Shown here in pieces: positions 1-64,000 of a stretch of 64,000 nt of DNA. The notes beneath the pieces were generated by a model that did not search any database, was not told where the DNA came from, and was given only the letters and a program-made list of their open reading frames with translations. The position numbers were made by a program, and so were the translations under genes. Source of the stretch: Puia dinghuensis (GTDB taxonomy: Bacteria > Bacteroidota > Bacteroidia > Chitinophagales > Chitinophagaceae); the NCBI GenBank assembly GCA_026225275.1, contig JAMFSL010000016.1, forward strand, positions 1 to 64,000, written 5' to 3'. Every line of letters starts with the position of its first letter. Positions within the stretch are counted from its first letter, which is position 1.

Positions 1-5
1 CCCGG

Positions 6-641
6 TTAAAACAACCCATACAACTGCGAGTCGATCCTCGTAATAATCTCCCCCAGATGTTCCTCATTTTCCGGAAACTTATTCTTATCAATATCCACAA
101 TCAACAGTGGCCCCTCCTTATATCCTTCGATCCATTTGTTATAAAAGTCGTTCAGTCGTTTCAGATAATCCAGGCGGATATTTTCCTCGTACTCCCGCCC
201 CCGTTTCTGGATCTGCGCCACCAGTGTCGGCACACTGGCCTGTAAATAGATCAGCAGATCCGGCGGCTCTACCATCCGCTTCAGCGTCTGAAAAAACTGG
301 AAATAGTTATTGTAATCCCTTTTGCTCATCAGCCCCATTTCATGCAGGTTAGGGGCGAAGATGTGCGCATCCTCATAGATCGTACGGTCCTGGATCACCG
401 TTTCGGTGCCGGAATGGATCTCCAGCAGCTGGTTGAGGCGGCTGTTGAGAAAATATATCTGCAGGTTGAAACTCCAACGAGGCATATCCTCATAGAAATC
501 ATTCAGATAAGGGTTGTGATCGACATCCTCGAACTGCGGGATCCAGCGGTAGTGCTTGCTCAACATCTCCGTTAACGTTGTCTTGCCGGCGCCGATATTC
601 CCGGCCACCGCGATGTGTTTTGCCTTTTTGTTCTTTAGCAT
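6..641 (-). CDS. Deoxynucleoside kinase (dNK/dGK family)
   Basis: This is probably a cytosolic salvage kinase that phosphorylates deoxynucleosides with a nucleoside triphosphate. The P-loop GNIGAGKT lies at residues 14-21 and a DRTIYEDAHIF segment matches the family's D/E-R-S/T motif. A basic lid-like stretch (QKRGREYEENIR) follows, and the length of about 211 aa is normal for dGK/dAK-type enzymes. I start at the ATG whose first base is 641. A TTG four codons upstream would also be in frame but adds nothing recognisable. The gene lies 23 bp downstream of trpS on the same strand, so the two are probably co-transcribed. The exact substrate (dG, dA or broader) cannot be read from the sequence. 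Confidence 0.9.
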   Translation of the reverse strand: MLKNKKAKHIAVAGNIGAGKTTLTEMLSKHYRWIPQFEDVDHNPYLNDFYEDMPRWSFNLQIYFLNSRLNQLLEIHSGTETVIQDRTIYEDAHIFAPNLHEMGLMSKRDYNNYFQFFQTLKRMVEPPDLLIYLQASVPTLVAQIQKRGREYEENIRLDYLKRLNDFYNKWIEGYKEGPLLIVDIDKNKFPENEEHLGEIITRIDSQLYGLF

Positions 642-664
642 GGTATTTTCCAAGTAGCGTTAAG

Positions 665-1702
665 TTAATAATAATTGAGCCCGATCGCCTCCCTGGCCAC
701 TTGCAGCGTAGCCTGAGCGCTGGTTCTGGCCTTCGCAGCCCCCTGCTCCATCACCCGCCGCAGATAGCGTTCATCATGACGGATCGCCTCTGCCTTTTCA
801 CGGATCGGTGCAATAAAAGCGACCATCGCCTCGCCCAGCTCCTTTTTCATGTCTCCATAACGGATGGTGCCCGCCTCGTAGTCTTTTTCGAATTTTTGTA
901 CGACCTCCGGTATACTCACCAATCGCAGCAGCTGGAAGAGATTGGCGACAGACTCCGGCATCGCCGTCACGATCTGCTCCGATCCGCCCCCATCCCCTAC
1001 ATTCGCTCCCCCACTTCCACTCCCCGTCTTCGCCTTTTTTATCTTGGCCCGGATGGTTTCGTCATCATCCGACAGGTACAGCGTGGCATTCTGATTCTCG
1101 CTCTTGCTCATCTTCCCCGCGCCATCCAGGCTCGGCACCTTGGCCAGCTGCTCCCCGAAATTGTAGGCATAGGGCTCGGGAAAGACCTCGCCATATCGCT
1201 GGTTGAACCGGTTGGAATAATTCCGCGTCATTTCCAGGTGCTGTTCCTGGTCTTTGCCGACCGGCACCAGCGTAGCCCGGTGCAGCAGGATATCTGCCGC
1301 CTGAAGCACAGGATAAGTCAGCAATCCTGCGTTGACATTCTGCGGCTGTAGCCGGACTTTATCTTTGAAGGTAGGTGTCTTTTCCAATTCACCGACATAC
1401 GCCAGCATATTTAAAAGAAGGTAGAGCTCGGCCGTCTCCGGTACATGGCTCTGGCAATAAAAAGCCACCTTCTCGGGATCGAGGCCACAGGCAATATTCT
1501 CCGCCATCATCCGGCTGACATGCCCCCGAAGATCTTTGGTTTCCTGCAATGTTGTCAGGGCGTGCCAGTCGGCCATCATAAAGTAACAGGTATACGCATC
1601 CTGCATCTTGACATAATTGCTTACCGCACCGAAATAATTGCCCAGGTGCAGCCTTCCGGTAGGCCGGATACCACTCATGACGATTTCTTTCTTTTTTTCC
1701 AT
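665..1702 (-). CDS. trpS: Tryptophan--tRNA ligase
   Basis: A class I aminoacyl-tRNA synthetase that charges tRNA(Trp). The N terminus (SGIRPTGRLHLGNYFGAV) carries the HIGH-type signature at HLGN, residues 19-22, and GKMSKSENQN supplies the KMSKS loop. The 345-aa length fits the compact bacterial TrpS family. The open frame continues 87 codons upstream to 1963, but that part is antisense to gatC and has no TrpS homology, so I start at the ATG ending at 1702. A glycine-rich stretch (GSGSGGANVGDGGG) follows the KMSKS region and looks like a lineage-specific loop. The gene is divergent from gatC, with only 82 bp between the two starts, and is followed by the deoxynucleoside kinase. Confidence 0.95.
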   Translation of the reverse strand: MEKKKEIVMSGIRPTGRLHLGNYFGAVSNYVKMQDAYTCYFMMADWHALTTLQETKDLRGHVSRMMAENIACGLDPEKVAFYCQSHVPETAELYLLLNMLAYVGELEKTPTFKDKVRLQPQNVNAGLLTYPVLQAADILLHRATLVPVGKDQEQHLEMTRNYSNRFNQRYGEVFPEPYAYNFGEQLAKVPSLDGAGKMSKSENQNATLYLSDDDETIRAKIKKAKTGSGSGGANVGDGGGSEQIVTAMPESVANLFQLLRLVSIPEVVQKFEKDYEAGTIRYGDMKKELGEAMVAFIAPIREKAEAIRHDERYLRRVMEQGAAKARTSAQATLQVAREAIGLNYY

Positions 1703-1738
1703 AGTGTGTAATGCCGTCCCCCAATTGCCTCCGGCGAT

Positions 1739-1769
1739 TTTGACGGAAGCGCGAAGATAGCTATTTTTG
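1739..1769 (+). promoter_or_regulatory. Bacteroidota-type promoter for gatC
   Basis: TTTG at 1739-1742, a 19-bp spacer, then TATTTTTG at 1762-1769 match the Bacteroidota housekeeping consensus (TTTG-N19-TAnnTTTG) exactly. The gatC ATG starts 16 bp after the -7 box, so the leader would be about 10 nt. No Shine-Dalgarno sequence is seen, which is usual in this phylum. Confidence 0.75.
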
Positions 1770-1784
1770 TCCCAAAGCACTTGC

Positions 1785-2078
1785 ATGGAAGTCAATGATG
1801 CATTGATCGATAATCTGTCCAATCTGGCCCGCCTCGAGTTTAACGCTGTCGAGAAAGAAGAGATCCGCAAAGACCTCGAGCGGATGATCCTTTTCGTGGA
1901 AAAACTAGGTGAGCTGGATACGACCGGCGTCGAGCCTTTATTGCATATGAGCTCCGAAACCAATGTGTTGCGTGAGGATATCCTACAGGGGTCCGTCAGC
2001 CGTGAAGCGGCTCTGGCGTCTGCCCCGGCAACAGACGGAACCTATTTTAAGGTACCCAAAGTCATCCGAAAAGCATGA
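1785..2078 (+). CDS. gatC: Asp-tRNA(Asn)/Glu-tRNA(Gln) amidotransferase subunit C
   Basis: GatC is the small subunit that bridges GatA and GatB in the amidotransferase forming Gln-tRNA(Gln) or Asn-tRNA(Asn) from misacylated precursors. The 97-aa protein has the usual helical N terminus ([13 protein letters not shown]), the [20 protein letters not shown] block and the C-terminal TYFKVPKVI motif, all typical of the family. The in-frame TTG at 1767 lies inside the -7 promoter box, so the ATG at 1785 is the start. gatA and gatB are not in this window, so the subunits are encoded apart. The stop overlaps the next gene by four bases (ATGA), which implies translational coupling to an ABC ATPase. Confidence 0.93.
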
Positions 2079-2833
2079 CTTCAACTCCCCCGCCCCACAT
2101 GACGCAACCCCCTCCCCCCGGCCAGCCGGCCGTTCCTATTATCCAGTTGGTGGATATCCGTAAGAGCTATTTTATGGGCAAACAGGAGCTTCCCGTGTTG
2201 AAAGGGGTGTCACTCGACATTTTTAAAAATGAATATGTAGCGCTCATGGGCCCTTCCGGTTCAGGAAAGAGCACCTTGATGAACATACTCGGCTGCCTCG
2301 ATACACCCAGCGCAGGCGCTTATATCCTCAATGGGCAGGACGTCAGCAAAATGGCCGACGACAACCTGGCCGATGTCCGCAATGTGGAGATAGGGTTTGT
2401 GTTCCAGCAGTTCAATCTGTTACCTCGCCTGACCGCAGCGGAGAACGTTGCCTTGCCACTTGTCTATGCCGGCATTCCGCGTAAGATACGTATGGAACGG
2501 GCCATGGCTGTCCTGGAGAAGGTCAGCCTCACGGACAGAAGTCATCATAAGCCTAACGAGCTGTCCGGCGGTCAATGCCAGCGCGTGGCCATCGCCAGGG
2601 CCCTTATCAATAACCCCTCTCTGATCCTCGCAGATGAGCCTACCGGTAATCTCGATTCTAAGACCTCTATCGAAATCATGGATATCTTTACCAGCATCCA
2701 GGCATCGGGTAATACCGTTGTACTGGTGACCCATGAGGAAGATATCGCCAACTATGCCCACCGGATCGTCCGGCTCCGGGACGGGGTGATAGAGAGCGAT
2801 CGCCGACACGCCGCAGCCCCCCAACTCGTTTAA
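2075..2833 (+). CDS. ABC transporter ATP-binding protein, MacB/LolD type
   Basis: This is a stand-alone ATPase of the MacB/LolD (FtsX-permease) class, expected to sit on the cytoplasmic side of an inner-membrane export or lipoprotein-handling complex. Walker [10 protein letters not shown] is at residues 59-67. The Q-loop lies in [14 protein letters not shown], and Walker B is [13 protein letters not shown] with the H-loop in VLVTHEED. The signature is LSGGQCQRV, with Cys where most relatives have Gln. A proline-rich tail of about 20 residues precedes the domain; a second ATG at 2099 is a possible start. No permease gene is adjacent, so its partner must be encoded elsewhere. It overlaps gatC by 4 bp and ends 3 bp before the adenosyltransferase gene. 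Confidence 0.9.
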
Positions 2834-2836
2834 ATA

Positions 2837-3424
2837 ATGTCGACAAAAATATATACTAAAACCGGCGATAAAGGCATGACTGCCCTGATAGGCGGGACTA
2901 AAGTCCCTAAAAGCAGTATTCGGATCGAAGCCTATGGCACAGTCGACGAGCTCAACTCCTTTATCGGACTGTTGACCGATCAGTTAATCCTAGCCTCCGC
3001 CCCCCTGAGCGCGGAATCAACCCCATTTCTCCGGGAAATCCAGGACCGCCTCTTTACCATCGGCTCATCTCTTGCCTGCGATCCTGAAAAAGAACCCCGA
3101 CTGAAAATCCCCGATTTGAGGGAAGAAGACATTGAAAAATTGGAAGCGGAGATCGACCGGATGACCGCCGCCCTGCCACCCATGAAATCATTTTTGTTAC
3201 CGGGAGGCCATATAGCCGTTTCGACCGCCCATGTCGCCCGTTGCGTTTGCCGCCGCGCTGAAAGAGGTTGCGTCCGCCTCCAGGAAGAGCAACTTTTTGT
3301 CGAACCGCTGGTTCTCCGCTATCTCAACCGGCTGAGCGATTATCTGTTCGTACTGGCCCGGTACGCTGCACACCTGCTGCAGGTCGCCGAAATTCCTTGG
3401 CTAGCCAAGCGAAGCGAAGGCTAA
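2837..3424 (+). CDS. Cob(I)yrinic acid a,c-diamide adenosyltransferase (PduO type)
   Basis: This enzyme transfers the adenosyl group of ATP to cob(I)alamin, giving the coenzyme needed by enzymes such as methylmalonyl-CoA mutase. The N-terminal ATP-binding signature KIYTKTGDKGMTALIGG is diagnostic of the PduO/MMAB family. The SIRIEAYGTVDELNSFIG block and the C-terminal helix with CRRAERGCVRL and LNRLSDYLFVLARY follow. At 195 aa its length is normal. The last residues (AKRSEG) are encoded by the start of a palindromic element at 3396, so the C terminus may have been altered by it. It sits directly downstream of the ABC ATPase and probably in the same transcript. No cobalamin riboswitch was seen nearby. 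Confidence 0.94.
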   Translation: MSTKIYTKTGDKGMTALIGGTKVPKSSIRIEAYGTVDELNSFIGLLTDQLILASAPLSAESTPFLREIQDRLFTIGSSLACDPEKEPRLKIPDLREEDIEKLEAEIDRMTAALPPMKSFLLPGGHIAVSTAHVARCVCRRAERGCVRLQEEQLFVEPLVLRYLNRLSDYLFVLARYAAHLLQVAEIPWLAKRSEG

Positions 3425-3467
3425 GAACGAGGAGGACCGTGGCGAAGCAGGTCCGACGAAGTTCGGA
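3396..3467. repeat. Palindrome/hairpin-rich element at the 3' end of the adenosyltransferase gene
   Basis: A perfect 14-bp palindrome, CTTGGCTAGCCAAG, occupies 3396-3409, inside the gene's last codons. Two further potential hairpins follow: GGACC/GGTCC at 3434-3438 and 3450-3454, and TCCGA/TCGGA at 3452-3456 and 3463-3467. The latter two share bases and so are mutually exclusive. The composition (repeated GCGAAG) differs from the flanking genes. It may be a REP-like interspersed element or a terminator/attenuator ahead of recN. Only one copy is present in this window. Confidence 0.4.
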
Positions 3468-3529
3468 TCTGACCGGCTGTGGGAATCTTGTGCCGTCGGG
3501 AATGAGCGAATTACTTAATTTGCCTTTTT

Positions 3530-5185
3530 ATGATACAGCGGATCCATATACAGAATTATGCCATCATCGATGAACTGAGCATTGATTTTTCGGCACGACT
3601 GAATGCCATTACAGGAGAGACAGGCGCCGGTAAATCTATTCTGATGGGAGCATTGTCCCTGATCCTGGGAGATCGGGCCGATACTGCCGTATTACTCCAA
3701 CGCGAAAAGAAATGTGTCGTGGAAGGCACCTTTACAATGGGCGGAAAAAAAGCGGCATTAGCTTTTTTCAAGGCCAATGACCTGGATGTCGAAGAAGAGA
3801 TCGTGATCCGCCGGGAAATAGCTCCTAATGGAAAATCCCGGGCTTTTATCAATGACACACCGGTGAATCTGGAGCAATTAAGGAAATTAAGCACCATGCT
3901 GGTAGACCTCCATCGCCAGTTCGACACACTGGAATTGGGCGAGTCGGATTTTCAACGCGAGGTGTTGGATGCCCTGGCAGGTCAGGCGTCAGCCCTGGAA
4001 GAATACCGGGCTATGTATCGGTCATGGCAGGCCGCAACGAGGGAACTCGCGACGCTGCAGGTACAGAAGGCTCAGTTCGATAAGGAACTGGACTATAATA
4101 AATTCCTTTTTGACGAGCTTAGCTCAGCCGGATTTCAGGAACAGGAGCTGGAAGAATTGGACCAGCAGCTTACTTTGTTGAATCACTCCGAAGGCATCAA
4201 AACGGCTTTATCACGGGTATACCATGACCTGAAGGAAGGTGAGCACCCTCTCGTACAGCAATTGAAATCCCTGCAACATTCCCTACAGCAATATTCAGCC
4301 TATCATCCGGCGCTGCCAAGTCTGACCGAGCGTATTGCCTCGACACTGATCGAATTGCAGGATATCGCCGGGGAAGTGGAGAGCATCAATGACGGTGTAA
4401 ATTATGATCCCCGCAGGATCGAAGAGATCAATGAAAGACTTTCTATCGGTTATAAACTGATGAAGAAACACGGCGTTGCCAATACCGGAGAGTTGCTGAC
4501 GCTCCAACGCCAGCTGGAAGGAAAATTGCAGGACCGGCTCCAGGCAGAGGAAAGCATTGCCGCCGGAGAAAAAGAGGTTGCGCGGTTGTTGCAGGAGATG
4601 AAGAAGAAAGGGGCTGCTTTATCGAAGGGACGTATGGAACAGACGGGGCCATTGGAAGAGCAGGTGAATCGGTTGTTGAAACAGGTAGGGATGCCCAATG
4701 CCCGGCTGAAAGTACAATTGCAGGCAGCGGAACCCGGCCTTTCCGGAATGGATGCTATTGAATTTCTGTTCGATGCGAATAAGAGCAACCGGTATGAACC
4801 TGTCCGGAAAGTGGCTTCAGGTGGCGAACTGAGCCGTCTGATGTTATGTATCAAATCTCTGGTCGCCGAATCGATGGATCTGGCTACGCTGATATTTGAT
4901 GAGATCGATACGGGAATTTCCGGCGAGGCTGCCCGACAGGTGGGGATCATCCTGAAGAGCCTGTCGAAGAAACGGCAGGTCATTTGTATCACTCACCAAC
5001 CACAGATCGCCGGAAAAGCCGATGCTCATTATTTCGTTTATAAGGAAGTCAAAGGAGAGGCCATCAAGACCAGGATACGCCTGTTGGACCAGGATGAACG
5101 GATCACTACTATCGCGAGAATGCTAAGCGGGGAAAAGCCTACGGCGGCAGCACTCGAGAATGCCAGGGAAATGGTGACATCGTGA
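3530..5185 (+). CDS. recN: DNA repair protein RecN
   Basis: An SMC-like ATPase that acts early in double-strand-break repair. Walker A GETGAGKS is at residues 29-36, in the typical N terminus (IQNYAIIDELSIDFSARLNAI read in two parts). The middle third is charged coiled coil, and the C-terminal lobe carries the ABC signature SGGELSRLML and Walker B LIFDEIDTGISG, followed by ICITHQPQIA. The 551 aa match the usual RecN length. The ATG at 3530 gives a canonical N terminus. A TTAATTTG sequence just upstream is one base from a Bacteroidota -7 box, but I see no convincing -33. The stop overlaps the GTG of the following membrane protein by four bases. Confidence 0.96.
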   Translation: MIQRIHIQNYAIIDELSIDFSARLNAITGETGAGKSILMGALSLILGDRADTAVLLQREKKCVVEGTFTMGGKKAALAFFKANDLDVEEEIVIRREIAPNGKSRAFINDTPVNLEQLRKLSTMLVDLHRQFDTLELGESDFQREVLDALAGQASALEEYRAMYRSWQAATRELATLQVQKAQFDKELDYNKFLFDELSSAGFQEQELEELDQQLTLLNHSEGIKTALSRVYHDLKEGEHPLVQQLKSLQHSLQQYSAYHPALPSLTERIASTLIELQDIAGEVESINDGVNYDPRRIEEINERLSIGYKLMKKHGVANTGELLTLQRQLEGKLQDRLQAEESIAAGEKEVARLLQEMKKKGAALSKGRMEQTGPLEEQVNRLLKQVGMPNARLKVQLQAAEPGLSGMDAIEFLFDANKSNRYEPVRKVASGGELSRLMLCIKSLVAESMDLATLIFDEIDTGISGEAARQVGIILKSLSKKRQVICITHQPQIAGKADAHYFVYKEVKGEAIKTRIRLLDQDERITTIARMLSGEKPTAAALENAREMVTS

Positions 5186-5385
5186 AATTTCGTAGTCTGC
5201 TGCTATTGCTGATCATTGCACTGGCGCTGATTCCGGTGTATTACTTCAACCGGAGGTTGCAGCGTGTGCTGCGGCCAAAGGATTCGGCCGGCCGGTTTTT
5301 TCTTTTCCTCTTTGTGAATTTTTTGATGATCATCATTTACACTGTTCTTATAGTGGGAGTAGTTATAAGGGTCATTCCGCATTGA
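5182..5385 (+). CDS. Small two-helix membrane protein, function unknown
   Basis: A 67-aa hypothetical protein with two clear hydrophobic helices (SLLLLLIIALALIPVYYF, and FFLFLFVNFLMIIIYTVLIV), separated by a basic loop containing NRRLQRVLRPKD. It therefore probably inserts in the inner membrane. The start is GTG at 5182, overlapping the recN stop (GTGA), which argues for genuine translation coupled to recN. I do not recognise the family. The position between recN and fabI gives no strong functional hint, because fabI appears to have its own promoter. Confidence 0.7.
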   Translation: MKFRSLLLLLIIALALIPVYYFNRRLQRVLRPKDSAGRFFLFLFVNFLMIIIYTVLIVGVVIRVIPH

Positions 5386-5394
5386 TTATTCACA

Positions 5395-5402
5395 TATATT
5401 TG
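5395..5402 (+). promoter_or_regulatory. Putative -7 promoter box for fabI
   Basis: TATATTTG at 5395-5402 matches TAnnTTTG perfectly, 32 bp before the fabI ATG in the 49-bp gap after the small membrane gene. No good TTTG -33 element lies 18-21 bp upstream, so the call rests on the -7 box alone. Confidence 0.45.
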
Positions 5403-5434
5403 GCATCAATTTCAGATCATATAAAATTCAATCT

Positions 5435-6247
5435 ATGGCATACAACCTTTTAAAAGGGAAGAAAGGAATCATTTTCGGCGCGCTGGATGAGAGATCGCTC
5501 GGGTGGAAGACGGCATTGAAATGTCATGAGGAGGGCGCACAGCTGGTACTAACGAATGCGCCAGTAGCTTTGCGGATGGGGGAGATCAATAAGCTGGCAG
5601 AGGCTGTTAATGCCCCGGTGATCGGCGCGGACGTCACGAATATGGATGATTTGAAGAATCTATTCGAAGGGGCCATGAAACATTTTGGCGGCGGGATAGA
5701 TTTTATCCTGCATTCCATCGGAATGAGCCTGAATATGCGCAAAGGCAAGAGCTATACCGAGATCGACTACGAATGGAATAAGAAGACCCTGGATATTTCG
5801 GCTATGTCGCTGCACCGGGTGTTGCGGACAGCCTGGGATCTCGATGCGCTGAATGAAGGGGCCAGCGTTGTTGCTCTGACCTATATAGCCGCTCAACGTG
5901 TCTTTCCCGATTACAATGAAATGGCGGACGCAAAGGCACTCCTGGAAAATGTAACACGGAGCTTTGGCTATTATTATGGGCTGAAGAAAAAGGTCCGTGT
6001 CAATACGGTGTCACAGTCTCCAACGCGAACGACAGCCGGCAGTGGAGTAAAAGGATTTGATGGATTCATTACTTATGCGGAGAAAATGAGCCCGCTGGGC
6101 AATGCCTCGGCGGATGAATGTGCTGGCTATTGCGCCACCTTATTCAGCGACCTGACGAAAATGGTGACGATGCAAAATCTGTTTCATGACGGTGGATTCT
6201 CTTTTACCGGGGTTACCGAGGCAGTGATCGAGCAAATGGAGAAATAA
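5435..6247 (+). CDS. fabI: Enoyl-[acyl-carrier-protein] reductase (NADH), FabI type
   Basis: It catalyses the last reduction in each round of type II fatty-acid elongation. The protein has the FabI nucleotide-binding start LLKGKKGIIFGALDERSLGW and a conserved SIGM segment after the fourth strand. The catalytic pair is in RVFPDYNEMADAKALLE, with the Y-x6-K spacing that distinguishes FabI from ordinary short-chain dehydrogenases. The substrate-loop block VSQSPTRTTAGSGV also fits. At 270 aa it has the normal length. It is the only fatty-acid synthesis gene in the window. A terminator-like hairpin follows 18 bp after the stop. Confidence 0.95.
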   Translation: MAYNLLKGKKGIIFGALDERSLGWKTALKCHEEGAQLVLTNAPVALRMGEINKLAEAVNAPVIGADVTNMDDLKNLFEGAMKHFGGGIDFILHSIGMSLNMRKGKSYTEIDYEWNKKTLDISAMSLHRVLRTAWDLDALNEGASVVALTYIAAQRVFPDYNEMADAKALLENVTRSFGYYYGLKKKVRVNTVSQSPTRTTAGSGVKGFDGFITYAEKMSPLGNASADECAGYCATLFSDLTKMVTMQNLFHDGGFSFTGVTEAVIEQMEK

Positions 6248-6264
6248 ATGAGGTAAATAACCAG

Positions 6265-6312
6265 TCGGGCCGACTACGCTTTCGCATTAGCCGGCCCGAT
6301 TTCAGTTTTGTT
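6265..6312. terminator. Hairpin terminator between fabI and the convergent DUF2795 gene
   Basis: TCGGGCCG at 6265-6272 pairs perfectly with CGGCCCGA at 6292-6299, and a T-rich run (TTTCAGTTTTG) follows. The gap is flanked by convergent stop codons (6247 on plus, 6331 on minus), so it may serve both strands. Confidence 0.6.
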
Positions 6313-6330
6313 TAATGTGTAAATCGTTGA

Positions 6331-6552
6331 TCAATACTCATCTTCATTGAAAAAGAAGTCCTCCTGGCTCGGGTAGTCGGGCCAGATGTCGTCGATCCCC
6401 TCATAGATTTCCCCCTCGTCCTCCAATTCCTGCAGGTTTTCCACCACCTCGATAGGCGCACCGGAACGAATAGCGTAATCTATCAATTCATCCTTGGTAG
6501 CCGGCCAGGGGGCATCTTCCAAATAACTGGCTAATTCGAGTGTCCAGAACAT
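6331..6552 (-). CDS. Small acidic DUF2795-like protein
   Basis: A 73-aa, strongly acidic protein beginning MFWTLELASYLEDAPWPA. The TKDELIDYAIRSGAP and VVENLQELEDEGEIYE segments resemble the DUF2795 family found through the Bacteroidota, where the function is unknown. I start at the ATG ending at 6552. The upstream TTG at 6570 lies within the promoter's -7 box and would not be in the transcript. No signal peptide or membrane segment is visible, so it is presumably cytosolic. It is divergent from lolD, with 82 bp between starts, and has one of the best promoters in the window, which suggests steady high expression. Confidence 0.8.
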   Translation of the reverse strand: MFWTLELASYLEDAPWPATKDELIDYAIRSGAPIEVVENLQELEDEGEIYEGIDDIWPDYPSQEDFFFNEDEY

Positions 6553-6567
6553 CGGTACAATTTTCCG

Positions 6568-6598
6568 CAAAAGTAATTTTTAAAACGAAACCACCAAA
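6568..6598 (-). promoter_or_regulatory. Bacteroidota-type promoter for the DUF2795 gene
   Basis: Read on the minus strand, TTTG (6598-6595), a 19-bp spacer and TACTTTTG (6575-6568) match the TTTG-N19-TAnnTTTG consensus exactly. The ATG lies 15 bp downstream of the -7 box, the same geometry as gatC. Confidence 0.75.
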
Positions 6599-6634
6599 TA
6601 ACAGTTAAAATTTAACTTAGCCGAATATTCAATT

Positions 6635-7294
6635 ATGCTAACAGCCAAAGGAATACAGAAATATTACGACAGCAACCTATGGGTGCTGAAAGGAGTGGAT
6701 GTGGACATTGCCAAAGGGGAGATCGTCAGCATTGTCGGTCCTTCCGGGTCAGGAAAGAGCACTTTACTGCATATTTTGGGCACTTTGGACGAGCCGGCTG
6801 CGGGAGAGATCTTTTTAAAGAATAAGAAGATCCATGAATTAAAGGGGAAACCGCTGGCAGCCTTCCGTAATCGTCATATCGGTTTTGTATTCCAGTTTCA
6901 CCATCTTTTGCCCGAGTTCAGCGCCCTGGAGAATGTGTGCATCCCAGGGTGGATTGCAGGGCGCAGGAAGCGGGAAGTGGAAGAAGAGGCTCTCCGGCTG
7001 CTAAATATCCTCGGGGTCGGCCATCGGACGGAGAATAAGCCTGGGGCCCTGTCTGGCGGCGAACAGCAGCGGGTAGCGGTGGCCAGGGCGCTGATCAATA
7101 ATCCCGACATCGTATTCGCGGACGAGCCTACGGGTAATCTGGACACAGCCAATGCGAAAGAACTGCACCAGCTATTTTTCGATCTGCGGAGTCAGTTTCA
7201 GCAGACCTTCCTGATCGTCACCCATAATGAAGAATTGGCCCAAATGAGCGATCGGGTCCTTCACATGAAAGATGGACTCATTATCGGGCACTAA
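6635..7294 (+). CDS. lolD: Lipoprotein-releasing system ATP-binding protein LolD-like
   Basis: The ATPase of a LolCDE-type complex that extracts lipoproteins from the inner membrane for transfer to the outer membrane. Walker [10 protein letters not shown] is at residues 35-43, the Q-loop lies in FVFQFHHLLPEFSALENV (a strong LolD hallmark), the signature is LSGGEQQRVAVARAL and Walker B is [12 protein letters not shown]. At 219 aa it is a bare ATPase. No LolC/E permease is adjacent, as is common in Bacteroidota where these genes are dispersed. Its 3' end lies one base from the convergent TPR gene. The MacB/LolD-type ATPase at 2075 is a relative but lacks the FHHLLPEF block. Confidence 0.9.
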   Translation: MLTAKGIQKYYDSNLWVLKGVDVDIAKGEIVSIVGPSGSGKSTLLHILGTLDEPAAGEIFLKNKKIHELKGKPLAAFRNRHIGFVFQFHHLLPEFSALENVCIPGWIAGRRKREVEEEALRLLNILGVGHRTENKPGALSGGEQQRVAVARALINNPDIVFADEPTGNLDTANAKELHQLFFDLRSQFQQTFLIVTHNEELAQMSDRVLHMKDGLIIGH

Positions 7295-7295
7295 G

Positions 7296-8780
7296 CTATT
7301 CCCTCTTGCAACGGGCTACCCCCGCCTTTGCCCGCTGATCCAGGGAGTTCTTATATTCGTGGTCCTTCAGCGAAAGGCATTTTTGAAAATAGGCCACTGC
7401 CTGACCACAATCGCCCCGCTGCTCATAGATATACCCTACCTGCAACGCCGCTCTTGCCGCATAATACTCCCTGAGGTGTTCCCCCGTCTTGATGGTGGTT
7501 AGATAGGCACTGATAGCCTCATCTCCCCGGCCCAGCCCGTCATAAATTCGCCCAAGACGGTAGGCCAGTTCACACTTCTCTTCAGGTTGGGTAAAACTAG
7601 ATGTGCTGACACCCTTCAGGGCCGTCAATGCCTCTTCAAAATAACCGCCGTCACTCAGCAGCCGCGATTCCAGCAAGGTTTTATCAGGCCATTTCCCACT
7701 ACGGGCATCTTTCAGCGCCTGCCTGTCGGCGTCAGCCTCCGCCGTTCCCCTTTGCAGCACCAGCATCCTCAGAGAATCTGCTCTCTCTCGATCACCCTTC
7801 AGATAATAATACCAACTTAGCTTCTCTAAGGCATCTTTTACGTAGAACTGGCCTTTGAACCGATGGAGAAATCTTTCAAGGTAAAGCCCCGTGCCCGGCT
7901 CCAGGTGATTCAGGCTGGCATAGCCCATTTCCAGGTCCCACACCGGCATATCCAGGTAACCGGGCGAATGACTGCGTCCCATAATGACCCGCTCCGCAAG
8001 GGATGACTGCTGATCGTTGATGCAAAGATTGGCATACAGGTAGGCATAGAGAAAATTGTTCCTGACATCAAGCTTATGCTGCCTGATATAGGCAAAAACT
8101 TCTTCCCGTTTGTTTTGAATGTAGAATTGCAAATAAAGGTAATAGAAGATGGTTTCATCCCGGAAGAGTTGCGCCCAGGGATCGTTCGAAGCCAGGAATT
8201 GATCCAGCACCTGCATACCACCGCTGACGCTGCCCTTGATACCCAACAAATTGGTTAGCCATTTATAACCATCAGGGATAGTGCCTGACACTACCTGCAT
8301 CGTCCCGCTCAGCATAGTGGCCGGACCGAAAGCGGGGAACTTTTTCGCGCATTCCTTACTTTGGAGGAACGAACGGCGGAAGTTCCATCCGGCATCCCAG
8401 TTATCGCCAAATTTGATTTGGATGGCGGCCCATTGGAAATGAATGACGGAGCGGGTGAACAGGTTCAATGGAGATGAGTCCGGCCCCTCAGCCATACTCG
8501 CGATACGCTGCTCCAACCGGCCCTTGCAGACCTGGTATTCGGCAGGATCTTCATTAAAGAAAAGCTGAAAAAAATCGATATAATTATCCAAAAAGATGGG
8601 TATCAGATTATCCGGATCCCTCTTCTTTTCGGCTGCCAGTAAACTGCTTCCCTCATCCAGGCGCAACTGAATGATCTCGCGGTAAGCCTGGCGGCAATTA
8701 TCGTTAAAATCAAAATGTTTTTGCCCGAAAACCGGGACAGCAAACAAAAGACAGGCCGCTAAAATAGCACGCACTGACAT
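7296..8780 (-). CDS. Secreted TPR-repeat protein, function unknown
   Basis: A 494-aa protein with an N-terminal signal peptide (VRAILAACLLFAVPVFG, cleavage before QKHFD), so it is probably periplasmic or outer-membrane associated. The C-terminal 150 residues contain recognisable tetratricopeptide-like helices (ELAYRLGRIYDGLGRGDEA and LQVGYIYEQRGDCGQA). The N-terminal two-thirds is helical and aromatic-rich without a motif I recognise. TPR proteins of this kind usually scaffold protein complexes, but no specific role can be assigned. It is the last gene of a tightly packed minus-strand operon (gap of 6 bp to the zinc-ribbon gene) and ends 1 bp from lolD, tail to tail. Confidence 0.85.
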   Translation of the reverse strand: MSVRAILAACLLFAVPVFGQKHFDFNDNCRQAYREIIQLRLDEGSSLLAAEKKRDPDNLIPIFLDNYIDFFQLFFNEDPAEYQVCKGRLEQRIASMAEGPDSSPLNLFTRSVIHFQWAAIQIKFGDNWDAGWNFRRSFLQSKECAKKFPAFGPATMLSGTMQVVSGTIPDGYKWLTNLLGIKGSVSGGMQVLDQFLASNDPWAQLFRDETIFYYLYLQFYIQNKREEVFAYIRQHKLDVRNNFLYAYLYANLCINDQQSSLAERVIMGRSHSPGYLDMPVWDLEMGYASLNHLEPGTGLYLERFLHRFKGQFYVKDALEKLSWYYYLKGDRERADSLRMLVLQRGTAEADADRQALKDARSGKWPDKTLLESRLLSDGGYFEEALTALKGVSTSSFTQPEEKCELAYRLGRIYDGLGRGDEAISAYLTTIKTGEHLREYYAARAALQVGYIYEQRGDCGQAVAYFQKCLSLKDHEYKNSLDQRAKAGVARCKRE

Positions 8781-8786
8781 GAGTGG

Positions 8787-9542
8787 CTACTTCACTTCGA
8801 TGGCATCGTTCAGCTCATTGTCGACCAGGATCCGGCCGCAGTTCTCACACACGATGATCTTTTTGCGCTGACGGATCTCGCTCTGCCGCTGAGGAGGAAT
8901 GGCATTGAAACAACCGCCGCAGGCATCCCGTAAGACCGGCACTACCGACAGCCCATTGCGATAATTACCGCGGATCCGATCGTAAGAATTTAATAACCGG
9001 GGTTCAACCTTTTCCCGTGCATCGGAAGATAATTTATTGAAATGCTTTTCTTCTTTTTCTGTCGTGGCAATGATCTTGTCCAGTTCGTCCTTCTTATTCT
9101 TCAACACAGATTCCTTAGCCGCAATATTCTTCTTTGCCTTTTCCAGCAGTTGCACTTTTTCTGCAATCTCTTCATTGGCATCCTTGATATGCTTTTCCGC
9201 CAATTTCACCTCCAGCTGCTGCATCTCGATCTCCTTATTGATGGCTTCGAACTCGCGGCTGTTCTTTACATTCTGACTTTGCTTGTCATATTTCTTGACC
9301 AGCGCATCGGCTTCCTTAATGACTTCCTTCTTCTGATTGATGAATTCCTGTATCCCGTTGATTTCCTCTTCCACACGGGTCTGACGGGAATGCAGGCCAT
9401 GGATCTCATCCTCCAGGTCACTTACTTCCATCGGCAACTCGCCTTTCAGAATTTTATATTCGTCTAACTTCGATTCGATTTTTTGGAGGGTCACTAAAGA
9501 TGTGAGCTTTTCCTCAACAGAGAATTCTTTTACGTTTGACAT
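8787..9542 (-). CDS. Coiled-coil protein with C-terminal C4 zinc ribbon
   Basis: A 251-aa protein. Residues roughly 10-180 are continuous charged coiled coil, for example NQKKEVIKEADALVKKYDK. A compact zinc ribbon follows, with paired cysteines in ACGGCFNAIPP and VCENCGRILV. This layout matches a widespread bacterial family (zf-RING_7/C4-type zinc ribbon) whose members are thought to bind nucleic acid or ribosome-associated partners; the function here is unproven. There is no signal peptide, so it is cytosolic. It is 16 bp downstream of the Nif3-like gene, a pairing also seen in other bacteria, where the two are often adjacent. Confidence 0.88.
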   Translation of the reverse strand: MSNVKEFSVEEKLTSLVTLQKIESKLDEYKILKGELPMEVSDLEDEIHGLHSRQTRVEEEINGIQEFINQKKEVIKEADALVKKYDKQSQNVKNSREFEAINKEIEMQQLEVKLAEKHIKDANEEIAEKVQLLEKAKKNIAAKESVLKNKKDELDKIIATTEKEEKHFNKLSSDAREKVEPRLLNSYDRIRGNYRNGLSVVPVLRDACGGCFNAIPPQRQSEIRQRKKIIVCENCGRILVDNELNDAIEVK

Positions 9543-9558
9543 AATTTAATTTAACGTT

Positions 9559-10695
9559 TTAAAGTCTACCTTCTGCCGGGCCGCTTTCTATAGCACCGGT
9601 ATAGTAATGAACCGGATTCGTTTTGACATCCGATTTAAGGACCGCAAAATTACGAAATTTTTCCCGCAAATTGTCAAACAGCAGGTCAGTAGTGAATTGC
9701 TCACTCTCAAAATGGCCAATATCGGCTATAACCAGCCTGTCATTTGCGTCGAAAAACTCATGATATTTAACATCCGAAGTGATATAAATGTTTGCTCCGG
9801 AGGCTAAAGCGTTGGAAATGAGGAAACTACCTGCTCCTCCGCAAACAGCTACTCTTTTGACCGGCTGACCGGTCAGCCTGGTGTGACGAACCACAGATAA
9901 CCCGAATATTTCGCAGAGCATCCTCAAAAAGGCCTTTTCTTCCATCGCAGCCGCCAGTTCGCCCACCAAACCGGCTCCTACACCAGAATGGGTGTTGGCC
10001 AGCGGCACGAGGTCATAGGCGACCTCCTCATAGGGATGGGCAGCTATCATCGCCTGAACTACGGACCGGCTAAGATGAGCCGGCAGAAGCACTTCCAAAC
10101 GGGCTTCCTTTTCGGTATGCCGAACGCCTGGCCGGCCTACAAAGGGTTGAGCCCCCTCCCCACCCTTGAACGTCCCGAAGCCTTCCACACTGTAACTACA
10201 TTCACTGTAGCCACCGATATGGCCGGCCCCGGCAGCAAAAATAGCCGACCGGATAGCTTCCAGATGATCAACGGGAACAAAACAATGCAGTTTCTGCAAA
10301 GTTGACTCCCTGGCCAGCAACACCTGCCGCGCTTTCAACCCCAATTTGTCGGCTATCCGCCCATTCACCCCATCCTCAATCATATTGTCCAGGTTGGTAT
10401 GGATGGCATAAATGGCCACATCATTTTTGATGGCCGCAATGACCGCCCGTTCGACATAATTTTTGCCGGTGATCTTTTTAAGGCCTCCGAAGACGATGGG
10501 GTGGTGCGCTACAATTAGATTACACTGCCGGGCAACCGCCTCCCTCACCACCTCTTCCGTAGTATCCAATGTAGTCAGCACACCCGTACATTCCCAGCCA
10601 CCATTACCGGTCAACAGACCGGCATTGTCATATGACTCCTGGTAAGCCAAAGGAGCAAGGAATTCTAGATGACCGACGATGTCTGAAATTTGCAT
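9559..10695 (-). CDS. Nif3-like dinuclear metal-centre protein
   Basis: A member of the Nif3/YbgI family, often annotated as GTP cyclohydrolase I type 2 homolog. Members form hexamers with a two-metal site of uncertain substrate. The N-terminal signature (LAYQESYDNAGLLTG), the metal-binding block LIVAHHPIVFGGLKKI and the C-terminal DVKYHEFFDAND and IADIGHFESEQ supply the expected His, Asp and Glu ligands. At 378 aa it is the long form, carrying a PII/CutA-like insert in the middle (around residues 125-230) as in staphylococcal SA1388. It is co-directional and close-packed with the zinc-ribbon gene downstream and the large TonB-plug gene upstream. Confidence 0.92.
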   Translation of the reverse strand: MQISDIVGHLEFLAPLAYQESYDNAGLLTGNGGWECTGVLTTLDTTEEVVREAVARQCNLIVAHHPIVFGGLKKITGKNYVERAVIAAIKNDVAIYAIHTNLDNMIEDGVNGRIADKLGLKARQVLLARESTLQKLHCFVPVDHLEAIRSAIFAAGAGHIGGYSECSYSVEGFGTFKGGEGAQPFVGRPGVRHTEKEARLEVLLPAHLSRSVVQAMIAAHPYEEVAYDLVPLANTHSGVGAGLVGELAAAMEEKAFLRMLCEIFGLSVVRHTRLTGQPVKRVAVCGGAGSFLISNALASGANIYITSDVKYHEFFDANDRLVIADIGHFESEQFTTDLLFDNLREKFRNFAVLKSDVKTNPVHYYTGAIESGPAEGRL

Positions 10696-10717
10696 GACAA
10701 AGCCCCGCAGGGTATTT

Positions 10718-13144
10718 CTACTGAATGATCTGTTCGATATGCGTCAGTTTACCGTCCTCATTGAACCCTTCCAGCACGATTCGCAATTTTTTCGAAATAT
10801 CGTTGTTGAAAAAGTCGACGTTCACCCGCCTGCTGTCTTTATCGGTCAGCACATAAGGCTTCCAGTACAAGGTTGTCCTCAAATCTTCGGCTTCGTTCGA
10901 TGCCGAGTTTTCCAGGTAATTGGGCGTATAAAATTCCTTAGGCGCTGCATAACCTATCAAAAGGGCGCGGGGCAGTCCCTTGAAACTAGGGTCTGTTGTA
11001 TTATTATCACCACCTTTCTTCGTGTAAATAGCGATAGTCCCACCAGCTCCGCCGCCAAAGCCTATGCCCGACCCCGGCCGGAATACCTTGACCATCGCAA
11101 TGTCCGTCACCGGAGTGCTCTGCAGCTGCTGTGCATCGACCTGCATTTCATTCAGGTACAATTGCGGCGAACCACCCCGCCAGGACAGACTCGGAGTGCC
11201 GCCCGGTCCGCTGCCCGGCGTAATCTGTAAGCCTGCCACTTTGCCTTGCAGATACTGGAAGATATCCATCATCGCGGATGCCAGAGGGTCGTCGACAAGA
11301 TCGAAAGTATAGGCATCGCCACCGCTGAACATTCCCGAAGCATAACGCTCATCCAGCTTTTGCGTTGCCGTCTTCTCCTTGTGCGTCACCGTTGCCTCCG
11401 CCAGCAACTTTACCTTCTGGTCATCCACCGGCTGCACCCGGACAATCTCCTGGGAAATGAACCGGTTCCGTCGTAGGTAGAGAGAATCTTCTGCAGTCCA
11501 ACCCTCGAACGCATTGCGTAAAGGTTGAGCCGTCCTGGCGCCTTTCAACAGCCCCGTATTAAAGGTCACAGCAGCCTGGTCTGCCAGGCCATGGTTGACA
11601 TTGAACATATAAAAAGCCCTGGCCGTGTCGAAGAACACCAACCCCGTTACACCAAACTTCGACCCGCTTATATGGGGAATCGACAGCATCTGTGTACTGG
11701 AATCCTTCTTACGCAGGATCACGTTCAGCGATTCATCCTGGGCGATCTTATATTGATCCACCCCCAGTACATCTATTTTCAGGGAAAGGAAATTCTGCTC
11801 GGGGTTTTTAATGGTCGGTACCTGTCCGCGGACAAGCGCATCCCATTTGATCCGGCGCCAGCCATGCGTCAGCATGACCAGGTCCAGCATATTGATCAGG
11901 CTGTCAGCCTTGCTCGCAAAATAAAAATAAGGATTATGTACATACCCGCGCACCTCTCCCGTCAGCAATAACCGGGATACTATATTGTCATCGTTGGGAA
12001 ATTCCCCGTCAGTAGTCGCATCTGTCACAGCCAGGGATAAATTAGACCGCAGAGTGTCGGGCACATCGATGACCAGGCTGTTTTTTCCTCTTTTGCTTAC
12101 ACCTTTGATCTGCACTGCTATTTCCGGATTGAACAGGTAGTCATGATTGTTGACAAAGACGACCCGCTCGGCCACTGGCATCATATCTCCGTTGAAGACC
12201 GTAAGTTCCAGCACACCACTGGGCAACTGGGCGGTAGGGATGGTGCCCCCACTCATAAAATTTTCGTCGAGGTTGATCCTTGCCTTGTACACCAGGTGCT
12301 GATGCATGTGCGCTATGATGGTGAGCCGCTTAAGCTCCGGACCCCCATCCGTGGATCGCGCCACGGAGAACAATACCTTTTGATTGCCGGGTATCGCCCG
12401 TAGCACTACGCCGATCCGTTTCGCTGCAGGCAGGCCGGTCCGATGCTCGATTCCCCCTTCATCCTTCCATACCGCCACCAATGAATCTCCTGCCTCCGGG
12501 GTCAGCAAAAACCTGCCCATACCGTCATGGACGGATTCGAACATCAATTGCTCTTTCCCCGTGTGATCGAGTATGACACCCTTTACTGCTACCGGCAGGC
12601 CAAACTGATCATTGGCCTTTAACGCCACCATGTTTTCCACCCCCGCTACGAGATCACCTCCCTCCGGAAAGAACTGGATCTTCGCATCGCGGGGTACATA
12701 GGTCACCACGCCGGCGGAATCATCTTTGCCATAGATGCGGATATCTTTTTCAAAAAAGAAAGCAGTATCAAAATTCGTCATCCAGGTCGTATAAGCCCTG
12801 AAATGAAGATGCCTGCTATCGATCTTTTTAGGTAGGTCGAAGCTTCCGGCCGTACTCGATTCTGATATAGGATATACCTTCCGTTGCAATATCGCGCCGG
12901 AAGGGTCGGACAACTCTGCATAAAAATTCCTGCTGAGGATCGAAGGATCAGCCCCGGAAAAGATATAAGCCTTGAACCATACTGTCTCTCCCGCATGGTA
13001 GATCTTTTTATCCATCTGGACATGGATCTTCTCCTGCGGATAGCCATTCGCATAAACATTCAGCATGGAATCCAGCTTCTGTGCATTCAGGAACAAAGGT
13101 AATAGGGCAACAACTATGAGTAAATAGCAACGGGATTTGTTCAT
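10718..13144 (-). CDS. Barrel-less TonB-plug protein with N-terminal MG2 domain
   Basis: An 808-aa exported protein (signal peptide ending LPLFLNAQ). Residues about 30-130 resemble the macroglobulin MG2 fold (EKIHVQMDKKIYHAGETVWF). A long beta-rich middle follows. Residues about 620-725 resemble a TonB-receptor plug (FQYLQGKVAGLQITPG, LYLNEMQVDAQQLQ, GGTIAIYTKKGG). The protein ends soon after, so no transmembrane barrel is present. Such plug-only proteins form a known but poorly understood Bacteroidota family. It probably resides in the periplasm or at the inner face of the outer membrane. It heads the operon with the Nif3-like, zinc-ribbon and TPR genes (gaps of 22, 16 and 6 bp). Its role is unknown. 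Confidence 0.8.
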   Translation of the reverse strand: MNKSRCYLLIVVALLPLFLNAQKLDSMLNVYANGYPQEKIHVQMDKKIYHAGETVWFKAYIFSGADPSILSRNFYAELSDPSGAILQRKVYPISESSTAGSFDLPKKIDSRHLHFRAYTTWMTNFDTAFFFEKDIRIYGKDDSAGVVTYVPRDAKIQFFPEGGDLVAGVENMVALKANDQFGLPVAVKGVILDHTGKEQLMFESVHDGMGRFLLTPEAGDSLVAVWKDEGGIEHRTGLPAAKRIGVVLRAIPGNQKVLFSVARSTDGGPELKRLTIIAHMHQHLVYKARINLDENFMSGGTIPTAQLPSGVLELTVFNGDMMPVAERVVFVNNHDYLFNPEIAVQIKGVSKRGKNSLVIDVPDTLRSNLSLAVTDATTDGEFPNDDNIVSRLLLTGEVRGYVHNPYFYFASKADSLINMLDLVMLTHGWRRIKWDALVRGQVPTIKNPEQNFLSLKIDVLGVDQYKIAQDESLNVILRKKDSSTQMLSIPHISGSKFGVTGLVFFDTARAFYMFNVNHGLADQAAVTFNTGLLKGARTAQPLRNAFEGWTAEDSLYLRRNRFISQEIVRVQPVDDQKVKLLAEATVTHKEKTATQKLDERYASGMFSGGDAYTFDLVDDPLASAMMDIFQYLQGKVAGLQITPGSGPGGTPSLSWRGGSPQLYLNEMQVDAQQLQSTPVTDIAMVKVFRPGSGIGFGGGAGGTIAIYTKKGGDNNTTDPSFKGLPRALLIGYAAPKEFYTPNYLENSASNEAEDLRTTLYWKPYVLTDKDSRRVNVDFFNNDISKKLRIVLEGFNEDGKLTHIEQIIQ

Positions 13145-13237
13145 ACAGCGAAATTATTCAACACAATCAGGAAAAAGTGTCTAAAATGCACATAATTTCG
13201 GAATGTTTTAGAATTTTCCGGATTAAAAAATGTTAAA

Positions 13238-14749
13238 ATGGTTTTAACAAGATCCACAGGAGACCTATATACTGAGTATGTCGATCGAATGAGAAAAATC
13301 GCTGATGTCAAATATGCAGCGGCAGTACTCGAATGGGACCAGGAGACCTATCTTCCACCCAAAGGAGCCGAATATCGCGGCCGTCAACTGGCCACCCTAT
13401 CGGAAATCGCACACGAATGGTTCACCACCGCCAGTCTTGGCGATCTGCTGCAGGAATTGCACCAGCGCGGGGACCTGCCGGAAGATCAGCGCCGCAACGC
13501 GGAACTCAGTCTCGAAGATTATAACAAACAGAAAAAATTCAGCCCTGCATTCGTCCGGCGGCTTAGCGAAACCAGCTCCCGTTGCTTCCACAGCTGGCTG
13601 CAGGCCCGAGCTGCTAACTCCTTCTCCCTGTTCGAAAATGACCTCGGTCAGATGGTCGGCCTGAAAAAAGAAGAGGCGGAATTGGCCGGATATGAACAAC
13701 ATCCGTATAATGCCCTGCTGGATAATTTTGAGAAAGGTTGTACCATCGCACTGCTGGACAAAGTCTTTGATGCTGTCCGGGATCCGTTGAAAGACCTGCT
13801 CGACCGGATCGCAACCCGGCCCACCGTCGACGATAGTTTCCTGCGCGGCGATTACCCCCGCCAACCACAATGGGATTTTGGTATGGGACTCATCCGCCAA
13901 TTGGGATTCGATTTTGATGCCGGCCGTCAGGACCTCTCCGAACATCCTTTCACCACCAGCTTTAACGCCCGCGACGTTAGGATCACCACCCGCATCGATG
14001 ACAAGGACTTCAGTCACATGACATGGAGCTGTATTCATGAAACCGGGCATGCCCTGTACGAACAAGGTCTGCCAGTGGAGTATTACGGCCTTCCCCTGGG
14101 AGAATATGCCTCGTTGAGCATCCACGAATCACAGTCCAGATTGTGGGAGAACAATGTCGGACGAAGCCTCGCCTGGTGGCAAACCATTTATCCCCGCCTG
14201 CAGTCCACCTTTCCACAGCCGCTGAAAGGCATCACCGTCCAGGATTTCTATAAAGGGATCAATAAGGTAGCTCCTTCTTTGATCCGGACCGAAGCCGATG
14301 AAGTTTCCTATCATTTTCATGTGATGATCCGTTACCAGCTGGAAAAGAGCCTACTGGACGGTTCCCTCGCAGTTGCCGACATTCCCGCCTGGTGGAAAGA
14401 AAAATACGCTGCCTGGCTCGGGGTCACCGTTCCCGATGATAAAAGAGGCTGCCTCCAGGACGTGCATTGGAGCCACGGGAGCTTTGGGTATTTTCCGACC
14501 TATAGTCTGGGCAGCTTTTATGCGGCACAATTCTTTTCAGCAGCTGAAAATCAGGATCTTACAATAAGAACTGCCCTACAGGAAGGTCGCTCGGAACCTC
14601 TGCTGATGTGGCTGCGGACGCACATCCACCGCCACGGAAGACGATATACCAGTGAGGAATTATGCGGATCGGCAACCGGCGAACCACTGAATATTCGATA
14701 TTTTTTAGACTATTTACGGGATAAATACGTTAATATCTATAGTTTTTGA
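13238..14749 (+). CDS. Metallocarboxypeptidase, peptidase family M32
   Basis: A zinc carboxypeptidase of the Taq/Pfu type that trims C-terminal residues from peptides, expected in the cytosol. The HEXXH zinc motif is HETGH at residues 267-271. The family-specific ASLSIHESQSRLWEN block, with the third metal ligand, follows about 25 residues later. N-terminal AAAVLEWDQETYLPPKGAEYRG is also characteristic, and the 503-aa length is normal. The IRTEADEVSYHFHVMIRY region completes the family fingerprint. It is divergent from the TonB-plug gene across a 93-bp AT-rich gap. That gap contains two TAATTTCG boxes, one per strand, each one base off the -7 consensus. Confidence 0.95.
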   Translation: MVLTRSTGDLYTEYVDRMRKIADVKYAAAVLEWDQETYLPPKGAEYRGRQLATLSEIAHEWFTTASLGDLLQELHQRGDLPEDQRRNAELSLEDYNKQKKFSPAFVRRLSETSSRCFHSWLQARAANSFSLFENDLGQMVGLKKEEAELAGYEQHPYNALLDNFEKGCTIALLDKVFDAVRDPLKDLLDRIATRPTVDDSFLRGDYPRQPQWDFGMGLIRQLGFDFDAGRQDLSEHPFTTSFNARDVRITTRIDDKDFSHMTWSCIHETGHALYEQGLPVEYYGLPLGEYASLSIHESQSRLWENNVGRSLAWWQTIYPRLQSTFPQPLKGITVQDFYKGINKVAPSLIRTEADEVSYHFHVMIRYQLEKSLLDGSLAVADIPAWWKEKYAAWLGVTVPDDKRGCLQDVHWSHGSFGYFPTYSLGSFYAAQFFSAAENQDLTIRTALQEGRSEPLLMWLRTHIHRHGRRYTSEELCGSATGEPLNIRYFLDYLRDKYVNIYSF

Positions 14750-14763
14750 TATAAATCTAGACC

Positions 14764-15180
14764 ATGCGGCAATTTTATCCTGTATTCGGGGCATTCCTGG
14801 TACTTTTTTTGTCTTGTAAGAAGTTCATTCAGAAGCAAGAAGAGAAGGCCGTGGTGAATGATGTGACCAATGGTTTGTGGTATGTCAGCGGATATGAGCA
14901 AAATGATAGTAATATAACTGCGTCATTTTCGGGATATGTGTTTAAATTTGACGCTAACAATACGGTTACTGCCATCTACAACAATGATTCAGTGCAGGGT
15001 GATTGGGCAGTCAATATCTCCGCCCGGACCATTACGGCGGATTTTTCGGGAGCGGGTGCTCCGCTGATCAATCTCAACGAGACCTGGTTGATTACTGACA
15101 GCTATTCAGATAGTGTCTCTGCGACGTCTACAGATACGATCCTTAATACTTCCAATATCCTACAGCTGAAAAAGCAATAA
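14764..15180 (+). CDS. Small lipoprotein, lipocalin-like fold possible
   Basis: A 138-aa hypothetical protein with a lipoprotein signal peptide: a hydrophobic run (VFGAFLVLFL) ends in a lipobox, SCKK, giving Cys18 as the lipidation site. The mature part is beta-strand-rich with patterns such as NGLWYVSGYEQ, FKFDANNTVTAIY and VQGDWAVN. These resemble the small lipocalin-like lipoproteins common in Bacteroidota, which often carry an N-terminal W-x-V/L strand. No binding residues can be named. It lies 14 bp after the carboxypeptidase and may be co-transcribed. A 15-bp palindrome lies between it and the PKD gene. Confidence 0.75.
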   Translation: MRQFYPVFGAFLVLFLSCKKFIQKQEEKAVVNDVTNGLWYVSGYEQNDSNITASFSGYVFKFDANNTVTAIYNNDSVQGDWAVNISARTITADFSGAGAPLINLNETWLITDSYSDSVSATSTDTILNTSNILQLKKQ

Positions 15181-15229
15181 TAATCCGCTTGTCCTGGTAA
15201 GACCCCGCTAATCTCCTATTCTATAGCCG

Positions 15230-15244
15230 TCAGTCACTGACTGA
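15230..15244. promoter_or_regulatory. 15-bp palindrome, candidate operator upstream of the PKD adhesin
   Basis: TCAGTCA-C-TGACTGA is a perfect inverted repeat with a single central base, 41 bp upstream of the TTG start of the 1471-aa gene. The arms are too close for a stable RNA hairpin, so a dimeric regulator site is more plausible than a terminator. No other copy was noticed in the window. Confidence 0.35.
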
Positions 15245-15285
15245 TGTATACCATTAATTTAAAGCCCAACTAAAGACCCCCCTAG

Positions 15286-18200
15286 TTGAACAGAAAACTA
15301 TTCATGCTGGCCGTTCTCCTTTGTCTGATCGGAAGAGAAAGTTACGCACAGGCGCCGGTTGCTGCTTTTACTTCCAACGTCACGCAGGGATGCGCTAATC
15401 TCAGCGTTGCTTTTAAGGATCAATCCACCAACAATCCAACTTCCTGGGAATGGGATTTCGGCAACGGGGTGACTTCTTCCGCCCAGAATCCCAGTGTAGG
15501 CTATGCAGCAGGCACCTATACGGTGACCCTGATTGTCAAGAATGCCAGTGGGGCCGATGCTATCCGAATGACGAATTACATAACCGTCTTTCCCTCCCCG
15601 ACTGTCTCTTTCGGCCCCAATCTTACCCTGGCCTGCGTTCCCGCCAATATCCAGTTCGCAAATTATTCCCAGCCGGGGCAAGGCTCGATTGTCTCCTACA
15701 ACTGGAACTTCGGGGATGGGTCCGGCAGCACTGACGCTGCCCCTTCCCATACCTATACACAGACCGGCTATTTCAGCGTAGGTCTGACGGTCGTTAATTC
15801 CGCTGGATGCTCCGCTTCAGTGACCTACACAAATAAAATCAGGGTCGTTCAAGGCATCCAGCCTCAGTTTACGTGGAACCAGGTGTCCACCTCCTGTACG
15901 GCTCCTTTTATGCTGAATTTCACCAACCAGACTGCAGGACCCGGCAACCTTACCTATAACTGGACCTTCGGCTCCGGGACACCAGCAACAAGTACCGCCA
16001 CCAACCCCGCTGGCATCTCCTTCGCCGGAGCAGGTAACAATAGCGTCACCTTATCCGTCAATAGCGACCTGGGCTGCACCGGTACCACTACCCAGACCGT
16101 CCCTACGATTGCCGGTATCGTTGCCATCAAAGGACCGGCGACGGGCTGTCTCAACACACCCGTCAGCTTTTCCAACGCCTCGACACCGGCTCCCACATCC
16201 TCTTCCTGGGACTTCGGGGATGGTACCGGCACATTCACAGGCAACACCACCACCCACACCTATACAACTGCCGGCAACTATACGGTCACACTGACCAGCA
16301 CATCGCCGACCTGCTCTAACACAACGACCAGTGCGATCACGATCGGCGCTGCGTTTACGCCTACCTTCAGCGCTACCCCCACGGTCGGCTGCAAGGCGCC
16401 GCTGGCAGTGCAGTTTACTGACCAGGATGCACCGCCGTTGAGCTCGGCGACCTGGGCTTTCGGCGATGGCGGCACTTCCACCCAGCTGAACCCCGCTCAC
16501 ACCTACAACACGGCCGGTAATTATACAGTCAAATTGACGGGCACCAACGCCTCCGGCTGTACGGGTACGGCCACCATGACGAATCTCGTGCAGATCACTG
16601 CCCCTACCCTTACCGTGGCATCGGTATCCGGCTGTGTCAATTCTGCAGTCCAACCCTCAGGCATAGTTAATTCGATAGACGGCGTGGCATCTTACGCATG
16701 GACCGCCACAGGCGCTACCCCTTCGACCTCCACCGCCGCTACCCCGTTCTTTACATATGCAACGCCAGGCACATACCCTATCAGCCTGACGATCACGACT
16801 AATGGAGGATGCACTGCCACCGCCACCGCCACCGCCCAAATCGGCACTCCAGTAACGCCTGTCACATTCACGCCTAGTTCTAATCCCGTCTGCGGCAACA
16901 GCGCGGTTACGTTCACCGCACCTTATCCACCCGCCGATGGCTACTCCTATAATTGGTCTTTCGGGGACGGAACGACCGGCACCGGCAACGGCGCCAGCCA
17001 TGTTTACAAAAATTTTGGCACATTCAATGTCGTGCTCAATCTTATCAATTCCGGTTGCACCACCAATAATACGATGCCCGTCACAGTGAGCCCCCCTATT
17101 CCCAATTTCGGCTACACATCCGTCTGCCCAACGGTCTTTCCCCCCGCTTCATTCACAGTCAATTTCATCGATTCCTCGCTGGTCGACGCCAATGCGCTGA
17201 CCTATGTCTGGAATTTCGGTGACGGCACTCCTCCTGTTACCTTCACTTCGGCAGGGGGGCCCCCGCCGGCCGCTCCCACGCATTCCTATGCTACCTATGG
17301 CGCATATAATGTCACCCTGACTGTCACCGACGATGCCTGCACGACCACGGTCACTAAGCAGATCGTTATAGGATATATCGTTCCCTCCTTCAACGTTGCG
17401 GCCAATCCCGTCTGTATCAATACCAACGATGTTCTCTCTGAAACATCACAATCCTATCCCACAAATGCAAGAATAGTAGCCGGATACATATGGGTGATCA
17501 ACGGAATACCTCACCCCGGTGGCGACGACTATACTTTTAACGAGTCAGTCACCGGATCCTATACGGCTGTATTGACGGAAACCGACGTAAATAAATGCAC
17601 CTATAGCTCTCCCGTCACCACCATCGTCGTCACCGGCCCAACTGCCAAATTCACTTACCCCGGCGCCGGCTGCATTAATAGCCCCATCACCTTCACGGAT
17701 GCATCGACGCAGTATCCCGGGCCCCCGACTCCTGACCCCATCGTCACCTGGTACATCAACTTCGAAGATGGCAGCCCGGTCGGTCCCGTCACCATGCCCG
17801 CCATGCATAATTATGCTGATACAGGCTTTTTCACTCCTACCCTGGAGGTAGTGGACAATCAGAACTGTGTCGCTACCTTCACCGGCACCCCCATCCATAT
17901 CACCAAACCACAGGCGATCTTCTCGGACCCCTATACCTACTATTGCCCCGGCGCCCCGCTGACCTTAATAGATTCGTCCAAAGGCTACGAACCACTGACG
18001 GATACCTGGAACTTCGGCGACGGCACCACAGGTCCAGCTAACACCACCATCCCGCACTCTTTCCCGCCCGCCGACAGCACCTATACCGTTACCCTGGTCG
18101 TCACCGACGTCAATGGCTGCAAGGACACTACCACCGGACCGGTCCGTATCCAGGCGCCAATCGCCGCATTCCAGATTGCCGATACTACCGCCATCTGCAC

Positions 18201-19701
18201 TCCCCTGGAGACGATGTTCACGGCGCAACCGCAATACAACGACTCCCTATATTGGGAATTCGGCGACGGCTCCTCTTCGACGCTGGCCGTCACATCCCAT
18301 TTCTACAATACATATGATACTTTTTACGCTAAACTATTCGTCCAGGGCCCTGGTGGCTGTCTTGACTCCGCTACCCGAAATGTATACGTAAGCAACCCAT
18401 ACGTTTCCACCTTTACCTTTACCCCCATTGAGGCCTGCGACTCGGTCGTCGCTCAATTCACGGTCATCCCTCCGGGTTATACTACCTACACCCTCACCTT
18501 CGGTGACGGCCAGACAGACAATTCTGATGACTCAGTTTTTACCCATACCTATCGGCAGCCCAATACCTATCAACCGTTGATCGCCATTACGGATGCTACC
18601 GGCTGTATTGTCCAGTTCGCCGGCAATGGCGGCACGGGCCTCGTCACCGTATTGGGATCCGTCCCTTTCTTTAGCGTCAATCAACAGGCATTCTGCGATA
18701 CAGGTACCGTGGTGTTCACCGATTTCACGATCACTAATGATCCTATCGTCAGCAAGACCTACGATTTCGGCGACGGGACCTCAGCCATCCAACCACCGCC
18801 AGCCAGCAATCCCTTCGATACTACTCATTTTTACAGCACACCCGGCAATCTGTTGGCCACCCTCAAGGTCGCTACCCAATTTGGTTGCAACGAGAACTAT
18901 ACGGATACGATCCGGGTCTGGCAGACTCCGCATCCACTGATCTCAACCTCGGGCAACTTATGCGCCGGACTCATCCAACTCCTGGGCAATCTGGTCACAC
19001 CCGATATAGATAGTGTCACCTGGGCCTGGAACCTGGGCAACGGCCAATCTTCCGCCATACAGGATCCTCAGGTGAATTACCAGGGAGGAATCTATCAGGT
19101 CAGCCTGATCACCTCCGTTGCTTTCGGCTGCAGCGATACAGCCAATGCGACGATCTCGATCAATGCCCTGCCAACTATAAAAGGACCTGCGGAAATCAAT
19201 ACCCCCGTCGGCATCCCCGTGACGATTCCCTTTACCTATAGCAGTGACGTCGCTACATATGTCTGGACACCGACCGCTAACCTCAGTTGCTCGGACTGCG
19301 CCAACCCGACGGCTACACTCCAGTTCAACCAGGAGTATTCAGTAATAGTGACGGACTCTAACAACTGCATGGATACGGCCTCGATCCTCATCAAGACCGT
19401 TTGCAACGGCGAGAATTATTTTATCCCCAATACATTCTCCCCTAACAACGATGGCGTCAATGACTATTTCTACCCAAGGGGAACATCGGTTTATAATATC
19501 CAGTCGATGCGCGTCTTCAACCGCTGGGGACAATTGGTCTTTCAACGGCAGAACTTCCCTGCCAACTCGGAAACAATGGGCTGGGACGGCACTTTCAACG
19601 GTAAGCCGGCTCCCTCGGATGCCTATGTCTATATAGTGGAAGTGATTTGCAATAACGCCCAGGTCGTCGCCCTGCAGGGCACAATCACCCTAGTCCGTTA
19701 A
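15286..19701 (+). CDS. Giant PKD-repeat surface protein with T9SS type B sorting domain
   Basis: A 1471-aa secreted protein built from about fifteen PKD/Ig-like domains of 80-95 residues (recurring WDFGDG/WNFGDG-type cores). A C-terminal type B T9SS sorting domain (gliding-motility-associated C-terminal family) follows: IPNTFSPNNDGVNDYF, MRVFNRWGQLVFQ and GWDGTFNGKPAPSDAYVYIV. The signal peptide (RKLFMLAVLLCLIGRESYA) is complete only from the TTG at 15286. A stop codon directly precedes that TTG, and the first ATG (15304) would remove the basic n-region. It is expected to cross the outer membrane by T9SS and act as a surface adhesin or filament, like SprB-type proteins. The PorP/SprF gene 11 bp downstream is its likely partner. 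Confidence 0.9.
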   Translation: MNRKLFMLAVLLCLIGRESYAQAPVAAFTSNVTQGCANLSVAFKDQSTNNPTSWEWDFGNGVTSSAQNPSVGYAAGTYTVTLIVKNASGADAIRMTNYITVFPSPTVSFGPNLTLACVPANIQFANYSQPGQGSIVSYNWNFGDGSGSTDAAPSHTYTQTGYFSVGLTVVNSAGCSASVTYTNKIRVVQGIQPQFTWNQVSTSCTAPFMLNFTNQTAGPGNLTYNWTFGSGTPATSTATNPAGISFAGAGNNSVTLSVNSDLGCTGTTTQTVPTIAGIVAIKGPATGCLNTPVSFSNASTPAPTSSSWDFGDGTGTFTGNTTTHTYTTAGNYTVTLTSTSPTCSNTTTSAITIGAAFTPTFSATPTVGCKAPLAVQFTDQDAPPLSSATWAFGDGGTSTQLNPAHTYNTAGNYTVKLTGTNASGCTGTATMTNLVQITAPTLTVASVSGCVNSAVQPSGIVNSIDGVASYAWTATGATPSTSTAATPFFTYATPGTYPISLTITTNGGCTATATATAQIGTPVTPVTFTPSSNPVCGNSAVTFTAPYPPADGYSYNWSFGDGTTGTGNGASHVYKNFGTFNVVLNLINSGCTTNNTMPVTVSPPIPNFGYTSVCPTVFPPASFTVNFIDSSLVDANALTYVWNFGDGTPPVTFTSAGGPPPAAPTHSYATYGAYNVTLTVTDDACTTTVTKQIVIGYIVPSFNVAANPVCINTNDVLSETSQSYPTNARIVAGYIWVINGIPHPGGDDYTFNESVTGSYTAVLTETDVNKCTYSSPVTTIVVTGPTAKFTYPGAGCINSPITFTDASTQYPGPPTPDPIVTWYINFEDGSPVGPVTMPAMHNYADTGFFTPTLEVVDNQNCVATFTGTPIHITKPQAIFSDPYTYYCPGAPLTLIDSSKGYEPLTDTWNFGDGTTGPANTTIPHSFPPADSTYTVTLVVTDVNGCKDTTTGPVRIQAPIAAFQIADTTAICTPLETMFTAQPQYNDSLYWEFGDGSSSTLAVTSHFYNTYDTFYAKLFVQGPGGCLDSATRNVYVSNPYVSTFTFTPIEACDSVVAQFTVIPPGYTTYTLTFGDGQTDNSDDSVFTHTYRQPNTYQPLIAITDATGCIVQFAGNGGTGLVTVLGSVPFFSVNQQAFCDTGTVVFTDFTITNDPIVSKTYDFGDGTSAIQPPPASNPFDTTHFYSTPGNLLATLKVATQFGCNENYTDTIRVWQTPHPLISTSGNLCAGLIQLLGNLVTPDIDSVTWAWNLGNGQSSAIQDPQVNYQGGIYQVSLITSVAFGCSDTANATISINALPTIKGPAEINTPVGIPVTIPFTYSSDVATYVWTPTANLSCSDCANPTATLQFNQEYSVIVTDSNNCMDTASILIKTVCNGENYFIPNTFSPNNDGVNDYFYPRGTSVYNIQSMRVFNRWGQLVFQRQNFPANSETMGWDGTFNGKPAPSDAYVYIVEVICNNAQVVALQGTITLVR

Positions 19702-19712
19702 AAAACAATTGA

Positions 19713-20762
19713 ATGATCCTTATGAACGATTATATATTGAAAAAACATTTATCGCTTTCTGCATGGATACTGGCCTTTATCCTTTCCGCACCTGCCGCCC
19801 GGGCCCAGGATATCCATTTTTCACAATTCTACGAGGCCCCGCTTCTCCGGAATCCGGCGCTGGCAGGTGTCTTTACCGGCGATTACCGCGTTCAGACTAT
19901 CTTTCGCGACCAATGGAATAGCATAAATAACGCTTACCGCACAGGTTCTCTCAGTGGGGAATATAAATGGGCCGTGGGAAAAGGCAATGATTTTCTCACG
20001 ACCGGAATGGAAGTGCTCTACGACCAGGCAGGGACCGCAGCCCTCAATACGACCGAATTGATGCCTGCCCTGAATTATCATAAATCCCTCAGCAACGACA
20101 AACCGATGTACCTCGCCGTAGGGTTCATGGGTGGTCTGGTCGAAAAGACGCTCGACCTCTCAAAAGTCACCACCAACAGTCAATATAACGGGACTGCCTA
20201 TGACCCGGCCCTCCCTAACGGCGAGACTATCCTTACGCCTAACGTACACTACCTGGACGGAGCATTGGGAATCAGCTTTAACACCGCTTTCGGCGCCGAC
20301 AATAAAAATACCATGTATGTGGGAGCTTCGTACTACCACCTCAACCGGCCCAAGAATTCTTTCTACCAGAACCCCACCGTCGAGCTGGATCCCAAAGTGG
20401 TCTTTTCGGCCGGCGTCAAAGCAATCATTAATGACTATACCTGGTTCTCTATTGAGGCTGACCACTCTCAACAAGGTCCGTCAGCCGAGACGATCGGCGG
20501 AGTAATGGTTTCTTATAAACTGGGGGACGCAGAAGAAAAAACACCCTATATCTTTGACCTGGGCGCCTATATCAGGCTGGGAGACGCCATCATCCCTGTG
20601 ATTAAACTGGAAATGAATTCTTTCACTGTCGGCGTCAGCTATGATGCTAATATTTCGCAATTGTCAGCAGCTACCCAGGGCGTAGGAGGGTTCGAACTCT
20701 CCCTTTCCTATATCGGAATTCTGGAACATGAAAATCCCCGGTACCTCTGCCCGAAGTTCTAG
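19713..20762 (+). CDS. PorP/SprF family T9SS outer-membrane protein
   Basis: A 349-aa outer-membrane beta-barrel-type protein. The signal peptide ends in SAPAARAQ and is followed by the family hallmark DIHFSQFYEAPLLRNPALAG. Further family blocks include YRVQTIFRDQWNSI and the C-terminal YLCPKF. SprF, the characterised Flavobacterium member, is needed for secretion and anchoring of the neighbouring giant adhesin SprB, which has a type B sorting domain. The arrangement here, immediately downstream of a type B PKD protein, is the same. A second ATG nine bases downstream (MNDYILKK) is an equally possible start. The paralogue at 42170 accompanies a separate pair of type B proteins. Confidence 0.92.
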   Translation: MILMNDYILKKHLSLSAWILAFILSAPAARAQDIHFSQFYEAPLLRNPALAGVFTGDYRVQTIFRDQWNSINNAYRTGSLSGEYKWAVGKGNDFLTTGMEVLYDQAGTAALNTTELMPALNYHKSLSNDKPMYLAVGFMGGLVEKTLDLSKVTTNSQYNGTAYDPALPNGETILTPNVHYLDGALGISFNTAFGADNKNTMYVGASYYHLNRPKNSFYQNPTVELDPKVVFSAGVKAIINDYTWFSIEADHSQQGPSAETIGGVMVSYKLGDAEEKTPYIFDLGAYIRLGDAIIPVIKLEMNSFTVGVSYDANISQLSAATQGVGGFELSLSYIGILEHENPRYLCPKF

Positions 20763-20798
20763 CTGATCTTCCTTACTTTTACAGTCTAAAAAATCAAT

Positions 20799-21278
20799 AT
20801 GAGCAATACCGCTATCCAGGTCGGCCAGCAGGCCCCCGATTTTACCCTATATGATTCCGATAAACAAAAAGTATCACTTAGCGATTACAAAGGGAAGAAC
20901 GTACTTCTCCTATTCTACCCCCAGGCCTTTACCGGCACCTGCACCAAAGAACTATGCAGTACCCGTGACAATATCGCACTCTATGACCAGGCTAACGCTC
21001 AGGTCTTCGGTATCAGCGTCGACTCCATCTTTACCCTGGCTAAATTCAAAGAAGAACAGCACCTCAACTTTCCGCTGCTCAGCGATTTCAACAAGACGAC
21101 CTCGACCGCCTATGGTTCCTTATATGAGAATTTTGCCTTCGATATGCATGGCGTCTCCAAACGCTCGGCCTTCATCGTGGACAAGCAAGGCATCGTCCGC
21201 TATGCTGAAGTACTCGAAACCGCCAGTGATCTTCCCGATTTTGACGCTATCCAAAAAACACTAAAAGATCTTAATTGA
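20799..21278 (+). CDS. Peroxiredoxin (AhpC/TSA-type redoxin)
   Basis: A thiol peroxidase that reduces hydrogen peroxide or organic peroxides. The peroxidatic cysteine is Cys48 in the active-site block FYPQAFTGTCTKELC, and Cys53 lies five residues later in a position seen in some BCP/AhpE-like enzymes. APDFTLYDSDKQKVSLSDYKG is the usual N terminus. At 159 aa it is a single-domain enzyme without a signal peptide, hence cytosolic. TACTTTTA at 20774 is one base from the -7 promoter consensus. A terminator hairpin follows 28 bp after the stop. Confidence 0.92.
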   Translation: MSNTAIQVGQQAPDFTLYDSDKQKVSLSDYKGKNVLLLFYPQAFTGTCTKELCSTRDNIALYDQANAQVFGISVDSIFTLAKFKEEQHLNFPLLSDFNKTTSTAYGSLYENFAFDMHGVSKRSAFIVDKQGIVRYAEVLETASDLPDFDAIQKTLKDLN

Positions 21279-21305
21279 TTTAAAATCAATAACTTAATAA
21301 AAAAA

Positions 21306-21330
21306 TGGCCCGCCATCGGGCCAAAATTTT
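21306..21330 (+). terminator. Rho-independent terminator of the peroxiredoxin gene
   Basis: TGGCCCG (21306-21312), a 4-base loop CCAT, and CGGGCCA (21317-21323) form a perfect 7-bp GC-rich stem, followed by AAAATTTT. The position just after the stop codon and before the next promoter supports the call. Confidence 0.75.
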
Positions 21331-21350
21331 ATCATTTTATTAGCAGCTTT

Positions 21351-21381
21351 TTTGTAAATTTGAGTGAAAACAATTATTTTG
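21351..21381 (+). promoter_or_regulatory. Promoter of the mini T9SS type A gene
   Basis: TTTG at 21351-21354, a 19-bp spacer and TTATTTTG at 21374-21381 match TTTG-N19-TAnnTTTG except for one base. An alternative perfect -7 box, TAAATTTG, lies at 21355-21362 but has no -33 partner. The ATG is at 21408. Confidence 0.5.
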
Positions 21382-21407
21382 GACAGTTGTGTAAATGATG
21401 TCCGCCA

Positions 21408-21749
21408 ATGAGGAATTTTTACATTCTTTTATCCATTATTCTACTGATCTCCACCCAGGCCAAAAGCCAGGCTAGAGGCCCTATGCCCGATACGGACCAT
21501 AAAGTGGTCAAAAAATTCTATCCCAATCCTGCTGTTTCCTATATCATCTTCGACCTGGACAGAGAAGCAAATCAGAACTACACGTTGCAGATTTATAGTT
21601 TCATCGGAAAACAGGTCAAAAATGTCACCGATCTTTCTGACCATACTAATGTCAATCTCAGCGATCTCCCCAGAGGCCTCTATACCTTTCAGCTAAAAGA
21701 CCAGTCAGGACGCGTCACCGACTCCGGCATCTTCCAGGTCAACAAGTAA
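21408..21749 (+). CDS. Minimal T9SS type A sorting-domain protein
   Basis: A 113-aa protein that is little more than a secretion signal at each end. It has a signal peptide (MRNFYILLSIILLISTQAKS), about 15 linker residues, then a complete type A T9SS sorting domain. That domain has the hallmarks VVKKFYPNPAVSYI, LQIYSFIGKQVKNV, VNLSDLPRGLYTFQLKD and the basic end FQVNK. No passenger domain is present. In known T9SS cargo the sorting domain is usually cleaved off, which would leave almost nothing here. The protein could therefore be a remnant, or the sorting-domain fold could itself be the product. It has its own promoter and is convergent with rlmI. Confidence 0.85.
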   Translation: MRNFYILLSIILLISTQAKSQARGPMPDTDHKVVKKFYPNPAVSYIIFDLDREANQNYTLQIYSFIGKQVKNVTDLSDHTNVNLSDLPRGLYTFQLKDQSGRVTDSGIFQVNK

Positions 21750-21810
21750 TTCGCACCCCTTTCCGACTTTTTCTCTTCCCCGCTTTTACTCTTCTCGACT
21801 TTTTCTACCG

Positions 21811-22983
21811 TTACATGACCTGCACGATCAAAAATTTGAGATAGTTCGTATTTTCCCACCCCTGGACAATCGGATGGTCACTGGCCTGCGCCCGAAAAGT
21901 CACCTGCCTTAACCGCCGTCTCGCATCCTTCGCCGCCGATTGAATAGTCTCCAGGAAAAGCTCGGGCTGCACCAGATTCGTACATGATGACGTCACGAGG
22001 AAACCACCTTTCTTTACCAGCTTCATACCCCTTAAGTTGATCTCTTTATAGCCCGTAATGGCTTTCTCGATCGTCTCCCGGCTCTTGGTGAATGCCGGCG
22101 GGTCCAGCATCACCACATCATACTGCCGCCCTTCCTTGCTCCATTGCTTCAATACATCGAAGGCATTGACCGCCTCATACCGGCAGATGTCCGACAAGCC
22201 ATTCAGGTCCGCATTCTTCCTCGCCTGTGCAACAGCATTCTCCGAAATATCCAACCCTAAGACGGACTTTGCACCATAATAACCGGCATGCGTCTCAAAA
22301 CTGCCCGTATAACAGAAGGCTCCCATCACATCCGCCCCCTTGACGATATGCCTGATCGCCCGCCGGTTGTCATGCTGGTCGAGGAAATACCCCGTCTTCT
22401 GCCCGTTCTCAAGGTCTACCTGCATCTTTACCCCATTCTCGTTAATGATGATCTGCGTACCGAAAGGCGCAGATAAGAACCCTTTTTGCTGGGGCAGGCC
22501 CTCTAATTCCCGGACGGGAACGTCATTACGTTCATAAATACCCTTCGGCCGGAAGATCTCCTCCAACGCGGCGACAATGGCCGGCTTCCATCGGTCGATA
22601 CCCAATGCCAGGGTCTGTATGACAAAATAGTCGTTGAATTTGTCGATGATCAGCGCTGGCAGATCGTCCGCCTCACCAAATACCAGCCGGCAATTTTCAG
22701 TATAACCGATCCGTTGCCTATACTCCCAGGCCTGCCGAATCCGCCGGTTAAAAAATCCCTCATCGATAACCTCCGTCTTGTCCCGCGTCAATAGCCGGAC
22801 CAGGATCTGAGACTTGGGATTGATATAACCGCGTCCTACGAACTTTTTATCATGGGTAAATACATCGACGGTCTCACCCCCTTCCGCGCTGCCTTCTATA
22901 GCGCCGGTTTCATTAGCAAATATCCAGGGATGACCGCCCTCTACCCGGCGGCTGATTCTCTTGTTCAGATATACCTTCGTCAT
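21811..22983 (-). CDS. Class I SAM-dependent rRNA cytosine methyltransferase, RlmI-like
   Basis: A 390-aa enzyme expected to methylate cytosine C5 in 23S rRNA (RlmI modifies m5C1962 in E. coli). The N-terminal PUA domain carries KRISRRVEGGHPWIFANE. A central EEHD-like region leads to a Rossmann methyltransferase domain with DVMGAFCYTGSFETHAG, the acidic ribose binder VLGLDISENA and the catalytic motif VMLDPPAFTKS. SSCTNLV supplies the second conserved Cys. Its length matches RlmI. The ATG ends at 22983, and a perfect -7 box lies only 5 bp upstream, so the transcript may be leaderless. It lies 41 bp downstream of the GH30 gene of the PUL on the same strand but is not functionally related. Confidence 0.92.
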   Translation of the reverse strand: MTKVYLNKRISRRVEGGHPWIFANETGAIEGSAEGGETVDVFTHDKKFVGRGYINPKSQILVRLLTRDKTEVIDEGFFNRRIRQAWEYRQRIGYTENCRLVFGEADDLPALIIDKFNDYFVIQTLALGIDRWKPAIVAALEEIFRPKGIYERNDVPVRELEGLPQQKGFLSAPFGTQIIINENGVKMQVDLENGQKTGYFLDQHDNRRAIRHIVKGADVMGAFCYTGSFETHAGYYGAKSVLGLDISENAVAQARKNADLNGLSDICRYEAVNAFDVLKQWSKEGRQYDVVMLDPPAFTKSRETIEKAITGYKEINLRGMKLVKKGGFLVTSSCTNLVQPELFLETIQSAAKDARRRLRQVTFRAQASDHPIVQGWENTNYLKFLIVQVM

Positions 22984-22988
22984 GGCCG

Positions 22989-22996
22989 CAAAGGTA
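22989..22996 (-). promoter_or_regulatory. -7 promoter box abutting rlmI
   Basis: Minus-strand TACCTTTG at 22996-22989 matches TAnnTTTG perfectly and ends five bases before the ATG. Transcription would start at or very near the initiation codon. No TTTG -33 element was found at the expected spacing. Confidence 0.4.
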
Positions 22997-23024
22997 AGTT
23001 ATTGGTCAATTCAGTACTGCTATA

Positions 23025-24491
23025 CTATTGCCATACATAGGTTGCAACGGCGCCGCCGTTAAGCGTGGTCGAGAAATTCTTGTTGTTGAACTGTACCGTG
23101 AATGTCTGCGAACTAGTCCCATTATTCAGCACGATCAGCACCTTCTGCCCCGTCGGTGTCACAAAAGCCACATTCTGCAGGTTACCGGGGATGTTGGAAG
23201 ACACCCGCACTGACCCGGGCCGGACGAACTTGGACGCATGCGCAATAATATAGTAAGAAGTATTTTTGGTGACAGTTGTACCATTGATCGTGTAAGCCCC
23301 CATGCAATCACTACAGCCTCCTGTTATATGGGGACCGTAATTCTGATCCGCCGCCAGGTTCCATTCCAGTACATTCCGACTCCAGTTCCGGGGCGCACCG
23401 ATGATCAGGTTCAGGAGAGCCCAATCCAGGTCGGCCGGAAAACTGCCTGGGCCAGCCACATATTGCTCGGTAAAATAAACATTCTTCGCAGGGTAAGCAT
23501 CGTGTACCGTCGACAGGGCGGAAATATCGCCTGCATATAAATGAAAAGCGGATCCATCCACATATTGTGCCGCGGCAGGATCTGCCAGTACATATTCAGG
23601 ATAGGAAGGCACATCACAGTTATGATCCCAGACGATGATCTTGGTGGTGATGCCCGCTGCCTGAAAGGCGGGCCCGAGATACTGCCGGACAAAAATATCC
23701 TCCGCCGTATCCTGCATCACATTACTTGGATTATTATTGGCATTCAAAGGTTCATTCTGCGGAGTAATAGCATCGATCGTGATGCCATTGGCAGCCATCG
23801 CCTGGATATATTTCACGAAATACTGCGCATATACAGGATAATATTGAGGCAGCAGGGATCCGGCCGCGGAATTGTCATTGTCTTTCATCCAGACGGGCGG
23901 CGACCACGGACAACCCAGCAGCTTGATAGTAGGGTTGATGGCCAGGATCTCCTTCAGTAAGGGCACCAGATACATATTGTCATCCGACAAGGTGAAATTG
24001 GCCAGCGTCGTATCGGGTTGGGAAGGCGAAGCATTATCGTCATAAGAGAATACACGGGCGCTCATATCGGACGCTCCGATGGTCAATCGCAAATAGCTGA
24101 CCCCAATATTAGTGCTGTCCGTCCCGAACAGTTCCTGCTCTAACGCCGCCCGCTGCGGTTGTGGCAATCCATAGATCAGCTGCGCACTCCCACCCGTCAA
24201 ACAATACCCGAAACCATCGATCGTCTGGTAGGTAGTCGTCGTATCCACCGTGATCACCGGCTGGATAGCCGGACCGCCCGAAAAATTCAGCGCAACATTC
24301 TGCCGCTGGAAAAGGGCGCTCATATCGGTATTGGTCAGCCAGAAAGCAACCTGCGACGTTACCTGAGTGGTAGTGCTGTCCGATGGCGGAGGACTGGGTT
24401 GGGTTGCGCTGCTCTTCTTGCTGCAAGCGTTGATCCCACCCAGGGACAAAACAAATGCTGCTAAAAGTAATAAGGTCTGATGAGTCTTCAT
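23025..24491 (-). CDS. GH30 glycoside hydrolase lipoprotein (likely endo-beta-1,6-glucanase)
   Basis: A 488-aa lipoprotein; the lipobox is GINAC-S after the hydrophobic run LLLLAAFVLSL. The catalytic domain shows GH30 hallmarks: IDGFGYCLTGGSAQLI, YLRLTIGASDMS, CPWSPPVWMKDN, the acid/base Glu247 in TPQNEP and the nucleophile Glu342 in VYFTEQYV. A short beta-domain closes the protein. GH30 members with this signature hydrolyse beta-1,6-glucan or related beta-glucosides; the subfamily cannot be fixed by eye. I start at the ATG ending at 24491, because the 43-codon upstream extension lacks a signal peptide. It is the last gene of the PUL, 40 bp after the GH16 gene. Confidence 0.9.
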   Translation of the reverse strand: MKTHQTLLLLAAFVLSLGGINACSKKSSATQPSPPPSDSTTTQVTSQVAFWLTNTDMSALFQRQNVALNFSGGPAIQPVITVDTTTTYQTIDGFGYCLTGGSAQLIYGLPQPQRAALEQELFGTDSTNIGVSYLRLTIGASDMSARVFSYDDNASPSQPDTTLANFTLSDDNMYLVPLLKEILAINPTIKLLGCPWSPPVWMKDNDNSAAGSLLPQYYPVYAQYFVKYIQAMAANGITIDAITPQNEPLNANNNPSNVMQDTAEDIFVRQYLGPAFQAAGITTKIIVWDHNCDVPSYPEYVLADPAAAQYVDGSAFHLYAGDISALSTVHDAYPAKNVYFTEQYVAGPGSFPADLDWALLNLIIGAPRNWSRNVLEWNLAADQNYGPHITGGCSDCMGAYTINGTTVTKNTSYYIIAHASKFVRPGSVRVSSNIPGNLQNVAFVTPTGQKVLIVLNNGTSSQTFTVQFNNKNFSTTLNGGAVATYVWQ

Positions 24492-24531
24492 ATCAATACA
24501 TTTATACATTCCCTTAATAGGTGTTAGCCGG

Positions 24532-25725
24532 CTATATCGGCTGAAACACCCGCACATAATCCACAAACATCCGCTGCGGAAAAATCGTCGTATTGTCGGG
24601 CGGTCCGGGAAAATCACCACCCACCGCTACGTTGAAAATGAAAAAGAACGGCAGGTTGAAAGGATAAGTACCGCTCGTCACCTCGGAAATATTGCCATTG
24701 ACATATAGTTGATCGTCCACAAAGAACTGTACGCTGTCATGTTGCCAGAGCAGGCTGAATACGTGAAATTGCTGCGAAAAATCACCGGTAGAAAGAACGT
24801 AACCGTTGTTGTACGTCCCTTCCGACCCATCCGCCTGCTGCCAGTGCAACGAACCCAACACTTTACCGGGCGAGCTGCCTACCAGTTCCACGATATCCGT
24901 CTCCCCACAACCGGGCCAGGGCACCGAATTGATATTCGAACCCAGCATCCACAGCGCCGGCCACATACCATGCGCCACCGGCAGTTTGGCCCGGATGTCG
25001 ATCCTTCCGTATGTAAACTGCTGGACACCTTCGGTCTTGATACGGGCCGAAGTATAATTGCTCCCCTGATATGACTCCTGGTCCGCTTCAATGATCAGGT
25101 TGCCGGCAGATACAAAAACATTATTGATACGCGACGTATAATACTCCAGTTCCTGGTTACCCCAGCCATTGTTGTTCCCGATATCGAAGGTCCAGTTCTG
25201 GGGATTCAATGTGTTGCCGCTGAATTCATCGCTCCACGCAAGCTGATAGCCGGGATAGCTGGTCGGTGTAGTATAGCCGGTCGTGTCGGTCGGCAGATAA
25301 CCCAGATCCGAATTGACGATGGTCGCTGTCGCCTGCGACGTTCCGATAGTGCAGTTGACCGGCGTACTCAGATTCAGGGAAAAAGTCTGGTTGGCCTGCC
25401 GCAGGCTGTCCCCTGTCACCTGTACATCGACATAGCTTTCCGTCTGGCCTGCAGGTATCGTCACCGTACCGGTCGCAGCGGTATAGTCGGTGCCCGCCTT
25501 TGCGGTGCCATCTGCGGTCGAATAGCTGACGGTGACGGACTGCTGACTCGCGGCGTTCAAGTCTATATAAAACCTGAACGGCCCTGTCTGGGCCGGCCGG
25601 TCCTGCGTCACACCACTGACGGACGCTGAAGGCTGATTGCCGGTGGGCGTAGCACTGCTCTTGGCACTCTTGGAGCAGGCCGCCATCCCCGTTACTAATA
25701 GGAGTATACAATAGGGTCTGATCAT
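24532..25725 (-). CDS. GH16 beta-glucanase lipoprotein with Calx-beta domain
   Basis: A 397-aa lipoprotein (lipobox MAAC after LLLVTG). Residues about 35-140 form a Calx-beta-type domain (TVSYSTADGTAKAGTDY, GTVTIPAGQTESYVDV). A GH16 catalytic domain follows, starting at YQLAWSDEFSG. The catalytic ExDxxE is Glu275-Thr-Asp277-Ile-Val-Glu280 in GCGETDIVELVG, without the extra bulge residue, as in laminarinase-type (beta-1,3-glucan) enzymes. HGMWPALWMLGS and FNVAVGGDFPG are further family blocks. It probably works at the cell surface, cutting beta-1,3-glucan for import by SusC/D. It lies 11 bp after the SusE-position gene. Confidence 0.93.
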   Translation of the reverse strand: MIRPYCILLLVTGMAACSKSAKSSATPTGNQPSASVSGVTQDRPAQTGPFRFYIDLNAASQQSVTVSYSTADGTAKAGTDYTAATGTVTIPAGQTESYVDVQVTGDSLRQANQTFSLNLSTPVNCTIGTSQATATIVNSDLGYLPTDTTGYTTPTSYPGYQLAWSDEFSGNTLNPQNWTFDIGNNNGWGNQELEYYTSRINNVFVSAGNLIIEADQESYQGSNYTSARIKTEGVQQFTYGRIDIRAKLPVAHGMWPALWMLGSNINSVPWPGCGETDIVELVGSSPGKVLGSLHWQQADGSEGTYNNGYVLSTGDFSQQFHVFSLLWQHDSVQFFVDDQLYVNGNISEVTSGTYPFNLPFFFIFNVAVGGDFPGPPDNTTIFPQRMFVDYVRVFQPI

Positions 25726-25736
25726 ATTGATTTTTT

Positions 25737-26615
25737 TTAAGGCACTTGTCCCAGTTCGATATTTGAAACGGTGACGCCGCCTGTTCCCAACGTTCCCGGG
25801 GAGATGCTCCCGGCCTTGATGAGAACGTATATGGTACCGCTAGTCGGAAAGGTGATCAGCCCGCTCGAAGCCCCGGTGCCCGCACAGTTGAGCGCAACGA
25901 CATTGTTGTTGAAAGGATTTACTCCGCAGCCGGAGTAGGTGTTTAGCGACCAGAGCTTATTATCGGAATAATCACTCCCCTGGGCAGGCACTGTCGTACC
26001 AAAATAGAACTCTATCCAGGAATTAACGGCGCCGCTGCCCTGGACATTGGCAGAGAATACATATCTGGTGCCGGCAGTGACCTGGACCGCCTGGTAGACC
26101 CCGCCATTAGAGCCGGCGGAAGTATTGGACAGGTTCAGCCCCTGGGGCGTAAAAGCGATGGTTGTCAACGTTCCACCCGGGTTCAGGATCGTCCAACCCG
26201 TACTGCTCGTCAGGGTGGGATTCACCAGCACATTGATAAGGGGGGCATTGCTGTCCACAGTAATCAGCTGAGACGCGGTATCATAGCCGCCATGCCCGAA
26301 TGCCGTCAGCGTTACCCGATAGACCCCAAGCGAATCGTAAAAGAGGGTGTCCGTCGCGGCACCCAGCAAAGGCCCGGTCCCCAGACCGGCATCCCATTCG
26401 AATTGAAAGACACCACTCGTATTGGCCGTGGCTACCCACGTATTGGCCTTGCCGGCCAGCGGCGCTACGGTGAAACTGGCGGTAGGCACAAGCCCGAGGG
26501 TATCCGATTTCTTATCCGGCGTACAACCGCTGAGGGAGGCCGTAGCCGCCACCACCAGGGCCAGCGCAGTCCCCATAACTACCCTGTTGAATATCGTTGA
26601 AAATGCTGCTCGCAT
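25737..26615 (-). CDS. PUL surface glycan-binding lipoprotein, SusE position, PKD plus CBM-like
   Basis: A 292-aa lipoprotein (lipobox LSGC-T, followed by PDKKSD with an acidic residue near the Cys). Residues about 42-120 form a PKD-like domain (TASFTVAPLAGK, QFEWDAGLG, YRVTLTAFGHGGYDT). The C-terminal half (LINVLVNPTLTSSTGW to SNIELGQVP) resembles the jelly-roll carbohydrate-binding modules found in such proteins. By position, just after SusD, it is the SusE/SGBP-B equivalent and would hold beta-glucan at the surface. No catalytic residues are visible. Binding is inferred from position and fold pattern only. Confidence 0.78.
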   Translation of the reverse strand: MRAAFSTIFNRVVMGTALALVVAATASLSGCTPDKKSDTLGLVPTASFTVAPLAGKANTWVATANTSGVFQFEWDAGLGTGPLLGAATDTLFYDSLGVYRVTLTAFGHGGYDTASQLITVDSNAPLINVLVNPTLTSSTGWTILNPGGTLTTIAFTPQGLNLSNTSAGSNGGVYQAVQVTAGTRYVFSANVQGSGAVNSWIEFYFGTTVPAQGSDYSDNKLWSLNTYSGCGVNPFNNNVVALNCAGTGASSGLITFPTSGTIYVLIKAGSISPGTLGTGGVTVSNIELGQVP

Positions 26616-26668
26616 ATGGCTATTAGTTTTGTGTTTGATAAGTATTATCGCAATCGTTTTGTTGTTGG

Positions 26669-28186
26669 TTAATTATATCCTGGGTTTTGTACCAGCTTGG
26701 TATTGTTTAACTCCTGCAACGGAATAGGCAACACTTCGTTCTTATTGGCCGTGAATCCCTTCGAAGCCAGCACCGTGGCCGCCTGCCCTGTCCGCACCAG
26801 GTCGAAGAAGCGCGAACCTTCAGTCGCCAGTTCCAGCCGTCGCTCGTTATAGATGTTCGTAAGCGTCGCCGGAACAGAGGGCAATCCCACCCGCGCCCGG
26901 ACTGCATCCAGGTAATTCTGGGCAGTCTTGCCGGAAGGAGAAGTTCCGCCGCCCTTCACCAGTGCTTCCGCTTCCAGCAGATAGGTGTCCGCCAGCCGGA
27001 TCTCTATCTCGTCATTCGTCCAGTTCAGGGGAATGACACCGACGGTGCTCTGGTAAGCAGCGAGCGGCGCAAACTTGGCCACGAAATAACCGGTGCTCAG
27101 ATAACCAGGAACGTAGGAGCAGTACCCCGCCGCAACAAGGCTGTCCATATTGATGATCGTATAAGGATAACGGGGATCGTTTTGCATCGCCGCCACCAGG
27201 TCCTTAGTGACGGGATTGAACCCATATCCCGCTGTATTCGATTCGTATACCGGTCCGGTATAACTGCGTGCCCCGACCATCTGTACGCCTACATTGCCTA
27301 CGTCATCGTTGAAGTTGCTCCAGGTCAATCCCGCAGCAGACGTATGAACAATCTCGAAAACGGATTCGGAATTGAATTTGTTCGTCGGAGTGAAAATGTC
27401 GCCAAAATTAGGCAGCAGACTGTAGTTGGGCGAAGTATTCACGGAATCGAGGTGGGCCGCAGCCTCTGTCATCCTCGCCGTATTGTTCTCATAAATGATC
27501 GCCTTGCCCAGCAGTGCCTGCGCAGCGCCTTTGGTGGCCCGGCCGCCGTCTGTCGCAACATTTATCGTGGCAGGCAGATTGGGGATAGCCGCACCCAGAT
27601 CGGCCTCGATCTGCGCATAGACGTCCGCCGGTTTGACCTGCAACTCTGTATAAAATTGATTCTGCTGCAGCACTGTCAGGATCAGGGGAATATTACCAAA
27701 TTCCCTTACCAGGTCGAAATAGTAGTAAGCCCGCAGAAAATGCATCTCCGCGGTGTACTGGGCCAGCAAAGAGGAAGCCAGACCCGGAACGGTCGGCAAT
27801 GCCTCGAGCATCGTGTTCACCCGGAAAATTCCTGTATAGTTGCGGCTCCAGAGATCCGGCGGGACATTGGGCGTAGCCGCCGCCAGCGTGAAGGTATTGA
27901 TGGCCTGGATACCCGGATTATCTGAAGTTCCGCCGCCACCGGAATAACAATCGTCTGAACCGGCGTTGAAAATGACCATCTTGGGGCAATAGGAACTAAC
28001 CGTCGTCCATGACAATGGGTTGTAGGCGGCGACGATCCCGTTCAACGCCTCGGCAGGATTCTGGTAATAATCTGATTGCAGCACAGTACCCTGTGGATTG
28101 GGATTGAGGAAGCTTTTCTTACAGGCGACCATACTGGCTAGTAAGCCTGCAAAAAGAGAGAGACATATGATAATTCTTTTTTTCAT
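26669..28186 (-). CDS. SusD/RagB family nutrient-binding lipoprotein
   Basis: A 505-aa outer-membrane lipoprotein that forms the lid of the SusC channel. The lipobox is MVAC-KK, followed by the typical SFLNPNPQGTVLQSDYY. The TPR-like helices include AQYTAEMHFLRAYYYFDLVREFGNIPLI, the strongest SusD signature. The C terminus has LEAEALVKGG, YLDAVRARVGL, IYNERRLELATEGSRFFDLVR and a final LVQNPGYN. Glycan-contacting residues cannot be chosen by eye. It lies 20 bp downstream of susC, and the pair would import beta-glucan oligosaccharides with TonB energy. Confidence 0.95.
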   Translation of the reverse strand: MKKRIIICLSLFAGLLASMVACKKSFLNPNPQGTVLQSDYYQNPAEALNGIVAAYNPLSWTTVSSYCPKMVIFNAGSDDCYSGGGGTSDNPGIQAINTFTLAAATPNVPPDLWSRNYTGIFRVNTMLEALPTVPGLASSLLAQYTAEMHFLRAYYYFDLVREFGNIPLILTVLQQNQFYTELQVKPADVYAQIEADLGAAIPNLPATINVATDGGRATKGAAQALLGKAIIYENNTARMTEAAAHLDSVNTSPNYSLLPNFGDIFTPTNKFNSESVFEIVHTSAAGLTWSNFNDDVGNVGVQMVGARSYTGPVYESNTAGYGFNPVTKDLVAAMQNDPRYPYTIINMDSLVAAGYCSYVPGYLSTGYFVAKFAPLAAYQSTVGVIPLNWTNDEIEIRLADTYLLEAEALVKGGGTSPSGKTAQNYLDAVRARVGLPSVPATLTNIYNERRLELATEGSRFFDLVRTGQAATVLASKGFTANKNEVLPIPLQELNNTKLVQNPGYN

Positions 28187-28206
28187 ACAATTGAAAGTTT
28201 TAATCG

Positions 28207-31200
28207 TTAGAATCCGATGCTTAAGCCAGCTACATAAGTGCGCGCCTGAGGATAAATGCCCTCGTCGATACCATAGTTGGTGGTACCACCGCCGATCTCA
28301 GGATCATAGCCATCGTATTTGGTGAAGGTGAACAGGTTATACCCGCTGACATAGATCCTGACTTTCTGCAAGCCGAAATGATTCATCAGGTGCTGAGGCA
28401 GCGTGTAGCCGAGCTGCAGGTTCTTGATCCGGAAATAAGCGCCGCTCTCGAGGTAAAAGGCCGACGGATTGGTAAAGTTGCCATTGGGATCCCCATCCAC
28501 CAGCCGGGGATAATCATTCGATGTTCCGGGACCCGTCCAGCGGCCCAGCGCCTTGGTCTGGTAATTGGCCTGGGCAATATCCAGTCGCCGTAAACCCTGC
28601 CAGATCTTGTTGCCGCCTGCACCCAGCCCAAACAGTACGATGTCGAATCCCTTGTAATCGACATTGATGGTCGCTCCATAGGACCAATGCGGAGTGGGAT
28701 CGCCAATAAAGGTCCGGTCATTGGCATCGATGGCTCCGCTGCCGTCAAGATCCGCAAATTTAAAGTCGCCCGGTTTCGCATTGGGCTGGATCAGCTGACC
28801 GCTCTTATTGGTGTAGCTGTTGATCTGCTGCTGATTCTGGAAGATGCCGAGGGTCTTGAACCCATAGAAGGAGTTGAACGCATGGCCCGGAGTCGTCCGG
28901 TCCAATTCATATGCACTGCCTACCAGCGTAGTCGGACCTACCAGGTAAGGCTGTACGCCTAAATACGTTACCTGGTTCTTCAGATACGAGACGTTACCAC
29001 TTACACTCAGCTTAACCTGACCGATCGTCTTTTTATAGTTGACGCCCAATTCGACACCCTTGTTCCACATGTCGGCAATATTGCCATAGGGTTCACCGGA
29101 TACCCCGACATACAACGGCAGCTGTTCCTGCAAAAGCATCCCGGTAGTCTTTTTGTCATAGAGATCGAACGCTACGCTGAAATCATCGAACAGCACGGCG
29201 TCGAAGCCACCATTGATCTGCGTCGTCTGTTCCCATTTCAGTTTGGGGTTGGGTGGTGCATTAGGGCTGTAACCCTGCTCATAGGTGTTACCAAAAGTAT
29301 AATTGCGACCGCCGCTGATCGTTGACTCATATGCGAAATCCAGGAGATTATCATTCCCCGTCACCCCATAGCTGACGCGCAGCTTGAGGAAATTGACGAC
29401 TTTGTTCGTCGGCCAGAAGTTTTCCCGCGTCACTACCCAGCCTACTGAAGCACCGGGGAAATAACCATATTTATTGTCGGGCCCGAACCGGGAACTGCCA
29501 TCCCGCCGGATCTGCGCAGTTAACAAATACCGTTGGTCATAGTCATAAGTGACCCGCGCAAAGTCCGAGGCCACCATGTGGTCGACATTATTGGACCCAT
29601 TGGCCACTTTATCGGCATTCGGAAGCCCTCCGACATAACCCAGCGAAGCCTGGCTCAGACTGGACACCGGTTCATACTGGAAAGTGCCATTGATGCCATA
29701 ACCACTGTTCTTCCAGGCCTCGGTTCCGACCAGCGCCATAAAATGATGCATCCCTATACTACGGGTATAGGAGGCCGTATTGCTCCAGTCATAAATCCAG
29801 ACCTGGTCAGATTCCTGGTAGTAAGAGGTGATCGGGTTGGAAGTCGAGCCATTGAGATAATAGATCGGCGTAAAGCTGGTATTGCCATACCAGGACAATT
29901 TCGTTCCTATGGAAGATCTGACCTCCAGCCCCGGGATCGGCTGCACCGAAACATAGGCATTGCTGACCAGGTTATTCGACCAGCTATAGCTGTTCGCCTT
30001 CTGGGATGCTATATACGCCAGCGGATTGGTTTCTTCCTGCCCGACATAGTTGGATATGGCATAAGGCAACCCTGCTGCATTTCGCTCCACGGGCTCGGTA
30101 TTATAAATACTGGTGACATTGTTGAGAATAGTGGGATCTGTCATCAATACCGGGGTCAGCGGATCGAGGTTGATGGCCGAACTTAGCGGGCCGCCGAATA
30201 CACTGTTGACATTGCCCAGCCCTTCATTCTTGATGTAGGAATAGCCGATATTCTCGCCAAAGTGAAGCCAGGACTTGAGTTTGTGATCGCCGTTGACACG
30301 CGCAGTCAGCCTTTTGTACCAGGAGATGGGCGAGGCCACAATGCCGTTCTGATCGTAATATCCTATGGAAGCCCAGAAGGTAGACTTATCAGTGCCACCA
30401 CTGAGACTCAGTTGATGATTGTTTTCCAGGGCATGCCTGTCGAAGATCTGGGCCTGCCAGTCTGTTCCCTTACCCAATGACGCCGGATCGGAAAAAAGGA
30501 TCTGGCCGGTAGGATTGTCCTTTACGTCCGCCACCCATGACTCGTTACGTAAAGTGGCATATTGAGTGGAATTCAACAGATCCAGCGTTCTGGCCGGCGC
30601 CTGAGTACCGACATAGCCATTGTAGCCAACCCGCATCTCTCCGGCCTTGCCATGTTTCGTCGTCACCAGGATAACCCCGCTGGCCGCACGTGCTCCGTAA
30701 ATGGCCGCCGATGAAGCATCTTTCAACACTTCGATGGATTCGATGTCGTTGGGATTCAGATAGTCAAAGCCTCCGTCATCCAGCGGCACGCCATCCACGA
30801 CATACAAAGGGTCGCTGTTATTAATGGAGGTAATACCCCTGATCCGCACGGTCGGAGCCTCACCGGGCTGACCCGAACTGGCGGCGATAGTCACACCCGT
30901 CGTCCGGCCCTGCAAAGCATCCTCGATCCGCTGCACCGGCTGGTCTTGCAGATCGCTGGACTTCACACTCGAAATGGCCCCGGTGACGACGCTCTTCTTC
31001 TGTGTGCCGTAACCTACGACGACTACATCATTCAGTGATGTCGTCTGCCCTATCACCATCGTCAATTGAATAGCCGACCGCCCCTTCACTGTCACCTCCT
31101 TCTGTTCATAGCCGACCAATGAAAACACCAGCACGGCATTTTCATTATCTACCTGTATTTTGAAATTTCCATTCGCATCGGTCAGCGTGCCTTTGTTGCT

Positions 31201-31737
31201 GCCCTTCACCGTTATACTGACACCCTCCAGCGGAACGCCCTTGCTATCGACGATCTTACCTGTTACCGGAAGGGACATCGCACCCTGCCCTGAATGCACA
31301 AGGTCTTCCTGCCCCATCCCACCGGAAAGGTCCATCGCCGAGATCAGCCGCTTCAACTCGGCACTGCTGGAATAAATAACGTACGCCCTCGCTAATACCT
31401 TTTTATACTTAAGGTTATAGGGTTTCAGCAACTCGTCCAGGAATTCCTCGACAGTCTTGTACTTTTCAACGTCCATGACCAGCCTCACGCCCGGCAGTAT
31501 CCTGGACTCATAAATAAAATCTACATCAAAAGTTCTCCTGGCCTCCGCCAGCAGAATGGAAAAAGCACGCGCCTGGTCTTTCTGACCTTGTCCCGGTATG
31601 GACTGGACCTGATTAATATTGCCCTGCGCATAGGAGGCATAAAGAGCATTTTGTGAGTGAGCATTCATGAAGTTACTGCAGCCGAGGAAAAATAAAGCGA
31701 ATAGCAGTAGCCTACCTGCGAAGGTTTTTTTTCTCAT
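28207..31737 (-). CDS. SusC/RagA TonB-linked outer-membrane transporter with STN domain
   Basis: A 1176-aa TonB-dependent transporter. After the signal peptide come an STN (secretin/TonB short N-terminal) domain at about residues 60-125 (FDVDFIYESRILPGVRL) and a carboxypeptidase-regulatory-like domain at about 155-235 (GKIVDSKGVPLEGVSITVKG). A TonB box/plug follows (LNDVVVVGYGTQKKSVVTGA, SSAAIYGARAASGVILVTT), then the barrel ending in ARTYVAGLSIGF. The STN domain is the part that signals to a FecR anti-sigma factor, and the FecR/ECF sigma pair lies directly upstream. That supports substrate-responsive regulation by cell-surface signalling. susD follows after 20 bp. Confidence 0.96.
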   Translation of the reverse strand: MRKKTFAGRLLLFALFFLGCSNFMNAHSQNALYASYAQGNINQVQSIPGQGQKDQARAFSILLAEARRTFDVDFIYESRILPGVRLVMDVEKYKTVEEFLDELLKPYNLKYKKVLARAYVIYSSSAELKRLISAMDLSGGMGQEDLVHSGQGAMSLPVTGKIVDSKGVPLEGVSITVKGSNKGTLTDANGNFKIQVDNENAVLVFSLVGYEQKEVTVKGRSAIQLTMVIGQTTSLNDVVVVGYGTQKKSVVTGAISSVKSSDLQDQPVQRIEDALQGRTTGVTIAASSGQPGEAPTVRIRGITSINNSDPLYVVDGVPLDDGGFDYLNPNDIESIEVLKDASSAAIYGARAASGVILVTTKHGKAGEMRVGYNGYVGTQAPARTLDLLNSTQYATLRNESWVADVKDNPTGQILFSDPASLGKGTDWQAQIFDRHALENNHQLSLSGGTDKSTFWASIGYYDQNGIVASPISWYKRLTARVNGDHKLKSWLHFGENIGYSYIKNEGLGNVNSVFGGPLSSAINLDPLTPVLMTDPTILNNVTSIYNTEPVERNAAGLPYAISNYVGQEETNPLAYIASQKANSYSWSNNLVSNAYVSVQPIPGLEVRSSIGTKLSWYGNTSFTPIYYLNGSTSNPITSYYQESDQVWIYDWSNTASYTRSIGMHHFMALVGTEAWKNSGYGINGTFQYEPVSSLSQASLGYVGGLPNADKVANGSNNVDHMVASDFARVTYDYDQRYLLTAQIRRDGSSRFGPDNKYGYFPGASVGWVVTRENFWPTNKVVNFLKLRVSYGVTGNDNLLDFAYESTISGGRNYTFGNTYEQGYSPNAPPNPKLKWEQTTQINGGFDAVLFDDFSVAFDLYDKKTTGMLLQEQLPLYVGVSGEPYGNIADMWNKGVELGVNYKKTIGQVKLSVSGNVSYLKNQVTYLGVQPYLVGPTTLVGSAYELDRTTPGHAFNSFYGFKTLGIFQNQQQINSYTNKSGQLIQPNAKPGDFKFADLDGSGAIDANDRTFIGDPTPHWSYGATINVDYKGFDIVLFGLGAGGNKIWQGLRRLDIAQANYQTKALGRWTGPGTSNDYPRLVDGDPNGNFTNPSAFYLESGAYFRIKNLQLGYTLPQHLMNHFGLQKVRIYVSGYNLFTFTKYDGYDPEIGGGTTNYGIDEGIYPQARTYVAGLSIGF

Positions 31738-31803
31738 ATAGCGTTTTTTAAGCTTATCGTGTAGTTAACGGGTTAATAAGATATGTTTACGACGGTCTAT
31801 TGA

Positions 31804-32742
31804 TCAATGTTTCGTTACATAAATGGTCTTGTCTCTGATCTGCATAGTATAATTCGTTGACGCCTGCAGTACCTTCAACAGATCCTGCAATCCCGGCATC
31901 CGCAAATCACCCGATATCGGAAATGCAAGCATACTGGAGTCCTCCACTACCATGTCATATCCGTATGTATCCTGTATCATGCGGGCAATCTCGCCCAGGG
32001 AAGTATTATCAAAATGGAACTCATGCCTTGTCCAGCCCGAACGGGCGGCTATGGCCTTGTCTTCATTCACCTTCGTTTGCAGATCCTCATCGACTTCAGC
32101 TACCTGACCAGGCCGCATGACCAATGCTGCCTTCTTCTCGAGTACAGAGGTGATAACACCGTTCATAGACAACCGTACTTTACCCTCTTCCAGCGAAACT
32201 ACTGCACTCTGCCGGCGGGCGTTGACATTGAATTTGGTGCCCAGAACCTCCACATCTACCTGCTTCGTGTGAACGACGAATTTGCGGACAGTAGACGGCT
32301 GCTTTTGCACCTGAAAATAGGCCTCCCCTTCCAGCCACACCTGGCGACCTCCGGACTCGGTCCACTGCTGGGGTATCCGCATGGAAGAATTGGCATTCAG
32401 GATCACTACCGAACTATCAGGTAAAAGGATATTTTTGGTCTCCCCATAACCGGTTCTGATCTCGGAAAATTCCGGATGCCCGGTGCGTGTCCCTATCCAC
32501 CAGATGCCGACGGCAACGATGGAGACGCAGGCTGCCGCAGCCAGGGCCCGCCCCCAGCGAAAGGACCGGGTGTCGGTCACTTCACTACCGATAACCGGTA
32601 CCGGAGATATTTCCCGCTGACGAATCGCTTCTTCAACCGCCTTCCAATTCTCTTCCTGCAGTCGCCCATCCACAGGCAAACGGCGAAAGCCGAAAGGCAA
32701 CCCATCCTTCTCCTCCTGATTATCCCTGGAAAAATCGTCCAT
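31804..32742 (-). CDS. FecR-family anti-sigma factor
   Basis: A 312-aa inner-membrane regulator. The cytosolic N-terminal third binds the sigma factor, and a single transmembrane helix (ALAAAACVSIVAVGIWWIG) lies at about residues 68-87. The periplasmic FecR domain follows (ILLPDSSVVILNANSSMRIP, VWLEGEAYFQVQ, VEVLGTKFNVNARR). The C-terminal domain (FDNTSLGEIARMIQDTYGYD, YTMQIRDKTIYVTKH) is the DUF4974 type that contacts the STN domain of SusC-like transporters. It lies 93 bp downstream of the ECF sigma gene and 66 bp upstream of susC. It presumably releases the sigma factor when SusC senses glucan. Confidence 0.95.
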   Translation of the reverse strand: MDDFSRDNQEEKDGLPFGFRRLPVDGRLQEENWKAVEEAIRQREISPVPVIGSEVTDTRSFRWGRALAAAACVSIVAVGIWWIGTRTGHPEFSEIRTGYGETKNILLPDSSVVILNANSSMRIPQQWTESGGRQVWLEGEAYFQVQKQPSTVRKFVVHTKQVDVEVLGTKFNVNARRQSAVVSLEEGKVRLSMNGVITSVLEKKAALVMRPGQVAEVDEDLQTKVNEDKAIAARSGWTRHEFHFDNTSLGEIARMIQDTYGYDMVVEDSSMLAFPISGDLRMPGLQDLLKVLQASTNYTMQIRDKTIYVTKH

Positions 32743-32835
32743 GTAGCTCTTTTACTAACTAAGACACATCAGTCAGACTTACATACTCTCTTTTTTTAAA
32801 AAAAGTTTACCCGGAGCCGCGGAAGCGGCACATTC

Positions 32836-33441
32836 TTATGTTTTGCAGGCCAGGTAAATGGCTGAGAGAGAAAGTAATACGGTTAAAAGATTGGCTTGCC
32901 GCAATTTCTGCAAAGCCTTTTGCGTAAGATTTAACACAGATTGATAATGAATGCCCATCACTTCCGCTATCTGTGCATAGTCCATCTCTTCAAAATAATG
33001 CAGGTAGATCACTTCCTTTTGCCGCTTAGGCAATTCATTCAGTAAGGCAGTAATTTTCGTTTGGAGGGAAAGATATTCTTCATTCCGGACCACGATCTCT
33101 TCCGGCGAAAAATCGATATCAGGCTTGGGTAATGCTCCGATCCGCAACTCCCGCAGTTGAAGGTTGCGCAATTGGTTGAGGATCTGACGGCGAAGTGCCG
33201 TAAAAAAATAGGGCTTGACTTTTCGCAGCGTACCGATCACTTCCCGTTTGACCCAGATCTTCACAAAAAGTTCCTGTACTGCATCGTCGGCCAGTTCACT
33301 GTCTTGCAATAACTTGAGAGCATAGTCGTATAACCCCTCGAACAGCTCGCCATGAATCCGGCGAAAAGCATGGGTATCACCTTCCAGGGCCTGTAGCCAC
33401 CAGTCATATAACTGATCTGTATGCAACGGATTAATAGCCAT
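32836..33441 (-). CDS. ECF RNA polymerase sigma factor with hydrophobic C-terminal tail
   Basis: A 201-aa sigma-70-family ECF factor of the FecI-like Bacteroidota group. Region 2 includes YDYALKLLQDSELADDAVQE and LFVKIWVKRE, and region 4 includes LPKRQKEVIYLHYFEEMDYAQ and IAEVMGIHYQSVLNLTQKAL. It ends with a strongly hydrophobic segment (LLTVLLSLSAIYLACKT) after the last basic helix, which could pack against a partner or insert in the membrane. It probably activates the susC operon and perhaps fecR once FecR releases it. A perfect -7 box lies about 90 bp upstream, in the gap shared with divergent grpE. Confidence 0.93.
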   Translation of the reverse strand: MAINPLHTDQLYDWWLQALEGDTHAFRRIHGELFEGLYDYALKLLQDSELADDAVQELFVKIWVKREVIGTLRKVKPYFFTALRRQILNQLRNLQLRELRIGALPKPDIDFSPEEIVVRNEEYLSLQTKITALLNELPKRQKEVIYLHYFEEMDYAQIAEVMGIHYQSVLNLTQKALQKLRQANLLTVLLSLSAIYLACKT

Positions 33442-33529
33442 TTAGTTATTGAACGGACACTTTTTCTCAGTCTTTTGTGTGACCCTCTGTTGCAGGTGGC
33501 GGAAAACGCTGACGCTAAAAATTATCGTG

Positions 33530-33537
33530 CAAAATTA
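33530..33537 (-). promoter_or_regulatory. -7 promoter box for the ECF sigma gene
   Basis: Minus-strand TAATTTTG (33537-33530) matches TAnnTTTG and would give a leader of about 80 nt before the sigma ATG. No TTTG -33 element is visible at the right distance, so this is a weaker call than the grpE promoter in the same gap. Confidence 0.4.
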
Positions 33538-33634
33538 GCTCTAAACTACAATTCATTCAGCTAAATTTACCGCAACCGGTTGCAGACCTTGTCAGCAAAC
33601 AGGTTTTTTCAGGACAATTTGTCTCAACTTTCTG

Positions 33635-33665
33635 CTTGGCAGGAATATTGACAAGTGTACCTTTG
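33635..33665 (+). promoter_or_regulatory. Bacteroidota-type promoter for grpE-dnaJ
   Basis: CTTG at 33635-33638 (one base from TTTG), a 19-bp spacer and a perfect TACCTTTG at 33658-33665. The grpE ATG at 33682 lies 17 bp beyond, close to the geometry of the gatC and DUF2795 promoters. No CIRCE-like inverted repeat (heat-shock operator) was seen in the gap. Confidence 0.65.
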
Positions 33666-33681
33666 TGCCAATTTTATGTAT

Positions 33682-34266
33682 ATGACAGAGACCAACAATT
33701 ATAACCCAAATATGAGCAGCCAGGGTTCCGATGGCGCTGAAGACACAAGAGAAGAGTTGAATACGGATGAAAACATATCCGGATTCACCCATCTGAACGA
33801 AATGGGCGCCAATGAAGAAGAGTTGGACCGCCTCCGCGAAGAAGTACAGCAGCAAAAGGACAAGTACCTGCGCCTCTTCGCTGAATTCGATAATTTCAGA
33901 AAAAGAAGCGCCAGGGAAAACATGGAATTACGGCAAACAGCCGGTAAAGAAGTCATCTTTTCCCTGCTGGATGTCCTGGATGATTGCGACCGGGCTGAAA
34001 AGCAGCTGCAGACAGCCACCAATATCGACCAGGTCCGGGAAGGTGTTCAATTGGTCTTTTCCAAACTGCGCTCCACCATGCAGGCAAAAGGAGTAAAGGC
34101 CATGCAAAGCATTCATACGGATTTTGACGTCGAAAAGCATGAGGCTATCACCGAAATCCCTGTCCAGGATCCATCCCTCAAAGGGAAAGTCATCGATGAA
34201 ATCCAAAAAGGTTATTACCTGAATGATAAGCTGATCCGCCACGCTAAAGTAGTGGTGGGCAAATAA
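33682..34266 (+). CDS. grpE: Nucleotide exchange factor GrpE
   Basis: GrpE releases ADP from DnaK and so resets the Hsp70 chaperone cycle in the cytosol. The 194-aa protein has an acidic disordered N terminus and a long helix containing [20 protein letters not shown] and [12 protein letters not shown]. The C-terminal beta domain follows ([40 protein letters not shown]). Starts at 33676 (MYMTET) or 33682 (MTET) are both possible; I prefer 33682 for promoter spacing. The GTG at 33655 falls before the expected transcription start. dnaJ follows after 58 bp; dnaK is elsewhere. Confidence 0.94.
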
Positions 34267-34324
34267 AAGCCATCGGAAATCCATCGGGTCCGGTTTCGAC
34301 CGGGTCTGGCATCCGTTCAATATT

Positions 34325-35485
34325 ATGTCAAAAAGAGATTATTACGAAGTATTGGGCGTTTCAAAAGGAGCCCCGGCAGAAGAGATCAAAAAAGCCTATC
34401 GCAAGGTAGCTATGCAGTTCCATCCTGACCGTAATCCCGGCGATAAAGCCGCGGAAGAAAAGTTCAAGGAGGCCGCAGAGGCATATGAAATCCTCAGTGA
34501 TGCGGATAAAAGAGCCCAATATGACCGCTACGGTCACGCAGGCCTCGCAGGCAATGGCCGGGGAGGATCCAACGGCGGTAACATGAACATGGATGATATC
34601 TTCAGTCAGTTTGGAGATATCTTCGGTGACGATCTTTTTGGCAGCTTCTTCGGAGGCGGCCGGCGGGGCGGTGGAACCTCCCGCTCAAGAGGCGTGAGAG
34701 GAAGCAACCTGCGGGTAAAGATCAAGCTCAATTACGAAGAAATATCCAAGGGCGTTACCAAGAATATCAAAGTCAAAAAATACGTCGCTTGCACGACTTG
34801 CAGCGGCAGCGGCGCCAAAGACCGCAACAGCGTTCAGGCCTGCTCAACCTGCGGCGGCAGTGGCCAGGTCCGCAGAGTGAGCAACACTTTCCTGGGCCAG
34901 ATGCAGACCGTGACTACCTGTCCGACCTGTAACGGTGAGGGCTCTATCGTCACCGCCAAATGTGCCGTCTGTAAGGGCGAAGGCAGGGTATACGGCGAAG
35001 AAACTGTCACCATCGATATCCCTGCTGGTGTACAGGAAGGGATGCAACTCAGCGTTGGCGGCAGGGGTAACGCAGGAGAAAGAGGCGGCGCCCCAGGCGA
35101 TCTCATTATTCTGATAGAAGAAGAACAGCATCCCGAACTGCACCGCGACGGACTCAACGTAGCCTTCGAACTCCATATCTCTTTTTCCGATGCTGTCTTC
35201 GGCCTGCAGGCAGAAGTGCCAACCATTGACGGCAAAGCAAAGATCAAAATACCGCCGGGCACCCAGAGTGGTAAGATCTTCCGCCTGAAAGGAAAAGGTT
35301 TCCCGGGTGTCAACTCTTATGAAAGAGGCGATCAGCTGATCCACGTCAACGTCTGGACACCTCAACACGTGACCCCTGAAGAAAAGGACATCTTGGAAAA
35401 ACTTAGCGATTCACCCAATTTTCAGCCCAAGCCGGATAAGAATGAACGCGGTTTCTTCGACAAGGTAAGGGAGATGTTTACCTAA
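34325..35485 (+). CDS. dnaJ: Chaperone protein DnaJ
   Basis: The Hsp40 co-chaperone that delivers unfolded protein to DnaK and stimulates its ATPase. The 386 aa show the full type I architecture. The J domain has the HPD motif (FHPDRNPGD). A Gly/Phe-rich linker ([12 protein letters not shown]) follows. The zinc-binding domain has four CxxCxGxG repeats ([32 protein letters not shown]), and the C-terminal substrate-binding domains carry [20 protein letters not shown]. All zinc ligands are intact. It is co-transcribed with grpE and followed directly by a hairpin terminator that is part of a tandem repeat. Confidence 0.97.
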
Positions 35486-35506
35486 AAAAGGCCGGGACGG
35501 CCTTTT
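35486..35506 (+). terminator. Terminator hairpin immediately after dnaJ
   Basis: AAAAGGCCG (35486-35494), loop GGA, CGGCCTTTT (35498-35506) form a perfect 9-bp stem ending in T's that begins one base after the dnaJ stop. It is also the first hairpin of the tandem repeat described separately. Confidence 0.65.
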
Positions 35507-35624
35507 AGGCGCCAAAGGCGCGTCATCATTAGCCCCGGTAGGCCGCTTCGAAAGGCCGTCCCGGCCTTTCGCGCACCAAAAGTGCGCCATCCTTAGCCCC
35601 GGTAGGCCGCATGGCGGCCGGTAA
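35486..35624. repeat. Two tandem ~64-bp hairpin-rich repeat units
   Basis: Both units read hairpin, second hairpin, then an almost identical 23-base tail (CATCATTAGCCCCGGTAGGC and three more bases at 35524-35546; the same with one change at 35588-35610), giving a 64-bp period. Unit 1 hairpins are 35486-35506 (9-bp stem) and GCGCC-AAA-GGCGC at 35509-35521. Unit 2 hairpins are 35549-35571 (10-bp stem) and GCGCAC-CAAAA-GTGCGC at 35571-35587. Arm changes are matched, so pairing is kept. The loop of the first hairpin is GGA in unit 1 and its reverse complement TCC in unit 2. A partial third copy (GGCCGC-ATG-GCGGCC) follows at 35605-35619. Confidence 0.7.
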
Positions 35625-35669
35625 AACCCCTATACGTACTCGCACCTCAGAGACCCACTCGTCGCCCCC

Positions 35670-37475
35670 TCAACGATCCTCTTGTACTTTAGGCCGCTTG
35701 CTCTTCCCGTAGATTTTGCGCGCCTTCTCGATCAGGCCGATAAACTCCTGCTCCATGCCATCGGCCGGATCCTTCGACTGCTCCGCCATCTCGATCGCAT
35801 CCTTCCAGTCCGCCTGCCGCATATCCCGTGACTTCTTCAACAGCCCGCCAAATAAAGCTATCGAAGACGCAAACCGGTAGCAAGGCTGCAAATCCCGGAA
35901 TGCGATCAGGCGATCGGTACAAGTATAATCCGTCACCCTTTCCATCGTATCATGAGGTAATTTGTAATTCAGTACAACCTGCGCCAACTTCTCAGCACCG
36001 GGCCGCTCTACATTGGGCCCTCCTCCCGAACCACCGGCAGATACAGTCTGCATACTTTCGCCCTCGGCAGGAGTCAACTCGAATAACGCCAGCAAAGAAT
36101 GTCCCGATCCTACTTCTCCACCCTGTATCTCACTCAGCGAATCGGACAGCACCTTGACCTTGTTATCGAACCCGATCAACCGATAATCCTTCACGAGTGC
36201 CGGATTAAAGACAATGTTCAGATAGGCGTCATCCGCTACTGCATAGACGGTCTGCGTGAATTCCTGCACCAATACCTTTTCAGCCTCCTGTTCGTCATCC
36301 AGGTAGGCAAAATTCCCATTCCCTTTTTTGGCCAGTGCCTCCAGCTTGGAATCTTTATAATTACCCATCCCAACCCCCAGGCAGGTAAGGTAGATACCCC
36401 AATCCTTGTACTCCACTACCAGCTTCTCTAACTCCTCTTCGGAAGTTTCACCCTCATTAAAATCCCCATCCGTGGCCAGGATCACCCGGTTATTACCCCC
36501 TTTGATCATCTGGCTTTTTGCCACCCGGAAAGCCGCCCGGATCCCTGCCTCGCCGGGAGTAGCCCCACCAGGTGCCAGGTCATCGATCGCCTGCAGGATC
36601 TTCTTCTTGTCCTGACCCGACGTCGGCGGCATCCAGACCCCTACGGAATTACCATAGGTGACGATCGTTACAGTATCGATAGCACGTAAATTGTTGACCA
36701 ATAGACTAAAAGCGGATTTTAACAACGGCAGCTTGTTCGGCAGATCCATGGAGCCCGATACATCGATCAGGAACACCAGATTGGCGGCAGGAATCCTCGC
36801 CGGATCCAGCTTCCGGGCACAGACCTTCAGGAATAACAGCCGGTCGCCCGGATTCCAGGGACATTCAGACAGTTCCGAACGTAAGGTGAAACAACTGTCC
36901 CCCGGCGGATCCATATAACCGAAATTAAAATAATTCAACAACTCCTCGATCCTCACCGCATCCGGCGGAATGGTACTGCCCATGTTGAGAAAACGCCGGA
37001 TATTACTGTAAGAGGCTTTATCAATGGTAACCGCAAAACCTGTCTCCGGAAAACGCGCGGCAGGAATAAAATCATTCTCTACAAGGGAGCTGTAAGTCTC
37101 GGCGCCTACGGTCCACCCTTTGCGATCGGATGCCCGCCAATCCTTGGTCATGGACATCAAACCCCTGGGAGGCAGCGCGGGCGGATGAAAAGACTGGTGC
37201 AGCCGGATGGTTTGGTATTGAGCGGCGTCTACCGGCAAGGTCAGCGTCTGATACCCCTCAGCCGTCAGCGTTAGCGTGTCCGAAGATTGTGGAACAGGTA
37301 TCCCGAAAGCTCCTGAGCTGCCTGAATGATACAAGTAACCGCTGGAATGCAGGCGGATACTCACATCCGGTAGAAGACCGTTGCTCTCGTCTTTTATTTC
37401 TCCGCGCAAATAGAATTGCCCCCGGGAAGTGAAAAAGAGCACAGAACACAACAGTAGCAGTAGTGCACTTTTCAA
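35670..37475 (-). CDS. Exported von Willebrand factor A domain protein (YfbK-like)
   Basis: A roughly 601-aa protein. After a signal peptide (KSALLLLLCSVLFFTSRG) comes a carboxypeptidase-regulatory-like beta domain (LRGEIKDESNGLLPDVSIRL), then the YfbK-type N-terminal block (FAVTIDKASYSNIRRFLNMG). The VWA domain has an intact MIDAS start, LVFLIDVSGSMDLPNKL, and VILATDGDFNEG. A C-terminal DUF3520-like region follows (YTCTDRLIAFRDLQPCY). VWA domains bind metal and protein ligands; the partner is unknown. There is no in-frame ATG. I choose the TTG ending at 37475 because it starts the signal peptide cleanly; a TTG at 37520 would add 15 polar residues. Confidence 0.85.
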   Translation of the reverse strand: MKSALLLLLCSVLFFTSRGQFYLRGEIKDESNGLLPDVSIRLHSSGYLYHSGSSGAFGIPVPQSSDTLTLTAEGYQTLTLPVDAAQYQTIRLHQSFHPPALPPRGLMSMTKDWRASDRKGWTVGAETYSSLVENDFIPAARFPETGFAVTIDKASYSNIRRFLNMGSTIPPDAVRIEELLNYFNFGYMDPPGDSCFTLRSELSECPWNPGDRLLFLKVCARKLDPARIPAANLVFLIDVSGSMDLPNKLPLLKSAFSLLVNNLRAIDTVTIVTYGNSVGVWMPPTSGQDKKKILQAIDDLAPGGATPGEAGIRAAFRVAKSQMIKGGNNRVILATDGDFNEGETSEEELEKLVVEYKDWGIYLTCLGVGMGNYKDSKLEALAKKGNGNFAYLDDEQEAEKVLVQEFTQTVYAVADDAYLNIVFNPALVKDYRLIGFDNKVKVLSDSLSEIQGGEVGSGHSLLALFELTPAEGESMQTVSAGGSGGGPNVERPGAEKLAQVVLNYKLPHDTMERVTDYTCTDRLIAFRDLQPCYRFASSIALFGGLLKKSRDMRQADWKDAIEMAEQSKDPADGMEQEFIGLIEKARKIYGKSKRPKVQEDR

Positions 37476-37571
37476 TGGGATATTTTGATTAAAATTAATG
37501 CGTTCTTTCCTATTTGTCAAGCCCCTACCCGACTTAATTCCCGCATTTTACGTCACATTGTCACCATCCTC

Positions 37572-38108
37572 TCATTCCATCAGTTTGTAAATGGAGGGAA
37601 TATTCCTCCCTAAGCCGTCATAATCAAGCCCATAGCCCAAAAGAAATTTATTGGGGACAGAAAACCCAAGGTAATCCACCTGGATAGGGTACACCGTAGC
37701 CTCCGGCTTGTGCAGCAAGGCGGCAATCTTCAGCGAAGCCGGCTGCTGATGTTCCAACTGCGGCAGGAATTCGCTGAGCGTCTTCCCAGTGTCCACAATA
37801 TCCTCCACGATCACCACATGCCGCCCGATCAGGTCGGTATCCAGCCCAATAGCGGTGATGACCTGCCCGGAAGACTTGGTGCCCTTATAGGATGCCAGCT
37901 TGATGAAGCTGATTTCTGACTCGATGCTGATCGCCTTGAACAAATCCGAAGCAAACATAAAAGCACCGTTCAGAATGGCGAGGAATAAAGGCCTTTCTCC
38001 CGCATAATCCCGATTTAACCTGTCCGCCATCCCCTGGATCTTTTCTCCGATCTGCTCTGCAGATATATATGGCTCAAAATTCTTGTCGTGCACCCGTATT
38101 ATCGACAT
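37572..38108 (-). CDS. hpt: Hypoxanthine phosphoribosyltransferase
   Basis: A purine-salvage enzyme joining hypoxanthine or guanine to PRPP to form IMP or GMP. The 178-aa protein has the PRPP-binding loop HVVIVEDIVDTGKTLSE, the FLAILNGAFMFASDLF block and the base-contacting C-terminal segment DYLGFSVPNKFLLGYGLDYD. Length and motif order fit the bacterial HPRT family. It is the last gene of a minus-strand run (symporter, O-methyltransferase, glucosaminidase, hpt), 50 bp after the glucosaminidase gene. No shared pathway is obvious. Confidence 0.95.
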   Translation of the reverse strand: MSIIRVHDKNFEPYISAEQIGEKIQGMADRLNRDYAGERPLFLAILNGAFMFASDLFKAISIESEISFIKLASYKGTKSSGQVITAIGLDTDLIGRHVVIVEDIVDTGKTLSEFLPQLEHQQPASLKIAALLHKPEATVYPIQVDYLGFSVPNKFLLGYGLDYDGLGRNIPSIYKLME

Positions 38109-38158
38109 ATAAACCGTATTATTCTATTCTTATTGTTTGCTTGCCAACCGCACCATTC

Positions 38159-39238
38159 TTATTGTCTGCCCACCAACCGCGGCGGCGATGGCGCCGATCC
38201 CTGCAGGTAAACCTTTTCCCCGGCAGCTGGTTGCGCTTCCGGCGTCAACTGATTCATTTCCAACAGGTCCTGTAACCTCACTCCCTCTGACTGTGCTATG
38301 CTGTACAGATCCTCTCCTTCCCGCACTACATGAAAAGCTATCGAACCCGTTCGCCGCTTCCGCTGCAAAAAGATCAGTTGCCCCCTGACGAGCACGTCTT
38401 CCTCCTTCATATCGTTAAAATCCAGCAACCGCCCCAGCGGAATGTCGTATTTACCGGCAATCGACAACAACGCCACACCCGCAGGCGCATACACTACCTT
38501 CGTCCGGTTGATGGTGAATTCCCCTTCAGGATAGGACACATCCGGAGCCGCCGCCGTGGTCCCGCCACTATCGCCTGACGCCACCGGTTGACCTGCCTCG
38601 GCCGCCGAAGGCTTGCCGTAGGCGGCACCCGCTCCACCCGGCCCAACACCGCCTCCTGCTCCCCCTGACACCACCGCACCCCCCGGCATCGTCAATATCA
38701 CCTCGTCGGCGGCAGCCATCTTACCCATCGCTATCAGCGTATATTGTTGAAGGTTGTACTCCCTGACGAGTTTGATCAGGATCTGGGAATACCGGATATT
38801 CGTCGCATAACCCGCCTTCTTCAGTCCATAAGCCCAGCCCTCATAATCCGTCGGGTCCAGCGTAAAAAGAAAGGCATACCGTGCACTGAGCTTCAGGAAA
38901 TCGGAATGATCCCGGTAGGAATCTGCGGCCGAAGCGTAACTGCGGAAACATTCCCCCCGCCTGTCATCATCATGATACACCACCTCCCCCTTCCAGTCCT
39001 CCCTGCACTTGATCCCGAAATGATTATTGGAGCTTTTAACCAGGTCGCTGGTACCCGCCTCCGACTCGTGGAGGCCTTGGGCCAGCGTAATGGCAGCAGG
39101 AACGCCTGACCGTTGCATTTCCGCCATCGCCAGGGCTTTGTAGGTATTGACATACGTCACGCCGTTCGCACTGGTCTGGGCCGGCGCCCGTATCGTTATC
39201 ACTAATAATCCTATCCATACCAGCCACCTGTTTATCAT
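38159..39238 (-). CDS. Secreted glucosaminidase (GH73-like) with two LysM domains
   Basis: A 359-aa peptidoglycan-binding enzyme. A short signal peptide (WLVWIGLLVITIRAPAQ) precedes a mannosyl-glycoprotein endo-beta-N-acetylglucosaminidase-like domain. Recognisable blocks are ITLAQGLHESEAGTSDLVKS, the catalytic-Glu region SNNHFGIKCREDWKGE, FRSYASAADSYRDHSDFL and GYATNIRYSQILIKLV. A Gly/Ala/Pro-rich linker then leads to two LysM modules (one with IAGKYDIPLGRLLDFNDM, one with VREGEDLYSIAQSEGVRL). It probably cleaves the glycan backbone in the periplasm during wall remodelling. It is 16 bp downstream of the O-methyltransferase gene. Confidence 0.92.
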   Translation of the reverse strand: MINRWLVWIGLLVITIRAPAQTSANGVTYVNTYKALAMAEMQRSGVPAAITLAQGLHESEAGTSDLVKSSNNHFGIKCREDWKGEVVYHDDDRRGECFRSYASAADSYRDHSDFLKLSARYAFLFTLDPTDYEGWAYGLKKAGYATNIRYSQILIKLVREYNLQQYTLIAMGKMAAADEVILTMPGGAVVSGGAGGGVGPGGAGAAYGKPSAAEAGQPVASGDSGGTTAAAPDVSYPEGEFTINRTKVVYAPAGVALLSIAGKYDIPLGRLLDFNDMKEEDVLVRGQLIFLQRKRRTGSIAFHVVREGEDLYSIAQSEGVRLQDLLEMNQLTPEAQPAAGEKVYLQGSAPSPPRLVGRQ

Positions 39239-39254
39239 TATCAGGACCCCGATT

Positions 39255-39893
39255 TTATTTTTTCCGGATGAACATCAAACCATCCCGGACGGTCAACATT
39301 ACTTTTTCCACTGTCTCGTCTGCAGCCACCAGTTCATTGAACGCCTGGATCGCTTTTGCGCTCTTACCCTCCACTTTAGCCCCAAGCACCTGCCCGTGAA
39401 ACAAAACATTATCCGCTATGACCAACCCTCCCGCCCTTACCCGCGGTAAAACCAGTTTATAATAGTCTATATAACCCGGTTTGTCGGCATCGATAAAGAC
39501 CAGGTCCCAGCTCTCTTCCAGGGTTGGAATGATGGCTAACGCGTTTCCACGGTGCAATATTATCCTGTCCTGCCAATTTGCCCGGCGGAAATGCTCCGCC
39601 GCCAGGTCCGCATCTGCCTCTCTCAGCTCGATGGTATGCAGCCGGCCATCCGCCGTCAGACCCGCTGCCAGGCACAATGCGCTATATCCCATAAACGTTC
39701 CGATTTCCAGAATACGGCGTGGCCCGAGAAGCCTGCTAACCATCTCCAGAAACTTGCCCTGCAACGGCCCGCTCAACATATGAGCTTCGGGATGATGCGC
39801 CTCCGTATAGGCGGCTATTTCCTGCAGCAAAGGACTCGTGGGAGTAGAATATCGCTGGGCATATTCCTGTGCCGCAGGATCAATTATTTCCAT
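39255..39893 (-). CDS. SAM-dependent O-methyltransferase (caffeoyl-CoA type fold)
   Basis: A 212-aa class I methyltransferase of the O-methyltransferase family 3 type. Motif I is ILEIGTFMGYSALCLAAGL, the ribose-binding acidic residue lies in LHTIELREADADLAAEHF, and the metal-site region is WDLVFIDADKPGYIDYYKL. These features match the cation-dependent catechol/caffeoyl-CoA methyltransferase group, whose bacterial substrates are mostly unknown. No signal peptide is present, so it acts in the cytosol. Its start overlaps the end of the symporter gene by 14 bp, implying coupled translation. Confidence 0.92.
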   Translation of the reverse strand: MEIIDPAAQEYAQRYSTPTSPLLQEIAAYTEAHHPEAHMLSGPLQGKFLEMVSRLLGPRRILEIGTFMGYSALCLAAGLTADGRLHTIELREADADLAAEHFRRANWQDRIILHRGNALAIIPTLEESWDLVFIDADKPGYIDYYKLVLPRVRAGGLVIADNVLFHGQVLGAKVEGKSAKAIQAFNELVAADETVEKVMLTVRDGLMFIRKK

Positions 39894-41406
39894 GCCTGTG
39901 ATCTTTTGACAAAGATAACACCCACAACCCCAAAAAGGTCAATATCCCATTGATCAACAGTAGTTCGATCCCAATCTGAAAGCCCCCCAGCCAGGACGCC
40001 GACCACCGGCTCAGAACCCAGCAGATCGCAGGCGCCACCAGGCAAACCGCCGTCACCGTCCATCGGTTGGGCAATGCCCGTTTAGTAAAGATCCCAAAGG
40101 AGAAAAGACCCAGCAGCGGTCCATAGGTATAGCCCGCCAGTTCCAGTATGACCCCGATGACGGATTTATTGTTCACCCATTTGAACAGCAGGATGCATAA
40201 CAGAAAGACAATGGCAAAGCTGACATGGACGGTCAGCCTTGTCCGCTTTTTCTGCCGTTCACTCATCTCTGTCCGGTCTTTAAAGTCCAGCAGATCGATG
40301 CAAAACGAGGAGGTCAGCGCAGTCAATGCCCCATCCGCACTGGGGAACAGGGCCGAAATCAGGCCGATGATGAAGATGATGCTGACGGCCGGCGGGAGGT
40401 AATGCAATGCCAGCGTGGGGAACAGGTCATCCCCGGTCACATTCCGCCCATCCAGCAATAACTTATGATCGCCACCGGGATATCCCGCACCCTTGTGCAG
40501 GGCATACAGGTATAGCAGGCCGCCGAGCAACAAAAACAGAAAGCTCACCAGCATCATCACAAAGCTGAAAACGACCACGTTCTTTTTAGAATCCCGGAGA
40601 TTTCGGACACTGATATTCTTTTGCATCATCTCCTGGTCCAGCCCGGTCATGGCAATACTGATGAACATCCCACCGACGATCTGCTTGCCAAAAAAATTCT
40701 TACTCTGTATATCGGTGTGGAAGATCCGGGTCAATCCCCTGGCGTCCAGTGCCTGCATGGCCCCTCCTACGGACAGCCCCAGCGTATGCAGGATATAGAC
40801 GATACAGACGACCAGCCCCAGCAACATGAAGGTAGTTTGCAGCGTATCGGTATACACGATGGTCTTCACACCGCCTTCAAACGTATACAACAGGATCATC
40901 ACAAGGATCACCGCCGTAGTCAGGCCAAAAGGAATGCCCAGATCCTTCAGGATGAACAAATGCAGCACATTGATCACCAGGAAGAGCCGTGCCGTCGCTC
41001 CCACCGTACGGGATAGAATAAAGAACAGCGAACCCGTCCGGTAGGCCACTGTGCCAAACCGGGTGTGAAGATAACGATAGATGGAAGTGAGGTTTAGCCG
41101 GTAATATAACGGCAACAAGACGAAGGCAATGATCAGATAGCCGATCCAATTCCCGATAATGACCTGGAAATAACCGAATGCCTTATGACCGTCATCGGTG
41201 AAATCTCCCACCGTCCCCGGTACAGAAACAAAAGTGACCCCGGAAAGAGAAGTGCCGATCATGCCGAATGCCACCAGCATCCAATTGGAGTTCCGGTTAC
41301 CGATAAAAAAGGATTCGTTGTTGGAATGACGGGAAGTACGCCAGGCTACCAGCAACAACAGGAGAAAGTAACCGGTCACGAAAGAAAACAGCAACGAAGA
41401 GGCCAT
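39880..41406 (-). CDS. Sodium:solute symporter (SSS family)
   Basis: A 508-aa inner-membrane protein with about thirteen hydrophobic helices. The N-terminal SSS hallmarks are SFFIGNRNSNWMLVAFGMIG and TSLSGVTFVSVPG, and the later core motif GLISALFPSADGALTALTSS is also typical. It would import an unknown organic solute with sodium. The substrate (sugar, amino acid, nucleoside, sialate or other) cannot be predicted from sequence by eye. It begins a minus-strand operon with the O-methyltransferase gene, which overlaps it by 14 bp. Confidence 0.93.
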   Translation of the reverse strand: MASSLLFSFVTGYFLLLLLVAWRTSRHSNNESFFIGNRNSNWMLVAFGMIGTSLSGVTFVSVPGTVGDFTDDGHKAFGYFQVIIGNWIGYLIIAFVLLPLYYRLNLTSIYRYLHTRFGTVAYRTGSLFFILSRTVGATARLFLVINVLHLFILKDLGIPFGLTTAVILVMILLYTFEGGVKTIVYTDTLQTTFMLLGLVVCIVYILHTLGLSVGGAMQALDARGLTRIFHTDIQSKNFFGKQIVGGMFISIAMTGLDQEMMQKNISVRNLRDSKKNVVVFSFVMMLVSFLFLLLGGLLYLYALHKGAGYPGGDHKLLLDGRNVTGDDLFPTLALHYLPPAVSIIFIIGLISALFPSADGALTALTSSFCIDLLDFKDRTEMSERQKKRTRLTVHVSFAIVFLLCILLFKWVNNKSVIGVILELAGYTYGPLLGLFSFGIFTKRALPNRWTVTAVCLVAPAICWVLSRWSASWLGGFQIGIELLLINGILTFLGLWVLSLSKDHRHGNN

Positions 41407-41505
41407 GCCTGAAATTAGTAAATAATCCCCAGACGGAATAAATCCCCCCGGGGAAGTCGTTATCCGGCTGGCCTGAGCCCGTCGCCCCTGCCTTCCTGCG
41501 CCATT

Positions 41506-42144
41506 TTATCTATGCCCATGCAGATAGATGTCGAATCCCGCCCGGATCACAGGCAATGGATGACCAGAAATATCATTGTAAGGTGAATTGGGGCTGCCGG
41601 CTACATCAAACATCAGCGCGATATAAAAACTCGACTGCCCGATGACCCGCCGGCTATAACCCGCCCCCAGCAGCAGGCTTCCCGCGCTGGTATTGCTCTT
41701 ATAAGTCCCGCCGCCAGTGCCTTCATAAGTCTCCGTAGTACTGATCCAGTTGACTTCCGGCTGTGCCGTCAGAAAAAGAAAGGGTAACACGAAAGCCCGG
41801 CCAAATACGCCGCCGCCATAAATAAATTGCTTTTCGCCGATATCAGGATTGTAGTATCCCGTCGGATCTGCACTGATAGAATTGTAATTGAAGTTCAACA
41901 CCAACCCCGCGTCCAGCCACTTGTAAAGGGAATAGCCGATTTCCGGATTGACGCCGATATTGAACTGATCAGTGCCAAAGCCAAGGCCAAGGCTACCGCC
42001 TAAGAAGAGATTCTGCTTCAGAAACCCATTGCCGTCCCCATCGTCGGAATAGGTATTCACCCGCGAAGGCATATGTCCGTACTGGGCAAAACTACCAAGC
42101 CCTGTCATCAATAAAATAACTGCGATAACTGCCTTTCTTATCAT
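41506..42144 (-). CDS. Outer-membrane beta-barrel protein, T9SS-module companion
   Basis: A 212-aa protein with a clear signal peptide (KAVIAVILLMTGLGSFAQ) and alternating hydrophobic/aromatic strands (FLGGSLGLGFGTDQFNI, EIGYSLYKWLDAGLVLNFNY, SLLLGAGYSRRVIG). These fit an eight- to ten-stranded small outer-membrane barrel. I do not recognise a specific family. It lies 25 bp downstream of the PorP/SprF gene and shares its orientation, as the last gene of a module with two giant type B T9SS proteins. It could be an accessory anchor or porin for them; that link is inferred only from position. Confidence 0.75.
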   Translation of the reverse strand: MIRKAVIAVILLMTGLGSFAQYGHMPSRVNTYSDDGDGNGFLKQNLFLGGSLGLGFGTDQFNIGVNPEIGYSLYKWLDAGLVLNFNYNSISADPTGYYNPDIGEKQFIYGGGVFGRAFVLPFLFLTAQPEVNWISTTETYEGTGGGTYKSNTSAGSLLLGAGYSRRVIGQSSFYIALMFDVAGSPNSPYNDISGHPLPVIRAGFDIYLHGHR

Positions 42145-42169
42145 TGTGTTTTATGTTTATCCCGAAAAA

Positions 42170-43216
42170 TCATTGCTTGAATGTAGGGCAAAGCGACTGC
42201 CGGCGGTCGCCATTATACTGGCTGTAAAATCCATCCTGCTCCAACGCAAACTCGAAAGCCCCATACCCGTTATTGTAGTTTTTCAACGATGAAGTGGTCG
42301 CATCGTAAGAGAAAGTTAGCTTGATATTGTGATAAATGAATCCGATCATGGGAATGATCGCATCTCCCGGCCGCGCGAACAACCCACCGATCACCTGCTG
42401 ATCTCCGTTATCCTGAATATTATATTTGGCCAACATGCCGATGGATATCTCCTGGGCGCCTGCCATGCTCGTATAATAGCCCATCGGGTCGAGGATCACC
42501 TGGTCGTTGACCTTGATGCTGGCATTGACAAAACCAATATACCGGCGTGCCAGCCGGCTGTCGAATCCCTCCGGGTCGGTCGTAAAAAAAGATTCCCGCG
42601 GCCGGTTGATATGCTGAACGGAAAAGCCGCCATTCAGATAAAGATTATTAGTCGGAAAATAAGCGTAATTCATCCCTAGCTGCATGTCGAAAAAATTACA
42701 GTTCGGCTGGTCGATCTGTACGCTGGTCGGTAAAGTGTTATCAAAGAACTGCCCGTCGAACTGATCCGGAAACTTGAGACTGGTGGTATTGATCCGCTTA
42801 TTGATATAGCCGGCATTAAAACCCAGCGTCAGCAGGCTCGCATACCCCAGCATCTGATGATAGGCCGCCGAGCCATATATTTCCGTCGATGTCAGCGTAC
42901 CTGCCCCTGCCTGATCTTTAAGAATGACCCCGCCTAACCCCATCCACCCGTTCTCTATCTTGTTCCTGAATACCTGTGCATCCCCCCAGACACTCATCGT
43001 CGTGTAAGGCTCGGACATGACCGAAGACCACTGATTGCGGTAATTGGCGCCCAGCCGGTAGTCGGCATCCGGTATAAACCCCGTATTGGCGGGATTGGTC
43101 ATCAAGGGCGAATTGAACCACTGCGAAAAATGAAGATCCTGGGCAGAGACACCTATACCTCCAATCACGCAGCAGCCCAGAATCAGTATTTTTTTCAGTC
43201 CCCCCATTTGTTTCAT
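42170..43216 (-). CDS. PorP/SprF family T9SS outer-membrane protein (second copy)
   Basis: A 348-aa paralogue of the protein at 19713. Its signal peptide ends near GVSAQ and is followed by DLHFSQWFNSPLMTNPANTG. YRLGANYRNQWSSV and a C-terminal SLCPTFKQ complete the PorP/SprF fingerprint. It lies 65 bp downstream of the 1214-aa PKD protein and is co-directional with both tandem type B cargo genes. By analogy with SprF/SprB it is probably the dedicated outer-membrane partner needed to secrete or hold them. A TAACTTTG box (43298-43291, minus strand) overlaps the end of the cargo gene and might give it a separate promoter, though this is also coding sequence. Confidence 0.92.
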   Translation of the reverse strand: MKQMGGLKKILILGCCVIGGIGVSAQDLHFSQWFNSPLMTNPANTGFIPDADYRLGANYRNQWSSVMSEPYTTMSVWGDAQVFRNKIENGWMGLGGVILKDQAGAGTLTSTEIYGSAAYHQMLGYASLLTLGFNAGYINKRINTTSLKFPDQFDGQFFDNTLPTSVQIDQPNCNFFDMQLGMNYAYFPTNNLYLNGGFSVQHINRPRESFFTTDPEGFDSRLARRYIGFVNASIKVNDQVILDPMGYYTSMAGAQEISIGMLAKYNIQDNGDQQVIGGLFARPGDAIIPMIGFIYHNIKLTFSYDATTSSLKNYNNGYGAFEFALEQDGFYSQYNGDRRQSLCPTFKQ

Positions 43217-43281
43217 TAACGAAAATTTAAGGATTATGGTTGTCTGTTCACCACCTGTTAACCAACGCGCGGCCCGTCTCC

Positions 43282-46200
43282 TTACCTAATCAAAGTTATA
43301 TCTCCTTTCTTGATTATGTGCGTTCCATTCGAAAAATCTGCCGACAGGGTGTAGGCATATACATCCATCGGCTGGATCTCCCCCCGATAGGTCCCATCCC
43401 AGCCGATCGCCGGGTCCACCGACTCGAAAACGATCTTACCCCAGCGATTATATATTCTGAAATCCATATGTGTAATACCAAAGCCCATCACCTTAATAAT
43501 CGCATTTTGCCCAAAACGCCCCGGCGTAAATGCATTCGGTACGTCCAGCAATGGATTGATCAGGGCATCTATAGCATGACAGACGGTATCGATACAACCC
43601 GCCGTATTGGTTGTCTGCAGGCAGACCAGGAAAGAATCGGTTTGATTGTACAGGTATTGTACGGTATCGGTCGTCGTTCTCACTATCGAATCCCCGTCCC
43701 CGAACAGCCATTTGTAGGATGCCCCGCCGATCGACTCATTCGTAAAGACAAATGGGGTATTGGCTACCGGCGTCTCCGGCGAATAGGAAAAGGCCGCCGT
43801 TGGTGCGTTACTCACCGTAATGATGAATTGGGTGGAATCCCTTTGATTACAGGTGGTCGTATCTATTTCCAGCAGGCTGATGGTATACGTTCCCGGATTG
43901 GGATAGACATGCACAGGACTGACATCCGTCGAATCGACAGGAGTGCCATCCCCAAAATTCCAGTAGAACTGCAGCCCGCCCAGCGAAGTATTGTTGAAAG
44001 TGGCTGTATATGGCGCACAGCCTGTCGCCGGGGTAACGAACTGCGCCTTCGCCACCGGCGAGACACGCAAGGTCTCGATTGCCGTATCAGGATAATTGCA
44101 ATAGGACGTGTCGACCATGAAAAGATCGACGATATAGGTGCCGGGACTCTGGTAACTGTGAACCAGCGAACCCAGGCCATCCGGGATGAGCGCTGAACCA
44201 TCCCCGAAATTCCAGACGAACGACGCCGGCCCAAAGGGTTTGCCCGCGGGAGCAGTAGACAAATTAGTAAAGTCATAGGTCAGGGACGTACAGGGCTCAT
44301 TGAGATCTTTTACCGCGCTGAAATCGACCAGCGCCTTGTTTGTCCGGCCTATCACATGCCGGTAGGAGGTATCCGCGATGTTACAGCTATTGCTATCGAT
44401 GGCGACCATCATGATGGTATAGGTACCCGGTAAGGTATAAGTATGGAAAACTTCATAGTTGGTGGTGGCCGTGTCGGGCGATCCGTCGCCGAAATTCCAG
44501 ATATAGCTTACCGCGTTACGGATCGTATCCTGCAGCTCCGCATTCAGCGGTACGCAGCCTGACGTGTCGTTCAACCGCCCGTTCACACTGGCACGCAATC
44601 CCGCCGCCACCCCTGCAAAGTTAAAAGCTATCTTGACTGCTGCCTCGTTGCAACCGGTAGGTAGTGCCGCATTGATTGTCGACCATGCACCGATGGTTGT
44701 CGGAAAAGGACTCGAAGCGTTCCCGCCGCAGTTGGCACAGATCCCCTGGTAAATGGTGCCACTCTGGTCATACCGGCTGGTACCCCCATCCACATGCTCA
44801 CTGATGCTCTCGTTATTATCATTCTGGCCGAAAAAAGTTCCGTATAACAGGGCGCTGGAATTTTTCTGCAGGACGATAAAATAAAAATCCCGGTTATCAC
44901 TTACCCGCTTGACCGCATTCGAAGTGACCGGCATGCCGGCCGTCCCCAATAGTGCATATGGATTATCCCCATTTCCAAGGATCCAGCCCCCCCAGCCGCT
45001 GACATAGATATTTTCACAACGGTCTATCAGGAAGGCAACCGGCGAAATATTCGGATCGCCAGTGGCAGCAGAGGAAGTCGTCCCGAAAGTCGTTGAAAAC
45101 ACATAGGCCGACAAATCCGGCTGCATTTTGCTGACAAATTGCCTGGCCCCCGCATTATAATAGGGAGCGTTCACGACCGGCCAGACACCGTTGGTAGTCC
45201 CCATGACATAAGGAAATCCCTGCTTATCGAACTGGATACCGTAAATGGATTCCGCCTGGGCCGTACCCAGGTAGGTTGTCTTTTTCTGTGTCGTTCCGTC
45301 TGCGGAGATCTGCGTGACAAATCCATCACAGATACCCCCGTTGTACGAAGGTTGCAAGACACCCGCTTTGTCTCCTGGGAAATTGGTACTGCTGGTCGCC
45401 CCGGCCACATAAATATCCGTCGTCAGGGGATTCACCCGCAGCACAAAACCGCCATCGTCCCCGCTCCCCCCCAAAAAACTACTCCATATCAGGTTAGTAC
45501 ATTTTGGATCTATTTTCAACACCACCGCATCCTGCAGGCCGCCGCCAAAGTTCGGCTGAAAGACAGAACCCACGATAGGGAAAGCCCCCGCCGACCCCGT
45601 CGACCCCGAAGACTGCGTACTGGTCGTCACCAGAATATTGTTATTCCCGTCCAGAATGACTTCACTCCGGGAATCATCGCCATAATTACGGATCAGGCCC
45701 TGCGCCACGTCGCCGTGCCCGCTCCTCAGTTGGTCTGCCATATTCACCCCATCGTCACCGCTCCCGCCGATACGGATGCATCCTATCATACTACTGCCAC
45801 TTGGATTGAGCATAGCCACGAATATATCTGCGCCACCGCCACTGCCCGCTTCGGTCATAAAAGGAAAATTTGCCGAATACGTCCGGCCCAGGACGATCAG
45901 ATCACCCTGCGCATCCGTGATCATGCTGTGCGGTGTCTCGTTATCATCGCCCCCGAGAAAGGTCGCGTAGACCTTGTCAGCGCCGTTAGGGCTCAATTTC
46001 AGAATGCCTACATCGAAGGAGCCACCCCCGAATGCCGGCTGCAGCGCCCCGGTAGTGAAAGGATACGCATTGCCCCATACGATGCCCCCGGCAAAAAAAC
46101 TGCCGTCCGGCCCCGGCGTCGCCGTAAAGCCCCAGTTACTGACCTTACTGCCCGTAAACGAACAGAACACAATGGTAGGATCGATGATCAGCGTCGCATC

Positions 46201-46926
46201 GGCATCATGACTATCCACATCGAAAGACACGGTATTACCATCGTGGACCACATAGCGGCAATGGACCTCCGCCCTGCCCTTCCGCTGATCGAAAGTATAA
46301 GAGTAAGGAGACAGTTGCGTCACGTCGCCCACAGAAGTCGCCACAATCAGCTGATCCTTTTTCGTACTCAGCCTGTTGACCCCGTCATACTTCATCCGGA
46401 TCCGGCTGACATCCGCCCCGGGATGGACGATCAGATCATATTTCAGTTGACCTGCATTGGTATAATAACGGATATCAATACCCGGGTAAAGATCATGATA
46501 GGTCACTCCCTGGTAAACTTTGCAGTTGGCCGCCCACTTGGAACGATCATTGCCGATAAAATAATTATTGTAGCCCGGCAACGCCTTGTCAGGAACGATC
46601 GTAATTTGATCGTTGGCGCCGACGAAATTCATCCGGTAAGCATGCGACCGGAGAGAATCGCCGCTGCTACCGGTCTTTCTACCTGCCTCTTTACCGCCGT
46701 GACGTTCGTCCGACAATCTCTTCACATCGTCCGGGTTAAATAGCAATGCAGTGTACCCCCCTTTCTCCAGGAAAAGGTGCCCGTTGCTGATCTCGCCACG
46801 GAATTTTACCCGGCTGTCCCATTGCCCCTTGTTCTCGACGAATTCAATGTTGGAAGTTCCCACCTGGGCAACCCCTTTCAGGCAAACAAGCATCAGCCAG
46901 GCAGCGATATAGTACCCTCTGCTCAA
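43282..46926 (-). CDS. SBBP/PKD surface protein with T9SS type B sorting domain (paralogue 1)
   Basis: A 1214-aa exported protein. The N-terminal domain starts FVENKGQWDSRVKFRGE, a conserved module preceding beta-propeller repeats. Residues about 250-780 contain SBBP-type repeats (FLGGDDNETPHSMITDAQGD, WSSFLGGSGDDGGF, VSGWGG). Four PKD domains follow (WNFGDGSP, WNFGDGSA, WNFGDGTP, WLFGDGDS), then the type B sorting domain (VPNAFTPGRFGQNAIIKV, FRIYNRWGKIVFESVD, GWDGTYRGEIQPMDVYAYTL). The only in-frame start with a signal peptide is TTG at 46926. An ATG at 46940 (TAATG with the upstream stop) is in another frame and could be joined by removing one T. Secretion is probably by T9SS with the adjacent PorP/SprF. 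Confidence 0.88.
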   Translation of the reverse strand: MSRGYYIAAWLMLVCLKGVAQVGTSNIEFVENKGQWDSRVKFRGEISNGHLFLEKGGYTALLFNPDDVKRLSDERHGGKEAGRKTGSSGDSLRSHAYRMNFVGANDQITIVPDKALPGYNNYFIGNDRSKWAANCKVYQGVTYHDLYPGIDIRYYTNAGQLKYDLIVHPGADVSRIRMKYDGVNRLSTKKDQLIVATSVGDVTQLSPYSYTFDQRKGRAEVHCRYVVHDGNTVSFDVDSHDADATLIIDPTIVFCSFTGSKVSNWGFTATPGPDGSFFAGGIVWGNAYPFTTGALQPAFGGGSFDVGILKLSPNGADKVYATFLGGDDNETPHSMITDAQGDLIVLGRTYSANFPFMTEAGSGGGADIFVAMLNPSGSSMIGCIRIGGSGDDGVNMADQLRSGHGDVAQGLIRNYGDDSRSEVILDGNNNILVTTSTQSSGSTGSAGAFPIVGSVFQPNFGGGLQDAVVLKIDPKCTNLIWSSFLGGSGDDGGFVLRVNPLTTDIYVAGATSSTNFPGDKAGVLQPSYNGGICDGFVTQISADGTTQKKTTYLGTAQAESIYGIQFDKQGFPYVMGTTNGVWPVVNAPYYNAGARQFVSKMQPDLSAYVFSTTFGTTSSAATGDPNISPVAFLIDRCENIYVSGWGGWILGNGDNPYALLGTAGMPVTSNAVKRVSDNRDFYFIVLQKNSSALLYGTFFGQNDNNESISEHVDGGTSRYDQSGTIYQGICANCGGNASSPFPTTIGAWSTINAALPTGCNEAAVKIAFNFAGVAAGLRASVNGRLNDTSGCVPLNAELQDTIRNAVSYIWNFGDGSPDTATTNYEVFHTYTLPGTYTIMMVAIDSNSCNIADTSYRHVIGRTNKALVDFSAVKDLNEPCTSLTYDFTNLSTAPAGKPFGPASFVWNFGDGSALIPDGLGSLVHSYQSPGTYIVDLFMVDTSYCNYPDTAIETLRVSPVAKAQFVTPATGCAPYTATFNNTSLGGLQFYWNFGDGTPVDSTDVSPVHVYPNPGTYTISLLEIDTTTCNQRDSTQFIITVSNAPTAAFSYSPETPVANTPFVFTNESIGGASYKWLFGDGDSIVRTTTDTVQYLYNQTDSFLVCLQTTNTAGCIDTVCHAIDALINPLLDVPNAFTPGRFGQNAIIKVMGFGITHMDFRIYNRWGKIVFESVDPAIGWDGTYRGEIQPMDVYAYTLSADFSNGTHIIKKGDITLIR

Positions 46927-46941
46927 ATAGCATGTTTTTCA

Positions 46942-49900
46942 TTATCTGATCAACGTAATGTCCCCTTTCTTCGTAGCGCGTGTACCATCGGAAAATTCTG
47001 CCTCCAGTGTATATGCATACACATCCATCGGCTGCACAACCCCGCGATAGGTGCCGTCCCAGCCGTCATAAGGGTTATTACTCTGGAATACCAATTGGCC
47101 CCACCGGTTATAGATCCGCCAGGTCATGGCCGTAATACCGAAACCCTCGACCTTGATCACCGCATTCTGCCCAAAACGTCCCGGAGTGAAAGCATTGGGC
47201 ACATCCAGCAACGGATGAATGATCGCCTGCACCGCATGACAGACGGTATCTGTACACCCTTCCGCATTGGTGACGATCAGGCAGACATTAAAAGTATCGG
47301 ACTGGATATACAGATGAACGACGGTATCGGGCTCGGTCTTCGTCTCGAAAGTCCCATCCCCGAATTCCCAAAGATATTTCACCACCGGCGACGTGATCGG
47401 CGTAAAGACTGTTGGCGTATTCGACTGCGCTGGCGTAGGCTGATACGTAAAGTCCGCGGTGGGTTTGGATTGTAAAGTAATAGTAAAGCTGGTCGTATCC
47501 ACAATATTACAGGTGTTGGAATCCACCGCAATCAGCGTGATAGTATAGGAACCCGGATTGGGATAGAAATGTATGGGGTTCATATCTATCGAATCTATCG
47601 GGCTGCCATCGCCGAAATTCCAGTAATAAGTCTCACCACCGATGGAAGTGTTATTGAAAATCGCAGAGTCGGGGGCGCAACCCGTCGCCGGAATCTGGAA
47701 CTGGGCAATCACATTCTGCGCCACACTCACTATCCTGGTCGTGTCCAGCGGGTAATTGCAATAATTGGTGTCGACCAGCGACAAGGTGATACTATAACTC
47801 CCCGCCGATTGGAAAGAATGCGTGACCTGCGTCATACCAGCCGAAATACTAGCAGTCCCATCGCCAAAACTCCACTCGAAGGAACTATCTGTAAAAGGAA
47901 CGGCAGCCGGCGCCGTGGATAAATTAGTGAAGACGAAATTCAATGATGTACAGGGTGGTAGCTTGGCGAAATCGAAATCCACAGCCGCCGGGTTGTTCTT
48001 AACGACGATATCGTGGTACACCGTATCGGCCCCATTACAACTGTTGGGGTCGATGGCGATCAGCATGACCTGATAGGTACCCAACGCTGTATAAGTATGC
48101 GTTTCCGCGTAACTCGTAGTAGCCAGCGGCGGTGTGCCGTCGCCAAAATTCCAGATATAACTTACCGCATTACGGATGGTATCCTGAAATGACGCAGTCA
48201 GGGGAATACAACCCACACTATCCCCGCGACCATTCGTCACGGTCTTCAACCCTGCCGACACCCCCGCAAAATCGAACGCGATCTTTACCACTGCCTCATT
48301 ACAACCAGTGCTACCGGTACCGTTTTTTGTCTGGTAAGCACCTATGGTGGTAGGGAAAACGGAATTGCCGAAACAATTCGCACAGATCGCCTCATAAATC
48401 ACCCCCTGCGCATCAAACTGGCTGGTGCCCCCATCTACATGGTCGCCATAACTTGCACGGCTGGGATTGGGCTCGCCGAAAAAGCTGCCGTACAACTGGC
48501 TGGCCGCATTTTTCTGCAGGACGAAGAAATAAAAATCGCTGCCGTCCGTGATGGACTTGAGGGCGCCGCTCGTGGCCGTCAGCCCAAAGGTTCCGGCAGA
48601 CGTATAGTTTTCATAGTTGTTGGGACCTCCTCCCCATCCGGACACATATACATTCTCACATCGGTCTACCAGGAAGGCCGTCGGTGACATATTAGGAGCC
48701 CCGCCACCAGGGCCGAAATTGGCGGAAAACGTAATTCCCGACATATCCGGCTTCAGCTTGGTGATGAACTGATTGCCCGACGCCTGACCATTTTGGTTGA
48801 AAGGAGAATTGACAGTAGGGATAGTGCCACTGGTCGTACCGGTGACATACGGATTTCCTTCCTTGTCAAACTGGATCCCATAGATCATATCCGTCGAGGT
48901 AGTCCCGAAGTACGTGCTTTTCTCCAGCTTAGTGCCGTCATTACTGATCTGTGAGATAAAACCGTCGATCCCCCCGGCGAGCCCCGGCTGATATACGTTG
49001 GCGGCATTCGTCCCCGGAAATGGACTGCTCATGGTTCCGCCCGCTACCCAAATGCTGTTGTCCAGCGGACTGAGGGCCAGCACGAAAGCCGCATCGAGGC
49101 TACTGCCTCCCAGGTAAGAGGCGAATGTTACGCCGCTGAGGTTTGGAGGCAGCTTCAGCACCACTCCATCCTGGGTATTCCATGGTATGTCTTTATTATA
49201 GCTCGCGGCCGGGCTGCCCGGACCAGGCTGAAACACACCAGATGTGGTCGGAAAGTCAGGAGACTGCGTACAAGCCGCGATATAAATATTACCCGAACCA
49301 TCCAGTATCACCTCACTCCGGCCATCATCGCCATAATTCAACCGGAGATCAGCCGATCCTTCCACGTCATATTTAGGCCGGTAATTGACCCCATCAGGCC
49401 CGCTTCCGCCAATCCGGATGCTGCCGATCAGCCCCGTTCCTTCCGGATTGAATTTAGTGACGAAAAGATCATAGCCTCCTCCGGACCCCACCAGGCCGGT
49501 AGTCACCGGAAAATCAGGCGAACTGGTCCTTCCCGTAACGATCAGGTCGCCGCTATTATCGACTACCATGCTGTGTGGCTGCTCATCTCCCGAGCCGCCC
49601 AGATAGGTCGCATACACCCGTGTGGATCCATTCGAACTTAGCTTTATGATCCCGATATCGTATTCATAATCGCCGTCTTCCGCCAGCCCATTTTCGAATT
49701 GCTTATACGTCGTCTGGAAAGCTCCGGGGCTCACCAGGAATCCACTACCCGCACCCGAATTCCCCGATCCATTGGTCTCATCCAGTACGATCCCCGCCAT
49801 ATACACATTGCCGGAATTGTCGAAAGTGGCCGTATAGCCCCAATTGTCGGATTTGCTGCCCGTGAACGAACAGAAGATTTCAGTAGGATCGATCACCAGC

Positions 49901-50823
49901 GTGGCATCCGGGGAATAGTTTTGCACCGTAAACCCAACCCTGTTTCCACTCAGCAAAGTATAGCTGCAGGCCACCTCGGTCCGCCCGGAAGCATTCACCT
50001 GGTAAGCATTCGGCTCGAGCTCCTGCACGGTCCCTACCGAAGTCTCGATATACAACTTGTTTTTGCGGAGACTCAGACTGGCCTGCCCATCATATTGCAG
50101 GATGATCTGACGGGGATCGGCGCCCGGGTGAACCACAATATCATATTTCAGCGTGCCTTCACCCGTATAATAATGGATGTCGACCCCATTGTATATATTT
50201 TTATACACGACACCCTGATAGACCTTGCAGTGCGTTGTCCATCGCGTCTTATCCCCTACCATATAGTTGGTATAGTGGGTTAAAGCCTTTTCCGGAACAA
50301 TGGAGACATCATCCCTCCCGTTGACAAAGCTGACGCGATAGCTGTGAAGATGCATTAAAAACGGGTCCGAAGCGGTCCTGGATCCCCAACCGGCCGGCAA
50401 ACTTGCCCGCAGGCCCCCGTCGTTGGACTTTCCCCCTCCTCCCATTCCCGGCTGCAGTCCCTGTACCGGAGTGGCGCTTGTCGCAGACGCACCCCCTGCC
50501 GCTGTCGCCGCAGATCCCGTCGCACCTTTCTGCCATCCGCCCCTGCCGGAATTATCCCGCGGCGCCGATATTTTGGTCATCCAGAAATCCCCATGCAAAA
50601 GCTCCCCTACCCGTTTTAAGTCAGCAGTATCTTCCAGCAGGATCGTCACCCCTTTCCGTTGCATGAAAAGACTACCCATCGACATCTGCGCCTTGAACTG
50701 AACGGAAGAATCCCATTGTCCTTTATTCTCAACAAACTCAAGATAGGAAGAGCCCCCGGATTGTGCTGAGAGTTGAAGGGTGGATAGCGTGAGCAAAGTA
50801 AACAATAGGCCTAATCTTCCCAA
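46942..50823 (-). CDS. SBBP/PKD surface protein with T9SS type B sorting domain (paralogue 2)
   Basis: A 1293-aa tandem paralogue of the next gene with the same order: FVENKGQWDSSVQFKAQMSM module, SBBP propeller repeats (YLGGSGDEQPHSMVVDNSGD, FASYLGGSSLDAAF), four PKD domains and a type B sorting domain ending in KKGDITLIR. It differs by a Gly/Ala/Ser-rich insert of about 60 residues near residue 90. The conventional start is TTG at 50823 (GRLGLLFTLLTLSTLQLSAQ signal peptide). CTG at 50838 would add the basic leader KLNN and make a better signal peptide. No in-frame ATG exists before the signal. It ends 16 bp before paralogue 1, so the two are co-transcribed. Confidence 0.88.
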   Translation of the reverse strand: MGRLGLLFTLLTLSTLQLSAQSGGSSYLEFVENKGQWDSSVQFKAQMSMGSLFMQRKGVTILLEDTADLKRVGELLHGDFWMTKISAPRDNSGRGGWQKGATGSAATAAGGASATSATPVQGLQPGMGGGGKSNDGGLRASLPAGWGSRTASDPFLMHLHSYRVSFVNGRDDVSIVPEKALTHYTNYMVGDKTRWTTHCKVYQGVVYKNIYNGVDIHYYTGEGTLKYDIVVHPGADPRQIILQYDGQASLSLRKNKLYIETSVGTVQELEPNAYQVNASGRTEVACSYTLLSGNRVGFTVQNYSPDATLVIDPTEIFCSFTGSKSDNWGYTATFDNSGNVYMAGIVLDETNGSGNSGAGSGFLVSPGAFQTTYKQFENGLAEDGDYEYDIGIIKLSSNGSTRVYATYLGGSGDEQPHSMVVDNSGDLIVTGRTSSPDFPVTTGLVGSGGGYDLFVTKFNPEGTGLIGSIRIGGSGPDGVNYRPKYDVEGSADLRLNYGDDGRSEVILDGSGNIYIAACTQSPDFPTTSGVFQPGPGSPAASYNKDIPWNTQDGVVLKLPPNLSGVTFASYLGGSSLDAAFVLALSPLDNSIWVAGGTMSSPFPGTNAANVYQPGLAGGIDGFISQISNDGTKLEKSTYFGTTSTDMIYGIQFDKEGNPYVTGTTSGTIPTVNSPFNQNGQASGNQFITKLKPDMSGITFSANFGPGGGAPNMSPTAFLVDRCENVYVSGWGGGPNNYENYTSAGTFGLTATSGALKSITDGSDFYFFVLQKNAASQLYGSFFGEPNPSRASYGDHVDGGTSQFDAQGVIYEAICANCFGNSVFPTTIGAYQTKNGTGSTGCNEAVVKIAFDFAGVSAGLKTVTNGRGDSVGCIPLTASFQDTIRNAVSYIWNFGDGTPPLATTSYAETHTYTALGTYQVMLIAIDPNSCNGADTVYHDIVVKNNPAAVDFDFAKLPPCTSLNFVFTNLSTAPAAVPFTDSSFEWSFGDGTASISAGMTQVTHSFQSAGSYSITLSLVDTNYCNYPLDTTRIVSVAQNVIAQFQIPATGCAPDSAIFNNTSIGGETYYWNFGDGSPIDSIDMNPIHFYPNPGSYTITLIAVDSNTCNIVDTTSFTITLQSKPTADFTYQPTPAQSNTPTVFTPITSPVVKYLWEFGDGTFETKTEPDTVVHLYIQSDTFNVCLIVTNAEGCTDTVCHAVQAIIHPLLDVPNAFTPGRFGQNAVIKVEGFGITAMTWRIYNRWGQLVFQSNNPYDGWDGTYRGVVQPMDVYAYTLEAEFSDGTRATKKGDITLIR

Positions 50824-50859
50824 GTTATTGAGTTTCAGATTTATTTTTCGCTAATGTCT

Positions 50860-50891
50860 GACCCTTACGGGTCTGACGGCCTTCGGCCGTC
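50860..50891. terminator. Double hairpin between recG and the PKD genes
   Basis: GACCC-TTAC-GGGTC (50860-50873) and GACGGCC-TTC-GGCCGTC (50875-50891) are perfect stems one base apart. They lie in the 87-bp gap after the recG stop and before the next co-directional start, so they probably terminate the recG transcript. A GTCTGAC direct repeat (50856-50862 and 50871-50877) overlaps them. Confidence 0.55.
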
Positions 50892-50910
50892 TATGAAGTC
50901 GATCTGTAAG

Positions 50911-53088
50911 TTACGAAATTTTGCTCCAGCCGGTCTTACCCCTCTGGGACTGCAGATAATCCTTCAGCACCCTGTTTCCCTCCTCCGCCAGCTCGGGGTC
51001 CGCCCCAAGGATCGACTCCACCCGCTCCCGGGCCAGTACCAGCCATCCCCGATCCTCTACGATACTCGCCAGCTTAAAGTTTAGCAGGCCACTCTGTCTC
51101 GTCCCTTCAATATCCCCCGGTCCCCTGATTTCCAGGTCCTTTTCTGCAATTTTGAAGCCATCATTGGTCTCGGTGAGGATATTCATCCGTTCCCGGGCCT
51201 CTTTGCCCAGCCGGGGTCCTGTCAATAAGATACAATAGCTCTTTTCAGCCCCCCGTCCCACCCGACCCCGCAACTGGTGCAGCTGGGACAACCCGAATTT
51301 CTCCGCACTCTCGATCACCATCACCGTTGCATTGGGCACATTCACCCCTACCTCGATCACGGTGGTAGCCACCATGATCTGCGTTTCCCGCAATACGAAC
51401 CGCCGCATGTTGGTATCCCGCACTATATTCGTCTGGCGGCCATGCACCATGCTGATCCAGTATTTCGGCTCGGGGAACCACGCCTTCACATTCTCATACC
51501 CCTTCTTCAGATTCTCATAATCCATACTCTCAGACTCCTCGATCAGCGGGAAGATAATATACACCTGCCTCCCCTTCCCAATCTCATGTCGGATGAAATC
51601 CATGACCTGGGGCCTCCTGTCTTCGAAACGATGCACGGTAGAGATTGGTTGCCTGCCAGGCGGCAATTCATCCATTACACTATAGTCCAGGTCACCATAT
51701 GCTGTCATCGCCAACGTTCGCGGTATCGGCGTTGCAGTCATGACCAATACGTGGGGAACAACTTCTGCCTTATTCCACAGGCGGGCCCGCTGGGCCACGC
51801 CAAAACGATGCTGTTCATCCACAATCGCCAGTCCCAGCCGCTGAAATTGCACCGACTCCTCCAGTACAGCGTGTGTCCCGATCAGGATATGCAGCCGCCC
51901 TTCCCGGGCCAGCTCCAGCACCTCCTTCCGCGATTTCGACTTGGATGAACCCGTCAACAGCCTTACCTCTACCGGCATCTCCTTTAACAAAGCGGTAATA
52001 CCCTCATAATGCTGTTTCGCCAATATCTCTGTGGGAGCCATCATACAGGCCTGAAACCCATTGTCTAAGGCCAGCAGCATCGCCAGCAGGGCCACAATGG
52101 TCTTGCCACTGCCCACATCTCCCTGCAACAAACGATTCATCTGCCGCCCGGAACCCGTATCGCGGCGAATCTCCTTCAACACCCGCTTCTGCGCGCCTGT
52201 CAGCTCAAAAGGTAAATATTGGGTGTAAAATTGGTTGAATAGAGCCCCCACCTGCGAAAAAGTCACCCCTTTGGACGAACGGTGGCGCCTGGACTTGATC
52301 AGACCCAACCGCATCTGCGCTAAAAATAGCTCTTCGAACTTGAGCCGGTACAACGCCTGCCTGTATAAAGCAGGCTGTGACGGAAAATGGATCTGCCGGT
52401 AGGCTTCATACCGGGACAGCCAACGGGTCGCCCGGCCGGTCTCGGGATCGGGATATTCCATGGTCATTTCAGGAAGGTTCTCCGGTAAGTCTTTTTCCTT
52501 TAACATGCCCAGTAAGGTCTGCGTCAGCTTTCCCAACTGCCGCCCCCCCAGGCCCCGTACCTTCAGCTTCTCGGTGGCAGGATACACCGGCTCCAGGAAT
52601 TCCGGCCGCTCCCCGCTATTACCGTCCCGTACTTCTATTTCAGGATGCGTCAACTGGGGACTGCCCTGAAAATGACTCACCCGGCCGAAAACCAGATAAT
52701 CACCCGCCACCTGCACCAATTTTTGTACGCCATTGATCCCCTGGAACCAGATAAGCTGTATCGTACCGGAACTATCGCGCAACTCCGCCACCAGCCTCCT
52801 GCTCCGCTTGTCGCCAAGCAATTCCACGCTGATCACCCGCCCCGCCAGCTGGACATATTCCGTCGCCGGACCGATCTCCCGGATCAGATTGATCCGGGTC
52901 CTGTCGACATGCCGGTAAGGGAAATGTTCCAGCAGATCCCCAAAGGTAAAAATGCCCAGCTCCTTCTGTAATAGCTCCGCCCGCACAGGGCCTACGCCCT
53001 TGAGATACTCTATCGGATTCCCCAGTATGGATGCAATGATCTGAATAGTACCGTTATTTAACGAATCGATGATGATGGCCCGGGGCAA
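50911..53088 (-). CDS. recG: ATP-dependent DNA helicase RecG
   Basis: A 725-aa branched-DNA helicase acting on stalled forks and Holliday junctions. The wedge/OB domain (LEHFPYRHVDRTRINLI, FGRVSHFQGSPQLTHPE) is followed by helicase motifs: Walker A LLQGDVGSGKTIVALL, DEQHRFGVAQR, motif III VMTATPIPRTLAM, motif V TTVIEVGVNVPNA and motif VI QLRGRVGRG. The TRG region near FKIAEKDLEIRGPGDIEGT is complete. The sole conventional start is TTG at 53088, but that codon is part of a TAACTTTG promoter-like box. It also lies 2 nt after the upstream gene's stop. A non-ATG start nearer the usual ASILGNPIEYLKGVGP beginning is possible. Confidence 0.93.
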   Translation of the reverse strand: MPRAIIIDSLNNGTIQIIASILGNPIEYLKGVGPVRAELLQKELGIFTFGDLLEHFPYRHVDRTRINLIREIGPATEYVQLAGRVISVELLGDKRSRRLVAELRDSSGTIQLIWFQGINGVQKLVQVAGDYLVFGRVSHFQGSPQLTHPEIEVRDGNSGERPEFLEPVYPATEKLKVRGLGGRQLGKLTQTLLGMLKEKDLPENLPEMTMEYPDPETGRATRWLSRYEAYRQIHFPSQPALYRQALYRLKFEELFLAQMRLGLIKSRRHRSSKGVTFSQVGALFNQFYTQYLPFELTGAQKRVLKEIRRDTGSGRQMNRLLQGDVGSGKTIVALLAMLLALDNGFQACMMAPTEILAKQHYEGITALLKEMPVEVRLLTGSSKSKSRKEVLELAREGRLHILIGTHAVLEESVQFQRLGLAIVDEQHRFGVAQRARLWNKAEVVPHVLVMTATPIPRTLAMTAYGDLDYSVMDELPPGRQPISTVHRFEDRRPQVMDFIRHEIGKGRQVYIIFPLIEESESMDYENLKKGYENVKAWFPEPKYWISMVHGRQTNIVRDTNMRRFVLRETQIMVATTVIEVGVNVPNATVMVIESAEKFGLSQLHQLRGRVGRGAEKSYCILLTGPRLGKEARERMNILTETNDGFKIAEKDLEIRGPGDIEGTRQSGLLNFKLASIVEDRGWLVLARERVESILGADPELAEEGNRVLKDYLQSQRGKTGWSKIS

Positions 53089-53117
53089 AGTTAATTCTGC
53101 CGCTCCGGCCGCACAAA
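53086..53117 (-). promoter_or_regulatory. Promoter-like sequence overlapping the recG TTG codon
   Basis: On the minus strand, TTTG (53117-53114), 20 bp, then TAACTTTG (53093-53086) nearly match the Bacteroidota promoter. The -7 box contains both the stop codon of the upstream membrane gene and the only TTG start of recG. Chance overlap cannot be ruled out. Confidence 0.45.
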
Positions 53118-54770
53118 AACTTCGATAACCCCCTGAGTTTCCGCCCCCCGCCTCGGCGCCGGGAAAGAGTCCACCTGAGAATAGTGCAGCCGCAATGAAT
53201 CCCGGACACGGAAAGGATAAAAATTGTTCAGCGTGGGAATGTATTCAAAAAGGATCAGGTCATAATAATGATCCCGTACCCTGGTCTCTAACGTGTCCGC
53301 CTGACGATTGAACATGCCAACCCCGAGGTGATACCACAACGGAAGATATGGATTCCTTTCCAGCCTGTAAGGGATCTCCGCCGCCAAAGGAGTCAGCTCG
53401 GACATGTTCAATACCTTCAGATCACCGGGCGCATCGCCAGGCTTACGTCCCTCCCGGTATTTCCTGATCAGATCCATATCCAACAGCCTGTGGATACCCA
53501 CTACCGTGGACGCCGGCATGGAGATCTTGTGAAAAACCGGCAGATCGCACTCTACCCACTCGCTCATCGGAATGTCACGGGTAGTATCCCGGGAAATCAT
53601 ATAGGTATCCTTATTGACGATATTCTCTCCGGTAGGAGAGACCGTAGCCATCTCCTTTTCCGGAAGAAATTTCGCCACGATCTTCTGCGTATAGTTCCAC
53701 CAACTGCCGCTCCACCAGAACACGATACCCAACGACAAGACTAAAAGCACAACCGGCTTTTCAGGCTTCACGGGCAACAGCGGCGCCAGTAACGAAAAAG
53801 CGCAGGCAAAACCAAAGCTTTGAAAGAAGATATTGTTGTCTGGCGGAGTATAACTCGTGATCTTCAGGATAGCCGCCTCTCCGAGAATGCCAAAGGTCAA
53901 AGCTACCAGCAACACGGCAGCCCTGTCCGCCCGCAATGCGCTCCAGCTCCGCCAACGTACGAAGGACAATACCCCTATGAAGAAAAAATAAAATTTGATC
54001 CACGGAGAATACCCAAAAAATTCATTCAGAATATCGAGCAGAGATACCCGTGAGGAATGCGGCGGTTGCCCATGGTTGAACCAATACCCGAAACCATGCG
54101 AGAGAAATGGTGCGACGATCAAACCCAGCAGAACGACAAAACTACCCGCATAGATCAATAGCGCCTTCCACTTCCCCTGCAATAACCCCTCCACAGCCAG
54201 CACCCAGCAGACCACCACAACCGCCAGACCACCGCCATCCTGCTTCGTGAGAAAAGAACAACACGTAAAAAAAGCTGCGCCCACGAGCCAAAACAGTTCA
54301 TAACGACCACTTCTTCCGGCCATGTCCGCCCGAATATAACGAAACACAAAGGCCAGCGCCACCAGTTCATAAACGATCACTGAATGATTGTACCAGGGCC
54401 AGAAATTGAAAAAGCTGTATGACAGACAAAATAGCAGGACCGACGCCAGCCGGATCCCCCGGTCTACGGAGAGACTCCGCAAGATGCTACGGAACGAAAG
54501 CCCTGCAATAACATTGATCAATACCTGCGCCTTCACCAGCGTGATCATCCTGGCCCCGAAAAGCTTGAAGAAGATCGCGGGAATGACCCAATACATCCCG
54601 CCAAGCGGAATCCCGAAATCCCGGAATGGCAGTTGCCCCTGGCTCATCCGATAAGCCCCTTCCCAGGATAGAAAAATATTTACCCGATAAGGCAAATGAA
54701 TGAATAAAGGCACACAAGCCAATAAAACGATGATCAACACCTCTGTTCTGGCGATAAATTTTGGGGTCAT
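53091..54770 (-). CDS. GT-C type membrane glycosyltransferase (GT39/ArnT-like)
   Basis: A 559-aa polytopic membrane protein with about ten to twelve helices and a C-terminal soluble region of about 190 residues. The first periplasmic loop (FLSWEGAYRMSQGQLPFRDF, then GIPLGGMYW) carries acidic residues where GT-C enzymes place the catalytic base. That suggests transfer of sugar from a polyprenyl-phosphate donor. I start at the ATG ending at 54770; the open frame upstream to 54857 is hydrophilic and lacks support. It is divergent from the UbiA-type gene, and its product may use the donor lipid made by that cluster. The acceptor is unknown. It ends 2 nt before recG's putative TTG. Confidence 0.8.
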   Translation of the reverse strand: MTPKFIARTEVLIIVLLACVPLFIHLPYRVNIFLSWEGAYRMSQGQLPFRDFGIPLGGMYWVIPAIFFKLFGARMITLVKAQVLINVIAGLSFRSILRSLSVDRGIRLASVLLFCLSYSFFNFWPWYNHSVIVYELVALAFVFRYIRADMAGRSGRYELFWLVGAAFFTCCSFLTKQDGGGLAVVVVCWVLAVEGLLQGKWKALLIYAGSFVVLLGLIVAPFLSHGFGYWFNHGQPPHSSRVSLLDILNEFFGYSPWIKFYFFFIGVLSFVRWRSWSALRADRAAVLLVALTFGILGEAAILKITSYTPPDNNIFFQSFGFACAFSLLAPLLPVKPEKPVVLLVLSLGIVFWWSGSWWNYTQKIVAKFLPEKEMATVSPTGENIVNKDTYMISRDTTRDIPMSEWVECDLPVFHKISMPASTVVGIHRLLDMDLIRKYREGRKPGDAPGDLKVLNMSELTPLAAEIPYRLERNPYLPLWYHLGVGMFNRQADTLETRVRDHYYDLILFEYIPTLNNFYPFRVRDSLRLHYSQVDSFPAPRRGAETQGVIEVFVRPERQN

Positions 54771-54804
54771 TGGGTAGAAGTTAATTAATTTATTGTTAAC
54801 CGTT

Positions 54805-54835
54805 CCATGGGTGCAGTCTTCGACTGTACCTATGG
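54805..54835 (+). other. 14-bp stem hairpin between divergent glycan genes
   Basis: CCATGGGTGCAGTC at 54805-54818 pairs with GACTGTACCTATGG at 54822-54835 around the loop TTC. In plus-strand RNA both imperfect positions are G-U pairs, so the stem is continuous. In minus-strand RNA they become C-A mismatches. It lies 107 bp upstream of the UbiA-type GTG start and within the minus-strand leader of the GT-C gene. It could be a leader RNA structure or a DNA-binding site. Confidence 0.4.
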
Positions 54836-54942
54836 TTGATCGTTCGGGTATTGGCAATCCGGCTGCCGCGGATTTAAATATTCGATGGCAATATTATAGA
54901 TTTTGTCTTTTTGTTTGTACTTTAGTTGGGTAAATTAATGAA

Positions 54943-55827
54943 GTGGTATATCTGAAGCTCCTAAGGCCCAAGGATTGGGCAAAAAATCTGTTCCTTTTCC
55001 TGCCTTTATTTTTCGGTCGCGAGATCTTCAATCTCGAAAAAATGTTCCATGTGGCATTGGGCTTTATCGCCTTCTCCTGCATCGCAAGCAGCATCTATAT
55101 CATCAACGATTATAAGGACAGGGAGGACGACCGCAAACATCCCGTGAAATGTAAACGCCCCCTCGCCTCGGGCGCCGTTTCGCCGGCTGCAGCCCTGGTT
55201 GTCTGCGGAGCTCTGATCGTAGCAGGCTTCGCCCTGTCCTGGTGGATAAGGGATAAATTTGCCATCGTGCTGGCCATCTACTTTCTGATCAACCTCTCCT
55301 ATTCGCTGGGGCTCAAAGCTATATCCATCCTCGATATCATGATCCTGGCCGCCGGCTTTGTCCTGCGGATCAAAGCGGGCTCTGTGATCTCCTATGTCCC
55401 CCTCTCGGAATGGATCATCATCATGGTCTTCCTCCTGGCGGTATTCATGGCTATCGGCAAACGCAGGGATGACGTACTGCTCAAAATCTCCTCCGGCACT
55501 GATATGCGCAAATCCATCAAAGGCTATAACCTGGAATTCCTGAACGTCCTCCTCTCCTTTGTCTGCGCCGTGATCGTCGTCGCCTACCTGATGTATACCA
55601 TGTCACCCGTGACGATCGCCAACACCGGCTCTTCAAGATTGTATTATACCTGTATCTTTGTGCTCGCAGGAATCATGCGATACCTTCAGATCATCTATAT
55701 CTCTAGCGATTCTGGCTCGCCTACCAAGATCCTTTACAAAGACCGGTTCATCCAGATCACCCTGATTTTGTGGGGGATCAGCTATATCCTTTTATTATAT
55801 CTCAAGGACGTTCATATATTCTCTTAA
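54943..55827 (+). CDS. UbiA-family prenyltransferase, decaprenyl-phosphate phosphoribosyltransferase-like
   Basis: A 294-aa inner-membrane protein with about nine helices. The first aspartate-rich motif is INDYKDREDDRKHPVKCKRP, with Asn55, Asp56, Asp59 and Asp63. The extended HPxKxxRP tail is characteristic of the DPPR synthase group (Rv3806c in mycobacteria) rather than quinone UbiA enzymes. SLGLKAISILDIMILAAGFV matches the second conserved segment. It would condense PRPP with polyprenyl phosphate to give polyprenyl-phosphoryl-5-phosphoribose. The start is GTG at 54943, because a stop lies four codons upstream and no ATG is in frame. It opens a five-gene plus-strand cluster; the SDR gene follows after 5 bp. 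Confidence 0.85.
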   Translation: MVYLKLLRPKDWAKNLFLFLPLFFGREIFNLEKMFHVALGFIAFSCIASSIYIINDYKDREDDRKHPVKCKRPLASGAVSPAAALVVCGALIVAGFALSWWIRDKFAIVLAIYFLINLSYSLGLKAISILDIMILAAGFVLRIKAGSVISYVPLSEWIIIMVFLLAVFMAIGKRRDDVLLKISSGTDMRKSIKGYNLEFLNVLLSFVCAVIVVAYLMYTMSPVTIANTGSSRLYYTCIFVLAGIMRYLQIIYISSDSGSPTKILYKDRFIQITLILWGISYILLLYLKDVHIFS

Positions 55828-55832
55828 ATAAT

Positions 55833-56564
55833 ATGCCCTCAGTTCTATTACTTGGAGCAGGTTCCGACATCGCTACCGCGCTCGCTCTCAAATTCGCTTC
55901 TGCCGGGTACGGCATCCAACTGGCAGCAAGAAAGGTTTCGCGGTTACAGTCTTTGCAACAGGATATTACTATCTGCCACAAGGTATCGTGTACACTCCAC
56001 GAATTCGACGCGGTCAGGCCTGAAACCCATGCGTCCTTCTTTTCTTCCCTGCCCGGGCAGCCAGATATTATTATCAGCATCTTCGGCTATCTCGGAGAAC
56101 AGGAAATAGCCCAGTCGGATTGGTCGGAATGTGAACGCATCCTCGCCGTAAACTATGTCGGTGCCGTTTCCATCCTCAATATTGCAGCAAACGCCTATGC
56201 CGCCCGCGGAAACGGCGTCATCGTCGGCATCAGTTCCGTAGCCGGTGAAAGAGGCCGCCAAAGCAATTATTTCTATGGCAGCGCCAAAGCAGGCTTTACC
56301 GCCTACCTCTCCGGCCTCCGCAACCGCCTTTACCCCAAAGGAGTACACGTCCTCACCGTCAAACCAGGCTTCGTGGCCACTAAAATGACGGAGAATATGC
56401 CCCTGTCGCCCCTGCTGACCGCACAACCCGACGCAGTGGCCAAAGCCATCTTCAACGCCATTCAAAAGAAAAAGGACGTCCTCTACGTGAAATGGTTCTG
56501 GCGCTGGATCATGTTCCTGATCAAATGTATCCCCGAAAGTGTCTTCAAAAAAATGAAATTATGA
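55833..56564 (+). CDS. Short-chain dehydrogenase, DprE2-like
   Basis: A 243-aa NAD(P)-dependent SDR. The nucleotide-binding turn is LLGAGSDIATALALKFASAG, a GxGSDIA pattern typical of DprE2-type reductases. The catalytic Tyr148 and Lys152 lie in NYFYGSAKAG, with Ser134/135 in VGISSVAGERG. The C terminus has amphipathic/hydrophobic residues (WFWRWIMFLIKCIPES), also seen in DprE2 relatives. It would reduce the 2-keto intermediate when polyprenyl-phosphoryl-ribose is epimerised to arabinose. The ATG at 55833 is preferred over the extended frame from 55770, which overlaps the UbiA-type gene. The stop overlaps the HAD gene (ATGA). Confidence 0.83.
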   Translation: MPSVLLLGAGSDIATALALKFASAGYGIQLAARKVSRLQSLQQDITICHKVSCTLHEFDAVRPETHASFFSSLPGQPDIIISIFGYLGEQEIAQSDWSECERILAVNYVGAVSILNIAANAYAARGNGVIVGISSVAGERGRQSNYFYGSAKAGFTAYLSGLRNRLYPKGVHVLTVKPGFVATKMTENMPLSPLLTAQPDAVAKAIFNAIQKKKDVLYVKWFWRWIMFLIKCIPESVFKKMKL

Positions 56565-57160
56565 GCCGGATCGCCTTCTTCGATTTCGACGGCACCATTA
56601 CCACCAAGGATACCTTACTCGAATTCATCCGGTTCAGCAAAGGCACACTCCCTTTCTATACGGGCTTCCTGCTGAACAGCCCCTGGCTTATCGCCTATCG
56701 GCTGAAGATCATCTCCAACCAGACTGCCAAAGAACGTATCCTGGCCTGGTTCTTTCGCAATACCCCGCTGACAGAATTCCAGGAGACCTGCGACCGCTTC
56801 GCGACGGAAGTGATACCCACCCTCATCAGACCTAAAGCACTCAGCGAGATCGATGCATTACAAAACAAAGGATTCTCGATCGTCATCGTCAGCGCCTCCC
56901 CCGAAAACTGGCTGCACCGGTGGACCGATACCATCCGGGCCAGCCTCCTCGCCACACGCCTCGAAACACGACCAGGCAAAGAAGCACAACTGACCGGCAA
57001 AATAATCGGCCATAATTGCCATGGAAAAGAAAAGGTCCGCCGCATCGGGGACGCATTCGATCTGAGTAGTTACAAGGAAATATACGCTTATGGAGACAGC
57101 TCGGGAGATAAACCTATGCTGCAACTGGCGCACCATTCGTTCTACCGGCCCTTCCGCTGA
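56561..57160 (+). CDS. HAD-IB family phosphatase
   Basis: A 199-aa haloacid-dehalogenase-like hydrolase of the phosphoserine-phosphatase type. Motif I is FFDFDGTIT with the nucleophile Asp8 and acid/base Asp10. Motif II is IVIVSASPENW, a Lys precedes motif III (HGKEKVRRIG), and motif III is IYAYGDSSGDKPML. It overlaps the SDR gene by four bases, so it is translationally coupled to the two polyprenyl-phosphopentose genes. It may therefore remove the 5-phosphate from polyprenyl-phosphoryl-5-phosphoribose, a job done in mycobacteria by an unrelated PAP2 protein. That substrate is my inference. Starts upstream of 56561 are unsupported. Confidence 0.88.
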   Translation: MSRIAFFDFDGTITTKDTLLEFIRFSKGTLPFYTGFLLNSPWLIAYRLKIISNQTAKERILAWFFRNTPLTEFQETCDRFATEVIPTLIRPKALSEIDALQNKGFSIVIVSASPENWLHRWTDTIRASLLATRLETRPGKEAQLTGKIIGHNCHGKEKVRRIGDAFDLSSYKEIYAYGDSSGDKPMLQLAHHSFYRPFR

Positions 57161-57185
57161 TCATCAACATCTAATATAAAAGCCC

Positions 57186-58415
57186 ATGCACCCCACTTCC
57201 GATAGCCCTGATACCCTCGTCGGAAAGGATATCCTGATCATCGGTATCCAGCCGTGGTATTATGAACTCGGCAGCAACTGCAAGAACATCGCGACACATT
57301 TTGCTAAAACAAATCGGGTCCTGTATGTGAATATGCCCATCAACCGCAAGACCTTTCTGTCCCGCACCCAATCCCCCGGCGTCCGCGAACACTGCGCTAT
57401 CATTAAAGGGAAAAGCGATCCCATCCGCCAGATCGGCGATACGATGTGGGAGCTCTATCCCACTTCTATTGTGGAATCCATCAACGGCCTCCCGTCCAAC
57501 ACGCTCTTCAACATCATCAATTACTTCAATAACCGGCGATTTGCCCGCGACATCCGGAAAGCACTGGACCGACTGGAATTTAAAGACGTCATCCTGTTCA
57601 ACGACGACGATATCTACAACGGCTTTTATCTTAAAGAGCTGCTGAAACCCGCGCTTTATATCTACTATATGCGCGACTTTCTGCAGGGATATGACTATTG
57701 GCGAAAACATACCAGTGTCCTTGAGCCCAGGCTCATCAAAAAAGCCGATGTCGCCCTCGCCAATTCCCTCTTCTACACCGACTATTGCGCAGCCCGCAAC
57801 GCCGAATCCTACTATATCGGCCAGGGCTGCAATTTCGATCTGTTCAATATGGACAACACCCACCCCCGGCCCCCGGAATTGAACGACCTCTCAGGACCGC
57901 TCATCGGCTACGTCGGAGCCGTGGACACGACAAGACTCGATCTCCAAATCATTGAGATCATCGCTACAGCAAAACCTTCGTGGAATATCGTACTGGTAGG
58001 GCCCGAAGACGCAGTCTTCGCGTCCAGCTCCCTGCATGCCCTGCCCAACATTCATTTTATCGGAAGACGACCGCTGGAATCGCTGCCCGCATTCGTGCAG
58101 CATTTTGATGTCTGCCTCAATCCACAGCTGATCAATACCATTACCAAAGGCAATTATCCGCTGAAAATCGACGAATACCTTGCTATGGGCAGGCCCGTTG
58201 TCGCTACCCGCACCCCAACGATGAAATTATTTGAAGATTATACCTGGCTTGCGGACGTGCCGGATGACTATCCCCGGCTTATCGAAGAAGCGCTTCACCA
58301 CGACACCCCGCAGGAACGCACCCGAAGGAGCACGTTTGCCCGGGCGCATACCTGGGAAAATTCCATGAAAGAAGTATACAAAGTCATCAATAACCACTTA
58401 ACCCGGCGACCATGA
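57186..58415 (+). CDS. GT4-like glycosyltransferase (TuaH-like)
   Basis: A 409-aa GT-B fold glycosyltransferase without a signal peptide. The N-terminal domain begins with ILIIGIQPWYYELGSNCKNI. The C-terminal donor-binding domain contains PLIGYVGAVDTTRLDL, IVLVGPEDAVFASS, HFIGRRPLESLPAFVQHFDV and the nucleotide-sugar motif PLKIDEYLAMGRPVVATRTP. The overall pattern is like the teichuronic-acid enzyme TuaH and related surface-polysaccharide transferases. Donor and acceptor are not readable. It lies 25 bp after the HAD gene, and its stop overlaps the next GT-C gene (ATGA), so it belongs to the same cluster. Confidence 0.88.
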   Translation: MHPTSDSPDTLVGKDILIIGIQPWYYELGSNCKNIATHFAKTNRVLYVNMPINRKTFLSRTQSPGVREHCAIIKGKSDPIRQIGDTMWELYPTSIVESINGLPSNTLFNIINYFNNRRFARDIRKALDRLEFKDVILFNDDDIYNGFYLKELLKPALYIYYMRDFLQGYDYWRKHTSVLEPRLIKKADVALANSLFYTDYCAARNAESYYIGQGCNFDLFNMDNTHPRPPELNDLSGPLIGYVGAVDTTRLDLQIIEIIATAKPSWNIVLVGPEDAVFASSSLHALPNIHFIGRRPLESLPAFVQHFDVCLNPQLINTITKGNYPLKIDEYLAMGRPVVATRTPTMKLFEDYTWLADVPDDYPRLIEEALHHDTPQERTRRSTFARAHTWENSMKEVYKVINNHLTRRP

Positions 58416-59563
58416 TCAATAACCCATTTTTTACCGCTACAGAAAAAGACGCATCCACCAATCGGCGCTATCTACTGGGCATCCTGCTTGTCGGAGCCCT
58501 CCTCCGCATTTGGATCTGCTTCTTTACCTCCCTGCCCCATATGCATAAAGACTCCTGGGGCTTTTTTTCGCAGGCGGATACGCTGCTCTCCGGAGGTTAT
58601 ACCGATTATTATCCCAACGGGTATCCCCTCATCATAGCCTTGTTTAAAGCGATTTTCGGATCGTATACGGAGGGGGCGCTGCTTTGGCTCAATATCGCCT
58701 TTTCACTTTTCTCTATCTGGTTCATGTACGATATCGCCAGCCGGCTGTCCGGTCGCGCATCTTATGGATTGCTCGCCGCAGCCCTGCTCGCCGTTTTCCC
58801 TTCACAGATCAATTATGTTCGCTGGCTGACCTCGGAAACGCCTACCCCCTTTTTCCTGCTGGGTGGCTTTTTTTTCTATTACCGCAAGCAATGGGCGTGG
58901 GCGGGTATATTCCTTGCCATCGCAACGCTGATCCGGCCCAACGTATTGCCTGTTTGGCTGCTGCTATTCATTGTTCACGTCTTCCATACCCGTAAATTCC
59001 CCCCGATGCTCGCCGTAGGCGTCCTATTGCCTCTGCTGCTCCTCGGGTTCTATTGCAAGTCAAAGACCGGTCAATTTTCTACGGCCGGCAACAGCAGGGT
59101 AAACATCCTCTTTGCCATCACTGCATCCGGGCCTGATGTCGACTTCTCCATGCCCGACGAACATCCTGAGGCCAATACCACCGGAAAAGCCGTTCATCTC
59201 TACGTCGACCACATCAAAACCGAGCCCCTCCTGTTCCTTCGCCAACGTCTCGCCAATTGGTGGGAGCTCTGGGGCTTTTATGCCTCCTCGGCCAACGGAA
59301 CCAGAAGCATGGGCTCCCGCCTCCTCCTGGGCGCCGGCAACCTGTTCCTCCTGGGTTTTGGTCTCACTGGCTGGTGGTTGCAGCGCCGAAATTATGCAGT
59401 CTCTATTCTCATTATCCCATTTTTGATCATTACCGCGGTGCACGTCCTGCTCGTCGCAATGCCCCGGTATACTTATCCCTGCGAGGCCTTCCTGCTGCTG
59501 CTGGCTACCTGGGCCTTACAAGCCCTCGCCAGCCGCCGGACGTCGTCCCCCGCTACTGCTTGA
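58412..59563 (+). CDS. GT-C type membrane glycosyltransferase (PMT/ArnT-like)
   Basis: A 383-aa polytopic membrane protein. An Asp-containing first periplasmic loop (TSLPHMHKDSWGFFSQADTL) and the following GGYTDYYPNGYPLIIALFKA resemble the GT39/RgtA-type family, which transfers sugars from polyprenyl-phosphate donors. About nine further helices follow. It is short for the family and lacks a large C-terminal soluble domain, unlike the GT-C protein at 53091. It is translationally coupled to the GT4-like gene upstream. It could use the polyprenyl-phosphate pentose made by the cluster. Its 3' end overlaps the convergent RCC1/PKD gene by 11 bp. Confidence 0.82.
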   Translation: MINNPFFTATEKDASTNRRYLLGILLVGALLRIWICFFTSLPHMHKDSWGFFSQADTLLSGGYTDYYPNGYPLIIALFKAIFGSYTEGALLWLNIAFSLFSIWFMYDIASRLSGRASYGLLAAALLAVFPSQINYVRWLTSETPTPFFLLGGFFFYYRKQWAWAGIFLAIATLIRPNVLPVWLLLFIVHVFHTRKFPPMLAVGVLLPLLLLGFYCKSKTGQFSTAGNSRVNILFAITASGPDVDFSMPDEHPEANTTGKAVHLYVDHIKTEPLLFLRQRLANWWELWGFYASSANGTRSMGSRLLLGAGNLFLLGFGLTGWWLQRRNYAVSILIIPFLIITAVHVLLVAMPRYTYPCEAFLLLLATWALQALASRRTSSPATA

Positions 59564-62500
59564 CAAACTTGTTGATCACTCGCTGGCCGCTGCTGCTCCT
59601 GATCACCAGGACGTAGACCCCGCGCGCAAGCGCACTAACATTTAAGGTATAGGTACTCGCTCCACCTTCCTGTTCGTATTCGGACTTTTGCTCAGTGACC
59701 CCAACCTCATTGTAGATGGTTATCGTGAACTGCTCCTGACCCGTCGATTGATATTGCACATACAACATACTCTGTACCGGGTTAGGATAGATACTGACGT
59801 TATTGGTGAACCGGCGCTCGTCCGGCACGACCACCACACTGACCGTAGACGTGGCTGTATTACCGTTATTGTCCGTGACTGTCAGCATGTATACATAGGT
59901 ACCCACCTGGAACCCGGTGACTGTCGCCGTGGAATTGGTCGAATCGCTGATCGTAGTAGTCGAAGGACCACTGACCTGCTGCCAGGAATACCCGACAATG
60001 TTCCCGGATGAAACCGTAGAGGAGGTACCATTCAAAGTCGCCTGGTTACCCGGCAGATGCACCGTATCCGTGATCCCGGCATTGGCTACGAGGGCAGCTG
60101 TGGTGACCGCCGTCACGGTGATCGTTATATTCGCACTCGCCGTAAGGCCTTCATTGTCGGTTACAGTCAGCTGGAAACTATATACGCCCGGCTGCATACC
60201 ATATAAGGATGGAGTGGCCGTATTGGAATTGGTGATCGTAACACCACCCAGCCCGCTGACCTGCGACCAATCATAGCTGACGATCGTACCATCGGGAGAG
60301 TAGGAGCTTGAACCGTTCAGATCGACCGACGGTACGTTTTGCGGTACTGTCTGATCAGGACCGGGAACAGCGACGGGCGGCAGATGCGGCGCGGGATTGA
60401 CCGTCACCGTAACGGTAGCGTTCGCCGTGACACCGGAATTATCTGTTACCGTCAATTTGAAGACATAACTGCCCTGTACCAGCTCGCCCGCTGAGGCCGT
60501 GGCCGAAGAGGCGCTGCCGATGGTGGCCTGGGAAGGACCGCTGACCTGCGTCCAGCTGTAGCCCGTTATCGTACCATTGGTTTCCGATCCGCTGCCACTC
60601 AATGTCACACTGTTCAAAGGCAACGTGATCGTCTGAGCCGATCCGGCATCAGCGCTGGGTGGCCCCGCCACAGCGGCATTAACGGTCACCTTAGCGACAT
60701 CGGTCGCGGTATTACCCGAGTTATCCTTGACGGTCAGCTGGAAGGTATATACACCCTGCACCAGGCCTGCGACGCTGGTCTGCGCCGCGCTTCCGCTGGC
60801 GATGGTCGCAGTGGAAGGACCACTCGTCTCGGTCCATGCATAGCTCACGATGGTCCCATTGGTTTCGGACCCGCTGCCACTCAGCGTCACGCTATTGGTC
60901 GGCAGCGTGATCGTCTGATCCGCACCGGCATTCGCCACTGGCACCGGAGGAGCCGGTGCAGCGCTAACGGTCACCTTGGCGACATCGGTCGCTGTGTTAC
61001 CCGAATTATCTTTGACGGTCAGTTGGAAGGTATATACACCCTGCACCAGTCCTGTGACGCTGGTCTGCGCCGTGCTTCCGCTGGCGATGGTCGCAGTGGA
61101 AGGACCACTCGTCTCGGTCCAGGCATAGCTCACGATGGTACCATTGGTTTCGGACCCGCTGCCACTCAGCGTCACGCTATTAGTCGGCAGCGTGATCGTC
61201 TGATCCGCACCCGCATTCGCCTCTGGCACGGGAGGAATCACTGCAGCGTTAACGGTCACCTTAATGACATCAGTTGCAGTATTGCCCGAATTATCGGTAA
61301 TAGTCAGTTGGAAGGTATATACACCTTGCACCAGGCTCGTGACACCTGTCTGTGCCTGGCCTGCACTGGCGATGGTCGCAGCGGAAGGACCACTCGTCTC
61401 GGTCCAGGCATAGCCCACGATGGTCCCATTAGCTTCCGATCCGCTGCCACTCAACGTCACGCTATTGGTCGGTAAGGTTATCGTCTGATCCGCACCGGCA
61501 TTCGCCACAGGTGCTCCGGGCGTTGGGGAATTCACCGTTACCTTCATGGCATCGGTAGCCTTTACACCCGAATTATCGGTGACGGTCAGTTGGAAAGAAT
61601 ATACGCCCTGCACCAGGCCGGTGACGCTGGTTTGCGCCTGATCGCCGCTGGCGATCGTCGCAGTGGAAGGACCACTTAACTCTGTCCAGGCATAGGAGAC
61701 GATTGTCCCGTTCGTTTCCGATCCACTGCCACTCAGCGTGACGCTATTGGTCGGTAAGGTTATCGTCTGATCCGTACCCGCATTCGCCACTGGCACCGGA
61801 GGAGCCGGTGCAGCATTAACCGTTACCTTGACGGCATCAGTCGCGGTCTTACCCGAATTATCAGTGACGGTCAGTTGGAAAGAATATACACCCTGCACCA
61901 GGCCGGTGACGCTGGTTTGCGCCTGGTCCCCGCTGGCGATCGTCGCAGTGGAAGGACCACTTAACTCTGTCCAGGCATAGGAGACGATTGTCCCGTTGGT
62001 CTCTGATCCACTGCCACTCAGTGTCGCACTATTGGTAGGCAACGTGATGGTCTGGGCAGATCCTGCATTCGCTGACGGCGGCCCCGGCACCGGAGCATTC
62101 ACCGTCACCTGAACGGTGGCCGTAGCCTTTATACCCAAAATATCGAGGATTGTTAATTCGAAAGTATATACGCCCTGAACCAGGCCCGTGACGCCCGTTT
62201 GGGCCACGCTTGCAGTGGTGAAAGTCGCCGTGGAAGGACCGCTGACCTGCGTCCAGCCAAAAGAGGAGATCGTCCCATTGGTTTCAGATCCGCTGCCGGT
62301 CAACGTTGCACTGTTGGTGGGCAAAGTAATAGTCTGATTCGATCCGGCATTGGAAACCGGCGCACTCGGTGCGGCATTGACGGTCACCGTGACTGTAGCG
62401 CTCCCCGCAACACCCGAACCATCGGTTGCAGTGAGCTTGAAGGTATAGGTACCCTGTACCAGCCCGCCCGCCGTCGCAGTAGCCGATGACGCATTGGTGA

Positions 62501-64000
62501 ACGTGGCGGTTGAAGGCCCGCTGACCTGCGTCCAGGCATAGCTTGCGATGGTGCCACTGGTTTCGGTAGCGCTGCCGCTCAACGTCACACTGTTGGTAGG
62601 CAACGTAATAGTTTGATTGGAACCGGCATTGGCAGTCGGACCGCCATTGTTGACGGTTACAGTAACGACGGCGCTGTCCCTCAGCCATCCATTATCGATA
62701 CACCGGAGCTGGAATTTATAGACACCCGTGACCAGACTATTCACCGTTGCCTTCGCTCCGCTGGGGATGACGATCTGCGCGGTGCTGGGACCCGATACCT
62801 GCGTCCACAGATAATAGCTGATAAATACATTATCGGTAGAACCCGTTCCGTCCAGCGTAGTAGTGGATCCGGTGATGTTCTGGTTTGCACCCGGATTAGC
62901 CACCGGCTTCGTATTGGCCGGAATAGCATAGACGCTACAACCCGTAGCATTGGGATTGGTGAGACATTCGGGAGAAGTAGATTGAATAGTACCCGTTTGA
63001 AATGGATTGATCGCCGTAATATACGGCACATCAAAGGAATTGGGATAATCCGCGGCTATTGCACCATTAGTATAGTCGCCGTCCATGACCCCATTGCCAA
63101 GGACCCCGGCTTTATTCCGGCCCCAGGAATATATTTTGCCGTTGGCGTCTACCGCGAACTGGTAAAAGACCGTCTCCTGGCCCTGTCCCAACCCCACAAA
63201 ATTATTGATGCCTGCCGCAACCTGGATAGGCTTATGCTGCTGAAGCTCAGCCGCACTCAGATTCCAGTCCCATGCATACGGTGCAGGCGTAGTGCCACCG
63301 TAAGGAGCAGGATTAACGGTATAAATGCCATAATTCAATTCTGTCCCTTCCCCGATCTGACCGCATTCATTTCCACCCCATGCCCACAACGTCCCGTTGG
63401 TCAGGATCACATATGTCGAAGTCCTGTTACTAGTGATCTGGGAGATGGGCGCCTGCAGGTTCAGCTGGTTGTCCAGTAGAAGGGGAGCAGGCGTGTTAGC
63501 CCAACCTTCGCCGGCCGTAGCCCCTACACCCATATAGCCCTGATAAAGACCCCAGCCATAAAGACTGCCGCTCTGCAACAAAGCATACGACCACATCCCG
63601 CCACCGGCAATATCCTTGGCAGGACCAGGCAGCGATACCTTCTGCGGATCCTCATAATCCGTACGGCTTGTACTTCCCAACAAACAGTCATTGGGTCCAT
63701 TACCAGCCCAGGTCCACACATTACCAGCCGCATCCAATGCTAACGCAGTATTGGAGATCAGCACCTTCGTAATAACCGTACCCGCGGGGAAAGGCACTTG
63801 CACGGGTCTCGTATTGACCATCCCGTAAGTACCATTACCGCGGTAACCACCTTGCGTATTACCCCATACCCACAACGTTCCATCGTTCTTTACGGCAAAA
63901 ATACAGGCGCCATAACCTTGGCCGCCCGTAAAGATCGAACTACCCATGGCTATATAGTTCACATTCGTAAAGGCATTGCCCAACGAGTCCGTTGTGACCT
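59553..64000 (-). CDS. Giant RCC1/PKD protein with T9SS type A sorting domain (5' end outside window)
   Basis: The open frame runs off the right edge without a stop, so the N terminus is missing; at least 1481 residues are visible. The first 370 contain RCC1-like propeller repeats (GTLWVWGNTQGGYRGNGTYG, GTLWAWGGNECGQIGEGTEL, GKIYSWGRNKAGVLGNGVMD). Eleven PKD/REJ-like domains of about 94 residues follow (recurring QTITLPTNSVTLSGSGSETN, SYAWTETSGPSTATI). A C-terminal T9SS type A sorting domain closes it (VSIYPNPVQSMLYVQY, ITIYNEVGVTEQ, LARGVYVLVIRSSSGQRV). It is predicted to be secreted and surface-anchored or released. The middle PKD copies are almost identical in DNA. Ligand unknown. Its last 11 bp overlap the convergent GT-C gene. 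Confidence 0.88.
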   Translation of the reverse strand, partial: VTTDSLGNAFTNVNYIAMGSSIFTGGQGYGACIFAVKNDGTLWVWGNTQGGYRGNGTYGMVNTRPVQVPFPAGTVITKVLISNTALALDAAGNVWTWAGNGPNDCLLGSTSRTDYEDPQKVSLPGPAKDIAGGGMWSYALLQSGSLYGWGLYQGYMGVGATAGEGWANTPAPLLLDNQLNLQAPISQITSNRTSTYVILTNGTLWAWGGNECGQIGEGTELNYGIYTVNPAPYGGTTPAPYAWDWNLSAAELQQHKPIQVAAGINNFVGLGQGQETVFYQFAVDANGKIYSWGRNKAGVLGNGVMDGDYTNGAIAADYPNSFDVPYITAINPFQTGTIQSTSPECLTNPNATGCSVYAIPANTKPVANPGANQNITGSTTTLDGTGSTDNVFISYYLWTQVSGPSTAQIVIPSGAKATVNSLVTGVYKFQLRCIDNGWLRDSAVVTVTVNNGGPTANAGSNQTITLPTNSVTLSGSATETSGTIASYAWTQVSGPSTATFTNASSATATAGGLVQGTYTFKLTATDGSGVAGSATVTVTVNAAPSAPVSNAGSNQTITLPTNSATLTGSGSETNGTISSFGWTQVSGPSTATFTTASVAQTGVTGLVQGVYTFELTILDILGIKATATVQVTVNAPVPGPPSANAGSAQTITLPTNSATLSGSGSETNGTIVSYAWTELSGPSTATIASGDQAQTSVTGLVQGVYSFQLTVTDNSGKTATDAVKVTVNAAPAPPVPVANAGTDQTITLPTNSVTLSGSGSETNGTIVSYAWTELSGPSTATIASGDQAQTSVTGLVQGVYSFQLTVTDNSGVKATDAMKVTVNSPTPGAPVANAGADQTITLPTNSVTLSGSGSEANGTIVGYAWTETSGPSAATIASAGQAQTGVTSLVQGVYTFQLTITDNSGNTATDVIKVTVNAAVIPPVPEANAGADQTITLPTNSVTLSGSGSETNGTIVSYAWTETSGPSTATIASGSTAQTSVTGLVQGVYTFQLTVKDNSGNTATDVAKVTVSAAPAPPVPVANAGADQTITLPTNSVTLSGSGSETNGTIVSYAWTETSGPSTATIASGSAAQTSVAGLVQGVYTFQLTVKDNSGNTATDVAKVTVNAAVAGPPSADAGSAQTITLPLNSVTLSGSGSETNGTITGYSWTQVSGPSQATIGSASSATASAGELVQGSYVFKLTVTDNSGVTANATVTVTVNPAPHLPPVAVPGPDQTVPQNVPSVDLNGSSSYSPDGTIVSYDWSQVSGLGGVTITNSNTATPSLYGMQPGVYSFQLTVTDNEGLTASANITITVTAVTTAALVANAGITDTVHLPGNQATLNGTSSTVSSGNIVGYSWQQVSGPSTTTISDSTNSTATVTGFQVGTYVYMLTVTDNNGNTATSTVSVVVVPDERRFTNNVSIYPNPVQSMLYVQYQSTGQEQFTITIYNEVGVTEQKSEYEQEGGASTYTLNVSALARGVYVLVIRSSSGQRVINKFVKQ
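60400..62660 (-). repeat. In-frame tandem array of 279-285-bp PKD-domain repeats
   Basis: The conserved VTV motif codons recur with matching positions at about 60408, 60690, 60975, 61260, 61542, 61827, 62109 and 62388, spacings of 279-285 bp (93-95 codons). The units around 60690-61250 differ by only a few bases, pointing to recent duplication or gene conversion. The array is a likely hotspot for length change by recombination and for assembly collapse. Confidence 0.85.

Follow-up and report, generated by a model that had tools for sequence, protein, structure and literature searches.

The gene cluster described here, from the bacterium Puia dinghuensis (Chitinophagaceae, Bacteroidota), probably makes polyprenyl-phosphoryl-D-arabinofuranose and spends this donor on a surface glycan. 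The sugar D-arabinofuranose is known chiefly from mycobacteria and related bacteria; in mycobacteria, Rv3806c, DprE1 and DprE2 make decaprenyl-phosphoryl-arabinose, which is used by GT-C arabinosyltransferases. The cluster lies in the window, that is, the whole stretch of 64,000 nucleotides that was analysed (assembly GCA_026225275.1, contig JAMFSL010000016.1, positions 1-64,000, forward strand), and consists of six genes (Table 1). In the proposed pathway, the UbiA protein would transfer 5-phosphoribose from PRPP to polyprenyl phosphate, the HAD enzyme would strip the 5-phosphate, DprE1 (whose gene is on a different contig) would oxidise C2 of the ribose, and the short-chain reductase (SDR) would reduce C2 with inverted configuration, yielding arabinose; the lipid would be turned over by a flippase encoded outside the cluster, and the divergent GT-C protein, GTC588, would attach D-arabinofuranose to an acceptor in the periplasm, for which a surface polysaccharide is the likeliest candidate. 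The identities of the genes, the site residues, the co-occurrence, the linkage and the fold are observations; from these we infer each catalytic step as well as the nature of the sugar, flippase and acceptor.

Table 1. Genes of the cluster, with positions in the window and the basis of each assignment
Feature	Position	Strand	Basis
GTC588 (divergent GT-C fold protein, polytopic), candidate D-arabinofuranosyl transferase	53091..54857	-	predicted structure and co-occurrence
UbiA-superfamily polyprenyl-phosphate 5-phosphoribosyltransferase, DPPR synthase type (predicted)	54943..55827	+	NF008977, PDB 8j8j, PRPP-site residues
DprE2-like short-chain reductase (SDR), NoeO-like	55833..56564	+	NF005489, best PDB match DprE2
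HAD-IB phosphatase, candidate remover of 5-phosphate from polyprenyl-phospho-5-phosphoribose	56561..57160	+	TIGR01490, conserved residues
GT4-type glycosyltransferase, C-terminal half TuaH-like	57186..58415	+	profile matches
Second GT-C protein (GTC383), no assigned role	58412..59563	+	predicted structure

The original prediction had claimed a UbiA gene followed at 5 bp by an SDR gene that a HAD gene overlaps by 4 bp, an arrangement that is exact in the ORF coordinates, together with coupled GT4 and GT-C genes downstream (these overlap by 4 bp) and a divergent GT-C gene upstream, which is borne out by the predicted structures, both of which match GT-C enzymes first. The UbiA, SDR and HAD genes are not chance ORFs given that each passes Pfam cut-offs and one NCBIfam cut-off; the UbiA gene has a GTG start. 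Two features of the locus count against an arabinose pathway, namely that DprE1 is unlinked in this genome and that Pfam and NCBIfam profile searches reveal no flippase among the six genes. Two GtrA-family genes are present elsewhere in the genome, and a flippase-like family (named by eye) appears in just 5 of the 45 UbiA loci of relatives and thus is not a constant partner; we therefore reject a dedicated flippase of this cluster.

Evidence for such a pathway comes from the distribution of these genes among genomes. In 147 sampled Chitinophagaceae genomes, strong matches were found to UbiA in 46 and to DprE1 in 37, all 37 with UbiA; the SDR accompanies DprE1 in 36 and GTC588 in 35 of these, whereas the 110 genomes without DprE1 contain no strong match to either the SDR or GTC588, in searches that scored part of the initial candidates (up to 17 in each genome for the SDR, 9 or 4 for GTC588). 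Fisher tests of such co-occurrence overstate independence, the genomes being related. Among the DprE1-negative genomes, 9 retain UbiA and HAD and 101 lack UbiA; one (G136) has a weak GTC588 match of 26.8 bits. The pattern can change within a genus: a genome from the genus of the window (G035) retains RecG, UbiA, HAD and GT4 and lacks the SDR, GTC588 and DprE1. From this pattern, UbiA and HAD look like a ribose-lipid core, and DprE1, the SDR and GTC588 like an arabinose module, of which the divergent GTC588, not the downstream GTC383, is the constant partner. In 14 control genomes, the DprE1 and UbiA models each match in 10 at E 0.001, so that weak matches are uninformative; at E 1e-50 and 1e-30 the sole control match is Corynebacterium glutamicum, and at E 1e-60 the SDR model NF005489 has no match in any of them.

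When GTC588 was used as bait in GTDB genomes, the 80 loci kept had UbiA nearby in 78, the SDR in 74, HAD in 71 and DprE1 in 58, counts that are lower bounds because the greedy ORF caller misses genes overlapped by longer frames (UbiA in L068, DprE1 in L106); the UbiA loci of the sample of 147 were counted with tblastn instead. The bait loci and the sample of 147 share genomes (for example, L136/G076 and L137/G091) and hence are not independent. GTC588 reaches the cut-off of no Pfam or NCBIfam family; Pfam gives nothing but weak matches, each in 7 or fewer members, across 25 GTC588 proteins, and a GTC588 profile compared with PDB sequences yields four unrelated weak matches and none detectable to AftA or AftB. 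One alignment of the family (A1) combined the protein of the window with 24 of the 33 GTC588 proteins from relatives' loci, and another (A2) combined it with 70 of the 80 bait loci, L129 having been dropped by a length filter and 9 near-copies by eye. In the numbering of A2, E37 and D51 do not vary. Translation more likely begins at the ATG at 54770, close to the starts of most homologues. The predicted structure is of high quality (pLDDT 87, pTM 0.89), and its first 15 matches in PDB are GT-C enzymes including ArnT, AftA (rank 8) and AftB (rank 15), with a best E of 3.5e-4.

Could GTC588 be some other GT-C enzyme, acting on a different sugar or as a ligase, that is merely inherited with the module, the pentose step being left to GTC383 or an unlinked GT-C protein? 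The fold match is indeed to GT-C enzymes generally, and two genomes (G054 and G061) have DprE1 without GTC588, as do 57 of the 64 DprE1 genomes in a phylum sample of 296, so that other transferases must serve there. We nevertheless consider this alternative unlikely, considering that strong GTC588 matches occur in none of the 9 UbiA-only and none of the 101 UbiA-less genomes versus 35 of the 37 with DprE1, and that outside Chitinophagaceae, in another family, GTC588 and DprE1 lie no more than 4 kb apart in all three genomes, even with UbiA 10-21 kb away in two of them. As for GTC383, which likewise reaches no Pfam or NCBIfam cut-off, the first 26 PDB matches of its model are GT-C or GT-C-like, but the model is weak (pLDDT 64, built from 4 sequences) and the gene is seldom linked, being found in 3 of the 80 bait loci and 2 of the 45 UbiA loci of relatives.

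Equally improbable, in our estimate, is that the acceptor of the pentose is a protein, for instance a type IX secreted surface protein, rather than a polysaccharide. Genes with type IX C-terminal sorting domains are present in 23 of the 35 cluster loci that span 15 kb or more versus 4 of 34 control stretches, hand-picked from the same genomes, and Araf on the type IV pilin of Pseudomonas is cited in PMC11127046. However, proteins of the window itself had seeded the sorting-domain profiles, and the loci are related by descent; moreover, GTC588 falls within a polysaccharide locus on a Flammeovirgaceae plasmid, where it is found together with UbiA-DprE1-SDR, 19 kb apart, and is separated by one gene from an O-antigen ligase gene. 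The same plasmid also bears a gene whose annotation includes a T9SS sorting domain.

Turning from the acceptor to the donor, the statement that DprE1 is missing from the window holds, and the suggested search of the genome located a homologue on contig C210, unlinked to the cluster, which disposes of the possibility that the genome lacks DprE1. This protein scores 459.8 bits over positions 5-449 of the 449 in the NF053785 profile, below the cut-off of 500 bits, which none of the 296 genomes in the phylum sample reaches, such that the cut-off may be set for actinobacteria. The nine PDB sequences closest to it are DprE1 without exception (E 4e-91 to 2e-85), and the one after them is at E 4e-12. 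The SDR exceeds the cut-off of NF005489, a model named only SDR (338 bits; cut-off 267), and falls below that of the DprE2 model NF053786 (196.9 bits; cut-off 250). The failure of both proteins to reach the curated DprE1 and DprE2 cut-offs, along with the nine genomes that have UbiA and HAD without DprE1 or the SDR, is compatible with an end product other than arabinose, either polyprenyl-phosphoryl ribose or another epimer or keto sugar yielded by DprE1 and the SDR; those nine genomes suggest that a ribose-only version exists in Chitinophagaceae. For the window genome, we regard a non-arabinose donor as decidedly improbable. The closest solved relative of the SDR is DprE2 (113.4 bits to 21gq chain C, against 73.6 for the runner-up), the SDR is 51% identical to its counterpart in a rhizobial D-arabinosylation operon, and the joint occurrence of DprE1 and the SDR favours arabinose over ribose; the presence of both in the window genome specifically disfavours the ribose-only version.

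The unlinked position of DprE1 is a recurrent feature. Eleven genomes (G000 and 10 others) initially showed UbiA-SDR-HAD without DprE1 alongside; tblastn found an adjacent DprE1 in one (G085), and the other ten all have an unlinked DprE1, belonging to a single clade in a tree of 54 rows from which sequences under 900 bases, stop-containing or identical had been removed and which covers 11 of the 12 unlinked DprE1 loci (the missing one is L015 of G055). This second clade, encoded elsewhere, seems to stand in for the operon copy and appears to be new.

The UbiA protein scores 248.3 bits against NF008977 (decaprenyl-phosphate phosphoribosyltransferase; cut-off 234) and remains below the cut-offs of the sister models NF008978 (205.7 of 207) and NF008976 (169.6 of 474); its best PDB match is 8j8j (E 2.2e-38). 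The motif noticed originally is present as N55-D56-x2-D59-x3-D63 ... H66-P67-x-K69-x2-R72-P73. Among the 12 PRPP-site residues of Rv3806c given in PMC10994848, mapped by eye on the PDB sequence alignment, 10 are identical (R8, K14, Y52, N55, D59, K69, R72, Y120, K125 and K190), and two are substituted (N117 for Q135 and F139 for Y157, the originals in Rv3806c numbering). In 123 UbiA rows, which include repeats owing to genomes shared by the bait loci and the sample of 147, nine positions are invariant and K190 is K in 111. A heme or quinone prenyltransferase that is in this neighbourhood by coincidence, as membership of the UbiA superfamily (PF01040) would allow, has a negligible probability and is rejected on the profile scores, used in place of the tree originally suggested (248 bits versus 34 with the heme o synthase model and 30 with that for ubiquinone UbiA), the retained PRPP site and the genome-wide link to DprE1. 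The profile scores, the PRPP site and the DprE1 in the genome support the view that the donor is a polyprenyl-phosphoryl pentose, presumably ribose or arabinose.

The HAD protein scores 120.3 bits against TIGR01490 (cut-off 98.3), has conserved S113, D179 and D183 as well as D8 and D10 of the catalytic Asp motif, and its gene belongs to the UbiA locus of 38 of the 46 genomes, with DprE1 present or not; sequence search of PDB gives no match at E 0.01. With hhalign, the family matches the N-terminal part of a protein from G126 (93% probability, 150 columns), a score that unrelated HAD-IB domains might equally attain. The GT4 protein scores 87 bits against the TuaH model, below the cut-off of 550, and its gene is found in 15 of the 45 UbiA loci of relatives, again with DprE1 present or not.

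Comparison with known systems places the cluster in context. With the mycobacterial pathway it shares the expected donor chemistry, a UbiA protein with the PRPP site, homologues of DprE1 and DprE2, and a GT-C protein as the likely consumer; unlike that pathway, it includes a HAD-IB phosphatase in place of Rv3807c, its DprE1 is unlinked, and no sequence similarity of GTC588 to AftA or AftB is detectable in PDB. According to PMC11127046 (2024; GT136), Rv3807c is unrelated to HAD, DprE1/E2 homologues occur in Araf-type pentofuranose systems, and the three-component systems of Citrobacter youngae O1/O2 combine a UbiA-type synthase, a HAD phosphatase (PRP) and a GT-C enzyme, which provides a precedent for the suggestion that a HAD enzyme replaces the PAP2-type phosphatase; in the Puia cluster, HAD is a separate gene and none of the six genes encodes a MATE protein. 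The main text of that paper contains no word beginning with 'Bacteroid'. The rhizobial noeCNHOP operon for D-arabinosylation of Nod factor (NC_022536; PMC5080398) similarly has UbiA, DprE1 (40% identical), the SDR and one transferase, although NoeP matches neither GTC588 nor GTC383 in hmmsearch and a GtrA gene is annotated there instead of HAD. In the Lactococcus plasmid pLLF27D (NZ_PP589792), UbiA is directly followed by a separate HAD-IB phosphatase gene, 30% identical to that in the window, but no DprE1 or SDR is annotated in the 10.8 kb covered and a GtrA gene is present.

Thus, the chemistry is already known from mycobacteria, the rhizobial noe operon and the three-component systems, and the apparent novelty lies in the Chitinophagaceae version, the second DprE1 clade encoded elsewhere, and GTC588, which seems to be a dedicated and new GT-C family by comparison with Pfam and NCBIfam, libraries that contain no GT136 model. 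The open-access literature, to which our search was confined (subscription papers were outside its scope), yielded no account of the pathway in Chitinophagaceae or of GTC588.

A more novel scenario, to which we assign a little less than an even chance, is that GTC588 represents a new GT-C family, of D-arabinofuranosyltransferases that depend on polyprenyl phosphate, and is inherited together with an epimerisation module of DprE1 and the DprE2-like SDR that was added to a UbiA-HAD ribose-lipid core. The module would come and go as a unit within genera, so that Chitinophagaceae would switch the decoration of a surface glycan between ribose-type and arabinose-type, and a distant DprE1 clade encoded elsewhere would have replaced DprE1 in part of the family. 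If the proposed pathway is correct, many Chitinophagaceae make lipid-carried D-arabinofuranose, with three enzymes related to Rv3806c, DprE1 and DprE2, and it is used by an undescribed family of transferases, predicted to be a new GT-C family whose donor can be tested. These easily handled bacteria would then lend themselves to study of the pathway, and GTC588 together with DprE1 would serve as gene markers for strains with arabinose-bearing glycans.

The UbiA protein scores 248.3 bits against the NCBIfam model of decaprenyl-phosphate phosphoribosyltransferase (cut-off 234), as opposed to 34.0 bits for heme o synthase and 29.7 bits for ubiquinone UbiA, and its best match among solved structures is 8j8j (E 2.2e-38), the M. 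tuberculosis enzyme Rv3806c (PMC11127046). Of the 12 residues surrounding PRPP that are named for Rv3806c in PMC10994848, the window protein shares 10 (Rv3806c R22, K28, Y70, N73, D77, K87, R90, Y138, K143 and K208) in a mapping made by eye on the alignment with 8j8j; the two replacements are Q135 to N117 and Y157 to F139 (Rv3806c to window). Nine of the ten shared residues are invariant in 123 aligned UbiA rows, which contain some genomes twice, K190 of the window protein is a lysine in 111 of these rows, and N117 and F139 are each kept in 122. According to PMC10994848, conservation between Rv3806c and the UbiA superfamily does not extend to the phosphoribose-binding sites, so this retention speaks against a prenyltransferase.

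The nearest solved structure to the SDR is DprE2 (113 bits; runner-up 74), with a score below the DprE2 cut-off (197 vs 250 bits), and the SDR of the rhizobial noe operon is 51% identical to it. The HAD protein is above the TIGR01490 cut-off. In Citrobacter, the UbiA-type enzyme carries a fused HAD domain that takes off the 5-phosphate, and some product is still formed upon inactivation of this domain (PMC11127046). Whereas that HAD is fused, the one in the window is a separate gene, as on a Lactococcus plasmid where a separate HAD-IB gene lies directly 3' of UbiA (the HADs are 30% identical). The DprE1-type FAD oxidoreductase, which the original prediction noted as absent from the window, was found on contig C210, among six places with FAD_binding_4 matches in this genome of 6.59 Mb and 365 contigs. 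It aligns over positions 5-449 of 449 of the DprE1 model with 459.8 bits (cut-off 500), its best nine PDB sequences are all DprE1, and its neighbors, judged by eye, are an outer-membrane-type protein and a Crp-like regulator.

Do these genes travel together? Among 147 Chitinophagaceae genomes, strong matches were obtained for UbiA in 46 (at least 130 bits), DprE1 in 37 (at least 190 bits, best piece), SDR in 36 (E 1e-60) and GTC588, the divergent GT-C protein, in 35 (at least 750 bits, a weak match of 26.8 bits in G136 being excluded); these searches scored only part of the first-look candidates. UbiA is present in 37 of the 37 DprE1 genomes, SDR is missing only from G030, where the contig stops shortly past DprE1, and GTC588 is missing from two (G061 and G054). 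None of the 110 DprE1-negative family genomes has a strong SDR or GTC588 match; nine have UbiA (G015, G035, G060, G066, G118, G125, G126, G134 and G141), with HAD within the locus in eight and a fusion in G126. Fisher tests gave 1e-31 and 1e-33 on the whole sample and 5e-8 among UbiA carriers and ignore relatedness; presence or absence within genera is better evidence: five genera (g1, g4, g5, g22 and g24) each include a sampled species with all of DprE1, SDR and GTC588 alongside one that lacks all three. In G035, of the same genus as the window (g1), the same locus of RecG, UbiA, HAD and GT4 is found without GTC588 and SDR. Adjacent to or near UbiA in loci without DprE1 (L088, L096, L107, L108 and L110), simple hydropathy picks out assorted other polytopic proteins, 385-585 aa long; a ribose-only version may use these as its transferases.

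The gene order and positions of the six cluster genes are exactly those originally predicted. Usually in the family, UbiA, DprE1, SDR and HAD form a single run; GTC588 lies either inside this run or divergently to it. The UbiA locus includes HAD in 38 of 46 cases; otherwise, HAD shares a different contig with DprE1 and SDR (G095, L126; G124, L124), the locus is at a contig end (G025, G030, G081), or, in G126, a 480-aa protein missed by tblastn with the window HAD combines a HAD-like front with a UbiA rear, and no HAD was found in the UbiA stretch of G014 and G113, both of one genus. Of the 37 DprE1 genomes, 33 have GTC588 within the UbiA locus and two have it elsewhere, G123 (two copies on other contigs) and G124 (on the second contig). 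GTC588 used as bait in GTDB genomes retrieved 202 relatives, the nearest among those fetched being on contigs of Chitinophagaceae bacterium and Puia dinghuensis; in the 80 loci kept, which partly overlap the 147-genome sample, the retrieved stretch contains UbiA in at least 78, SDR in at least 74, HAD in at least 71 and DprE1 in at least 58, all lower bounds given that the ORF caller hides some genes. In a sample of 296 Bacteroidota genomes, 64 have DprE1 (E 1e-50) and 107 have UbiA (E 1e-30), including 63 of the 64 (the exception is G297); GTC588 is found in 7, each also with DprE1, and in the three of these from outside the family it lies <4 kb from DprE1, with UbiA 10-21 kb off in two.

In the tree, the window genome's DprE1 falls in a clade whose genes lie away from the cluster: 11 unlinked rows (of 12 loci) fall on one side of a branch with 100/100 support and all 20 operon-linked rows fall apart from them. 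The tree comes from a single search, which raised long-branch warnings for two other rows (L219 and L232). All ten genomes with adjacent UbiA, SDR and HAD and no neighboring DprE1 (G000, G028, G029, G077, G084, G103, G106, G122, G123 and G145) carry an unlinked DprE1 of this clade, and G055 and G085 have both kinds. We infer an apparent loss of the operon DprE1 from genomes that had the unlinked kind.

Beyond GTC588 lie RecG and a pair of PKD proteins that bear a CHU_C type IX domain, and on the opposite flank a 1476-aa protein the end of which served as a type IX sorting-domain seed. Genes for proteins with such C-terminal domains occur in 23 of 35 UbiA-cluster loci (at least 15 kb) vs 4 of 34 control stretches, a comparison with hand-picked controls and window-seeded profiles, its weight limited by shared ancestry; the genes are often convergent, immediately past HAD.

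GTC588 has no convincing match in Pfam, NCBIfam or PDB sequences. Its model, predicted confidently from 71 sequences (pLDDT 87, pTM 0.89), has GT-C enzymes as the top 15 PDB hits (AglB, ArnT, Pmt4, ALG3, AftA, Pmt1-Pmt2, PglB and AftB), at E 3.5e-4 or weaker, followed by low-probability receptors and transporters. The first juxtamembrane helix of GT-C-A enzymes carries an essential Asp at its tip (PMC12041299). In the alignment and predicted model of GTC588, the invariant E37 and D51 follow the first helix, and one of them may serve in that role. The downstream GT-C protein, GTC383, is rarely linked to the pathway; its model, predicted from four sequences, is weak (pLDDT 64), and the top 26 PDB hits are GT-C or GT-C-like, counting a GPI-transamidase subunit that we take to be GT-C-like.

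Under the scenario we favor, UbiA, judging from its site residues, would convert PRPP to polyprenyl-phospho-5-phosphoribose, and HAD, by context and precedent, would take off the 5-phosphate; oxidation by DprE1 and then reduction by SDR would give arabinose, as homology and co-occurrence suggest. Flipping would fall to an unlinked protein, and we conjecture that this is perhaps one of two GtrA-family proteins encoded in the genome away from the cluster. The neighborhood of one of them, judged by eye, is a possible inositol-lipid operon. On a rhizobial plasmid, a gene that, from gene order, is probably noeN has a GtrA match of 36.6 bits. A phosphatase role has been proposed for noeN (PMC5080398); because the match exceeds the Pfam cut-off of 26.1 bits, a flippase looks more likely.

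Coordinates of the flanking and GtrA-family features
Feature	Location	Locus	Neighborhood
Type IX sorting-domain observation	window 59553-63983 and relatives' loci		
GtrA-family gene, window's genome	G000:C212:56325-56681	L242	PgpA-type phosphatase-like and inositol-3-phosphate synthase-like genes
GtrA-family gene, rhizobial plasmid	NC_022536.1 6861-7283	L278	between noeC and noeH

Precedents for the chemistry exist in mycobacteria, in rhizobia (PMC5080398) and in the PMC11127046 systems, and the authors of PMC11127046 already predict pentofuranose systems in many species. The variant features here are the separate HAD, the relocated, distinct DprE1 and the undescribed GT-C partner, and an open-access literature search found no account of the Chitinophagaceae variant. 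The module can also reside on a plasmid, because the 53.6-kb Flammeovirgaceae plasmid CP139022.1 (L277) carries UbiA, DprE1, SDR and a GTC588 homolog in a surface-polysaccharide locus. There, UbiA, DprE1 and SDR are together and the homolog (41% identical, annotated hypothetical) is ~19 kb away, adjoined by a gene with sub-threshold GT87 and PMT_2 matches and then an O-antigen ligase gene. By its fold and co-occurrence, GTC588 would perform the transfer, for which we infer both donor and acceptor; the polysaccharide-locus context of CP139022.1 gives the strongest hint of a surface-polysaccharide acceptor.
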